A stretch of 64,000 nucleotides of DNA from Pegea sp. RAD2-039 (lineage: Eukaryota; Chordata; Thaliacea; Salpida; Salpidae), in assembly GCA_034620365.1 (NCBI GenBank), contig JAQGEQ010000287.1, positions 682,001-746,000 on the forward strand, read 5' to 3'. Below are positions 1 through 64,000 of the stretch, piece after piece (positions within the stretch are counted from its first letter, which is position 1; the number at the start of each line of letters is the position of its first letter). The notes beneath the pieces are model-generated. The model did no database searches and had not been told where the DNA came from. It was given only the letters and a program-made list of their open reading frames with translations. A program made the translations under genes and the position numbers.

Positions 1-2819
1 TGTAACTTTGTAGTTTATATTGCTAACATCACAATGGTTTCCTACATAAAAAAGTAAACATTTAAATTGATAAATCAAATAACAGGTTGTTTATTTGAAG
101 TCAAATAAAGTGAAAGCAAATTAAATTATTTACAATTAAATCTAAGTTAAAAATAAAACAAAATAAGAATAAAGCAAAGTTTTAGCAACATAAGTCATAA
201 ATGTATTAGCTGCAGTTAATATTTTTACTTAAGACTTATTAGAATAATGTTATTTTTTCATACAACAATTAAAAAAGTAATTTTATTATGAATTCTTTCA
301 AATAATGTTATAGATAATACCTATTAAAATAATCCTATGAAATACTAACCTGAAAATTGAATAGGACAAATACAAAATCCTTCATGGCTTAATCCATTAT
401 TAAGACAGTCACTTTTCATTTCAATTTAGATAAAAATCTTAATATAATACTTAAGTTAAATAACAAAATATAATATTTAAATTCAAAGTCAACTAAAATA
501 GCATATTATACAAATGAATAACACAAGTTTAAAGATATGAAAGTTTGGATTTTTAAAAATTATATTGTTAATTTAACCAAATTTTATTTAAAAACCAAAT
601 GTTTATAGCTTAAATACACTAGAATAATTATAACTTCAGTGAATCAATTTACCTTAAAAAGTTTCAAAAGAAAGTTATAGAAAATAAATTTTTTATATTT
701 TAATTATGTAAAGATTCTTTAATTTCTAAAGATTCTAAAAATAACATATAGAATAAAATCATTTCCTGTTCAAAAAAATCAAATAAACTTTTAACATGGT
801 TCTTTAAACTAATTTAAGATTTAAAGATAAATTTGATTGTCATTTTAAGAGCTAATTACTTATCTTAATTATTATAAAAGTTTCTTATAAGCTTAACAAA
901 TTAAATATAAAACTAAACTAATCAAATATTACCAATCTTGTTAGAGACTAATTGCTTTCAAATTCAGGGGGAAAAATACTCTAGAAATGTAAATTTCTTT
1001 AGTCTGAATTTCTTTCTAAATGTACAACAAATAGAACATGGCAGTTTTAAAGTTACTTTTGTTTGTTTTAATAACTATTTGAACCCCAAAGTGATTAATG
1101 CAATTTCTAGGGTTTTGAGAAAAGATTTTATTGAAGTAGTAAACAATAATAAGGTTAGTGACCGAGCAGAAAACATTTGGCACATACAAATTCAAGAAAC
1201 TATTATAGACCCTAATTATAGATAAATGATTATAAAAATTAAACAATATTTTAAACATTTTTATAGGGCAATTAGATAAACCATTAAATTATTGATTTAA
1301 AAATGAAGACTTTCTTAGATCCAAGTCTTTAAGATCAAGGTGAAAGAGAAACCTAAAAAACTACTGATAAAATTAATTTGATTCTAACCATCTCTTTTCA
1401 AAATAAATACTGCATAAGAAATTTGGTTTACAAAATAAATATTTTAACATCATCAAGATATTAGCAAAACTTAAATTTGTCATAAATAAATTTAGAAAAT
1501 TGATAAAACATAAATATATTATGTTAAAGAGAAGATAGTACAACATAGAAAGAATAAAACATTTATTAACATAGAATATTTGATTATACAAAAGTTAACA
1601 ATACTGTTTCTCCAAAACAATTAGAAAAATTAAGAAATATACATAAAATCAAAAGTATCTCTTACAATACATATAATAAATATGTAATATACAAAAAGAT
1701 AATAATTTATATTATCTATTCTAAAACTGAATATTAGCCAAATTATATAAATTCATAACATAGATGGTTGAATTTGAATATTTCTTACCAGCAGAAATTT
1801 AATAAAGCAGCAATAGACTAAGCATCTAAATGTTATAAAGATAAGTTACTAAAGGTTATCAGTCATTTGCATCATACACAACGTCAAGATATTAATTAAC
1901 TGTAAATTTTACAATTAACATTAAAATGGTATGAAAATTAAAACACATGATCAAACTAAAATGGTCATTTTCAAAAAATAATAAACAGTTTTCAAACTTG
2001 ATAAAATCTGTCCAATCTTGATAATCTATTATTAACAATATAAACTGATTGGTTGGATAATTTAATTACAAAATAAAGATTAAAATTAATTAGAACAAAA
2101 TTGAAATATATTCAAAATACTAAAATCATAGTAATAATAAAGTTTAAGTTTTGGTAAATTTAAACCACTCTGATTTAACATAAGTGACTTTATCTAAGCC
2201 AGTTAATAACTGTATTTAACATATAGTTCTTATTAAAACATACTTGTATCTAGTATTGCCTTAGATCATTAATAAATTGACGTGGATTCGTTTACCTTTT
2301 AAGATAAGAAAGCTCTGATTATACAAATGTCATTATGGTCTGTTTTCAGTAAATTTAGACTAATAAACTAAAAAATAACAAATGTTTTTATGCATCAATA
2401 TACCTTGGGTGAATTTTTTCACTTGTGTACTGCTTGATGATAAAGAAATTCTGAAGTTAAAGACATTTAGTCGTACCATAGTAAGTTTAGTTTGTATTTA
2501 GTTGTACTTATGCGTCTTAAGATTCTAAACATGAATTTAAACAAATTTCTAAACTACTTAGATAATCTATATTCTAGGTTTATGGCTGAACTTTTTATAC
2601 ATTCATGTTTTTAATAGATACGTTTTAAAAGATCTGTTGAACGCATTAACTTTTCAGGGCAATTCGAAAACTTTTTTATAAAGAATGTTTCTTTTGTCAC
2701 CTGATTTGTTTTAAAAATACTCATTTTTCTATTTAGAATTGTATTTGATTGCATCTAAGACATTTCACAATTTGTAAAAAAAAGATGATAGTTCAGTAAT
2801 CAGATTTTAGAGTATTCTA
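1..2819. other. AT-rich stretch with no supported gene
   Basis: Very AT-rich sequence without a gene I can support. One open stretch at about 970-1154 (plus) sits between an AG acceptor-like site and a GTTAGT donor-like site and could be a stray exon, but I recognise no family and find no partner exons. The right end is the 3' flank of the minus-strand transporter that ends at 2820. Confidence 0.5.
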
Positions 2820-4542
2820 CTAGAAATATTGCAAATAAATAAATAAAAAGCCGTTGAAAATAAATCCAAGCCAGCCAAAAGAAGCAAAACCAAATCGATT
2901 GAACATGTATCCTCCAATTGTGGGTGAAATACTCCTAATCATAGAATTAGCAGCCATACTTAATCCTAACATCGAGCCTAAAATATTCAGCGAGTTTATA
3001 AGCATTAGTAAGTTTACTTTACTTTTACCTGTATTCTCTTTTGAAACATTTTTGGTCATTATTGACTGAATAACAGTTGTGAATAAAGAGCCAGCTATTG
3101 CCATTGGCATTAATACTACGCAAAAAGCGTAAAAATTTCTTGAAAAAATTGACATCATCAGATACGATCCACTAAGGATTCCTATTGACAGAGTGATCAT
3201 TACTTGTTCACTGACTCCTTTTTTTGTCAAGAATCCAATGATGAATCCTTGTGTGATCTAGGAACAAAAACAGTTTGATGAAGATATTAACATGACATAT
3301 TGCATTTATACCATCGACACTACTCCAACATATGACAAAATATATCCATTTACATCAGCTGGTAGTAGAAAATGTTCAATCATAATTAAACTGAACATAG
3401 AATGAAATATTCCAACTGGTAAACCAGAGATTACTTTCACCAGCATCCAATGACGTGTTGTGTGATTATTCCACACAAGAGATATGGTTAGTTTAAGATC
3501 AAACAACTTCTTTTTTTTGAGTTTGTTTTCTTTTTCGGGTAAATTTAGCTGCAATTAACCTAAAATTTACTTTTAAAATCAATTTTCAGGACATAATTAA
3601 ATCATTTCATATTTTTCATCGATTTTAGTAAGTTAATTTTCACTCACATTTTTAGTGCTTGAAGGTATAAAAAGATAAACTATTAGTAGAGATATAAGAG
3701 AACCAAACGCTGCTACAAATGCACTAAAATGCTCGCTACCATATTGGGTACATAAACCACCAATGATGGGTCCACAAACCATACCTATACCATAGGATAA
3801 TGCAAGTTTGCCCAAACTCTTAGAACGTTGATTGTCATCAGTTTGGTCTGTGACCACCATTTGGGCACCTTAAAACCAGGAAGAAGCTTTTGAATCTAGT
3901 TTTATGTCATATTTGCTGTTTAGTGGCTTAAAAGCTTTAATTGATTTATGAAGTTGGTTTTTACTTCAGCTCATTTAACATTTTAATTACTAAATGGTTT
4001 TTAACTACAAGTTTGAACTGACTAACTTTATTAACAAGTTACCTTGCATAGCATGCATAAAAATAGAAGGTAGACGAGAAAGGAAAAGAACAAATAGGGT
4101 GTTAGAGATACCCAACAAGAAATAACTTGCAAATGCAGAAATAAAAGCTATCATCAATGCTTTCCTACTTCCAAACAAATCTCCAAATCTAAACAAGTTT
4201 TCAAAAATTTTGTTTAAAAAAAAGCTAATTATTTGTTTGATTTAATAAATTCTAGATTTAATATTCTAACCTGCCGAATACAGGACCTCCTAAGAGTTGT
4301 ACAACAGCAAATACAGTTTGTAAATAGCCAAAGGTTACTGGATTCACTTCTAGCTTCTTTGCTAGATACTGTTAATAAAAACCTTTTGTGTAAAGTTAAT
4401 CTGAAGCTAATTGAAGTTGTAAAAATTTTAATGGAATAAAAAGGAAACCTACTGGTAAAGTACCAAGTTGAATCCAGAAACACATAGCGTACAGAGATAC
4501 ACAAAGATTTGTGACAAAAAAGATTTGATTTGTTGTATGCAT
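2820..4542 (-). CDS. SLC22A18: Major facilitator superfamily transporter, SLC22A18-like
   Basis: Six-exon model (minus): 4542-4453, 4368-4271, 4188-4043, 3868-3648, 3548-3312, 3257-2820; phases close and give 409 residues (human SLC22A18 is about 424). The first helix begins near residue 7. The loop between helices 2 and 3 carries the MFS signature GRFGDLFGSRK (residues 62-72), preceded by LLGGPVF, the arrangement typical of SLC22A18/ORCTL2. Further family-like blocks are GAQMVVTDQT before a helix with GMVCGPIIGG, and SMIRSISPTIGGYMF near the C-terminus. The protein is almost wholly hydrophobic, as expected for a 12-helix carrier in an organelle or plasma membrane. In the family it is a proton-linked carrier of poorly defined organic substrates; the substrate here is unknown. 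Introns are 54-174 bases. The start was chosen as the first ATG that keeps the first helix. Confidence 0.9.
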
Positions 4543-5197
4543 GGTGGAAACAAAAGTATTCAAAAACTAATCGATAATTACAACAACAAAATTGTTTCTG
4601 TAAAAGTACAAAAAGTGAAACCAGGTTAAGAAAAAGGATTTTATTACTTTCCGCAACAAAAATAGTCTTTTAAAAATCTTCATACACAAATATAAACTGA
4701 AATAAAATCTTATCTCATTTAAGTTAATAAAATAGAAAAAAAATAAAGTTTTAAAGTAGAAGAAATCACAGAAAAAACAATCACTAAAAATTGATGGAAC
4801 TAATTAAGAAAAATCAAAATTAGATATGATTAATAACAATTAAAAAACGAAAAAGTTGATTAAAAATATTTATATAAAAAATTCTAGAAGAGAATATGTT
4901 GAAAGGAAGAAATTATTAAATTGTAAATTGAAGATTTTAAGTTTGGCAAACATGGATGGTGGTGGTGATCAGGACACAAAATCTTTTAATTAACTTAGTA
5001 TCTTTCATTTTGATGATTAATTCAGTTCGGTTAGCACATTTACTGTCAAAAGGCACTTATTAGAATGATGATTACGAGTAAAAAATCTCAGTTTATTAAC
5101 AGGACGGGATAAAAGATGAAAAAGTCATCTTCAGGAGGGTCTCAAACAGAAAAGAGTTTCATTTGATAAAAAGAAGTTGTAAAAAGTGGTCATCATC
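4543..5197. other. Spacer between transporter and MAP2K5
   Basis: About 650 bases separate the transporter start codon from the MAP2K5 stop codon. It must hold the MAP2K5 3' UTR and the transporter promoter. I see no further gene. Confidence 0.6.
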
Positions 5198-6805
5198 TCA
5201 CACAGATGACTTAGAAGAGAGTTGAGATCGAATCCATTGAGCTACAACCTCCAGATTAGACATGAGAGGATTTTTCATATTACACTCAACTAGTTGATGA
5301 TCACACAACTGATCAGGTAGAGGTCTTTTACCAGCTTCTTTTTGTAAACATCCCGAAATAAAATCTTCAAGATCTTCGGGACCTTTTTCTAATCTCGGAG
5401 GAGGCTCATTTACTATGCACTGCATCAATTCAATCGGAAGCACTCCTCCTGATCCTGCAAATCAACATCATCATCTTGAAGTTAAGATCTTCATCTTACC
5501 AGCAATCTTTGGCGCCAGTTGGTGGTAAGGAAAATGACCAAGAGCAAGCTCGAGAAGTGATAGTCCAAAACTCCAAACATCTGAATAAATCGTATAATCG
5601 CGACCCACGATACGTTCTGGGGCCATATAGGCGTTTGTACCAACGTAGGTTTTCGCTATGGAGTCAACTAACAGCGTGCTAACCCCAAAATCACATAACT
5701 TCAAGTGACCGCTAGTACTGACCAATATATTGGATGGTTTTACGTCTCGATGCATGATTCGAAGTCGCCACAACTCTCGTAAACCATATGAGATGGAACT
5801 GCAAAAGTCGAGTCAACAACACGATGACAGAGGATAGAAAAGCGCCACCTAGCGACGTTGCGGAGTACATCATGAGGAATAGATCCATACTGATCAAGGG
5901 AACCTCCATCCATTAATTCCATGCATAGCATCACTCGATTCTCATCAAAGTAAGCTCCAAAGAATCCGATGATGAAATGGGAACCACCACATCTATAAAT
6001 CGAGATGTTTATCATCACCTAGCAACCACAACTAATCACCTTTGCAAGATCTCTAACTCAAGCAGGATTCGACGTTGTTCTTCCCCGGTCAGGTCCACAG
6101 CGATGGACTTGACTGCTGTAACTGTCCCTGTTGGTTTGTGGACCGCTCGTCTCACGAAACCACTATTACCTTTGCCGAGGGTCTCAAGTAGATGTAATGT
6201 GTTTTGGTTGTATTTAGCCGAGGGACTAGTGGTCAGTTGGTGGTGGTTGTTGGTAGTGGTCAGTTGATGGTACATGGCGGGACTCGATGTCGAATTGTTG
6301 CTCTTATCGGGTATAAACTGTGAAATGCGGACTCTTTGAGGCTTGAAGAGTCCCGCAGCTTTCTGCATCTCCGTGTATTGAGGTGGGACATCAGTAGAAA
6401 GAAGAAGAGATGATAATGAGGGTTTGATGTCAACTTTTAGAGCAAATCGGTTGCGATCACGTGATGGATCTTTGATTTTGGGAAATATGGAAAGATGAGG
6501 AAGTAGAGGAGTTGGTTTTGTGTTGATGTGATAATGTAACATTGCACGAAGTTCAGTATCCGAACGAACAGTCGTCAGGTCACCATCTTCATCTGTATAA
6601 TCGAACGCTGCTACTTGAACCTTGTAGCTACTCGCCTGTAACAAGTAAAGTGTGACGGAGCGACCAGTCGACCGTGACGGGAGGAACAAACCTGTTCGAT
6701 TATGTCGAGAACATCTTGAAAAGTGATGTCATAAGGAGGAGGAACTACCCAATCAACTTCGTGATCTTTGCTCAGATGTAAACGTAATTTGATATTTTTT
6801 GACAT
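5198..6805 (-). CDS. MAP2K5: Dual-specificity MAP kinase kinase 5 (MEK5)
   Basis: Five-exon model (minus): 6805-6692, 6635-6040, 5992-5849, 5798-5500, 5454-5198; phases close, 469 residues (human 448). The N-terminal ~85 residues are a PB1 domain with the acidic DYTDEDGD stretch (OPCA-type motif), which in MEK5 binds MEKK2/3 and ERK5. The kinase domain begins near residue 188 with glycine loop GKGNSGFV and the AVK lysine. The catalytic loop HRDVKPSN is at 301-308 and DFG at 321-323. The activation loop holds S331 and T335 in [10 protein letters not shown], matching the two phosphorylation sites of human MEK5, followed by MAPER. A MAP2K that has a PB1 domain is diagnostic of MEK5. It phosphorylates ERK5 in the cytoplasmic stress and growth-factor cascade. 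The inter-domain linker is longer than in vertebrates and rich in T, N and H. Exons are much richer in GC than the flanks. Confidence 0.95.
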
Positions 6806-7078
6806 ATTTTTTTCATTCTCATCAAGTTTTGGATCTTATTTATTTACAAATAAAAATTAAAAACATTTTGAACCTAAATGTGAAACTGTTGATATTAAAA
6901 ATGTGAAAATTGTCAGACAGTCAATAAAAGTCAATCAAAAGAAGAAAAACAACTAGCAACACTTTTATTGGAACGTTATTTTCAAAAATTAGAAAAAAAA
7001 CGACAGATTTCAAACATTATCATTAAATAATCAAGTTAGGTTGGAAATCTAGTGATTAAATCATCAAATGAAAAGTTT
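6806..7078. other. Short spacer MAP2K5 / ADA2
   Basis: A 273-base gap on the minus strand between the ADA2 stop and the MAP2K5 start codon. It must contain the 3' end of ADA2 and the promoter of MAP2K5. No separate gene seen. Confidence 0.6.
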
Positions 7079-8896
7079 CTAGACTTTCTTCACATAATTA
7101 TTTGTCAACAAAAAATTGTAGATTTTTCCAGTAACTGTCACATTAATCTTCAAAATATTTCGAGCATCTGATAATCTCAAAGATCCTTTTTTTTCATTTT
7201 CCTTCATCAACAGTCGCTTATATTCCAGATAAGTTGGTAACTGAATTCCATTATCAGTACAAAACTGGAAGATACAGAAGATTTGGTTGAAATTTTAGGT
7301 AATTTATGTGAGGTGAAAAACCTTTTCTTCAAGTAAATTGAAACGACCATTTTCGTCAACTTCTTGATTACTCTTGTTTGGAAAAGTTTGATATTTCTCA
7401 ATGGCTTCCGCTATCTGAAATTAAATTTGTTGGAGATAATTTACAAGAAGTAAAATGATTTGAAAAGTACGAACGATTTTATCACGAAGTTCTCGACACT
7501 TTCGAGGGTTATGAATGATTGGAATAACTTTTGATAAAAGATTATTTTTATAATGTCCTTCAATTTCCTTCTTACGCTTCGCCAACCGCGTTTTATAATC
7601 TTCTACAGCTGGAAGAAGAGATGGTGTCAGTCGAGAAGCAGCCAACCAATAATAACCATTTTAACTACCAGCGAAAGATCTAAGACCTAACTTCCGGTAT
7701 TCCTGTAACTTCTTGATTTTGGCAACTAACGATCTCTCATGACAGACATTGTTACGAAAGACTTTAAATTCTTCGTAGTTTTTATGAAACTGCATGAAAG
7801 GAGTCAACTCTTTTTCAACTTTGTAATGTTCTTCATCTAATCTTTTCACATAATTTTCTGTGAAACATGATGACACGTCACGTGAAGTTCAATTGATTTG
7901 CTTACTTCACATACCATGTTCTTCTAAATTGATCAAGCCGAAGCTACGGACGAAATGCCGTCTACGGTTTCGTTCTTGTAAACTATAAATAAAAAAAACT
8001 ATCAAATGACTCTAAAGACTTTTTTATCAAGTTACCGGATCAAATATGATTCCATCAAATATTCTCCACATTTGCGCAGAATAGGAGGATCATCCTCTTG
8101 GGGTTCGACAAAACAAATATCTTTCTCAGCATCATCATCATATTCTTCTAAAAACTCTCCTCGTGTCGCCATGTAGCTGTTAATCAAAATACCTTTTAGT
8201 TTCATCATTAAAAGATTCACAAAACTGACCCTTGAACTTTCTCGCCTGTTTTAGAATCAGGAATTGGGCGAAATGGTTTTTCAGATGGGTACCATGGAAT
8301 ATGAGGTACATCATCAATAGTAAGAGTTGATTTTGAAGACTTGTCTTCTTCATTCAATGTACTTTCTCCGTTTGACTTTCCATCTTTATCATCTACATCC
8401 TAAATAAGCTGATTAATATCGAGTTGTAGAAAAGATTGACTAGATAATTGAAACTTACTTCAACCATATAAGAGTGGGTCCTTTTATGAGTTCCTTTTTC
8501 AAATCCTTTGGAAAAACACTAAAAAAAGAATAAATTCGATTAGTTTTGACTTCCACAAGCATAATAGCAGTAAATAAATAGAAACTAATTTCATTTGAAC
8601 ATTTTTATATAAATATAAAAACAAAAAAAAACTAACAAAAAAATTGCTAAATCAAAAAAGATAAGACTTCAAGAAAAAAGCTCACTTAACATTCAAAATA
8701 TATAGACTAGTATACATAACAAATTTATTCCATAATTAAATAAATAACTTTCTTTTTTACCAACCTCAACACAAATCACATAATCTGAACATTCCATACA
8801 AATAATAAATGGTTTTTCTATAGGTAATTCACAACCAGGACAATACAAAGGATCATAATCTGTAGGTATAAAATCAAAGTTAGCGTTGACCAGCAT
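7079..8896 (-). CDS. TADA2A: ADA2-family transcriptional adaptor (TADA2A/2B-like) lacking SANT
   Basis: Nine-exon model (minus): 8896-8765, 8518-8459, 8399-8230, 8176-8036, 7982-7915, 7857-7669, 7608-7475, 7414-7322, 7264-7079; 390 residues (human TADA2A 443). The ZZ zinc finger uses C19, C22, C33, C36, C42, C45, H55 and H59. Then come a linker, the ADA2 block GYMATRGEFLEEYDDDAE (from residue 121), a basic helix with ERNRRRHFVRSFGLINL, KIKKLQEYRKLG, and a C-terminal SWIRM-like segment (LPTYLEYKRLLMKEN ... KIYNFLLTNNYV). ADA2 links GCN5/PCAF acetyltransferase to SAGA or ATAC in the nucleus. The SANT/Myb domain that normally follows ZZ is absent: only a 59-base intron separates the ZZ exon from the linker exon. 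The N-terminal half resembles TADA2B and the C-terminus TADA2A, so the paralogue is uncertain. An extra upstream start exon near 8953-9007 is possible. Two donors (GTTGGT, GTTCGT) are weak but are forced by phase. Confidence 0.9.
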
Positions 8897-11715
8897 AAAA
8901 ACAAATCTGTAATTGTCACTTTGTTAAAAATAAGAAATAAAAAAGATTACTTACAACAGCATTCATCTTTACCATTAACCGTTTGATCTCTTATAAACAA
9001 AGACATAGTTACTCTATTCTTTTGTTTGGGGGGATTTTTACCTGCATCATACATTTAATATATTTATCATTAAATGATTAAATAAAAAAGGTTTTTATTC
9101 TAACTTTTTTAGTATCATTAGAATAAAATTTATTAATAAAATTCTTATAAATAATTTGTAAAAGTAATTATAAACAATTATTAATATAATATTAATAAAT
9201 TAATAACATAATATTATTTAGAAAAAATAATTATAAATGAGAAAAGAAATCTGGAAATAGTGGTTTGCTGCCAAAGATACTAAAAGCAACCAATTTTTAA
9301 AAATATTAGTTATAAAAATTTCAATTATTTTATTTAAAACATATAATAATTTGATAAAACAAAAATTGTGAAATATTCAAACCAAAACTTATTAATATTT
9401 TTTACCAAATCTCAAAATGTAGATAATGATATAAAACTAAAATAAGCAAATAAAAGCCAATATTAATTTGAAAAAAAGATAAGTTTATCCAAATACTATA
9501 CAGATATAATTTCAAAGAATTTCTATAAATGTGGACTGGTTCAAAAGTGCAAGTAACAGATAAATACAATTTGGCTTAGAAACAAAATGGCATTTAAAAA
9601 ATATATATTATTCATAAATCAATTTTCTTATATCTCTAAGAGAAACACTAATTTGCAAGTTAGAATAAGAATAGTCCTGAAATATATTTCAAAATGAAGA
9701 TAAATATAAAAAATGAAATTAACAAGTGATATGAAATCAGCATAAACCATGTATAATATCTAATAGTGCAACAAAAACTGGTTGAGAAACTGATGTAAAT
9801 CACAAAATGTCAATAAAAAAGTTGGTTCAATTTAGAATCATAAAAATTTTGGCCAACATAATCAAGAAAAAACTTGTCTCACAAAAACTTGTCTAATTAG
9901 AATCTTTAAAATGTCTGAAGACTTTTTTTATAAAAATTAAGTGTAAATAATCTGATATTTTTTCAGTACAAATTAAGGTAGATATTTGCTGTGTAACTCT
10001 TAAGCACCTTAGACCAACAAGGTTTACTGCCCAAGGAGATACAACTAGTTACCCAAGTTTGTTAACAATTTAATAAAAAGTTTATTAAATTTTGTTTAAC
10101 AAATCAAAGCAATGGACTTAAAGAAAATTTCATAAAGTTATTAGATTGAGATCTAAATGAGATATTATAAGACTTATTTTTTTTATTTTTCAAAATTGAA
10201 AAACTAATAACTCTGAATGATCATTAAAAAAGAGATTAGAAAAATCATTATCATAAATTATTCATAAAATAAATTTAATTTAACTATTATTATAAAAGTT
10301 ACAGATAAACACCATTAAATTTGTAAAACACCCATATAAGAAACAGACCACAAACCTATGACTTTTTTTCTGATACTGATTACTTATAAATATAATATTT
10401 TGAATATTACAACAATAAAATCTGTGACAAAAATATAAGTTATGCATAAAATGTAAGTTAAAACAACAATAATTTTTAATAATTTAAATAAGTTTTTATG
10501 ATGGGTATAAGAAAAAATTTAGGAAAATTATAGCAACAAAACCATATGCATACAATAAAAAATAAAAAAAAAACTAACCATAATAATTATACAAATAATG
10601 TAATAAAAGCATGTAGCAGTTATACAAAAAAAATCATGAATTAAATCAGATAAAACTGTAATATTTAAAGGTTGCATCAGGAAACATTTATAGAATAATT
10701 ATAACTAAATATGAAATAATTTAATAAGCTATTTAAGAACAAAGTCTAAAAATTTACAGTGAAAGTTTAACAAATCAAATTGATGACTAAACAAAGTATA
10801 ATACAAAAAACCATAAATCTTAACTTAGTTACACTTAAATTTAAGTAATTTTTAAAATAGTAAACTTAAACTGACCACTTATATATAACTTATCACTACT
10901 TTTCCAATTGTAATGATTTTTCATCATTTTTCTTGGTAGGTATGGTATTCGATTCATTTTAACATTTTATATAAAAATCTATAACTAATGGCTTAGAATT
11001 TATAAAATGTCAACAAATACAGATATCACAGTGAACATATAAACTAATCAATATTATTTTATTAAGCCTTCGTATTTCAACATTTTTTTTTCAAGTATTC
11101 AAAGCTAACAAGGGAATACATTTACTAATATTATCAACAACTAAATTTTTACAGATTAACAAAGTACCACAAATTATTTTGTAGTCTGAAAACTTCTGTA
11201 TCTTAGTTCTACTTCAAGACTTACTTTCAAAAATTCTAAACTTAAAATGGTTTCTGTTATCAGACCAAAATGTTCGTATAAAAATTTGTAACTGACTATT
11301 GCATTGAAAGCTGAACTAAACTGTTGTACAAATATTCAAATGTAAATTAAATAATTTTATTTATTAAAAAAGCGACAAAATTCGTTTCAATAAAAAAGAT
11401 AAAAATAAAAAAATTCAAATCTGGATGTAGTCATGATTAAAGGGGAATTGATGTTAAAATTGATGTTAAGAATTGTATCATTCTATTTGCCTAAAGTAGA
11501 AAGACAGAAAAGGTTGAATAAAAAATTATTCATTAAGAAGTTTAGCAAAAATAAAAATTATGTCTGATGAAAAAAGGGACTCTATTAAAACATTTTCACA
11601 TCAAAGACATTTGGGATTAAATAAGTTTGTGGGTTGTTTCGAGCAAAAAGTGCTCATTGGATAAAAAGATTTTAGATCTTTGATTAGATTGGGCAAAATA
11701 CACAAAAACAAACGA
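8897..11715. other. Long AT-rich gene desert
   Basis: About 2.8 kb of AT-rich sequence. A short minus-strand stretch at 8953-9007 has an ATG followed by a GTAAGT donor and may be a 5' leader exon of the ADA2 gene. The rest has only short open frames and shows nothing I can support. Confidence 0.5.
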
Positions 11716-11866
11716 TCAGATTTTTGACTGAATTTCGTAGCCAAAATAGTAGTAAGGTAGGGTCAGTTGGAAGTATAATTGGAGCCATAATTCCTTCTGG
11801 ATCTTGTCTACAGTAGACGGCAGCGTACAGTTAGCAGTATTTATGAAACACTCCATAAAATGGCTC
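11716..11866 (-). other. Probable orphan terminal exon
   Basis: On the minus strand a pyrimidine-containing acceptor (TTTCACAG) is followed by an open frame of 49 codons and TGA, in a stretch clearly richer in GC than its surroundings. The peptide includes HFMECFINTANC and DKIQKELWLQLYFQ. It needs an upstream exon ending after two bases of a codon. It could be an alternative 3' exon of the repeat-exon gene just upstream (12585-16508), or the end of a gene whose other exons I did not find. I recognise no family. Confidence 0.35.
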
Positions 11867-12576
11867 CTGTGAAATCAATAAAAAACAGATCTGTAAGAGA
11901 TTACCAAATTAAAAATTTAACAATGTTAGTTTGAATACGAAAAATCTAATTATTTTTTGAAATCATGAAAACCATCATTGATTAAAGAGCATTACTGTGT
12001 AGTACGTCTTTGGAAATTCATTTAGTATTCTCAAAATATCAGCCAAAGTAAATATTAACAACTTTTATGAATTTTTATATGAAAATGTAAATTTCAAAAA
12101 ATTATTTAGGATAAAATTTTTGAAAAAAAAAACTATTCTACACAGTTATTTTATACGCTTTCTTAATTACATTATAAAAAAATGACTACTAAAGATTATA
12201 AAATTATCCATATTGTTCAACCTGTCAAGTTGATAAGAAATGTTAATAATGTTAATTTAGGCTACTGAAGTTATTTATCTCAAAGAATCTTTCTCAAATC
12301 TGTTGCTCGAAGCAAACACTTATTGATGAAATATTGTAAAGTGAAACCTAATTTATAAAGCATGTTAAAGATAATAAGAAAAAAATGAGCTGAAGAATAA
12401 AAGTGCTGACACCAAAATGTCACAACCAGTAAGTTGCACCACAAAGAGTAAGGTCGACCGAGCTTTTTATGATTAGCTTGTTTCAGTATGTTTTCTGTTT
12501 TGTGTTTTGTGTTTAGTTCTATTTTAAGACTTTCTGAAATTCTAAATATTAATTTAATAGTATATTAGAAATTTAC

Positions 12577-15500
12577 TTTTTTAATCATTCCAGCAAGCTC
12601 TGACTGAAAGTCCAGAAGTTCCTTTCACTCTACAAAAAGTCAAATTTCATTTAATTAATTATCTTACATCCAAACATCAATTGATTTTGATAAAATAGAA
12701 GTTGAAATGATACCTGTTCTCCAGCTGCAGTTGATCTTGGGTTTCTAATATTCCCCTGAACATATTGATTGTTAAGTAAGAAATAAAGCATTTAATTATC
12801 TGATATATAATTTAAAATATATGATTTTGTATTATCTCAGCTTTTTAAAAAGATAAAGTAGCATATTTTATAATTAAATCATAGATACATTTTTATTAAA
12901 AAGATACCAAAATATTCATGGAAATATATTTACTTGGTTTGTTTGATGTATTCCTAACATCTCAGCCAATAATTCGAATACAGGTTTTCTTTCCTAAAAA
13001 TGATTAAATTGAATTAAATTTATTTATATTCATAAATAGTTATACATATTTTATATATTCAAAACTATTATCTTTTCATACAGAAATGCATAAGATTATA
13101 AAAGTCAATATAATAGAAGTTGGAATGATACCTGTTCTCCAGATGCAGTTGATTCTGGGTTTCTAATATTCCCCTGAACATATTGATTGTTAAGTAAGAA
13201 ATAAAGCATTTAATTATCTGATATATAATTTAAAATATATGATTTTGTATTATCTCAGCTTTTTAAAAAGATAAAGTAGCATATTTTATAACTAAATCAT
13301 AGATACATTTTTATTAAAAAGATACCAAAATATTCATGGAAATATATTTACTTGGTTTGTTTGATGTATTCCTAACATCTCAGCCAATAATTCGAATACA
13401 GGTTTTCTTTCCTAAAAATGATTAAATTGAATTAAATCTATTTATATTCATAAGTAGTTATACATATTTTATATATTCAAAACTATTATCTTTTCATACA
13501 GAAATGCATAAGATTATAAAAGTCAATATAATAGAAGTTGGAATGATACCTGTTCTCCAGATGCAGTTGATTCTGGGTTTCTAATATTCCCCTGAACATA
13601 TTGATTGTTAAGTAAGAAATAAAGCATTTAATTATCTGATATATAATTTAAAATATATGATTTTGTATTATCTCAGCTTTTTAAAAAGATAAAGTAGCAT
13701 ATTTTATAACTAAATCATAGATACATTTTTATTAAAAAGATACCAAAATATTCATGGAAATATATTTACTTGGTTTGTTTGATGTATTCCTAACATCTCA
13801 GCCAATAATTCGAATACAGGTTTTCTTTCCTAAAAATGATTAAATTGAATTAAATCTATTTATATTCATAAGTAGTTATAATATTTTATATATTCAAAAC
13901 TATTATCTTTTCATACAGAAATGAATAATATTATAAAAGTCAAAAAAATAGAAGTTGGAATGATACCTGTTCTCCAGATGCAGTTGATTCTGGGTTTCTA
14001 ATATTCCCCTGAACATATTGATTGTTAAGTAAGAAATAAAGCATTTAATTATCTGATATATAATTTAAAATATATGATTTTGTATTATCTCAGCTTTTTA
14101 AAAAGATAAAGTAGCATATTTTATAACTAAATCATAGATACATTTTTATTAAAAAGATACCAAAATATTCATGGAAATATATTTACTTGGTTTGTTTGAT
14201 GTATTCCTAACATCTCAGCCAATAATTCGAATACAGGTTTTCTTTCCTAAAAATGATTAAATTGAATTAAATCTATTTATATTCATAAGTAGTTATAAAT
14301 ATTTATATATTCAAAACTATTATCTTTTCATGTAGAAATGAATAATATTATAAAAGTCAAAAAAATAGAAGTTGGAATGATACCTGTTCTCCAGATGCAG
14401 TTGATTCTGGGTTTCTAATATTCCCCTGAACATATTGATTGTTAAGTAAGAAATAAAGCATTTAATTATCTAATATATAATTTAAAATATATGATTTTGT
14501 ATTATCTCAGCTTTTTAAAAAGATAAAGTAGCATATTTTATAACTAAATCATAGATACATTTTTATTAAAAAGATACCAAAATATTCATGGAAATATATT
14601 TACTTGGTTTGTTTGATGTATTCCTAACATCTCAGCCAATAATTCGAATACAGGTTTTCTTTCCTAAAAATGATTAAATTGAATTAAATCTATTTATATT
14701 CATAAGTAGTTATAAATATATTATATATTCAAAACTATTATCTTTTCATACAGAAATGAATAAGATTATAAAAGTCAATATAATAGAAGTTGGAATGATA
14801 CCTGTTCTCCAGATGCAGTTGATTCTGGGTTTCTAATATTCCCCTGAACATATTGATTGTTTAGTAAGAGATAAAGCATTTAATTATCTGATATATAATT
14901 TAAAATATATGATTTTGTATTATCTCAGCTTTTTAAAAAAGATAAAGTAGCATATTTTATAACTAAATCATAGATACATTTTTATTAAAAAGATACCAAA
15001 ATATTCATAGAAGTATATTTACTTGGTTTGTTTGATGTATTCCTAACATCTCATCTAATAGTTCTAAATCGGGTTTTCTTTCCTAAAAATGATTAAATTG
15101 AATTAAATCTATTTATATTCATAAATAGTTATAAATATATTATATATTCAAAACTATTATCTTTTCATACAGAAATGAATAAGATTATAAAAGTCAATAT
15201 AATAGAAGTTGGAATGATACCTGTTCTCCAGATGCAGTTGATCTAGGGTTTCTAATATTCCCCTGAACATATTGATTGTTTAGTAAGAGATAAAGCATTT
15301 AATTATCTGATATATAATTTAAAATATATGATTTTGTATTATCTCAGCTTTTAAAAAAGATAAAGTAGCATATTTTATAACTAAATCATAGATACATTTT
15401 TATTGAAAAGATACCAAAATATTCATGGAAATATATTTACTTGGTTTGTTTGATGTATTCTTAACATCTCATCTAATAGTTCTAAATCGGGTTTTCTTTC

Positions 15501-16345
15501 CTGAAAATGATTAAATTGAATTAAATTTTGTTTATATTCATAAGTAGTTATAAATATTTTATATATTCAAAACTATTATCTTTTCATACAGAAATGAATA
15601 AGATTATAAAAGTCAATATAATAGAAGTTGGAATGATACCTGTTCTCCAGATGCAGTTGATCTAGGGTTTCTAATATTCCCCTGAACATATTGATTGTTT
15701 AGTAAGAGATAAAGCATTTAATTATCTGATATATAATTTAAAATATATGATTTAGTATTATCTCAGCTTTTTAAAAAGATAAAGTAGCATATTTTATAAC
15801 TAAATCATAGATACATTTTTATTAAAAAGATACCAAAATATTCATGGAAATATATTTACTTGGTTTGTTTGATGTATTCTTAACATCTCATCTAATAGTT
15901 CTAAATCGGGTTTTCTTTCCTGAAAATATTAAATTGAATTAAATCTATTTATATTCATAAGTAGTTATAAATATATTATATATTCAAAACTATTATCTTT
16001 TCATACAGAAATGAATAAGATTATAAAAGTCAATATAATAGAAGTTGGAATGATACCTGTTCTCCAGATGCAGTTGATCTAGGGTTTCTAATATTCCCCT
16101 GAACATATTGATTGTTTAGTAAGAGATAAAGCATTTAATTATCTGATATATAATTTAAAATATATGATTTTGTATTATCTCAGCTTTTAAAAAAGATAAA
16201 GTAGCATATTTTATAACTAAATCATAGATACATTTTTATTAAAAAGATACCAAAATATTCATGGAAATATATTTACTTGGTTTGTTTGATGTATTCCTAA
16301 CATCTCATCTAATAGTTCTAAATCGGGTTTTCTTTCCTGAAAATG
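12577..16345 (-). repeat. Direct tandem array, ~418-bp unit, nine copies
   Basis: The two-exon module and both its introns are repeated nine times with spacings 417-419 bases between type A exons. Copies are almost identical even in introns. Two subfamilies are visible: the five downstream A copies (12934-14663) read VFELLAE, and the four upstream ones (15023-16336) read DLELLDE. Linked B differences fall in the same split (NPES against NPRS), except the last B copy (12714), which has NPRS with AAGEQ. The pattern points to recent amplification by unequal exchange, in at least two rounds. Confidence 0.9.
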
Positions 16346-16508
16346 ATTAAATTGAATTAAATCTATTTATATTCATAAATATTTTTATAAATATTTTATA
16401 TATTACAGATATATATATTGAAATATTGAGTTTGAAAATAATGAAATGCATTTTACTTACCTCATATATTGAAGGATAGAAGTTTGGGTTTTGAATGTTG
16501 TCACTCAT
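12585..16508 (-). CDS. Undescribed gene made of nine tandem copies of a two-exon module
   Basis: Minus strand. First exon 16508-16461 has ATG and codes MSDNIQNPNFYPSIYE, followed by GTAAGT. Then nine alternating pairs follow. Type A exons (60 bases, 20 residues, e.g. ERKPVFELLAEMLGIHQTNQ) have low ends at 16277, 15860, 15441, 15023, 14604, 14187, 13770, 13352 and 12934. Type B exons (42 bases, 14 residues, e.g. GNIRNPESTASGEQ) start at 16057, 15650, 15221, 14802, 14384, 13967, 13550, 13132 and 12714. Every exon is flanked by AG and GT, both types are multiples of three and all junctions are phase 0, so any number of modules can be spliced without a frameshift. A last exon 12629-12585 behind TTTTTGTAG codes SERNFWTFSQSLLE and stop. 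Predicted length is 336 residues: a hydrophilic repeat protein with no signal peptide, membrane helix or domain I recognise. The type A peptide looks helical (FELLAEMLG), type B disordered. The function is unknown. Confidence 0.78.
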
Positions 16509-16952
16509 CTTTTGATTTCTAAAATCTGATCTGAGTAAAATAAATAAAAAAATAATATTAATTGGATAAATTTGTGAAATAAAATATCAGAATTAATTCA
16601 ATATATTTATATATTCTTTGTTTTGTAGGTGCTAATGCCTTAAATAAAAACCTCCACTGTCTTCTGTATGGATTTATATATTTATTTTTCATGATTTACT
16701 CATATTTAAGTTTTAGAAGTGGACTCAAACTTACTTATTAGGATAAATATATATATTATATGTATAAGAAAATATAATAAATAAATATTTTATAGTGGAC
16801 AAAAATTTTAATTATATAATTTTCCTCAGTGATTAATATATATAAAATTTATTATATTTCTTATACAAGAATTAATTTCTTAAAATTTCTTATACTTTAA
16901 ATCATAGCTTATAACATCATTTATACTTGATTTAGGAAATTATAAATTAATG
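16509..16952. promoter_or_regulatory. Head-to-head intergenic region, probable bidirectional promoter
   Basis: A 444-base AT-rich gap lies between the divergent start codons of the repeat-exon gene (minus) and SDHAF2 (plus). Both promoters must sit here or in unannotated 5' leader exons. I could not define a core motif. Confidence 0.4.
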
Positions 16953-17637
16953 ATGCTTAAAACATTTGTAACAAGTTATAAATTTTTGTCTCCAAAACTT
17001 TTCACAAATGCTTTAATGCAACGTCACTACTCTGATGAAGGGAAGTCATCTGTGGAGTCTATGATTCAAGTGATACTTTTGTAAATTTGTTGATAAAAAA
17101 TATAATATAAAAAAATAAAATTTTTCCTAATCTTCCCAACTACTTTTTCTCGCTAATAATCTACTTTTTGTAATAGAACAAAATTGATAATCAAATATTA
17201 AAAAAAGAAGAACCACTAGGACAAAAAAGAGCAAGATTACTGTATCAAAGTAGGAAACGAGGAACTGCTGAAAATTGTTTGCTATTTGGGACATTCAGTG
17301 CAAAATACCTTTCCAGGTAGATAACTAATTCTTTAATTCAAAAAATATATTCTGACTCTGTAACTAATATTTATATTTGCAGTTTAACAGAAGATCAACT
17401 GAACTCGTATGACAGACTTTTAAATGATTATCTAAATGAATGGGAAATTTATTATTGGTTAGTCGGAAAAAAACCTGTACCAAAAGACTACAACACTGAC
17501 TTAATGGCATTACTTCAAAAACACTGCAGGTTTTTAAACAAAAAAATTAAATGTTTTCATTAAAAAATTGTATAAATTTGTTTCTTTTCAGAAATGACGA
17601 AAAAGAAAAAAGATACCGACAGCCAGATTTACACTGA
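16953..17637 (+). CDS. SDHAF2: Succinate dehydrogenase assembly factor 2, mitochondrial
   Basis: Four exons (plus): 16953-17069, 17177-17316, 17383-17529, 17592-17637; phases close, 149 residues (human 166). The first ~27 residues ([17 protein letters not shown]...) are basic and hydroxylated with no acid residue, as in a mitochondrial presequence. The mature part has the SdhE/SDH5 fold signatures: [19 protein letters not shown] with the conserved RG pair, [13 protein letters not shown], and [16 protein letters not shown]. The factor promotes covalent FAD attachment to SDHA in complex II assembly in the matrix. Introns are 53-107 bases. AATAAA at 17681-17686 lies 44 bases past the stop. Confidence 0.95.
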
Positions 17638-17680
17638 CGGAAATAAGCTAGAAATGTGACAAAGATTTTATTTTTTTTTA

Positions 17681-17686
17681 AATAAA
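17681..17686 (+). terminator. Poly(A) signal of SDHAF2
   Basis: AATAAA 44 bases after the SDHAF2 stop. The minus strand has its own AATAAA at 17672-17667, 32 bases past the OFD1 stop, so the two 3' ends overlap in antisense. Confidence 0.7.
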
Positions 17687-17703
17687 AACACGATAAAAAT
17701 ATT

Positions 17704-20700
17704 TCACCACGAATCAGAGTCCAATTTATTTTGAGATTTGCTGTAATATAAAAATATTAATATTTGACTGAAATTAATTAATTAAATACATTTCAATCGA
17801 AATATTAGATGTTTCTTCTGAGGTAGAAAAGAAGTCATTTTCAGGGCTCTGTAAAAGAGAGTAGATTAGTTTAAGAGTTAGCGAAAGATTATTTTATTGC
17901 ATTTATTAAACTAAAATCAAACATCAGACTTCAATAGATCAAAAAGTCACCTGATCTAAAGAGCTGTTGGTAATCGAAGATGTAGTCGTTAGATTCTTTT
18001 CACTTCTAAAAGTAGATGGTTACAGCAAAGAGCCGTAAAATCAAGAAAAATTCACCTTAGTTCTTCTTTTAACATGCAAACCTTATCTCCGTCCTCTAAA
18101 ACTAAGTCAGTTGGAAGATTTTTTGGGTCTTTTTGTAGAACTATTTCTGATGAAACGTGATCTTCTGGTTCAGAACCAATTTCTTTCGAATCTGAACTCT
18201 TATCTTCGAAAGGTTCATTTTGAATGACTTTATCTTCAGTTGAAGTTTCAGAAGGCGATAAATCAATAGGAATGCTTGTTGTACTGCTACCAACATCGTC
18301 AGCGACTTCTGATCTAGCTTCTTCATCTTTTTCTACATTTTCCTTGAAACTAGAATCTATCTTTTGGTCGTTCTGCGCATCTCTACACAATTCAGTTTGT
18401 GGCAGAGTTTCGTAAAATGATATTTCTGTAAGTTCTAAAAAAATCAAAATTAAAAAATCCAAGAAAATATGCAACTAACTAGTCGGTTGGATATTTGGTT
18501 TCGGCGAAAAACTGATTTTGTTTTTTGCTTCTAAATCGGAGTTATTAATTTGTAGGTTCAATTTGTTTGCCGTCAATTTAGAAATGTCGATTTCTGAGTT
18601 TTCAGGAATGAAATTTGCTACAAAAAGTTTTATTTGTAACTAGATGTTTTATAAAAAAATAATTTCTGTTTACAAATCAAATTAATAATTTTCTTATAAC
18701 AATTTTTTTTATCAAATTTTTCACAAAACATAAAACTAGTAATTTTTCTACCTAACATTATTTCACAAGATTCAGTGAACTTCTTTTTAGTTTCAGATAA
18801 TCTTTTGTAAAAATCTGATTGATTAAACTTTTTAAATTCTTCTTGTAAATCATCAGATTGATCTTGTAAATTTTTTAGCCTAAAAAGTTTTGTAAATTTC
18901 GTGTATTCTGATCATCTTTTAGTCTAAATCAAAATTATTTTTTTTCTACCTTTCTTTTGATGAACAAAACTTATGTCCAGATCTATCATCCAGACAAATC
19001 TTTAGTTGGGCATTTTCTTTCATTTGGCAATCTATTTGATTCAGTAGTAATTTGTTATTCAAATTTTCATACTCAAAAATATTTTTAGAGGTTTTTGGAG
19101 GTTCATTTAGACAAAAGTCTAAATGATCATTTATATTTAAAAGATTTGAAGAAGACCCTTGGAATGAAGGATTCAAATTTCCCATCATGGCTGCAAAAGG
19201 TAGAAATTAAATTATTTTATATCAAAACTTATATTTATTTAACTTTATATTATCTTATTTTTTCAATTTAAATTATATATTCAGAATTTATTAATTTTAT
19301 TTGATAATAATTATATATTAATGATATTTATAGCCTTTAGACTATTTATCATTTCAACTATTTTTGTTGCATATATAATTACTTTAAACTTAATATATTC
19401 ACCATTTATATAATTTATTCTGTTAAACTCTCATTTAAGTTTATAATTATATATATATCATATAAGTGAAACTTACATTGAAATTATATTTATCAATTAC
19501 ACCATGCCAAATATTATCAATAAATTATAATATTAGTTATTATTAGAAATATAAAATTGTATAACTAATAAAACAATTAACAAAACTATTATCTACAAAA
19601 GATTTATGTTATTATGCCTATTATTGCTGAGAACTTCTCACCGACCTCTAGAGTTATGTTGGATTGTTTTCTTCATCTTTTCAATCATTTCTTCCAGTTT
19701 AATCTGACGTTGATCTTGCTGATCTTTCATCTTATTGAGAGCGTTCACTTGTCGACGCTGTATTGCAACCAGATCAAAGTTAAAGCTTATATTTTTCTCA
19801 AATACTCACCAAATCTTCAGTGGAGTCAATTTGTATCTTCTCAATCTTCAGATCATCTATATTTCTGCATCCAATAAAGAAGGAGTTTGAAGTAAATCAA
19901 TGAAGTACATTAACTAACTTTTCCAACTCATTAATTCGAATCCGAAGTCTTTCATTTTGTTCAACATAAAAATTAGTTGAAGGATGCAAGGTTTTGTTTT
20001 CATTAGATGTTTTGATATCTTCAATTTTTAAAGTTTTCTAAAAAATGAGAAATTTAAAAAGTAAGATAGAAGGAAGAGATCTTCTTCAGTTTATCTTACT
20101 TTTAATTGATCAATCTCAATCTTTAAAGCTTCATTTTCTTTTGACAGATGCTCCATTTGAAGAAATAGAATTTCATTTACTGAAAAATATAATTTGTTGA
20201 TTATAAAATCGAAGAACTGAGTGATAAAACTACAAAAGCATCAATTGCTCTCATCATGCCAACCTTGTATTTTTATCCAATCAGATCAAACTAAAAAGCA
20301 GCAAGATCTTCAAAAGATTATTAAAAGAATTAGGTGAAAAAGGGAATCTGCTAAAGTGAGTAAGAGTGGTGATAAATTTACTATTATCAATGACCTAGTC
20401 ACCAAGCTTCAGACCCTTTCATGTCTAGCCCCATCTTTCACTAGGAGGGTTATCTACCCAACTATCTTCATTTAATTATTGTAAGATCATAATTATGGCA
20501 AATAAGACAGATCTTCTTTCCCATTATCTTGGCTCCAACCGAACAGATTTATTATTCTTAATTGAGTCCCATCTATCTAATAAAATTCCGAACCTTATGA
20601 TCCATGAATAAGATATCATTAGATACAATCGTATTAACATGATAGAAGGTGGTGTTTGCTTACTCTATAAAAGTGACTTAAAAGTTGAAAAGGTTCAAAC

Positions 20701-23700
20701 TTAGATTCAGTTTTTTAAAAATTATTCGATAATTAGAAATTAAATAGTTTTCAAAAGAATATTCTCAGAACTTACCTGAGCAATCTTCTCTTTCTGTTTG
20801 TTTTGGAACAATTGTAACAGCTTTCATCATATCGAATTCTTTCATTTTCATACTTTCCTTCAAATAATTTGAATAAAATTTCATAAAAATCAAAAGTTTA
20901 GAAGAAAAATCGATAAAATTGAAAGTACAAATAATATTTAGATATGAAAATGTTACGACAGTAGCAGTACCATCTTTTGGACATGCTTTTCTTGTTGAAG
21001 AACAACATGTTCACGACTTCTTAACAATTCCATTTCATGCAGTAACTTTTGGCGTTGATTATGTAACTCAGCTTCTAAAGACTGAAAAATGACAACAATA
21101 TTAGAAACATGAAGATTAGATGTATGCGAATTTACTTTACGGTGATTGTTCAGTCGTTCAACGGCGTTCTTTTCACGATTTTCTAGGGCAGTGACCCGCT
21201 GCCTATAATCTGTTTCCAGTTCTTTTATCCTGGCATCAATCTAATCAAAACATGAAGAGAATAATTGTTTGAAAACTACTAGATGTATTCACCTTCTTTT
21301 TCGAGTTTTCAACTTCAGTTGTTCTAACTTTAGTCAATTCATACATCTTCCATTGTTCGAACATCATCTTGTATCTTCTTTCAACATCTTTTTCTGCTTC
21401 TCGAACAGCTGAATGAAGTGATGTGACGCTTTCATGAGCAATTGTAGGCTTACGACTACGATCTACCAAATCGTTATCAACAGCTTGCAGTTTATCAGCT
21501 GAAACAAATCATCTTGTTCACTTTTGATTAACAATAGCTTTTAAGAACACGCACTACCATCTACAGAGGTTAATGGTTCAACCTTTTTCAATCAGAGATT
21601 TATTTTAATTGTATGTTTCGTTTTTCTCTTAATTTTTAAATGTTTTTTGATTTTTGGGGGATTTTAATACGTTAGAAAATTTGTTCAGAGATTTGGGTTG
21701 AAAAACAACCTGCTAGAAACAAGCAGATCATTATGATCATCACACACAACACTACCACTTGGCACTAGTACTAGCCCACATGGTCAAAGTTAGGACACTA
21801 GTACCAGAACCCATAGCGTTGATCAGGACACTAGTAACAGGCCCCATAGCGTAGATCAGGGTACTAGTACCAGGCCCTATGGCGTAGATCAGGGCACTAG
21901 TACCAGGCCCTATGGCGTAAATCAGGGCACTAGTACCAGGCCCTATGGCGTAAATCAGGGCACTAGTACCAAGCCCCATAGCGTAGATCAGGGTACTAGT
22001 ACCAGGCCCTATGGCGTAGATCAGGGTACTAGTACCAGGCCCCATAGCGTAGATCAGGGTACTAGTACCAGGCCCCATAGCGTAGATCAGGGTACTAGTA
22101 CCAGGCTCTATGGCGTAGATCAGGGTACTAGTACCAGGCCCTATGGCGTAGATCAGGGCACTAGTACCAGGCCCCATGGCGTAGATCAGGGCACTAGTAC
22201 CAGGCCCTATGGCGTAGATCAGGGCACTAGTACCAGGCCCCATGGGGTAGATCAGGGCACTAGTACCAGGCCCCATGGCGTAGATCAGGGCACTAGTACC
22301 AGGCCCCATGGCGTAGATCAGGGCACTAGTACCAGGCCCCATGGCGTAGATCAGGGCACTAGTACCAGGCCCCATGGCGTAGATCAGGGCACTAGTACCA
22401 GGCCCTATGGCGTAGATCAGGGCACTAGTACCAGGCCCCATGGGGTAGATCAGGGCACTAGTACCAGGCCCCATGGCGTAGATCAGGGCACTAGTACCAG
22501 GCCCTATGGCGTAGATCAGGGCACTAGTACCAGGCCCCATGGCGTAGATCAGGGCACTAGTACCAGGCCCTATGGCGTAGATCAGGGCATAGTACCAGGC
22601 CCCATGGCGTAGATCAGGGCACTAGTACCAGGCCCCATGGCGTAGATCAGGGCACTAGTACCAGGCCCTATGGCGTAGATCAGGGCACTAGTACCAGGCC
22701 CCATGGCGTAGATCAGGGCACTAGTACCAGGCCCCATGGCGTAGATCAGGGCACTAGTACCAGGCCCTATGGCGTAGATCAGGGCACTAGTACCAGGCCC
22801 TATGGGGTAGATCAGGGCACTAGTACCAGGCCCCATGGCGTAGATCAGGGCACTAGTACCAGGCCCTATGGCGTAGATCAGGGCACTAGTACCAGGCCCC
22901 ATGGCGTAGATCAGGGCACTAGTACCAGGCCCCATGGCGTAGATCAGGGCATTAGTACCAGGCCCCATGGCGTAGATCAGGGCACTAGTACCAGGCCCCA
23001 TGGGGTAGATCAGGGCACTAGTACCAGGCCCTATGGTGAATAAACTTCTTGCAAAGTTCCAAGAAGTTCAATTGGGTCTCAACAGTTTCTCATCCTAAAA
23101 GGCGATCTTAATCTTCTTCCATGATGTCACTCTTCTTATCATCTTTCATTGCATCAAAAGAACATTTGATCTGCTAGTCTGTTTTGTTTCTACGATTTAG
23201 TGAGCTGTTGGTGATTTTGGAGTGGGGCTACTTTGACGACGTTTCTAACAATTGTTACGTCGATACATCTGTTTCTCATGCTTCGCGTGCGGTTCATTCT
23301 TAGTTGTAGCTTCTATTCTATCTTGATAGCACTTAGCAGCATACCCTAGTTGATTTTGATGGTTCACGATTTATGGATTTTTCTTTTTCAACTACTATAG
23401 CTGATTTTCAATGAAATATAATCTTAAACTACAAAATATATATCCTGAATCAAGAGATTCTCAACTTTTCAAGCTGAACAGCTCTGAAAAACTCTCTTCT
23501 AAATTATACATAATATTTAAGTACTATTTGATTACTGCAGGGTAATTGTTAGATAGTTGGTGGCAAATGATTAATCTCATTAGACTTGCTGAGCACTTGA
23601 GTAAGACTGATGTAGGATTAATTTAAGCTGAAGTTGTTTTTAGATCTTTTCTAAATTTGATATCACTTCAAAAAACTTACTACGCAGCCGCAAAAGCAAT

Positions 23701-26700
23701 TTACAAAAAAAAATTTATTAACAAATTGGGCATTTACTAAAAACGATATATTTCTGATGAAAAACTACCAGCATCTTGAACCTTATCTCCAAAAGTAATA
23801 ACAATGTGTGCATCATACTTGGACCTTTCACAGTAAAACGTATACATCTATGGTAGAAAACCTCGGTATAGCAAAGCCTAAATAGATACTTCAAAGAATT
23901 TGACACAACAAACCCAGTTTAGGTCAAAGAAATTATGATAGAAAGGATACATGCAAAAGCACAAAGACTCAGAAGATATCAAAAAACAAGCTCGGTTCTT
24001 TCATCCACAAAAAGTTCAAACAAAACCTATTGAAGCAAACTTATGGAAGTAAAGAAAGCAATTGAAGAGTTTTGGCAAGACATTTGGAAGTAGCAGTGGA
24101 ATACAATGTCAATAAAGAAAGGCGCTAAAAATGTGCAAAGATGAAAATCACCTGGTAAAGACAGGGTAACAAACTTAAGGTTGGACCACCTGCCTGCTGT
24201 ACATAAAGTGGCTGCAAACCAACTGAACAAACTGTTGATCACCAAAAGGACCATCTTGACAAACAGAAGGAGTAGCATATCTATTCCCAAGGTCAGAGAA
24301 ACTGGAGAGTTCAAAAAACTGCTGAACCAATTAGTGGTTTATACAAACTACTTACTTTACTCTTACTGAACGATACTACAAGTATTTTGCAATCTATGCA
24401 ACAAAAAAGATGTCAAAGGAAAACTACCTCCTTGATAATAGAAGGATGCAAGAAGACAGCCATATAAGACATAAAAATCTCAGTACGGACTTGACTATCG
24501 TAAAATTGACTATCATTAAGCCAAATATAATTGATGTTACAACAAAAAGTAACATCTTTTTCTATATAGATGACTTGACAATTTATACTACAAACGATCA
24601 ATATCCAAAAGCTCACTACTCAAACATTCAGCAAAAACTTTGAAACAATTTTTGGAATTAAAAAAAGTGCAAAAATTACAGATAAAAAAGGTAAATAAAC
24701 ATCAAAGAGAAGACATTCTTCTTAATAAAATGTAGCAATCAAAGATTTAGAACAAAAAGCAAACTACTAACATTTAAGAATAGAGAAAATACAAAGAATA
24801 ATAATTAGAAAAATAAAGTGAAGGATGTGGAAAGAGTTTTACTAAAGAGCAAGGAAGATATTTTGAACAAAATTCAGTTCCAAGATTCAAGTCTTCTAGA
24901 TCATTCCAGCAGTGATGTATAAGTTTAATTTCATCAACTGAAAATTAAATGAAAAAAAAAGCTTAAGAATAATAATAATAGGGCTTGCTTTGACATAGAA
25001 AGGATATGCTGGATGTGCTATGCAAAATTACTTTAAATACAAAGCATTAAGATATAAAAAACTAGGAAAATAATGATAATAAAACGAATAGTCAGAAGAG
25101 AATATCAAAGTCAGATGTTGACTCTACATAAATATATAAACATGAAAAAGTAATAAGAAATTTTTTGTTTGTTTTTATAAATAGATGGATGGATAATCAA
25201 GTACTTTTAACAATTATTTGAGTTTCAAAATGAAAACAAAAGAAGAAGTGGCGTGCTTCGGCCGAGAACGACCATACATATGTGCCAGGGCAGTAATTAT
25301 GTAGATTCAGCTGTTGCTCATGCTGCAGGATTCTACTCTCCACGCCAACCAGGTTATTCAGCAGAACAAAAGGACTGATGCAGCTACGCCTGGCTGGCGT
25401 CGCAGGAGCTACCAGAACGACACTAAGTACAATTACGAACTGTCTACGAGGCTCCAACTCCAGCTTTAAATTCGGAGTTTTGTGTCTCTCAGAAGTGTTG
25501 TTAATTAACCAGACCAACAGAGCCCTTCTATTTGGGTTATTCTTTAATGGAATATTTCTAGTCCCGAGCATATATCAGCCTGGACTCGAATCCAGAACCT
25601 ACCACGTGGTAGGCGGGTATGGTAACCATACATGTAGACAAAGAAGAAATACTCTATCACACAACAAAGTGAAAAGTCTAAAAAGAATTAAAGCTCCCAA
25701 AAAATCAATGGAAAAAGCATCTTTATCAAGTTCTGAGCGGATGCCTAGAAGCGAAACTACTTTAAATTCATAAAATGAAAAAAGCAGATATCGTTGAACC
25801 ACACACACAATAGATGGTTTAGCAGCGCGAGGCTTAGAAACCATCGAACATATCAGAGTTCTGGATAATAGCAGGAACAGAACACCTTCAACGCCATAAC
25901 AAAGTAGCCAAATACCTTCACTGGTCTATTAGCGAAGCAACATATGTTCCTGCAGCTCAAAAATGGTAATCTTTGATTTCTGAATCAATCACAGATAATA
26001 AAATTAACCAACACTCCAGGACTTTGGCGTCAAAACAGATTAATTAGAGCCAACAGACCAGATATTGTTCTAAAAGACAAAACTAACATAATGTGTTCAA
26101 GTAAGTGATTCAAATGTAAATATCAACAAATTCGAGAAGAAATCCAAACACAAAGATCTAGAAATTCGAAGAATATGAAAAATATTCTAGTTGTGGTTTC
26201 AAGTAATTCGAAAAATACTGGGAACAATTCAAAGAACCGAAATTCAAAGATACGCTCTTGGAAATAGCGCGCATACTACCGAAAGTTTTGGTGCTAAGTT
26301 GAATATGGAACCTTTTTCAATCTCTTTTCTTACAACGTTGGTAAATATCACTGTTTAAAATCACCAATCGCACCGTAATCAAACGTAAAATTGTTTACAT
26401 CTTTTTTTGTTTATATAAACCGTTCGTTGCGCACTCTTTAATCACTAGAAGCCAGTGAGTCTACGTTAGCTGGGTGATGACTCACAAGCAAGTCCTCTAC
26501 TTTCTGAGAAACAAATAAACCGACGTCATCGCTTCTCAACGTGGCTGTAAATCCGAAAATCTTTAAAGAGTGTTGGAGCAAGGACACATTTTTCTACTTC
26601 GTTTTTGATGATGAATGATTCAGAGCAGCTTCCATCATACTGGACTGTTGCTTTTGTACCCATGTAAAATGATTTCACCATGTTAGAGGGCAAGCTAATC

Positions 26701-27937
26701 TTCACGAGTATCTGAGAGCAGATCTTTCTTATGGAAGAGGTACTCTAACTCTAAACTTTTGGGTCTTCAAGGTTTTCTTGAGAGCAAAACCTACGCGTTT
26801 GTCAACAGGCTTTACTTGTCAGAATAAGGAGCTTTGTACGGAGAAGCAACCTGCTTTTAGATGAGCAAGTTGGTTGTTAATGATGGCAATCTATGTTAAG
26901 TTGCAAATGTTACTTATTTTATACATGAATATTTGTGAAGCATATTTTACACTAATCTTATTTTTAGCTTTACGTCCCCTTTTTGGGAATTACTGATTTC
27001 TACTTAGTTTGATAATGTTGCATCATTTTGGTGTAGTTTTGGTAATTTTCCTTGGAATCTGTTGGTATTCTTATTTATGTAAAATATATATTATTTTGTA
27101 TACTTTATATAAATACAATTTATAAGTATTTCAATTTCCCAACCTAAAGTCATGACTTTTGCTTCAGTTGTAGAATTTTCGTTTTTATCACAGCTTTTTT
27201 CAGATAAAGCGGCCATAATTTCCCATATAATCCAGGATTCTTCATTTAGTGTACTTGTAGAAAGATTAGAATTCATAGAATAATCAGATAAAATCAAATT
27301 TCTATTTTTTATATCATTTGGTTTGACTCCAACTTTTGTTAAGAGTTCCACAACCAAAGATTTCTTGAAAAAATATACCAAGTCAGAAAAAATACAAGTT
27401 TTTAGTTTGGTTTTTATTTATTACTCACAGAATATTTTTTTAATCCTGACTCTTGTTGAAAAAGTGACAACGTATAATGATAATTACTTCTTTTTATATG
27501 ATGTAATATCAAATTGTCTAGAACTTTTTGGATCCAGTTATCTCCTAAAAGAGGATGAATATAAAATTTACTTAATAAAAGAAAATTGTTAAAATATAAT
27601 TTACCTTTCTTAGAATACATTGTGGCAGAAAGAAGATTTGAAGAATTTTTAGTTTTTATATTTCCATTTATACTGCTTCTATTCCTTAAACTATTTATCA
27701 TACTTTTACGAAGATGTCCCTTAAAATATATAACTTTTAAATAATTACTCAAATAAATATTTCCACAACTAAATATACATTAACTATCAGCATTTATTAA
27801 AACAAATAAAAAATTTGAGAAATAAAACTTTTCTAATTTACTTTCAAGTTATCAATAATTCCAGATTCTTGGATTGAGTGGAAAATCTTTCCTTTAAGAT
27901 CTTCTGCTGTTAAAGCTTCATTTACATCACCATTCAT
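17704..27937 (-). CDS. OFD1: OFD1-like centriole / ciliary basal-body protein
   Basis: Twenty-exon model (minus): 27937-27842, 27719-27605, 27544-27429, 27363-27157, 21582-21558, 21498-21293, 21240-21136, 21081-20971, 20857-20776, 20179-20100, 20037-19919, 19864-19810, 19757-19646, 19190-18950, 18879-18752, 18617-18480, 18434-18056, 18005-17951, 17848-17790, 17740-17704. All phases close: 821 residues (human 1012). The N-terminus (EDLKGKIFHSIQESGIIDNL) and the LisH motif (HHIKRSNYHYTLSLFQQESG, about 85-104) match OFD1 in order. The coiled coil that follows has the OFD1-like series ADKLQAVDNDL, ALENREKNAVERLNNH and NQRQKLLHEMELLRSRE. The C-terminal third is acidic and S/T-rich and ends DSDSW. 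OFD1 acts at distal centrioles and centriolar satellites in ciliogenesis. Intron 4 is 5.6 kb and filled with repeats; intron 9 holds a CR1 remnant. The 25-base exon 5 is the least certain. Confidence 0.85.
20495..20702 (+). mobile_element. Decayed CR1-type LINE endonuclease fragment
   Basis: In OFD1 intron 9, on the opposite strand, an interrupted frame reads like the APE endonuclease region of CR1/jockey-type non-LTR elements: DLLFLIESHLSNKIPNL, a stop, then DIIRYNRINMIEGGVCLLYK, corresponding to the usual D-x-L-x-x-x-E-T/S-x-L and R-x-x-R-x-x-x-x-GGG-V blocks. Weaker similarity may extend back to about 20340. It is non-functional. Confidence 0.55.
21755..23040. repeat. GC-rich 33-bp minisatellite, 39 units
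   Basis: CACTAGTA recurs every 33 bases from 21763 to 23016, 38 intervals with one single-base deletion (near 22590). Each unit contains ACTAGT, and units with the T variant contain the 12-base palindrome GGTACTAGTACC. A second near-palindromic block is CCATGG in its C variant. Most differences are C/T at two sites plus occasional GGGGTAG for GGCGTAG. The array is well over half G+C in a genome region of about 28%. Because 33 is divisible by three, long open frames arise: minus MGPGTSALIYA repeated, plus VDQGTSTRPHG repeated. It lies inside OFD1 intron 4. Confidence 0.95.
23900..26320 (+). mobile_element. Degenerate R4/Dong-type non-LTR retrotransposon
   Basis: Broken plus-strand frames match, in order, a reverse transcriptase with a C-terminal restriction-like endonuclease. 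Seen are an AKAQRLRRYQK-like N-terminal piece (about 23950), a SPGKDRVTNLRLDHL piece (about 24150), IFFYIDDLTIYTTNDQ (24560-24610, corresponding to the RT active-site YMDD region), and at 25830-26120 IEHI, RHNKVAKYLHWSISEAT (across stops) and NRPDIVLKDK, the usual tail of R4-like elements. Many stops and frameshifts show it is dead. A SINE interrupts it at about 25215-25655. Ends are approximate. Confidence 0.65.
25215..25655 (-). mobile_element. tRNA-derived SINE, copy 1
   Basis: The minus strand starts with a tRNA-like head: an anticodon-arm-like CTACCAC loop and a T-arm CTGGATTCGAGTCCAG that contains a box-B-like core. A non-tRNA body follows, ending near the CTTCTTCTTTTG stretch. The body recurs at 45900-46200. 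Open frames here (both strands) are chance frames of the repeat. It is inserted within the R4-type LINE. Confidence 0.6.
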
Positions 27938-28485
27938 TTTTAAGTATCTAAAAAACTATCAATATTTCCAAAATTATTTCTAAAGTATAAAAATAATATC
28001 AAATTATATATTAATGATTAATTTATAATTGAAACAGAAAATTTTAAACAAAGAGGTAAAATAAGTAATAAAATAACAATAAAAAATTACTAAAAAATTA
28101 GATGGCGCGAAAGCCGAGTAAGCATGAAAAATATATAAAATAAAACACAAGTTAAATAAATTCTTAGTATATCAAGTTCTAAGTAAAAATAACTTAGTAC
28201 ATTTTTACCTAGATACTTTCCCATATAAAAACACTATGATAACTATCCAAGTTTAAATGAGATACTTTTAGTCGATCTTATACAGATTCAAATTTAACGT
28301 TCAAACCGAATTTTTTTTCAAATTGATAACACCATATTTCGGACCATTTTATTTTGAGGTTATTTTAAAAAAAAATATATTTCTTAGAAGAATAATTAAG
28401 CACAAAAAAATCTAAGCTCATCATAACCATTTTAATGTGGTCTGAATGGACCTTACTTCTGAAGATTTGTGATGAGTTTTTAATT
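27938..28485. other. Spacer upstream of OFD1
   Basis: About 550 AT-rich bases upstream of the OFD1 start; must contain its promoter. No gene seen. Confidence 0.5.
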
Positions 28486-29060
28486 ATTTCAATAAATGCA
28501 AAGGAGGGTGCCTGAAGAGAGCACCCCCAGCTAACCCACATTCTCATAAATAACATATATTGAAATATAAATATAGAAAGAAAAAAACATAACACTTCAT
28601 AGTCCTCAAAGCATATAACAGTGAACAATTGCATAGAATGTTAACAATATAAAAAGAGAAAAAAATCACAGTTTAGAAATGACAATGTTGGAAATATTAT
28701 AACGGTTCAACTTCTGCTTGAAAATACGAGTGATTCTGACAGTATATCCGGTTAAGCGCCTCTTTTAGAAGACCCTTATTTTCTAAGCGATCATCTTCAC
28801 ACATAGCATGCACTATTCTAATGCACTCGAATTTTTTGTCAAGCTTTAGCTTATATAGCTTGGCAAGAAACTTGCGTTTGTTACAATTTTCCTGAAAAGA
28901 TACTTTCAACGGTCTTTGATGATATGAGCTTTTCGCTGTAAGTCTGGTCATTGATACCTTTAGAATTTCCACAAAATCAAGGCTTCGAGAGCACTTACTG
29001 TCGTCATCTTTATTAGTCTCAATAATTAAAATAGGAATAGATGTACCTAGAAATTTTTCA
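28486..29060 (-). mobile_element. Internally deleted CR1-type LINE
   Basis: On the minus strand an open frame (28972-28697) gives RPLKVSFQENCNKRKFLAKL and ends in QAEVEPL. Its first part resembles the C-terminal region of a CR1 ORF1 protein. From about 28730 downward the DNA instead matches the 3' end of the copy at 53008-53222 (shared FKQKLNRYN-coding stretch in another frame, then 3' UTR). ORF1 is therefore joined to the end of ORF2, with the RT lost. The 3' tail carries the hairpin at 28504-28528. Confidence 0.6.
28504..28528 (-). repeat. 3'-terminal hairpin of CR1-type element
   Basis: On the minus strand GGGGGTGC pairs with GCACCCTC around a 9-base loop, just before a TTTGCATTTATTG tail. 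Stem-loops at the 3' end are known templates for RT recognition in CR1/L2 elements. Confidence 0.55.
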
Positions 29061-30170
29061 GATAAATCTCTGATCTCTACGAAATGAGTTTAACTTGCAA
29101 AATGAGATCTACAGAAAGATTTTTTTGCAACGAATATACGAACAAGAAAATAGATTGAAGAGACCACCCATTGACGTAGGTATCAATCAGGTGGCTGGGT
29201 TAGCATTAAGCAAAAAATGGCAAACCTTCCGACTATGTGACAGAATAGAGGGACATAGCAAATGTAACTTTTTGTTATCAAATATTGTGTTACAACGAGA
29301 AGTTTCTTTTATAACTTCTTACTGGTAGACCAATATATATATATGTAATAAGTTCGCGGCGGAAGCGGGCCAAAAAAAATGATAGACAAGAATAATCAAA
29401 TTTAACTTTTTATTTTGAAGTTTCAGTTAGAAAAGTATATATTATCCTACTCAGTTTTTTAAACTGTTTGTTATGAGTAAAGTGTAAAAATACACATACT
29501 TTAAGATAGAAAACTCATATTTGTGAATAACTACCATTATAAAAAATTTTCAAAAAAAATTATCTCTTTCTAAATTATGTAGCTTGTTTAAATAGAGTTT
29601 CAGCCTAAAATCTAACTTGTTTAGATGAAAGTTTACTACTCAATTTTTGTAAAGATGAATTGCTTAGTTTTTACTTGATTAAAAACTATTTATAGAAAAA
29701 AACTATATTGGTATTTGACTACTTTTAGCCTTAAAAGGTTTGCCTTAGGGAATTTCCCTGTTACCTATAGTTATTGCTAAGATTTCAAATAAAATCTGTT
29801 AGACGTTTAAAAAATAATGAAAATAATGTTAATTCTATTATATGTTGTCATTTTTATGAGTTTATTGTTTAATATGTTAAATTTTTCTTATAACATCATT
29901 TTTTTAGTTAGCTTTGATTTAAATATTTTATAAAATTCTAACTTTCTTTTGATAATTTAAAAATAAATACTTTTTTCTTATAATTAAGCATATCAGTACT
30001 TTTATAAAAGCTTCGGGAGCTTAAACCCTTTTTTTGAATAAAAATACTTTTGCCAATGAACTTTGAAGTTTTATAAAATAAACTTATGTCTAAGTTTAAA
30101 ATTATTAATTTTTATTACGTTGTTTATTATATTTAATAGGTTGTAAAAAACAGAAAATAAATCTGCTAAA
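29061..30170. other. Spacer with an unexplained open frame
   Basis: A 77-codon plus-strand open frame at 29095-29328 lies directly against the LINE fragment and is richer in GC than the flanks; it may be antisense of LINE ORF1 sequence. The remaining ~850 bases are AT-rich 5' flank of the next gene, with a likely leader acceptor (TTTAATAG) about 32 bases before its ATG. Confidence 0.35.
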
Positions 30171-31010
30171 ATGGATTCTGTAAATGATGTGCCTCCTTTA
30201 GAAGATATGAGTGAAGCCTTAGAAAGATTTAAATCCTTAAATTTACATAAAAGGGGAAATTTAAACGAAAATTCTAATGTCAATAATAGTGGAACTGATT
30301 CTAACATTACTGTTAAGTTTACAGAATCGGTGAATAAAAAATTGAAGCCTAAAAAAGAATTTGGATTTATGAATGGGTTTCTTCTTAGCTCAAATCAAGA
30401 AAAGAAGACTAAGCAAAAGAAAGAAAAGATAGATTATGTAGTTAAAGCTACTGAAACTACAAATAAATCTCTAGTTTTTGAGGAAGTTAAATCTGAAATG
30501 AATTATCATAACATTTTAAATGATAATAAATGGATGACTGATGAGTTATTAACGAAGGTTGAATCAAATAAAAAACTTTTTGATCAACTTTCCAAGCCCA
30601 AGTTTTCTCAAGCAATTGAAATGATGAAATCAAACCCAGAAAAAGCTCTTGAATTTTATAAAAATGATTCTGAAGTTCAGGAGTTTTTTAAGAGTTTTTA
30701 CAAGCTACTGGGAAATCATTTTTCTCAGCTAAGTGACAAAGATAAAAAGATGAAGAATTCAGTAGAAGATGATTTTCTTTCTGAAGTTAAACCAAAAACT
30801 TCTGATAGTTTTAACGATAATGCAGAAGTAGACAAAATTGTTTCTGATCCTGATATTCGTCAAATTTTGATGAAACCTCAAATACGTAGGCTAATTACAC
30901 TTTTAAAAGAAAATCCAACAGAAGCAATGAAGGTTCTGAATTCTGGTGATTCTAATATTAAATCAGATATCAATAAGTTAGTGTCTGTTGGAGTTTTAGC
31001 TTTTAAATAA
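30171..31010 (+). CDS. Protein with two STI1-like (Hsp70-cochaperone type) repeats
   Basis: Single coding exon, 279 residues. The N-terminus is acidic (PPLEDMSEALERFKSLNL) and is followed by a low-complexity N/S stretch and a basic block with KKEFGFMNGFLLSS (residues 60-74). Two helical segments have the spacing of STI1 repeats: about 118-187 (KPKFSQAIEMMKSNPEKALEF) and about 220-275 (DPDIRQILMKPQIRRLITLL, KENPTEAMKVL). STI1 repeats occur in Hop/STIP1, HIP and ubiquilins and bind hydrophobic clients or chaperones. I do not recognise the exact orthologue. No TPR, UBL or UBA domain is visible, so it is not ubiquilin or Hop. The start is the first ATG after a likely 5' UTR acceptor. An AATAAA follows 140 bases after the stop. 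Confidence 0.8.
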   Translation: MDSVNDVPPLEDMSEALERFKSLNLHKRGNLNENSNVNNSGTDSNITVKFTESVNKKLKPKKEFGFMNGFLLSSNQEKKTKQKKEKIDYVVKATETTNKSLVFEEVKSEMNYHNILNDNKWMTDELLTKVESNKKLFDQLSKPKFSQAIEMMKSNPEKALEFYKNDSEVQEFFKSFYKLLGNHFSQLSDKDKKMKNSVEDDFLSEVKPKTSDSFNDNAEVDKIVSDPDIRQILMKPQIRRLITLLKENPTEAMKVLNSGDSNIKSDINKLVSVGVLAFK

Positions 31011-31149
31011 TAATATTTTTCTTAAATTTATACCTAAATTGTTAATTGTTGCTTTATTTAGCTATAAAGATTTCATATTAAATATCTACTAACAATTTCT
31101 TTAAAAGTTCTAAATGTTGCTTTTTTTTGTTTCCCAATTTTGATGTATA

Positions 31150-31155
31150 AATAAA
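31150..31155 (+). terminator. Poly(A) signal of the STI1-like gene
   Basis: AATAAA about 140 bases past the stop codon at 31010, in a T-rich context. Confidence 0.5.
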
Positions 31156-31716
31156 CTATTAAATGATTTGTTGTTATCAGAGTAGACTGGCATAATGAAT
31201 GAAAATAATTTTAGTTTTGATATTTAATGTTTTTAGACAAAACTTGAGTTTTAATGAATAATGTGAAATATTGTTTGAATCTACTTTAATGATTCTAAGT
31301 TTCTTGCAACTTAAACAATAATTTTAATTTTTAACCCAAATTAAAGTAACAATTATGATCATTGCACAGTGAATCAATTAGTTTAACTTTTTAATATATT
31401 TCAAATGGTATATAAAGCATCACACGAAAAAGAAGTTGAAAATATATTTTCAGTAAAAAGTTTGGTTATCACTATTAGCAAAATTGGTTGTTTAATCAAA
31501 CAGAACCTATAAATGATCAAATATTAGCTGCTTAACTCAACCCTTATTTCATTTAGTCAAATGAATGAAGTATCTTCCATGAAACTAACATAAAAAACAT
31601 AAATGAGAAAATATTGTCGAGCCTATACACTACAAAGTTAATTGAATCATGAGATATACACAATGAATTAGTTATTAGCAAAGATAAATACAAGCTGCAC
31701 AGTTTTATAAAACTAA

Positions 31717-33727
31717 TTAAGCATAAATTTGAGGGGGGTATCTAGATACTCGTCTATCATATTGTTTATGCCAAGGCATGTGCCATTGGGGATGAATTTG
31801 AAAATCCAAATAAGCATTAGTTTTAGTTTGATTGAATTTCTTCTGTGGAAATGGTTTAGTACTATTGAACAACGTTCTTAAAGGTGGTGCTCTTGATAAA
31901 GTCCGAGTAAGTTTCGTCAATGATTTGTTATCTAAAAACAATATATATTGCAAACAAATCAATTCTTTTAACAAATTTGTAAAAACAGAAGCTAGTTAAT
32001 AATAATTAATATTACTGATTTTGAACAACTAAATGATTTTTTTAATGCTTAATTTTTACTAAGCTAGTCAAAAAGTATATTTTAGATTAAATATACTAAT
32101 TTTTATAAGCGTGGATACTTAATTTGAATGATTTAAACTTTCACAATTTCTAATACTCACTTTTATAATTACTCTCTTCCAACCATTGGGAGGCGGCATC
32201 AACTTCATTTTTTGTTCTAAGTTGCAATTTTTCTTTCCTGAGCCTGGAAACTTTTTCTGGAGAAAGTGTTGAAGATTGAAACAATGATCTAGCTTGATTC
32301 ATTCTCATAGAGTCTCTAATGATGACACGATCTGTTAGTTAAAAGAGATTTCAGTTGACCTATACAGCTAATCAATCAGTAAGAACCTTTTTCAGGACAA
32401 AGCTTTAACCAAGCCTCAGTGCCTTGGGCCGGTGTAAGGCCAAGCAACTTTTGCATCTTTTCACGTTGTCTTATATTAGTATGAGCAGTATATGGTCGCT
32501 GTAACCCAAGAGGCTGATTATATTTCTGGGTTGTCTCACATAGTTTTGAAACTCTCAGTGAAGTAGATTCCGATTCTGCCAAAAAATTATTACTTTTAAT
32601 AACAGCATTAGAACGTATAATTGATAAATAAACTACAACTACTACTGGTCTTAAAATATTTATCAACTAATGGTCGAATGTTAAAAGCTTATTTTACTAG
32701 CTTATAAAAAAATATTTTTTTAAATTGGTATACTTGAAGAAATTGTAATTAATTTTGTAAATGTTGATGCATCATTATTATAAAGAAGTTGTCACTTAAT
32801 TTATTTATTACAATAAATGCAAAGGAGGGTACTTGAAGAGAGCACCTCTCGCTAACAGACATTCTCACAAATAACATCTATTTGATTTTAGCTAAATTTT
32901 AAAACCGTAATGAATTAGTAATTATATATCTGACCTTTTTGTAAATTTGCTTTTTCTGGCTCATAATATCCAGAAATATGCTTCAAGCGATTGACCAGAA
33001 ATACTCTAAACAAAAATGGTTTTAAAATACAAATATCATTCGCTCTTTATGTTAGATTTTAAGTTTCACTAAAAACATATTTTCAAGAGATTTATTATTT
33101 GGTAACCAACAAATAAGTCTTACTCAGAAGGATGGGGATTATTACTCCTATTTCCAGAAGATGGTCGTTTTCTGATTATTGTTGGCTCATCCAGAATCTT
33201 TTCGGAGTGCATCCCTCTATAAGAGGTCGGACTATTTTTTGAAAGTTTGAATTCCTCGTTAAAGAGTTTTTTGGCATTTTGCTGTTTAAAAAAGAGTTTT
33301 TGAAAATTAAAAAAAAGTATTTTTTTACTTTTGCTAGACTTTAAAGTGTTTTTAGTTTAAATTTAAAGATTTCATTTTTATTTAATTGATATTCTGATGA
33401 CGAAAAAAGCTTTTTCCAATTTGTAATTTCTGGAAAAGTAAAACTTTGTTAAACTAAGTTAATAATTATTAAAATAATTACTTTAAACTTAAAATTCAAG
33501 AAAGAATTTGTTTGATATTAAACACAAAACAATCAATTAAGTTAGTTTCAAACTTCTTAAGTTGATTATTGATTGAGTTTTACTTTTATTTGTAAAAATT
33601 CTTCATCTCCAAGAGGTTTTAACATCTTTCGCAATCTGTAAATATCTGCAGGAGCTGACCTTACTCGACTGCCAACTTGCAAAACCTCTCGTTTACCATA
33701 ACTTGGAATTGGACAAGCTAATGCCAT
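31717..33727 (-). CDS. Unrecognised basic protein, six exons
   Basis: Six-exon model (minus): 33727-33584, 33281-33124, 33005-32935, 32575-32387, 32331-32161, 31931-31717. All phases close to 315 residues, which supports the model although no family is recognised. The protein is basic and rich in R, K, S, P and Q, with no membrane segment, signal peptide or catalytic motif. Notable pieces are MALACPIPSYGKREVLQVGSR at the start, REKMQKLLGLTPAQGTEAWL in the middle, TKLTRTLSRAPPLRTLFN, and a C-terminal tail HPQWHMPWHKQYDRRVSRYP rich in W, H and Y. Short proline/arginine-rich motifs separated by helices are common in ciliary or microtubule-binding proteins, but that is only a guess. It is convergent with the STI1-like gene. 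Confidence 0.7.
32799..32890 (-). mobile_element. Solo 3' end of the CR1-type LINE
   Basis: About 90 bases, in intron 3 of the unrecognised gene, match the tail of the copies at 28486 and (in part) 53170-53222, including GTTAGCGAGAGGTGCTCTC, the hairpin region 32824-32850 and the TTTGCATTTATTG end. It is a very short 5'-truncated insertion, in the same orientation as the host gene. Confidence 0.65.
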
Positions 33728-36700
33728 AACTGTAGAGCAGGCTTCTTATAAATCAACTAAAGTTTTTTTTATCTGCAAATATATTTAGTTTTGAAACTTG
33801 TTGAATTTATAACACAAGAATTATTTCAAAATTACTAAAAATATTTTCTATTTAAATCGTTTTTTTAAACCTAAAAAAATCTTATAGACGATTATAAATT
33901 AATCTAATATTCTTTTTTCAATTTTTTAATAAATAAAAATTTAGTTAACATGTTAAAACTGGCATATTTCAAAGTAGAGAACTTTCATTGAAAAATAGAA
34001 ACTTTTTCTAATTACAAAATTTGATTCTAATGGCTTAACGAAGAGCTTTTGCTATTTTATCTTTCGCTTGACTTTGGTGAAACGTTTTAATGTCAAAGTA
34101 CTAAAAGAAAGAAAATCCTATAACAATAGTAACATAGTCAATAACTTCTTAGAGTATTGTTGAAGTTTTAGTGAAACCACAATAATAGCAAAATTCTAGT
34201 TAGTCTCTCATTCTACTTTAAAAAATCAATATTTCGTTATTTATTTCATGTTTTCTTAAAAGTAGGTTAATTTGGTTTCTAAAATCATCGATTACTTCAA
34301 ACTGATAATTAAATACAGAAAAGAAAGATTTTTGTCTGCCTGCAAGCTTTTCTATAAGGCCTTTCTTGATTTTAAAGTTAAATACTTCAGTATAGTTTGA
34401 CAAATTGTACTTGATTAGCAAACAATAATATTTTATGAGCCATACTAAACAAACAAAAGTGAAAAAAAAAACTTTTAAATAATTTCTTCAGCATTTCCTT
34501 TCAACTTGTTTGTAGCAGATTAAATAAAATTACTTATTAAATTACATTTATATAATCGTTATGTTCTATTTTTTTTAAGCAATATGGAATTTCTGTCTGA
34601 AAATTTTCAGAATTGATTTTGCACTAATAGTTGTTTATTGTTTAAGTTGAAATTAATAAGTTTCTTGAAAGCAAAAATGATCAACTTATAAAAAAGCAAC
34701 AATTTTCTTTATAAAGTCAAAATTAATTCATTATTATCTATATTATTTATTAGTATCAAATACAAAACATTTATATACAATGATATAATAATAATAATAT
34801 TTTCTTAAAATTATAAAAGATATTTTTAAGTTAAACAAGACTTGGTTATTTAGTCTTTTTTAAACAAATATAGTTGATGTCTCTAAAAAAACTTCTAACC
34901 AAAGAAACTAATCACGAAAGGTGACAAATATCAAAATTACATATTCTACATTTAAAAAAATATTTTATAACTGCTTAAAAAGTTTATTCAATACTTATTT
35001 TTTAGTTCAAACTATTTTCTAACCAAATGCTCATAACAAGATGGTAATAAATCAAATATCTTGAGGTAGATAAGTATTATATTATTCTTTAATTAGAAAA
35101 TTGAATATTGAAGTACAAAAAGTAACTTTACACATTAAACGAGAAGAAAATTAAATAATAAGTTTTTTGAATTATTACAAAGTTTAACAAAAGTATATTT
35201 CAATTTATGCAAACCAAAAGAAATTGTTCAGTAAAGGTTTCTTCGTTAGCAAAAAATTATTGTTCAAAATTAAAAGTGTTTTTAATAAAATCATATCTAC
35301 GACTTTTTCATAATTTATAAGTAATCTAATGCAAGACTTGAATTAATATGATATATAAGATAACACAAAAACCAGTTTGGAATTTACAAGGTGGTCCTTC
35401 ACCCGGTTTTACTAAATAGTATTTTAGTAAATTTTTGGCCACCTATATTTTAAAATAGAATATTTCAATTTTTTCAGTTTTTGGATAAATTTCATTAAAC
35501 TACTTTAATAATAGAATAATGTTAGGCTGCAATTTCAATTATGAAAATTCATTGCTACTTTTAAACTTCTTAATCTTGATTAGAGGATAACTCAGAAATC
35601 TTTCCACAATAATGTTGATATTTTTGAATAGCAGTTTTTGTTAATTTTGAGAAATTTTAAGACTATGTACTGTTGTGAACGATAATAGACTTTATACTTA
35701 GTTAAACAACGGCTAAGATTGTACCTTTATTTTGTTTATATGTATTAAACTCTATAAACAAATCTTATTTAAGAAAATTATACTGTATTGGATATAAGAC
35801 AACGTATTTGATGCTAAGTAAGTTTGAACATTTAGTGTTTCTTTAGTAAACTAATTAGATTAAAAATTTTGTCAGAAGAAGGTATTTACGACAAAAAAAT
35901 TTTGTTAAAAATTTAAATTTTTAACTTACAACTATTACAACAAAATAATCTGTTTTAAGCTTTTAAAAAATTTGAAAAATAATAACATCAACTTAATTAC
36001 TTAATATTCATTAATTGATGACATTTCAGTTAAAGGTTTAAACTTTTTAGCTTACAGTTTGAGCTAGCTTTTGTTGAGTAATATTATAATGAGATTAATT
36101 ATGCAATTATGTTCAAAATTTGCAATAAATCTCAAATTTGAAAATATGAAAAGCTTACTTTTAAGCTTTACTATGCATCATAAAATCAGTAAAAATATAT
36201 AAACTTTAGGTATCAGGAACCATTTTAAAAATATCTAAATTATTTATAAATCAAATCATGTTGTCAAACATATTGGAAATTTATACAGCCATCTTTTTAA
36301 AGTACCATGAAAAGATGGTTTTGTGTAAAATCTTGTTCAATAGCTTCTAAAAGAAACAACACTTCAGGAAAATAGATAAAAAATATGAGAAAAAGTTTAA
36401 AAAATCTATGAACAGAAGAAGCAAATAAAACAAATCTTGATTTTTAGCTGTAAATAAAAAGCTTAAAGTTGGTTTTTTTATTGAGTAGTTACTATTTGCT
36501 AAAATCTGTGACATATAAATCATAAACTTTAACATATTAGTTAAGTTATCAAGATTTGTAGATGTTTAAAGTTGTGAAAATTAAATTCCTTTAGTCAATA
36601 AAAGTAATTTACTTCTAATGTTTTTATTAAATTTATATTTTAAATAAACAAATGATGAATGTTTAATTAAGGTTAAAGAAACATTATGAATTGTGAATTT

Positions 36701-37430
36701 GTTCTTTTAACTAGATGGATGTAAAAATAATTCAAACCATAAAATTGTTTGCTAGAAAATAACCCAAAGTGAAGATTGAGAAAGACTTACAACAACACCA
36801 TTGAAATTCATTTTTGTATCAAACTATTGAAATAAAACTTGATGGGTGACTTGTAAAAGCAAAATGAATATCTGATATTTTTGTTCCAGAATTTTTATTA
36901 GCATATTTGATACTTAAAATGAATTTGGTTTAACATAATAGCAATGATAGAGATATAGGAGAAATTCCAGCAATTGAATCTTAACTAAATGATGCAGACA
37001 CAAATAAAGAAATAATAATCAAAGAAGTCTGATTGACAGTCAGCCAGGTATGTAAACATTTAGTGAAAAAACAAAAAAGTAAGAAAAATTTGAACATGTT
37101 GTTGATATTTTGAATTAGAAGGAACAGATTAAGTTTCATCTAGTTCTTTGTAGAGTCTAAAAACTGAAATCTTTACACAGCGCTATTTGCTTATTATCAT
37201 AATTGGTAAATCAAAAGGTAATTTCGAAAGTATACAAAATTGTACCATAATTACATTTGTTAAAATGATTTCAGGAAAACACATATTTAGTAAAAAAGTA
37301 GAAAAAAATCCACAAAAAGTATTTAAGTAAATGCAATAAAAATATTCACTTTTCATCAAATGTATCGTTGCAACCATCATTTGTACCACTAGTCAACATA
37401 TTTCTTACAAAAGTGAAGTGATGATTGATG
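33728..37430. other. 3.7-kb AT-rich gene desert
   Basis: Long AT-rich sequence upstream of the unrecognised gene and downstream of the MPP7-like gene. Only short frames without splice partners or composition change; nothing supported. Confidence 0.5.
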
Positions 37431-40400
37431 TTAGAAGTCTGTCCACTCAAGTGGGACAAACTGTGAATGGTTCTGAATTATGTGGATGACTGATTTTAAT
37501 TCTTCCAAAGCTGCTGGTTGGCTGTCATAGACGAGAGAATAATCGAAGAATTGTGAGAACTGGGACTCCATTTGACGAGCTCTTACGATCAGGTGATGTA
37601 ACTCGAATTGCTGAAAATAAAATCGATAAAGAAGCAGTTGATGAAGTTGATGAAACTGACAGTCAGTCCATTCAAGTTTTCTCTTTCTAGAGTCAACCTA
37701 GGTCTTTGAAGAAGTGGAGAGAACTGATTGACCTCTCCAGGATCTGTCTCCATTGATGGAGGTTTAATGAAGATCACAAAAGGTCTCAATTCTTTTGTTC
37801 GAAGAATACCAAGAGCCTAGAAGAAGATGAAGACTAATTTGAGTTAGTGGACCAAATATCAAATTACTTGTGGACTAGGGGTTAGGACACAAATTTGGTG
37901 GTTTCTGGTCACCGTTTTCACGGCCTCGATACTTGTTCCGTATAAATTGCCTTTATATTCACCAAATTCTAAAAATCTGAATCGAAATTGGATTAAATTG
38001 AATCAGCAGCAGCAGTTGTTGTACTTACTGCTTCTTCTTAACTCCTTCTTCCATGACTGATCGACTTACAAACTGATAATCCACACCATTTCGCTCTTTT
38101 CCTGATTTGGCACGAGAAGTATCTGATGAAAAATCAATTGTGTCAACAGTTTCAGATCTAGATGAAAATCAGGAAAATAAACAATCAATTACATACGAGG
38201 TACAGGTACTCCGTATAAAGTTGGATTAGAATTGATAAGTCGTTCTCTCAGTTCGTTTCGACCTACTCCTGCAGGACCAACTAGCACGATAGGGCGATAT
38301 GATCTGGTGGAAACAGGAGAAGGAATCTCAGCAACAACTTGATATGGAGGAAAGAATGGAGGTTGAACAGTTGATGAAGCTGCTAAAGATGAAAAAAGCT
38401 TTTTTGTCAACGTTTGTAAGTTGAAACTAACCTGTCTGTTGTAAGGTTTTCAAACGCTCAGTCACGCTCGGATGGTTTTTACGACGAAAGCTTGCTTTAA
38501 TAGAGCTCCCTGTGGATGAAGACTTATTGAAAGTTGATGATTGTACATCTTATCATCTACTCATATCAACTAATATAAAGAAGCGTGCATAAAATTATCT
38601 TCAATTTCAACTGATCTTTCGATTTTAATGAGATAATAATCGATGCTTTCAACACAAACTGTAATTAGTGGTCAGTTGTACTTACAAGCTGTACGACGTT
38701 CCCTGTTTATCAAACTCATATTACTTCCTTTTATCGACAAACTTTCGTTCAATTTCTTTCGCTTTTCAATTTGTCGACGCAATTTTTCCCTCCTAAAAAC
38801 AGATCATTTGGATCACGAAGGTCGTGAACAGAACGAATTAGTTAGAAGCGTGTTACAGTAAAATGACATTAACGCTTTTTTATGGATTTTAGAAATCTGT
38901 ATCAAATGTAAAATATAAATTTAATGATTTGAAGTTCCTGTATCTCCTCGACTCATCTCTCTCACTTTTGGTTGAAAACCGCGTGTGAAATTACAAAATT
39001 AGTCACGTGACAGCTAAAAACCAACTGCTACACGAAATTGGGAATTTTATGAAGAAATTTGCGTGTGCCGTCATCAAAGTCTTAACAGCTAATCCCAGTA
39101 AAATCTTACTTTGTTTGAAGAGTTATACTCGGAATAATTCCAGCTCTAGTAAAACGTTTGTGTGTAGATTCGTTGAGAAGTAGATGTAATCCACATTGCA
39201 CCTGGAAAAGATGGAGATTTTGAAGGCTAGAAAGTTGATATGCTTTCCACTACCTTAGTAGCTTGCCACCAGGAAGCATCATCTTTTGACATTACTCGAA
39301 GTACATCCCCGGCTTCAAATGCTAGTCCTGCTTTAGCACAAGGAATTAAATCATCTGATTTAGGATCAAAAGAGAAATGTGGTCGAATATAAATCTGCGC
39401 GAAGATAAAAAAACATTAAAAGAATTTCAAAAGGTAGAATTGAGTGGTTTAAACAAAAACAGATCTACTTCAACTGAAACACTAAATAAATAGAAAAAAT
39501 AAATAATAATTTCATAAATATTCGAAATTTTGGAAAACTGTTCTCACCAGAAACATCTATTATTAATCAAGTGGCTAGACATGTTGACTCACCGGCACAA
39601 AGTCATCGTTGTTGTTTGTCTCACCAGGGATTAGCTTCAATGTCAAACTACCTCGAAACTTAAACAGAAATTGAGTCACATCTTCTAGAGTTTGATCTTT
39701 AGTAGATTGTCCGTTTATCTCCACTATAATGTCGTTAATATGTATCAGACCTGTTGGAAGTTGAATAGATTTATTTAAGTAAAAGTGTCTTTCAAATGAT
39801 TGATTCTCTAAGTGGTTTTTAATAAATTCAATTTTATATTTTACGATAATATTATTTTATTTAAATTTAAACCGAAAAATATTCAATTATCTATTTTTAT
39901 GTTTCATATGATAAATGTGAAATTCTGAAGTAATATAATTGGACAATTTTTATAATAATAAAGAAAATTTGAATAAAATTGATTTGTAATTGAAGATTAT
40001 TTTCAGAGGACTTATTTAATTTTTGGTAAAAATTTTTGACTACTATGAAAATGTTGACCAAAACTTTACAGTTATTGCAAACGCATGTAAACATCTGCAC
40101 TAGAAAGGTTTGATAAGGTTGAAATTAATGAGACAGGCAGTAAAGTTAGAAGGTAACAACAAACAGACATCCAAAAAAATATATCTGTTTATAAAATTGA
40201 AAGCAAAAAGTTTACAAAAGAAATATAAATGAAGCAAACCAACTTCTTCAAGTTCTTAAAGTTAGCTTAAGATACAAAAAGATAAAAGTTTATTATTGGA
40301 CTTGAAAAAAACAATTGTGATTTGCTATTACGAGCTTGAAAAAAGATTTTGGTCATAAAAAGGAATTAAAAGGTTTTTCATAAACATCCCACATGTTGAT

Positions 40401-42298
40401 AACTTGACAGAACCTCTGTTTGTTAAACACAAGAAAGCATAACAACAAAATATGATGTAAACAAACAAACAGACCTTCGCGTTCAGCTAAACCTCCGTGA
40501 AGAATCCGGGCGACGATGATGTTCTCATTTGAGCAATCATAAGCAATTGTAGCTCCCTAAAAATCACATTTTAATATTTTAGAAATATTTACATCACCTT
40601 AAAAACACAAAGTAAAAACACAAAGTAAAAACACAAAGTAAAAACTTTTTAATAAATTTTTTATAAATTTTAAGAGATGAATTCAAACTTACTAGAGGTT
40701 CATCAGTTTTTACTAAACGCACAACTTTTATAGACTCTTCAATAACACCATCACTACATACACTCTTGTCGTCATCAACAAACTCTTGTAAAATAGGTAA
40801 CCCGTACTCCTGGTAGTATTTACACAGTCAATTTAAAATGTTCAAGAGTTCAGAACATTTTTGAGTAATTTTAAAGGAAAGATTATTATCTTCAGAAATG
40901 ATAAAAACTCTAACGCTTACAAGTAAGTTTACAAAACAAAAACTCAACAAAAATTTGAAAAAGTTGACTAAACACATCAGCAAAATAGTCATACTATTAA
41001 CTCTCAATAATCTAAGTTATCAAAAGAAAGAATACTTTTAATCTATCACTAATAGTGTAATTATATAACTGACTTTTTTTGATAATTGGCTATAACAAGA
41101 CAAAAGTGCTTTCAGATGACAGGTTTGTAGTAAAGTTAACAAGTTTCCTAGCCTACCATTGTTATCTGTAACTTTCAATTCATCTAGCTAAAAAGTAAAA
41201 AATAAAAAGTTGTTAAATTATCTGAGATATTTATAGTTTGTTTTGATGTCTAATTAATTATTCCTAATTTGAAAGTTTAATTTTCATTTAATCATCTAAC
41301 CTCCTTAATAAGAACTTCAAAATCAAACTCTTTAGGACTTGATTTCAAAGTTGTAAGTAGATCATGAACCTATGTGAAATTTAAAGTTAAAATTGATTAT
41401 TAATCAAAATAATTAAAAAATCTTTCAGTATCGATAATTTGTTGCATTATTGAAAATAACCATTAGATAAAAATGAAGTTAAATAATAATTATCTCACAT
41501 GAACTAGATGATTATCTGAAAGTTTTTCTAATATTGTAATTAATTGTTTGCTTTCCTCCGTATTTTCATTTGTTTCAGAATCTTTCAGAAACTTAGTAAG
41601 TTTTGTAACAGACTCAATGGAAGATGTAGCTAAAATAAATCAAAATATTTACAAAAAAACAAAAATTATTTACTTTAAAAATAAATAAAATATGAATGTT
41701 TACATTTGAAACTAATATAGATAAAATATGACACAATTTACATGATAAAGTTCAATCTAACTTTATTTATAATAACTTATTTCCAAGTACATAAACTTAA
41801 TCTTTTAATTAAACTTTATTTTGATTAAACCACTAAAAAAGTAGTTTCTCAATTTTCAAGAAACTTTTGTAATAATTTTTTTCAGTTCTGTTTAGAAATT
41901 TTAAAATAAATCAACAAAAATATATTCAAAAGATAAATTTTAAACTTTTATATTAGTGAAAATATTAAATCAAAAGTTCAATAAAAATTATAATGCATTG
42001 AATAAAATAAAACTAAATACAGAATTAATTAAATCTGTTAATTGCTTTAAATATGCTAAAAAGTATTACAAATCCGTTGTATTTACGATTAATTGATTGG
42101 TAAAAATCAGACAAATATTATCATCAAATTAACATAAATGTCGTTGTTAGTAAATTTACAGGATATTTTTTATAGGAATAATTATTAATAATTTTACAAT
42201 TACAATTAAACTTAATTAATTTCATCAAAATAAATATATAATTAATATTAAGTAATGTTCATACAAAAATCAAATAATTAAAGGCAGAACTCACTCAT
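37431..42298 (-). CDS. MPP7: MAGUK p55-type scaffold, MPP7/MPP3-like (L27-PDZ-SH3-GK)
   Basis: Sixteen coding exons (minus): 42298-42295, 41629-41499, 41369-41301, 41187-41074, 40809-40693, 40556-40475, 39750-39593, 39394-39254, 39201-39110, 38792-38686, 38509-38432, 38382-38197, 38122-38029, 37968-37869, 37816-37661, 37610-37431; phases close, 602 residues (human MPP7 576). L27 region 1-106 (VHDLLTTLKSS..., LLTLLQTCHLKALLS). PDZ about 130-215 with the carboxylate loop PLGATI and GLIHINDIIVEINGQ. SH3 about 226-300 (IYIRPHFSFDP, DDASWWQATK). Hook/linker with a basic REKLRRQIEKRKK stretch. Guanylate-kinase-like domain about 390-602 (PIVLVGPAGVGRNELRERL, GEYKGNLYGTSIEAV, ending FVPLEWTDF). PLGATI and FVIFIKPPS favour MPP7/MPP3 over MPP5. 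The family scaffolds the Crumbs/DLG polarity complex at junctions. The first coding exon contributes only ATG plus one base. Confidence 0.93.
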
Positions 42299-43673
42299 TT
42301 CAGTTTTAATGACTTTTTACAAATAAGATATGGAGCACTGAATAAATAAAGCCAATCTGTTAAAAATATTATGATGAATTAAACAAGATTTTTAGCATAA
42401 TATATACAACTAAATTTAGAAAAAGGATAATAAACTTTTTTTAGGAAAAAACATTTATAAACAGAATAGTAGCTTAAACTTCTACTTACCAGTTTAAGCT
42501 AAATTAAAAGTACAAAAATCATAAAACAAATAAGTCAACAGCTATATTCAAGAAAGCGTTTAAAAGCCTTATCTACTTACAACAATAGCTATGCACTAAT
42601 ATGACTTTTTCGGTTAATGTCTTAAATGAAATACGACTATAAAGTATCTTGCTTATAAGCTGATTCATACCGCTTAATAAAATTTACGATTGAAAAAATA
42701 ATTTCATGAAACTTTTGAGTGACACTTCTATAATTCGTGATTCAAATAATTGTCAAATAAAAAATGTAAATAAGTGTTATAGATTTCTAAATGCACTTTA
42801 TGATTTTACTCTTCTGGCTTTATTAATGTTTCTGTCTTTTAAACGATGTAAATTTTATTAAAGTTAAGCCATTAATACTTGTTTTAAAGTATCAAAATTC
42901 TTAGCAGTCATCGTACACCATATTTAAGCCAATCCTTATTTGGTATCATCAAAAAAGATAATGTTTGTATCTTTTTTATTAGGTATCTCATTTAACTTAG
43001 GAAAAATAATACTGATCAATAACTAAGTTAAAAACTAAGTTCCAAATGTTCGATAATAAGATTTATTTATTTCACTGAAAATTTCTTAAACACTGTTTAC
43101 TGAAACTGTATTGCCTACCTATTATGCAATAAGCATTTTTTAACTTTATCTCTTCAAAAAATATATATTTTAGCTCAAAAAAGTTTTCAACATTTATTTT
43201 ACTTATAAAATTATTTTTGAAAAATGTAATCTTCTTCCATATAAGTTGTAACTCAAAAAAATCATAGCAACATTAGATACGATACATTCTTTCTACATTA
43301 TCGATAATTTAATGTAGGAATTTACAATTTAAAAATTAAAGATTCAGTTGCAGTTTACACAGCAAAGGGAATATCAGAGAGTATTGAAGAAACTACTTTT
43401 AGAATGATCAGGATTGTATCATAAGAAAGTTTTTATAACCAAGTTTTGTAAAAATATATATGGAGATAAATATATTTAAAGTTTGAAAACTAAGTGAGTG
43501 CCTGCAAACATGAAAAAGCTCTCAGAATTTGAGTCTAAAAACTAGTTTTTCAAAAACTCTTCTGAAATTTCTCGAAATGATAGCTTCATCATTAAGGGGT
43601 TTTAAAAATTACAAACTTTCTGATTTTATTATTTGCACGATTCATAAATATTTTATTGAGTTGTTCAGAAATA
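42299..43673. other. Spacer MPP7-like / NME6-CSKMT
   Basis: About 1.4 kb of AT-rich DNA between the MPP7-like start exon and the stop of the next minus-strand gene. It should hold the MPP7-like promoter. Nothing else seen. Confidence 0.5.
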
Positions 43674-45275
43674 CTAGCACACTTTAGTGATAGTATACAA
43701 ATAAATTGGTAAAGTGTTACCAGAGACATCTAAGTCAGAATAAGAAACTTTAATTCTATTTTCAATACAATTAAGTATTGGTAATCTTGATTCAGGACAA
43801 TCAGTTGTAACTTGTAAAAGCTTTCCACCAACTTTCAACACCCTAACCACTTCAAATAGCATCATCTGAACACGCCTTGTACCGTCTTCATTATGACGTA
43901 TTACAGCATCAGACGTTCCCTTATCTAATATTAGCATTGCACTGTTATCATTATAGGGAAGAGACTGAGTGATATCACAATTAACAAATGTACAATCGCA
44001 GTCAGTTTTAGCTGACAATAATCGCAAGCTTTCTAACGAAACATCCAAACAATGTACTTCAAATTGGCTAAAGTCTTTCTTGATTGAAGGGGCAAGTAAC
44101 GAAACCCCGCTTCCAAGGTCTAAAACTAAATTATTTTCACTAGATGATTGTAAATTGTGACCAATTTGTTGTATTATGTTTTCGTAAGTTGTAAACCATT
44201 CCAAATCAAATTTCTTGTTATTTGTTTGTTTATGTTTGTAATATTTTGACCAAGCATTTGAATCACCCAAGTGTTTACCTAACGTTTCTGAAAAACAAAA
44301 ATAATATCTAAAAAGTACTTTTTAAATTTGCGTTTTATTAAATTTCTAGATTAAACATCATCCTTATAAGTAATATCTAAATAATACTTTAAAAAATTGT
44401 AACCTGTTAAAGGTAATTCTTTTTTATTATCTACTAATCTGTGAACTTTACAATCAGTATCATATTCAAATTTTTCATCTATATATTGTGATGACTGTTT
44501 AGTCCAAAATAGATAATTAAAGTTTGGAAAAACGAAATTAATTTCTTCTTCTGCTGATGTTGAGGAATCTGAACCATGGGCTGAATTTCTTGTATCAGAT
44601 AAACCAAATCGACCTCGAAAAGTAGATGGGTTTGTGAATTTTGTCTGTGATAAAAATCCTCATAAAAGTACATAAAAAAACAAGCTACAAGAATATATAT
44701 TGTATAATAAATATTAATATTTCATTAAACCAAAAGTATTTTAAAGCATTTATAATAGCAAATAATTAATAACAATTATTAAATATTAAATAATTAACAA
44801 TGTTGAAGCTAAAACTGAACAACCTTAAAGTCAGGTTTATAAAACTTAATTAACTTTGATAAAAAAGTAAATAAAATAATATTTTTATTATAGTTAAAAG
44901 ATTATTCAATTAAAGTAGTTGTAAATATATAGGTTAGAGACACATATAAGTTATATAACTCACTTGATATACTTTAGTTGGACCAATAAGCTCTCTCCAG
45001 TCACTTATAGCATTGCTTTTACCAAGAACAAAAGCAACTAATGGTCCAGAAGACATAAAATCAACTAATCGATTAAAGAAAAATTTCTCTTTATGTTGTT
45101 CATAAAATTTTCTAGCAGTTTGCTTAGACCAATAAGTTTCTTCTCTTTCAAGAATGTAGAATTGATTAGACAAAATTTCTTTCTCAATCCAAGACATACA
45201 GTACGGCATGCATGCTGTTGAAGGTTTTATCAAAGCAAGTGTCAACTCAACTCCTTTCAGCTTGTTTATAGCCAT
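43674..45275 (-). CDS. NME6-CSKMT: Apparent fusion: NME6-type nucleoside diphosphate kinase + CSKMT/METTL12-like methyltransferase
   Basis: Three exons (minus): 45275-44964, 44404-44644 (read downward), 44287-43674; phases 0 and 1 close, 388 residues. Residues 1-~165 are an NME6-type kinase: VELTLALIKPSTA, EKFFFNRLVDFMSSGP and NSAHGSDS with the phosphorylated histidine at 127. Residues ~190-388 are a class I methyltransferase: KFDLEWFTTYENI, SAM motif I VLDLGSGVS (239-247), LILDKGTSDAV and a C-terminal strand. These features follow CSKMT (METTL12), which methylates citrate synthase in mitochondria; human NME6 is also mitochondrial. The methyltransferase exon has no usable in-frame ATG ahead of its domain; its frame runs straight to its acceptor, and the 1+2 phase joins it to the kinase exon. 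A trans-spliced separate transcript is the main alternative. No clear mitochondrial presequence is visible at the N-terminus. Confidence 0.83.
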
Positions 45276-45879
45276 TTAGACATCAAATAGAATATTTATC
45301 AAAATCATAAAAATCTAACCTTTAGTTTAGTACTAAAAATTCATAAAAAACTCAAGATAAAAAATCATCTAAGATAAACCATTCATTAAATAAGATTAAA
45401 TAAAAAAACTTAATTAAAAATATTAATTTTTGCAAAAGATGAACTTTTAAAACTAATTTATTTGATGATGAAAACTAATTAATAACAAATTAATTTCTCA
45501 TGAAAGTTAATTTTAACTTTTCAAGTTCAGCTTATACATATAAAGCTTTTTGTAAAATTATAAAAATAAACTTCAGTTAGTTTTTACAGCAATGCGAAAT
45601 AATGTAATCATAATTTTATCAATCTTTACACCAGCTTTTAATTACATTTAATAAAAATAATATGTTATAATGTTATTAAAAAGTATTCAAACAAAATTAA
45701 ATAAAATTGTTTAATTGAGTAAAGTTTTTATACGTATTTCTACGACAATCATTTAATAATATCTTAGATTTCTATATCTTAGTATAGTATATAAGTCAAT
45801 TGGTTTTTCAATAATTAATGAAATCTGTTATTCAGCATTATAAAATAACCATTAGGTTATTATTACTTAAAATTTATTC
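45276..45879. other. Upstream flank of the NME6-CSKMT gene
   Basis: About 600 bases, AT-rich, must hold the promoter. Nothing else supported. Confidence 0.5.
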
Positions 45880-46215
45880 ATAGCTGGGGAAGCACCTAAC
45901 TTTTTTTTGGCCGGCTTTAATTTTGGAGTTTTTCGTCTCCTAGAAGTTGTCATTAACCAAACTCACAGGGATTTACCGCTAGACTACGGAGACATCTAAT
46001 AATAAATAGCATCAAGCCGGAGTTGAAGCCTCGTATTCAGCTCGTCACTGTACTCAGTGTAGTTATGGCAGTTCCTGTAACGCCAGCCAGGTGCAGCTGC
46101 ATCAGTCCTTCTGTTCCGCTGCATAACCTTGTTGACGTGGAAAGTGGAATCCTACTGCATGGACAACAACTGAATCTCCATAATATCTGCCCTGAATTAC
46201 AGCATAGCATAACGT
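45880..46215 (+). mobile_element. tRNA-derived SINE, copy 2 (rearranged)
   Basis: From about 46020 to 46195 the plus strand matches the body of copy 1 (minus strand at 25250-25450), including ACGCCAGCCAGG and GCATCAGTCC. The preceding 45925-45985 segment matches copy 1 in the opposite orientation (GGCTTTAATTTTGGAGTT..., CTCCTAGAAGTTGT). Its minus strand shows a box-A-like TAGTCTAGCGG at 45976-45986. The locus is therefore two SINE pieces head-to-head. Confidence 0.55.
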
Positions 46216-46318
46216 TTCTCAATATATATCTGAAGAATGATGAGCTTATGATTTACAGAACAAGTTAAATAAAGGACGGTACGATTATCAACGAATATAG
46301 AAAATATTTTATTTCAGT

Positions 46319-46355
<37 letters not shown>

Positions 46356-49300
46356 CTTTTTTCGTGCAAATTGGTTCAACCATGAATTCTTAAGAGCTGT
46401 TATAACTTTCTAGTATTAAAATTTTTATCAGGTACATATAGTTATGAGATTTCGTAGATTTCCAAAACTACACTTAATAGTATAATAGCTGAAACCTTTC
46501 TTAGTAGATGTAGCTAGTAGCACACTTTCAATATATTAGAAAGAAGATAGATACATTTAACTCACTTAAACTAACAATCGTTTCAAACACTAGAACTAGC
46601 AGAAAGCAAGTCTATTTGGAGATTAAAAACAGCTTACAATGGCATAAAACCATATGTTATATATTTAATTATGTATTTAATTATTTACTTATGTTATTTT
46701 ATAACATATGTTATGTATATAAAACCATATATATTCTTGAAAGCTTCTATCTAGAGACTCGAGTATAAATAAAAACAAGATAAGAGTCATTGTATCGAAA
46801 TCTGCAAAAAACAGTTTATTTCATAACTCTAAATATCTTGTTACTAAAATGGAAGCAAACTGAACAAGCTTTTTGTTTCAATATTTCGTTTAGTTATTCT
46901 TATTATAGATATATAAAATCCTTAAATTTCTAGCAAATTATGTCATCTTGTTTTTGTAGTCAACTTTATAGTTTCGTTATCTGATTCTGATACAATACAC
47001 TAAGCTCTCAATTTCATGATAAAGAAATTTATTTTCAAGCTTCAATCAAAATAAGTGCTTGTTTAGTTTATTGTTATCTTAATAAATAACTTAAATAACG
47101 ATGTCTTTCAAGTTATGTCTTTGAGTTGATTTTTGGCTGAACTTTGTCTAAATATTCTTTTTAAACGGTATGACAAGTAATTGTAATATATTCATAGCTA
47201 ATTTATACTCAGCTAAATCTAAGAAATTTACTAATCTGTTTACTTCTTTATAAATTTAGAAAATTAGAGTTGAAACATTAAATTTTTTTATAAATATTTC
47301 TCAACTCGATCACTTTTTATTTATTAATTATTTTTCAAAATCAATTAAAATCTATAAGTGCAGCAAAACGATACAAAAACCAATGCTAGAATTTTTATTT
47401 TTAATTTTGGAAAGTATGTATTTGCAATACAGCAAAATATAATTTAATATTAGAATATAAATATAGAGTACATTATAAAAAATTCCAGTTATGAAAGAGT
47501 ACAATAAAAAATACTACAGAAGAACAAATATGAAAGAAATAAAGCAAAAGGAAAATTATTAAGTCCTGATAATGTTTTTTTGACTGTTATATTCAAAAAA
47601 GTATACTTGGTGCTTGATGGTTATGGTCTAGCAGCTTACATCATATTCAGAAAACGATCTTTGACTGAGTGATGTTTATACTTCTCCAAAAACGTTTTCA
47701 AAACAATTTGACAAGTCTTAATATGTTGAAATATTATTACCTGATTTAAGATTTATAGTTTATCTTAATTCTTCTTAGTTATTAGTTGTCTAAAATGGCA
47801 AAAATAAAATCCAAAGTTGGTTTTCAAACAAAATAGATTGGTTTAATTACGTCTTATTAAATCGTATACTTCTGTATTTACAATAAGTATTAAGCTCTTG
47901 TTAAATACCTTGAAAAAGTCTAATTCTTTGATTATAAAAATAAACAGACCAGTGCAAAAGCAACAATTGTATTAACAAGTGCTTCAAATTTATACTCAGT
48001 ATAAAATAGGTTTTAAACAAACAAGGATTTTTTCACATAACTTTATTATGATTGGATTTTATAACCTTTCTTGAAGACTCTATTAAAAAGGTAGGTTAAA
48101 TTCAATTATCGAAACTTTAGTATATAAAAATTCATTACATTTTTAGTCAGATTATAATTATAGTAATTTTATTTTTGTAAAATTGGAATCGTCTAAACTA
48201 AGTTCGATTTATTGTAATAAAAAATTCTGATAAATTAAAAAATTTGACGTATTTCTAAGTTGCTTTCTGTTCGATTTTAGAATTCGCTATAGATTTTCTG
48301 TTCTGTATTATATTTTTCTAATGATTAAACTTATAATTTTATAATCTATGTTTTATTACCACATAACATATCTATCTAAAACATTAAAAGAGAGATTAAT
48401 CGAGAGTTATTGTTAAGTTGTCAAAATACGAAATAATAATGAATAAAAGCAGATTTTTCTAACTTTAACTTTAAGATTAACGCAGGAATAATATAATAAT
48501 AAACCAAATAAAGTATTCCATTATAAGCAATATTTTGTACAAAATGAATTACAATTGCTTGTGTTTGATTTTGATTGGACTTCTAACTTATATTTTTTAT
48601 ACAGTAAGTTTTTAAGTACTTTGAAGTTTTAGCAATAACATTAGAATGAATTTAATTTTTTCTGTTCTGGTTTGCAGGATTATTTACTTAAGCGCTATGT
48701 ATATAATGTTTTCCAAGTTTAAACAGTGTGCCCTTTTATTTGTATAATGTATAACTAGAATCTTAAATGCTCCTAGAAAAACTTGTTTTTTTGAACATAC
48801 ATTTTATGTAAGATAGTCAAAGCTTTAACTTTGAACAATAATTTATGGAGATTTAAATTGTTTACCAATCAATTTCCTAAACATTATATACTTTTGGTAC
48901 TATTATTTCTGGAATAACTCAGTTTTTTAATTTATATTTGTTACAAAACCTAGATTACAAGTTTGTTTGAAGCAACTGCTGACTATACAAAGATTTAAAT
49001 ACTAAAACTTCATATTCATTAAAACTTGAAACAATTTTTTTAAAAACTTCCAATTATGCTTGTATTTAAATTCACTTAATGCCAAACCAATGACCCGTAT
49101 GTAATCTATAAATTCTCTTTCAACCGTGAAATATCTTAAGATTTTCCACTTTATATTGAATAAATAATTTCAGATTATATTCTATAGCAACAGCAGAAAA
49201 TTGAACCGGTTTTAACTACTGTTAACATCTACAAAAAATAAAAGATTTATCTATTTAGATTTATTGTCAGATAATTACTTTAAGCAATTAAAAAGACGGT

Positions 49301-50566
49301 AGACAAGGAAAATAAACTATTTTAGATACTTTGCCCCCTAAAATCAATTGTAATTAATAGAAATAGTTTCGATAAATTTAAACAAATCATCCTTGGATTT
49401 TTTTTCAAATTTGCTACCGCACTCATACAAACATGAGGAAGATGTCATTTGCAGAATGAAAACTTTCATTGAAACAAGAAATGTTATCAGCAACTACAAA
49501 CACACAGATTCTTCTGTTAAGTTATTTATTAAAAAATAATTTCAAACAAGTTTTACAAAATTAGCAGAAAGTATTTATATTACAAAATAAAGTTCCAAAT
49601 ACATAAGCAAAGACAAAAGTTGATTTAACATCGAATAAGTTTGCAATATAATTACGATAACACATAAGTTAGTGAACAAAATATTTGAAGAATAATGCTA
49701 ATTACAACAAACTATAAAATTATTTAAAAAATAGTGTAATTATTCAAAAGAGTAAACTTATATAATAGTATCAAATATAGTTAGTTAAATTTAAACTGCA
49801 TAAAGTTTTATACAATTTTAATGTTCAAGATAAATGTTTTATACAAAATTTGTGTCAAGTTTTGAAGTTATTCAATGCTATAAAACAAATAGGAAATGTC
49901 AACAAGATTGTACAACATTTCCTACGAACAAAATATGAACGAAGCATAAAATCACATCACTGAATTTTTCACTAACAAAAAACCCAATATAAGGCAGCTC
50001 AGTGCTCAACTAAGTACCAATTCAAAAATGATTTTAAAGTTCAATTAGACTGGTTAAAACGATCACATAGTGATTAGTATTAATATATACATTGCAACTT
50101 TTTTATACTAAAACGTAATTAAGAAAAGAAAAAAAACTAGTCAATGAAAAATATACTTGTGTATAATTTAAAGATATAGGTTTGAATGAATGCAATACAC
50201 TTTATGTTTTTATAAAATATCCATTAAAAAATAGATTATTTATGATAAAATTTAGGAGATGTATGAGGTATTAGTTTTGTTGTGTCACTATGTGAAACAA
50301 ATGTACCAATAATAAAAGGAAACTAACTCTAAGTAATAAATAAATGACTTTTACATAATCTCTAATAGCAGTGAATTACTACAGAACCACAATTAAAAAA
50401 AATTAAATGAAAACTGATTTCTGATGAGATTTTTAAAACCAATATGACCTTAGCTATGAAAAGTTTATAAATAGTCAATTTATCAATTATATAGTTAGGA
50501 AAAAAGGGTAAAGTAAACTTTAACTAAGTATATTGAAAAACTTTGTAAAATAAACCTACTTCAATT
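46216..50566. other. 4.3-kb AT-rich gene desert
   Basis: No gene supported. It contains the ATTT microsatellite at 46318-46355 and otherwise featureless AT-rich DNA, including the 3' flank of the sulfotransferase gene. Confidence 0.5.
46318..46355. repeat. (ATTT)n microsatellite
   Basis: About nine uninterrupted ATTT units, immediately downstream of SINE copy 2; possibly a degenerate SINE tail. Confidence 0.85.
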
Positions 50567-51562
50567 TTATATAATAGAAAGTTTCTTTTTCAGGTTTTTA
50601 AAAAGAGCAATAACAAAATAATAAAAATCATAATCATAATGCATTCTACTTCTTAAAACACCTATAGCCTTTTCAGAGAGTTTTTTCTTACCAATAGTAC
50701 TTGTATTTTTCCTATTAGAATCTTGTAAAAACTCGTTGTATACTTCAGTTACACCAGTAAAGTGTTGAGGTAAAAGCTTTTCAAAAACTTTTAAGCTTCC
50801 TTCAAAATCTTCTAAGATTCCAACCGCTATATAATTATCCAAGACATTCATCTTTGCTCTCCTTAATGCTTCTCCACTTGGAATTCTACAAAATGCTTCT
50901 TGCCCACAGAAATAAGGAATCATATACCATAACCCAGTTGTCATACATTCAGTATGATTCTTTAAGACACAATCATTAATATTCATATAACGATCATTAT
51001 CAGTTAATCCAGCTTGTCTTCCTTGGTTATTTATCATGTCACCAAATCTTTTAAAATGATAGTTTGAAGAAAACCGTTCAATTGGATCTCGAATTAAGTT
51101 TATATAAACTGGAGATAAAAGACCAAACTTACGAAAGTTAATATAATGAATATGTCTTGAATATAGCATAGGAGATGCAATTGAGTTGATCAATCTAATC
51201 TCCTCTATGAGATAATTTAGCTTTGGTCTGGTGTCATTAGATAAAGGTGAGAGATAAAAATTAAATGCATTTTTTTTGGATAAAACGCGAATAATGTTTT
51301 GCATTGTACGGCTTCCACATTTTCCCACTCGATTATAAACTACTCTGCTGAGAAAGTTTTCTGAGCTCAGAACAGTTTCAGTATTTAAATTTACATCAAT
51401 ACGATCTATTAAAGTTTTATAATCATCATTTAATTCTGCACTTTTTTTAGTTTGGCTCCAGAATCCATTTCTTTTCCATAACCAAACTCCTGAAAGTATG
51501 AAACATAGAGGGAACATCAAAACAAGGAGAATACTCTTAGATTTTCTTAATGACACCATCAT
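50567..51562 (-). CDS. UST: Uronyl 2-O-sulfotransferase (dermatan/chondroitin sulfate)
   Basis: Intron-less coding region, 331 residues. It is a type II membrane protein: short basic N-terminus, then a hydrophobic anchor at about 10-29 (SILLVLMFPLCFILSGVWLW), a stem and the lumenal catalytic domain. The 5'-phosphosulfate loop is VVYNRVGKCGSRT (74-86) and the 3'-phosphate site is NLIRDPIERFSSNYHF (155-170). Two histidines in YSRHIHYINF (134-143) correspond to the catalytic His pair of 2-O-sulfotransferases. DINECIL-like NINDCVL and YFCGQEAFCR with paired cysteines are typical of UST rather than HS2ST. It transfers sulfate from PAPS to C2 of uronic acid in the Golgi. Start: the first of two AT-rich-context ATGs, giving the usual short cytosolic tail. 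A 5' leader intron is likely (CTATTGTAG upstream). Confidence 0.93.
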   Translation of the reverse strand: MMVSLRKSKSILLVLMFPLCFILSGVWLWKRNGFWSQTKKSAELNDDYKTLIDRIDVNLNTETVLSSENFLSRVVYNRVGKCGSRTMQNIIRVLSKKNAFNFYLSPLSNDTRPKLNYLIEEIRLINSIASPMLYSRHIHYINFRKFGLLSPVYINLIRDPIERFSSNYHFKRFGDMINNQGRQAGLTDNDRYMNINDCVLKNHTECMTTGLWYMIPYFCGQEAFCRIPSGEALRRAKMNVLDNYIAVGILEDFEGSLKVFEKLLPQHFTGVTEVYNEFLQDSNRKNTSTIGKKKLSEKAIGVLRSRMHYDYDFYYFVIALFKNLKKKLSII

Positions 51563-52618
51563 AAAACTTGAAAAATTGATATCTACAATAGAAAATAGTT
51601 TTTAAAATATTAGAGTGATAATAAGCAATTAAAATACTTATTTATAACATATTTTTGTTAAATAATTAAGAAAACTAAACTAGTTAAAGTTGAAAAAATC
51701 AATGTTTTATTTCTCAATGCTATCTACAAACATATTTAAACTTTTAGAGGTAAAAGCTTAATTATATGAACAACACATCGTAATTCTTATGAAATAATTT
51801 GAACAAAGCATAATAAAAACCTTTTTTGCCAGTTATAATACATTCATCTACATTTCATAAGGTGTCATTTAGTTTTATATACTTAATTAAATCACAATAA
51901 CAAATTTTTAGTTAGAAGAATTATTCACAACTTAATCACAAGGTTCATTGAACTAGCTGAATTACAAGCATTTCATACTTGGCTAATAATGTTGTTTATG
52001 TTATGGAAGAAAACATTGTGTTTTTCGCCCATTGATATTTCAATCAAGGCACAAATAATAAAACGTTCTTTTTTTCAGATTAAAATTTCAGATTAAATAA
52101 AAAAATGTCAACTCACTTTATACACTGTAATTATAACAATAACTTGCTTACGTCGAGTACAGCCATGCTGAATATAATAGATAGTGCTTACTTAAAATGC
52201 TATCATGTAACATTTCAGCAAGCAGTAAATACAGGGAAGGTATTGATGAATTTAGTAGTATAGCTCAAGCTTTCATTACTAATTATTAGTACAAACAAAA
52301 TTCTCTTACTTTATTAATACATCTTTTAAATTTTATCTAGGTAAACTGCTGCATTATAATCTACCCTTGCATTATCTAAAAAACCTCTGATCTCATTAGA
52401 CACTGATTTATAGAAGCAAAGTTGTTATTACTTACTGCTTGTAATTAAGTATAACCATACATAGTTGTTCATAAACTTTAATAATAATATATACATTAGA
52501 AATTAAAAACATAGCGCTATTGTTAGGGCACATTTACACAAGGCTGGTGACTGGCAAGCGAGCTTTCTAATTTCGAATGTAAGTCATATACATAATATAT
52601 ATTACATGATAGTGCATG
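51563..52618. other. Upstream flank of UST
   Basis: About 1 kb of AT-rich DNA between UST and the LINE fragment; must hold the UST promoter. Nothing else supported. Confidence 0.5.
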
Positions 52619-53345
52619 AATGCCATATCAAGTTAGTGATATCAAAAAAATCGAATCTGTTCAGGCCACATTTACAAGATTAGCATGTAGGAAACTTAAT
52701 ATTAAATATGATAGTTATAAACATCGTCTCAGTCTCTTCAATTTAGATACTTTGGAAATCCGACGGATTAAATACGACTTAATTCTTATTTTTAGAATTA
52801 TCCACAATTTAATTAACATTCAGTTTGATGATTTCTTTCCTTTTAGTCCTTCCTTCAAGTTATATCAGCTCAGACGACACACATTACACCTTAATGAGCT
52901 TATATCACCTAGTACATTGGTCAGAGTAAATTGTTTCTCATACCGTACAATTAACACATGGAACCAGCTGCCATCAGACATTGCCATGTCGAAGTCACTC
53001 GCATTGTTCAAGCAGAAGTTGAACCGTTATAATATTGCCAACATTGTCATTTCTAAACTGTGATTTTTTTTCTCTTTCTTATATTATTAACATTCTATGT
53101 AAATGTTCACTATTATATGCTTTGAGTGATATCGAAATACTATGTGTTACATCTTTTACTTTCTATATTTTTGACTAAATAGATGTTATTCGTAAGAATG
53201 TGTGTTAGCGAGAGGTGCTTTCTTTATTTCTTAGCTACTGCTTGAGTACATGTTGTTCATTGAAGCAGGAATTTCTTGTGAACAAGCTTTTGTGTCGTTT
53301 ATTGGTATCTGATATTATCAATAAACGTCCAGTAGCAAGTTTTTA
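52619..53345 (+). mobile_element. 5'-truncated CR1-type LINE with intact reverse transcriptase C-terminus
   Basis: A 147-codon frame (52620-53063) is the C-terminal end of a CR1-type ORF2: IKKIESVQATFTRLACRKLN, LSLFNLDTLEIRRIKYDLIL, RIIHNLINIQFDDFF, YRTINTWNQLPSDI and FKQKLNRYN, in the usual order. Upstream of about 52619 the similarity stops, so the copy is 5'-truncated. A 3' UTR follows, including ATAGATGTTATTCGTAAGAA and GTTAGCGAGAGGTGC shared with the copies at 28.5 and 32.8 kb. The 3' end after 53222 differs from theirs. The uninterrupted frame suggests a young insertion. Confidence 0.8.
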
Positions 53346-56022
53346 ATCCATTATAATAATTAGAATTACAAAAGTAGCTGTAATAAGTAAATTCCAGCTA
53401 TATACGGACTAAAAAGGAAGTAAAAATTTGCCAATTTATGGACACAGCACTCAGAGGTAGATAAAAAGATATAAACTGACATTTAGTCTATGCCTTAAAA
53501 AGAATGATGCGTCAAACAGCTCTATCCGAGCTAGCAGTGGACGAAATTACTCACCAAGGTGGCTTTAACAAAATACTACGACTCTAGGTAACTTTTATGT
53601 TGAAAGCGATTTTAAAACGAGTTTAAAACGGTTTTAAACCCTTAAAAACCTTTAAAACGGTTAACGCGGGAAATTTTGTGAGTTGTTCATTAATATTTGC
53701 CATTATCCATTAACAGTCCGTATTTGATAGCAAATTTTTTTAGACGCTAAAGATGCAGCCATAATTAGTAACAGAATATGATTTACTCAAATTGAAAATA
53801 CACTAATTGCTGTTTATGTAATCTTTTAATGTTGTTTTATATGACTTTCGTTATAGTTCACCCAAAAATTTGTTGATGGCTAACTGATTATCCATTCGAG
53901 CAAACCTTTTTTCAATTTTATTATACAAAGGTGGACCTTATTGCGCATTTGGTTAAATAGACTAAAAATATCACACCATTATTGCTGACAAAAAATATCG
54001 CAAACAATAACAGTATTTATAGTAAGATCATTGCTAAGTAGCAAATCATCTGCCACTTGATAGTATATTAGAATATGACGATAATAGAATGAACATTTAT
54101 TTTTTCAACGCGTGGCTGGGAGTTACAAATTCGACAGCTCCCGTAGCTAACAAAAATCAAGTGAGCAAAGACATAATTGAAAAACCTTAGATACCATAAT
54201 TTGAAATTAAAAAAAGGAAGTATGTAGAAGCATAAGTAAAATATAAATTATAAACCAAAAATGAAAAATAGAAAAAGAAAGTGAGGTAACTAGCAGTGTT
54301 ACATATTACTTGTTAGGAAAATTAATTAAGTCTTCTTTTTTTATAAAAAAATTTAACAGATGTGATCGATTTTGGTGGGGTAATGAAATCAGGAAGGAAA
54401 TTCAAAACCTTAGTTAATATAGTTTCTTAAGTTCTTAAATTACATTACTGATATTTTCATACTAGTACTAGATGTTCGTACTAGATGTTTTTATAATAGT
54501 ACACCTTTAAGTTTCATTATTTTCAATATACTCATTATAGTTCTTAGTTTTTTCAAAGTAAACGGATCAAAATAGGTAGCATAATAATTACTATTTTTAT
54601 TTTGTTGTCATCCTTATGTTACTGGTTTACAAACCCAAGGTCAATACCTTTTCATTAAATACATTATATGTAAATTGTAAAAAAGACTTTATCAGTCTTG
54701 TAATTGCTATTAAAAATAAATATTATTTACAATAAAAATTAACAATTTTTTCCTTGCAAAATAAGTAACATCTTATTTTTAGTTTAATCATACAATAATT
54801 ACGAGATATTTCACTTTATTATATAGTCAAACAAACTCTTAAAAAATTTGAAGATTTATATATTTATAATTTACTTTTAAATTAATATATTTATTTTTCT
54901 TACCGTTTGGTTTCGTCTATTATTTATTTTCCAGTAAACTTTTGTAAAAATTTGCAAAAATCTATTTTGAATAGTTTTTTTTTTGATATTAAAACTAGGT
55001 AGAAATGTCTAAATGAAATTTTAATAGTACATAATTAAGTTTTAAGATTTAGGTTTTTAATTTTTTTGATGTCTTACTAATCTCACTTATTTTTTCTGCG
55101 GTGACGCCATTTCTGACGCCATAAAATTTCGACTCTTTGGTAGTGGTTTTTTAGGTACATTTTTACAATTCAAGAAATAACTGAAAATAGAATCTATCAT
55201 ATGAGCATTGCAGATTAACTAGGATTTTATTTGATAAAAGTTTAGTTTAATTAAGCAATTTTGAATCATATTTTTACTTTTAAGTTAGTTTAATCTTCTT
55301 AAAATTAATTGTTTAAAATATAACAATCCTTTTTTATAGATTTTGAAACAATTATAGACTTAAAGATCTTTAATTATTTTATTTCAGTATAAAATTAGAA
55401 TTTATTTATTTGTACTATATGATTAAATAAAAAAATAAAATTCATTTTTGACATTTAGCCTAGACTATGTATGATTGAAGATATCAATTTTTATAGCTTT
55501 TGTAAATATAAAGTAAAATATAGAAATGGTCTAGAAAAAATTAAAATTTTCAAACTTCAATATTTCTTTGTTATATAAAAATAAATTATAAGGTTTTAGT
55601 ATTTTTTCAAATCATTTTATGACAACTTCAAGTTTTGTTTGGTTATTGCATATTTATCTATTTGTGATTATTATTAATTTAATAAGCTAATATAATATAC
55701 AATTCTGCTTGTGCCTTTTTGTATATAAATGTTTTTTTTTGGTTTAGCATATTATTTATCAGCTACAAATTTAATTATTTTTTGAGATAATTTTATCATT
55801 AATATAAAATATATTCACTTGTCATAAATTTTTGTATATTATTAGTATTTCTTAAATCTTTATTGTTATAATTTCAAATATATATTTTTTCTTTATTATG
55901 ATTATCATAAGATAACACCATTTTTATTACTTATATCTTCATATATAAATCTTATTAATATAATAACTTTTTATTTAGGTACAAATATCATCAAAAGTTT
56001 ATATTTACTATTTTTTGATAAT
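53346..56022. other. 2.7-kb AT-rich stretch upstream of SF3B1
   Basis: No gene supported. Around 53600-53660 there is a cluster of TTTAAAACG-like short repeats. The right end should hold the SF3B1 promoter; an AG at 55978 may be a 5' UTR acceptor. Confidence 0.5.
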
Positions 56023-59000
56023 ATGGCTAGCCGAGATGATTATGTAAATGAAATAGAAGCCATACAAAAAAGAAAAGCTGAACTTGTTCAAGAAAGTAAT
56101 GGAAAGGATGATAAAGGTAAAGCAGAACCTCAGAATGAAGCTTCTAGTAGAATAAAGCTTGGTGGACAAGGGTTTTATGATCAAGATATTTATGGAGGAA
56201 CAAAAAGCAAATTTGCTGGATATGTAACTTCTATTGCCCCTAATGAACAGGTATTTTTTCATTCTATTCTTCTACTTGATAGAAGTTTAATAAATTTCAT
56301 AAATATAATATACTTGTAATATTAGATGTTTATTATAAGTCAATAAAATTTTAAACTTGAAATATAATCCTATTAAATGTCTTGAATTATTTTAGTCAGT
56401 GGTTGTATGCTTTTTTGATCTAAAAACTTTTCTTAAGCTTTGTCTATATCTGTAAATTCAATATTAATAATATATATATACTAACATTGTAAGAATAAGA
56501 AAACACTCACGTGTAATTTAACCTAAATTAATTTGTGAGATCTGTGAGCATTTAGATGAACTTAGAGTAAAAGCATTTATATATGAATCTTGTATTTTAT
56601 TTGAATTTATTATTTTAAGAAGCTTTGACTTCATATTTAAAATTATATATTATTTCTGATTTCTATGTTAAAAGCTTGACAATATTAAAAGTATAGGCTT
56701 CAGTTTCTTTAGTATATTTAACACTTTGTTTTATTGATTTTTATTAAACAATAACTTTATTTGTTTACTTTCATATTGTTATAAAATATTTTTACGCTTA
56801 TGAATATTAAGTAGTTGTAAGTAAACTTGATAAAAATTGATTTGTCTTTCAAACAAATAATTTGTAGCCTTTTTTAAAGCTATCAAAATATACTTCCTAA
56901 ATTCAAAATTATGTTCTAAATGATGGTAAACTTTTGAAATATTTAGGAAGAAGAAGAGGAAGAAGATGAAAATACAGATAGAGCTCCTTTGTTGAGTAAA
57001 AGAACAAGTTACAATGCTCCAGTTGCTTTACTAAACGCAGTTCCTCATGTGAGTACCTCTAACTTGAAATTAAATCTATTTTGTGTCAATTTGAGAAGAT
57101 TTAAAAAGAATGAAAGAATTTATGAGTTTAAAAAATTGTAATTTGAAAAAATTTTCGATGATTTGATATTCAAAGTTGAAAATAATTAAATTCAGGCGCA
57201 AGATGTGGATCCTTTTGCTGAAACTAGAGTCCAACCAATCATCAATAGAGAAGATCCTTACAAAAGACATCGATTTCGAAGAGAGATCTCTCCTGAAAGA
57301 GTTGATCCCTTTGCTGATGGAGGAAAAACTCCTGATCCAACTAAGGTTCAATTTAAAGATGTGATGAAGTATCAGGTCCGTTGATGGAACTTCTACTTCG
57401 GCCACCTCTAACCACTTTGTGTTTAGTCTTTATCCAAAGAACATGTTGAGCTGAAACGAAAAGTTGCAGATCAGTTGAAGTCAGGGGAGCTCACTAAACC
57501 TCCTCCAGTTTCTAACAAGAAGAGGAGGTAGGTAGTTTGTAATTTCTCACTTATTTTCTAATCTTCTCTCATTTGTAGATGGGACGCCAATCCACCCTCG
57601 TCCTCCAAAAAACGAGTATTTGAACAAGGTGAAACCCCGGCCCACACGCCCATGACTAATAGATGGGATGAGACCCCGGGCCGTTTAAAGGGCAGTGAAA
57701 CACCAGGAGCCATAGTTACACCTGGACCAAGTACAAGAGCGTGGGCTGAAACACCTGGACACGCGACTCCGGGCGCGATTACTCCTGGACGCGGTACCCC
57801 AGCAGTAGGAACAACTCCTGGAGGGACCCCAAGTGTGAGGAAAAATCGTTGGGACGAAACCCCAAAGACAGAACGTGAAACACCTGGCCGTGCTATGGGC
57901 TGGGCTGAAACTCCTGGACGTTTGGACAGAGGTGATGAGAGTGTCCGTGATACTCCTGGGGCGAGTAAACGCAAGTCGAGATGGGATTTGACACCAGCAG
58001 CTGCTACCCCTGGTCATCAAACTCCATCAGTATCTGCATCTGCATTCACTCCTGGAGGAACTCCAAGTACTTTTACTCCTAAATCGTCCATGACAACTCC
58101 CAGAGGTGCTACTCCATCGATGTTTACTCCTTCGGGTGTCACTCCGATTGGTAGTAAAGCGGTTGGCTTGGCAACGCCATCGGCTAATCAGCTGATGTCG
58201 ATGACTCCTGAACAACTACAGGTCAAGAAGTGTTTCCAAATATATTTCTGGAAATTTTCTGATTTTTGTTTTTATGAAACAGGCATGGCGTTGGGAACGC
58301 GAGATTGATGAGCGAAATCGTCCTCTGACTGATGAGGAGCTGGACACGATGTTTCCCGAAGGATACAAAGTCCTGACACCTCCATCTACTTACATTCCTA
58401 TTCACACACCTGCTCGCAAAATCACTGCCACACCAACACCGATGTCAGGTCAATCCGGGTTTCACATTCAAGTTGAAGATCGCTCCATGAAAGGTTCGTA
58501 GTTGATGAGATTCGATGACGTCATCAATCACGTCATGATTGCTCAGGAATTACTGATCAACCGAGCGGAAACTTGCCGTTCTTGAAACCCGATGACATTC
58601 AGTACTTCGACAAGTTACTCACAGAAGTCGATGAAGAAACTCTCTCACCTGAAGAACAGAAAGAGCGAAAGATCATGAAGTTGCTCCTTAAGATTAAAAA
58701 TGGAACTCCCCCGATGAGAAAGAGCGCTCTGCGTCAGGTAACCAAGTGATGACGTCATATTGTGAATTGTTCTGATTGGTGCATTTAGGTGACAGATAAA
58801 TCTCGCGAATTAGGAGCAGGACCTCTCTTCAATCAGATTCTACCTCTGTTGATGTCTCCGACTCTTGAAGATCAAGAAAGACATCTTCTTGTTAAAGTAA
58901 AAGCATCTTTTGATCATCAATAAAGTTCTCAAGTCCATTTTGTTTAGGTCATTGACCGGATATTGTACAAATTAGATGATTTAGTTCGGCCCTATGTCCA

Positions 59001-62000
59001 CAAGATCTTGGTTGTAATTGAGCCTCTTCTTATTGATGAAGATTACTACGCTCGGGTTGAAGGCCGAGAAATCATTTCTAATCTCGCGAAAGCAGCTGGC
59101 TTAGCAACTATGATTTCGGTTATGCGTCCAGATATCGATAACATGGACGAGTTAGTTGCTTCTGATGTTTACTCTTCTACTTTTCGCGCCAAATCCGTCG
59201 ATTAGTTTGCTTAATAAGGTTGATATATCGCTCTAAGCTTTTATTTTTCTCAGATTTAAGTTTGTTGTTAACTGTGCACTGGGTTAGGGTTAAGGTAAGA
59301 ATATTTTCATGTAGAAAGTTAAATGTATGAAAAAGCTGAAAGCAAAATACGAGATTTTAAATCATTCGCCATTTATTCTCATACAGTCAATTTTCTTGTC
59401 ATCTTTACTACAGTTGCTGAAGCTGGTGATGTCTTACTATGGTAAGTAAATCAACGTCTAAAAATATGAAGAAATGAAGAAGAAAAGATGATTGTGTCGG
59501 ATTTTAGAGATTTTGTAACAAGCATTTGACGGCTGTATTGCCGTTTTACTAACTTTATGTTCCTTCTATTCAGAAAATACCACTTTTGTAGTCGGAAATC
59601 TGCATTGACTCTTCTAATAATCTTTCAAAATTAGGATATTTGGCTGAGATTAATCGCTTAAATATCTGGGAATTCGAATGGAAATAAACAAATATTAATT
59701 TAAGGGTTGAGATGTTTAATTTAAATCATGGCTGATAAGAATTTTAACAAACAAATTGCTAATTTCAGCCTGGTGATATTGAAATAAGAAATTGATTTGA
59801 AACAATTTGTCAAATTGATTTCAATCTAAATCAGCTGTGATTTAAGTTGAATACAAATCTACAAAAAAAAAAACATTTTTATCTCCAAAAACTCAAACAA
59901 CTTTTCAACTTTTACTTTCGTGTCATTAGCAATTAACTTGTTCGAATATTAGGAGCTCATCTAAATGACTTTTTTTGTATTTCTTTAGATACGTCAGAAA
60001 CACGACTGCGCGCGCGTTTGCTGTTGTTGCATCTGCACTAGGAATTCCATCTCTACTTCCTTTCCTCAAAGCCGTATGTCGAAGTAAGAAGTCCTGGCAG
60101 GTATGATTTGATGCCACAAATATGTCCTTGATGATCACGTGACTTGCCCAGGCTCGTCACACTGGTATCAAAATCACTCAGCAAATCGCTATTCTTATGG
60201 GATGCGCGATCCTTCCACATTTAAAGAGTTTAGTGGAAACTATTGAAGCAGGGTTAGAAGACGAACAACAGAAGGTCATTTCACCTCAATAACTGAATTT
60301 CTCAAATGACAGAGGGTTTTGTTCAGGTCCGGACCATTACTGCTCTTGCGTTGGCCGCTCTTGCTGAAGCTGCGACACCATACGGTATCGAATCTTTTGA
60401 TAGTGTCTTGAAACCACTGTGGAAGGGAATCAGGACACATCGGTTGGTTTTAACTGATGTTTTCACGATATTTTGATTGATTTTTGATGTACAACAGAGG
60501 TAAGGGTCTAGCTGCTTTCTTGAAAGCTATCGGATACTTGATTCCTTTGATGGATGCTGAATATGCTGAGTACTACACTCGAGAAGTGATGTTGATTCTA
60601 ATTCGGGAGTTCCAATCTCCAGATGAAGAAATGAAAAAGATTGTGTTGAAGGTCTTTGATCATCTTTATCGAACGATCAACTTGATTTGATGATTTTATT
60701 TGAAGGTTGTGAAGCAATGTTGTGCTACTGATGGTGTTGAAGCTCCTTATATCAAAGCAGACATACTTCCACCTTTCTTCCGTCACTTCTGGCAACACAG
60801 AATGGCTTTAGATCGGCGTAATTATCGACAACTTGTTGATACTACAGTGGAAATTGCTAACAAGGTGAAATTCAGCTTGTTAAATGAGTTTTGTGTCATT
60901 TCCACGACTTGATGATCTGTTTTAGGTCGGAGCTGCTGAAATTATCAGTAAGATCGTTGATGATTTAAAAGATGAAAATGAACAATACCGAAAAATGGTC
61001 ATGGAAACGATTGATAAAGTACAAATGACTCTTCTTCCAACAACGTCTCATCCTTTAATCATTTAGATCCTTGCAAATCTGGGAGCATCTGAGATCGACC
61101 ATGATCTTGAAGAACATCTCATCGATGGTATCTTATATGCCTTCCAAGAACAAACCACTGAAGATGTAGTGATGTTGAACGGGTTTGGAACTGTCGTTAA
61201 TACATTAGGCAAACGTGTCAAAGCCTATCTACCTCAAGTCTGCTTCTGCTTCTTTATCCAACTCCAAACAAATCTTCCATCTTCTTCAGATCTGTGGAAC
61301 TGTTTTATGGCGTCTTAACAACAAAGCAGCGAAAGTGCGCCAGCAAGCGGCTGATTTGATCTCTCGGATTTCAGTGGTGATGTTGGCTTGTCAGGAAGAG
61401 AAGCTTATGTGTCATTTGGGAGTAGTCTTGTACGAATATCTCGGAGAAGAGTACCCAGAAGTCCTTGGATCAATCTTAGGAGCCCTTAAATCAATCGTCA
61501 ACGTCATCGGTTCGTGATCTTTTCAACCTTCTTTTCATCTCATCAAATCTTTTATAGGAATGAAGAAAATGGAACCTCCAATCCGTGATCTTCTTCCACG
61601 CCTCACTCCAATCCTTAAAAATCGTCACGAAAAAGTCCAAGAAAATTGCATCGATCTTGTTGGTCGGATCGCTGATCGAGGCGCTGAGTATGTAAGCGCT
61701 CGCGAATGGATGAGAATCTGTTTTGAGCTTCTAGAACTTCTTAAGGTGCTCCCTCCTTCATAAACTTCACGTCATTCACTTATTCGTGTTGCTTGATAGG
61801 CACACAAGAAATCGATTCGACGCGCGACTGTTAACACTTTCGGTTACATCGCGAAAGCAATCGGGCCACATGACGTGCTTGCTACATTACTCAACAATCT
61901 CAAAGTTCAAGAGCGGCAAAATCGTGTTTGTACCACTGTTGCGATCGCGATCGTCGCTGAAACGTGTTCGCCTTTCACCGTTCTCCCCGCGCTCATGAAC

Positions 62001-62671
62001 GAGTACCGAGTCCCTGAACTGAACGTCCAAAACGGTGTTCTTAAAGTAAGATCGGGTTTTTATTAATTTTTCGCCGCATTTTCAATCTCTAATTCCGGCA
62101 GGCGCTTTCTTTTCTCTTCGAGTATATTGGAGAAATCGGAAAAGATTACATCTACGCAGTCTTGCCGTTGTTTGAAGACGCTTTGATGGAACGTGATCTT
62201 GTACATCGCCAGATATCTTCTGCAGCTATAGGACATATGTCGCTCGGTGTTTATGGTTTCGGCTGTGAAGATGCTCTCAACCACATACTTAATTACGTGT
62301 GGCCCAATATTTTTGAAACATCTCCACACGTGATACAGGTAAGTAAGATGTGAGAAAGTCCTAGAGATGCTGATGTTGTTGCTTGTAGGCTGTCATGTCA
62401 GCAATTGATGGAATCCGGTTAGCTTTAGGACCAGCTCGTCTGTTTCAATACTGCATGCAAGGGTTGTTCCACCCAGCAAGAAAAGTTATTTTCAACTTTC
62501 TTTATCATCTTCACATCTTAAAACTTCTGTTTTCAGGTCAGAGATGTATATTGGAAGATATATAATGGAGTTTACATAGGAGCACAAGATGCTCTCATAC
62601 CAGTATATCCTCGTATCTACAACGATGAAAAGAATCAGTTTGTTCGCTATGAGCTCGACTATGTGTTATAG
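56023..62671 (+). CDS. SF3B1: Splicing factor 3B subunit 1 (U2 snRNP)
   Basis: 22 exons (plus): 56023-56250, 56947-57048, 57196-57375, 57427-57527, 57579-58221, 58283-58493, 58547-58737, 58789-58896, 58948-59150, 59989-60100, 60152-60274, 60327-60442, 60498-60651, 60706-60864, 60926-61018, 61067-61237, 61290-61509, 61558-61745, 61800-62045, 62102-62338, 62389-62484, 62537-62671; phases close, 1338 residues (human 1304). N-terminus with [20 protein letters not shown]. Exon 5 codes the TP-rich, U2AF-ligand region with tryptophans in [26 protein letters not shown] and SRWDLTP. From about residue 540 on lies the HEAT superhelix, nearly identical to the animal consensus, including [20 protein letters not shown] with the lysine matching the human K700 hotspot, and NPNF-free C-terminus ending RYELDYVL. 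It recognises the branch site within U2 snRNP. Introns 5-8 and 10-21 are about 50-60 bases; intron 9 is 838 bases. Confidence 0.98.
59151..59988 (+). other. Unusually long intron 9 of SF3B1
   Basis: 838 bases among neighbours of ~50. It is needed because the reading frame after NMDE (GA|GTTAGT) resumes only at 59989 with A TAC GTC AGA, restoring the conserved [14 protein letters not shown]. It contains no recognised coding sequence; AT-rich with a short minus-strand frame. Confidence 0.8.
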
Positions 62672-62894
62672 TTGAGATGGTTTCCAACAAGCTCTTGTAG
62701 ATATGTCACTTGATCGCCAAATTAAATATTGGTTTTTATCGTGCTTCACTTGTTTCTAGTTTAGCATGTTGTTCTTGATAATTAATGTAAAAAATAAGAA
62801 GTTGATTGATGAGGATCTGCAGCTAACTTGTAATAATGCGGGTTCCCTTTCCTTCTTTGTAACGCTTTGGTTCGATTAGTATAATTTACAACTC

Positions 62895-62900
62895 AATAAA
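62895..62900 (+). terminator. Poly(A) signal of SF3B1
   Basis: AATAAA 224 bases after the stop, in a T-rich context. Confidence 0.6.
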
Positions 62901-63698
62901 CTTCATTTGTTGCAAATGTTTTTATTCGATTACTTGTTTATCCTCAGAGTAACAGATCATGCGGGAAGATAGTTTATAAATTAAAAGTAGAAAAATGAAA
63001 CAAAATCTTTTTATATAAACATCGTGCTGAAGATGAAAATAAGACTTTATTATTTTAAAGTTCTCATCTATTTAACTTTCTCTGAATTATTTTAACAACA
63101 AAATAACTAGTTTACCAATCCTAAAGTTTCTAGAAGCTCTGGGAAACAGCTGTTTACTTAGCTGTAGCTGAATCGGGATACTTCTGCATCAGTGTGATCT
63201 TTTTTGAAACTTAAAATAGAAGTAGTGATTTCAGATCATTCTTTTTTATTTAGATTATTTACCCCAACAGACGGTATAAAACCAAATGTGTCTTTATTTT
63301 TCATGCAAATGTATACAGAGCTTAGGTAGACTTGATGATAATCAATATTCACAAAATATTACACGAACAAATTTCTTCTGCATGATTTTTAGTAAAACTT
63401 TATAGATTTATGATATAAAAAGTTTGTTTGAATAAACACCAGTTATTTCAAATAAATTGAAGTTACTATAAATGCAAGGTTACACTTAAAAGGTAGATCT
63501 TGCAAAGAAAACGTTGAAATAATAATTAGAAGCAGTTAAACAACTTCCACTTACTGCAATCAGTTGTTATGTAATATCTCTATTTTATATACAGAAAACA
63601 AGCACAATATACGTAAAAAGCAAATATCTTATATTTTTAGATTCTTGTATATATTCATAAAAATGTATTTATTTCTCTGAATTACATTGAAAGTAAAT
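62901..63698. other. Spacer after SF3B1
   Basis: AT-rich convergent intergenic region; nothing supported beyond 3' flanks of both neighbours. Confidence 0.5.
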
Positions 63699-63867
63699 TC
63701 ATCGTTTCTTAACGAGCCCCTGGTTAAAATATTCAACCAAATGTAGAGGAAGTGGTTGGGAAACTTGATGAATTTCTCCAGTCCATGTTTTTGAAGTTAG
63801 TATTTCACTATATTGTCGAACAGGCTTCTGATACCTCTGATAAGTTTTCTCACCTTTAAGACAACTA
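63699..63867 (-). CDS. Last exon of a minus-strand gene leaving the window (partial)
   Basis: Behind an acceptor (TTGCAATCAG) the minus strand has 55 open codons and TGA: ...SSCLKGEKTYQRYQKPVRQY, ILTSKTWTGEIHQVSQPLPL, HLVEYFNQGLVKKR. The stretch is richer in GC than its flanks. The preceding exon must end after two codon bases and should lie beyond 63867, possibly outside the window. I do not recognise the protein; the basic, aromatic tail is not diagnostic. Confidence 0.55.
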
Positions 63868-64000
63868 CTGATTGCAAATGAATTTAATTAAATAATTTTT
63901 CAATCATTTAACAATTGATGTTGAGATATTTTACAAAATTATAGTATTTTCGATATTATTGTCAATATAAGTTGATTGTAATTTATTTTTTATCTGAAAT

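Follow-up and report, generated by a model that had tools for sequence, protein, structure and literature searches.

A probable tunicate gene with a predicted coding array of nine two-exon, frame-neutral modules

Here, we describe what is probably a lineage-specific protein-coding gene of a tunicate, the middle part of which is best read as a two-exon module repeated in tandem and translated; we put the probability of this reading at roughly 0.74. As judged from sequence, the architecture of the gene is probably of a known kind, whereas no described family was found for its predicted product. Such a gene would be a very compact natural case (about 418 bp per unit) of protein lengthening by the copying of a two-exon block, found in the sister group of vertebrates. 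With a probable founder exon and older and recent copies lying side by side, it would open the start of such genes, the homogenisation of copies and copy-number variation to study.

Anatomy and coding potential of the array

The predicted gene runs along the minus strand from 16508 to 12585 of the window (the whole 64,000-nucleotide stretch of DNA analysed) and opens with a 48-nt exon 1, continues with nine modules that each comprise exon A (60 nt) and exon B (42 nt), and closes with a last exon of 45 nt; every exon is in phase 0. Exon 1 (16461..16508) comprises Met-Ser followed by 42 nt that resemble exon B in register, hence our label B0, and is followed by GTAAGT; intron 0 (16337..16460) separates it from the first module. 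A pattern search of the window located the nine A exons at 16277..16336 (ERKPDLELLDEMLGIHQTNQ), 15860..15919, 15441..15500, 15023..15082, 14604..14663 (copy 5, the first of type 2, ERKPVFELLAEMLGIHQTNQ), 14187..14246, 13770..13829, 13352..13411 and 12934..12993, and the nine B exons at 16057..16098 (GNIRNPRSTASGEQ), 15640..15681, 15221..15262, 14802..14843 (copy 4, the first with a change of R to E), 14384..14425, 13967..14008, 13550..13591, 13132..13173 and 12714..12755 (GNIRNPRSTAAGEQ); A copies 3 and 4 and B copy 3 were also recovered by the exon scan described below. The last exon (12585..12629; SERNFWTFSQSLLE, stop TGA) was placed by the joined frame and is without similarity to A or B. 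Joined, the predicted exons form a frame of 336 codons plus a stop, in agreement with the product length proposed in the initial annotation.

All 18 module segments lie at even spacing, each preceded by AG and followed by GT; the pattern itself required these dinucleotides, and the regularity of the spacing indicates that no module copy lacks them or was missed. Introns within the array measure 178–179 nt and 137–139 nt, so that the repeat unit, summed over exons and introns, is 417–419 bp, and TRF reports 8.9 copies with a period of 417 bp and 97% matches over 12690–16404. The longest stop-to-stop frame lying wholly within the array, on either strand, is 53 aa; thus, an unspliced frame cannot traverse the array. 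The 18 module exons contain no stop and no frameshift. Nine tandem copies of a phase-0, frame-neutral, two-exon module of about 418 bp had been proposed from a first reading of the DNA, and our analysis reproduced them at the same place and on the same strand, to the base; the anatomy likewise supports the proposal of a multi-exon gene built from such a module.

Because the module copies are so alike, they owe their open frames and splice sites mostly to common descent, and these features do not constitute independent evidence; coding tests were therefore chosen whose outcome is unaffected by the number of copies. A scan for AG..GT-bounded exons of 21–240 nt on both strands of 550 bp, with coarse splice-site weights, returned 87 exon/frame candidates, the top two of which are exactly B and A. 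The third is a shortened, 35-nt form of A copy 4, which is not divisible by three and scores 2.6 against 2.1 for the 60-nt form, and the fifth is B in a second frame. Splice scores are modest, and the donor of B, GTATCA, deviates from GTRAGT. In codon usage, the predicted frame is the best of the six for both A and B, and the proportion of stop-free non-coding pieces scoring as high is 4.7% and 8.7% for A1 and A2, and 2.3%, 1.3% and 1.4% for B1, B2 and B9. Exon 1 and the last exon score poorly, being matched by 16.5% and 18% of null pieces, and for the last exon two other stop-free frames outscore the predicted one. Codon frequencies came from 4652 codons in 18 pieces, some of them merely long open frames rather than proven genes: 15 of 35 ORFs (some trimmed), hand-chosen against low-complexity or doubtful ones, together with window positions 5474–5812 and two pieces of locus L029; one training piece (L018, 3375–4952) contains a 42-bp tandem repeat. 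The GC content of the exons is 0.32–0.45, compared to 0.14–0.19 in the three introns for which it was determined and 0.24 across the non-coding background. Taken together, these tests make it likely, although not proven, that the A/B array is coding.

Word-based searches for relatives, among proteins and in the genome itself, found none. None of the 7994 top word-sharing candidates scored from a word-based search of 5.8 billion proteins with the 336-aa query matched at E up to 10, and a 98-aa two-module query, short enough to admit shorter relatives, gave 91 candidates and no match; both searches need shared 5-residue words, so that distant relatives may escape them. In the 105.7-Mb genome of the same animal, all 10 scored matches to the DNA query fall inside the array (a lower bound, very common words having been skipped), as do all 18 matches to a 102-aa query. 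A degenerate pattern for the end of A matched this genome 10 times (0 in the control): nine times in the array and once at C4:496351. The latter, considered as a paralogue, lies by eye in another frame of a beta-lactamase-like gene and was judged a chance match. The patterns for the start of B (64 matches against 71 in the backwards control) and for the last exon (26 against 29) showed no genome-wide excess; the perfect matches to the former number 10, nine in the array plus C113:386011, and the sole perfect match to the latter is the window's own. With a 701-bp query spanning exon 1 and the interval upstream of it, the hits were the query itself and four short pieces of weaker similarity, the best being 87% identical over 51 bases on contig C12. 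No other array with a period above 100 bp was present in the 270.5 kb examined. Satellite DNA, in which the unit would recur at other loci outside any gene, was rejected because 10 of 10 scored DNA matches lie in this one array, the count being a lower bound.

The main alternative is a non-coding, minisatellite-like tandem repeat in which the open segments arose by chance. The introns are roughly as alike as the exons, the word-based protein searches returned no homologue, and the codon scores of the first and last exons are weak, all of which would be expected of such a repeat. However, the predicted A and B exons head a scan of both strands, the GC and codon signals fall on the predicted exons, A and B are in phase with both an ATG exon and a stop exon, and all 10 DNA matches lie at one locus; on balance, we consider a non-coding origin unlikely.

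Divergence among modules and proposed growth of the array

The array falls into two sub-blocks, copies 1–4 and 5–9, that are distinguished chiefly by exon A. Fixed differences between them amount to 7 of 60 nt in exon A, all within 18 nt, and 2 of 178 in the intron after A; there are none in exon B and none in the intron after B (compared for copies 1–8 only). The contrast between exon A and the introns (7/60 against 2/357) has a Fisher p of 2.6e-5. Thus, the initial statement that the introns are as conserved as the exons is only roughly correct, as exon A has diverged more than the intron adjoining it, whereas the proposed recency of the amplification is borne out by the intron after A, which differs by 0–2.2% within sub-blocks. 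Between A1 and A2, 3.5 synonymous changes stand against 3.5 nonsynonymous ones (p 0.026 when 3.5 is taken as 4, and less significant when it is taken as 3), and the synonymous excess between exon 1 and B has p of 0.23 to 0.63, so that the excess is slight. The change of R to E in exon B begins at B4, one copy before the switch of A type at A5, and B9 again carries R; the modules are thus mosaics. Because synonymous sites in exon A have changed as well, the exon A pattern is better explained by a short tract of conversion, with a diverged copy as donor, and later homogenisation of the introns than by selection on single residues.

These data also bear on whether the gene is decaying or recently dead and simply has yet to acquire stops. 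The divergence of the copies is recent and the exon substitutions are not clearly constrained, as would be seen in such a relic, but all 18 module exons are free of stops and frameshifts, and we regard this reading as improbable.

Exon 1 had been described, like the last exon, as unique. This holds for the last exon, for which comparison with A and B revealed no similarity, but exon 1 is probably a diverged, and the oldest, copy of exon B. Without Met-Ser, it has the length of exon B, with 22–23 of 42 nt identical in register and a BLOSUM score of +15 to +18. In 20000 codon shuffles, this likeness, which was noticed by eye before it was tested, gave p of 1.5e-4 to 2.5e-4 for nucleotides and 1e-4 to 3.5e-4 for BLOSUM, and a best-local test gave p of 0.003–0.004. 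Elsewhere, however, scores of this size are frequent, reaching 29 with the exon 1 query over some 270 kb and 16 in the other frames of the array (among the best 25 matches listed, with minus-strand matches within 12560–16520 tallied apart), so that the match counts only through its position. Intron 0, in turn, is clearly homologous to the inter-module intron in its 3′ part: the local alignment scores 109, a value that 1000 base shuffles did not approach beyond 73, although the first 60 nt of intron 0 alone show no similarity to that intron (p 0.93). Since exon 1 matches B in position and intron 0 is homologous to the intron between modules, a B-A pair is the probable starting point of the gene. 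The flanks contain no array-like sequence (392 nt upstream, p 0.945; 484 nt downstream, p 0.885). The probable identity of exon 1 as an old B and the greater divergence of exon A than of the introns between sub-blocks are both new relative to the initial annotation.

We propose a scenario in which the ancestral state was a B-A pair, exon 1 being the old B with which the later B exons share an ancestor, and in which unequal exchange with breakpoints within introns would have raised the number of modules to nine. Because both exons are in phase 0, the gain or loss of modules, or the skipping of exons, would alter the length of the protein with the frame kept. The stronger proposition, that this is a length-variable, frame-safe chordate protein, found so far only here, in which module number and the mix of types vary by individual or allele, strikes us as rather unlikely. 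If true, each animal would have proteins of its own, which might act, for example, in recognition or in adjusting multivalent binding, and short conversion tracts would diversify exon A against a background of introns that stay uniform.

Host, neighbouring genes and predicted product

The assembly comprises 105.7 Mb of a small, AT-rich genome, in which no match to mitochondrial COX1 was found. A uronyl 2-sulfotransferase encoded in one open frame of the window has its nearest relatives in Clavelina, Ciona, Styela and Phallusia (the named ones among 120 matches listed); a protein from a metagenome is 92% identical to it, so that a closer relative of the animal does exist. The 16-nt spliced leader of Ciona, as quoted in an excerpt of PMC7986045, occurs 681 times in the genome with at most 1 mismatch, against 29 for the backwards control. 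A run of leaders on contig C4, spaced mostly about 198–200 bp apart among the matches listed and followed by GTAAGT, is taken as an array of SL RNA genes, although it matched nothing in Rfam to E 1. The Ciona leader in a tandem array and the tunicate-like uronyl 2-sulfotransferase thus indicate a tunicate with Ciona-type trans-splicing.

A pyrimidine-rich stretch ending in CAG lies 22 nt 5′ of the predicted ATG and delimits a putative 5′ UTR piece (16509..16530, minus strand); as a candidate acceptor, it is probably where the spliced leader is added. Similar AGs appear, by eye, to precede the four other starts inspected, one of them doubtful. Upstream, a divergent SDHAF2-like gene (16950..17560, plus strand, end approximate), with its ATG placed by eye at 16950, contains the Sdh5 domain (PF03937) in the ORFs 17177–17317 (1.6e-7) and 17321–17560 (8.4e-11). 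The two ATGs lie head to head, 441 bp apart, which confines the promoter of the repeat gene to a few hundred bases; the pre-mRNA would begin in this shared interval, and the spliced mRNA would encode a protein of 336 residues, probably located in the cytosol or nucleus. Further downstream, on the strand of the repeat gene, lie pieces that we read as TADA2 (with a ZZ_ADA2 match below the cut-off) and, by eye only, as MAP2K5.

In the predicted protein, exon A is leucine-rich and exon B is polar (Asn/Pro/Ser), with a net charge per module of −4 to 0. A moment scan of two modules found a single 11-residue window, KPVFELLAEML, exceeding 0.45, which makes a helix in exon A plausible only; each 34-residue module would then probably combine a helical piece from exon A with a polar linker from exon B. 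A multivalent binding protein, with valency set by the number of modules, is conceivable but doubtful, and we offer it as a guess. Against Pfam, the 336-aa protein matched eight families to E 1, of which DUF7380, TT_ORF2a, ICA69 and TAF were above curated cut-offs. When two 54-aa pieces were used instead, six of these families disappeared, and TAF and DUF7380 fell below the cut-offs; the matches were therefore judged to be sums over repeats. The initial remark that no described family is known to have these peptides is supported by this outcome and by the empty word-based searches.

The layout had been likened to the micro-exon genes (MEGs) of flatworms. On a MEG-like reading, which falls under the coding one and whose odds overlap with those of the other readings, the product would be secreted, and its symmetric exons would be alternatively spliced to vary it. 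According to an excerpt of PMC5825161, about 80% of MEG coding sequence lies in symmetric exons of 6–36 bp, the products are almost without exception secreted or membrane-anchored, and some MEG-26 genes are internally duplicated, their exon lengths following a repeated pattern. As in schistosome MEGs described there, every module exon is short and symmetric and could be skipped without a change of frame. By contrast, exons of 42, 45, 48 and 60 nt all exceed 36 nt, the host is a tunicate rather than a flatworm, and the 16-residue start has, by eye, no signal peptide, although the reading frame is open upstream of the ATG to 16586, which leaves room for an upstream coding exon. Hence, the comparison with MEGs is not supported, and we consider a MEG-like product very unlikely.

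The least favoured reading, also a sub-case of coding, takes the protein for an alpha-solenoid built of 34-residue repeats that acts in the manner of bacterial TAL effectors or comparable helical repeat proteins. The 336-aa protein had 26 matches in PDB at E up to 10, of which 22 bear the names TAL/TALE, AvrBs3 or Hax3/dHax3 (Hax3 is a TAL effector), the others being three of TOD4 or TOD6 and one C2HR4_8r; the best E is 3e-6, the period of 34 residues is common to both, and three module-scrambled controls had no PDB match, so that an equal period alone does not suffice. However, the next best E is 0.022, which leaves 1 of the 26 below 0.001; two modules alone match nothing in PDB, so that the score is a sum of many weak similarities over equal periods; the Pfam TAL-repeat family (PF03377) is absent among the matches to E 1; and exon B, polar with Pro, Gly and Ser, is poor material for a second helix. 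We ascribe the match to the 34-residue period combined with leucine-rich pieces and do not assign the protein to the TAL effectors, a reading that appears highly improbable.

Comparison with known systems

The tunicate host and the size of the exons make MEGs the wrong comparison; the right one is with LPA KIV-2, NBPF/Olduvai and the exon arrays of Tetrahymena. Among the open-licence papers listed for such genes in tunicates, none dealt, by title and abstract opening, with a gene of this kind, which is weak evidence. As predicted, the array has the architecture of the LPA KIV-2/NBPF type, with a head-to-tail unit of two exons plus introns in one gene and the frame kept. The KIV-2 unit of LPA, as described in an excerpt of PMC6314250, spans 5.6 kb with two exons (160 and 182 bp) and an intron, and its copy number varies between alleles. 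Both systems have a coding tandem unit with two exons, one protein module per unit and unit subtypes; unlike the 5.6-kb unit of a kringle protein with demonstrated copy-number variation, ours is about 418 bp and comes from one assembly. In NBPF/Olduvai (DUF1220), a two-exon unit expanded by tandem duplication within the gene (excerpt of PMC10632439), with units of about 1.6 kb (excerpt of PMC9584774). This intragenic tandem growth is shared, but NBPF is a gene family with ~1.6-kb units, whereas here we see a single gene for which no relative was found. Neither a kringle nor an Olduvai domain was matched by Pfam in the 336-aa protein to E 1.

The LRR genes of Tetrahymena contain arrays of 90-bp exons, for which the authors invoke clonal expansion and unequal crossing over (excerpt of PMC6564038). 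Uniform short exons arrayed in constant phase are common to both, but, judging from that excerpt, the Tetrahymena arrays have a one-exon unit in phase 2 and thousands of genes, compared to a two-exon unit in phase 0 and one gene here. Thus, the likeness to LPA KIV-2, NBPF/Olduvai and the Tetrahymena arrays is one of architecture, not of family.

An uninterrupted sulfotransferase frame

A uronyl 2-sulfotransferase is encoded on the minus strand of the window (50567-51562) in one uninterrupted open frame, and an acceptor-like AG stands immediately 5′ of its ATG.

Tandem and probable dispersed repeats

The GC-rich minisatellite at window 21761-23036, comprising 38.7 copies of a 33-bp unit, carries long open frames on both strands, and the 10 copies of a 42-bp tandem repeat at 3427-3848 of L018, a further stretch examined, sit inside a long open frame. 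The plus-strand open stretches at window 25297-25770 (158 codons) and at 536-958 of another stretch, L010 (141 codons), have near-identical beginnings and probably represent a dispersed repeat. Read by eye, an ORF at window 52620-53060 (+) resembles the final portion of the reverse transcriptase of a non-LTR retrotransposon.

Spliced-leader copies in the assembly

In the 105.7-Mb assembly that holds the window, the 16-nt spliced leader occurs in a tandem run, the probable SL RNA gene array (contig C4, 1135044-1142217), as well as at dispersed sites. Several other exact copies elsewhere form close pairs, at C1:936457/936479, C12:144596/144623, C18:114120/114154 and, abutting, at C22:21505/21521; these pairs may be what remains of trans-spliced mRNAs that were retroposed. 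The leader of the C4 array is identical to that of Ciona.
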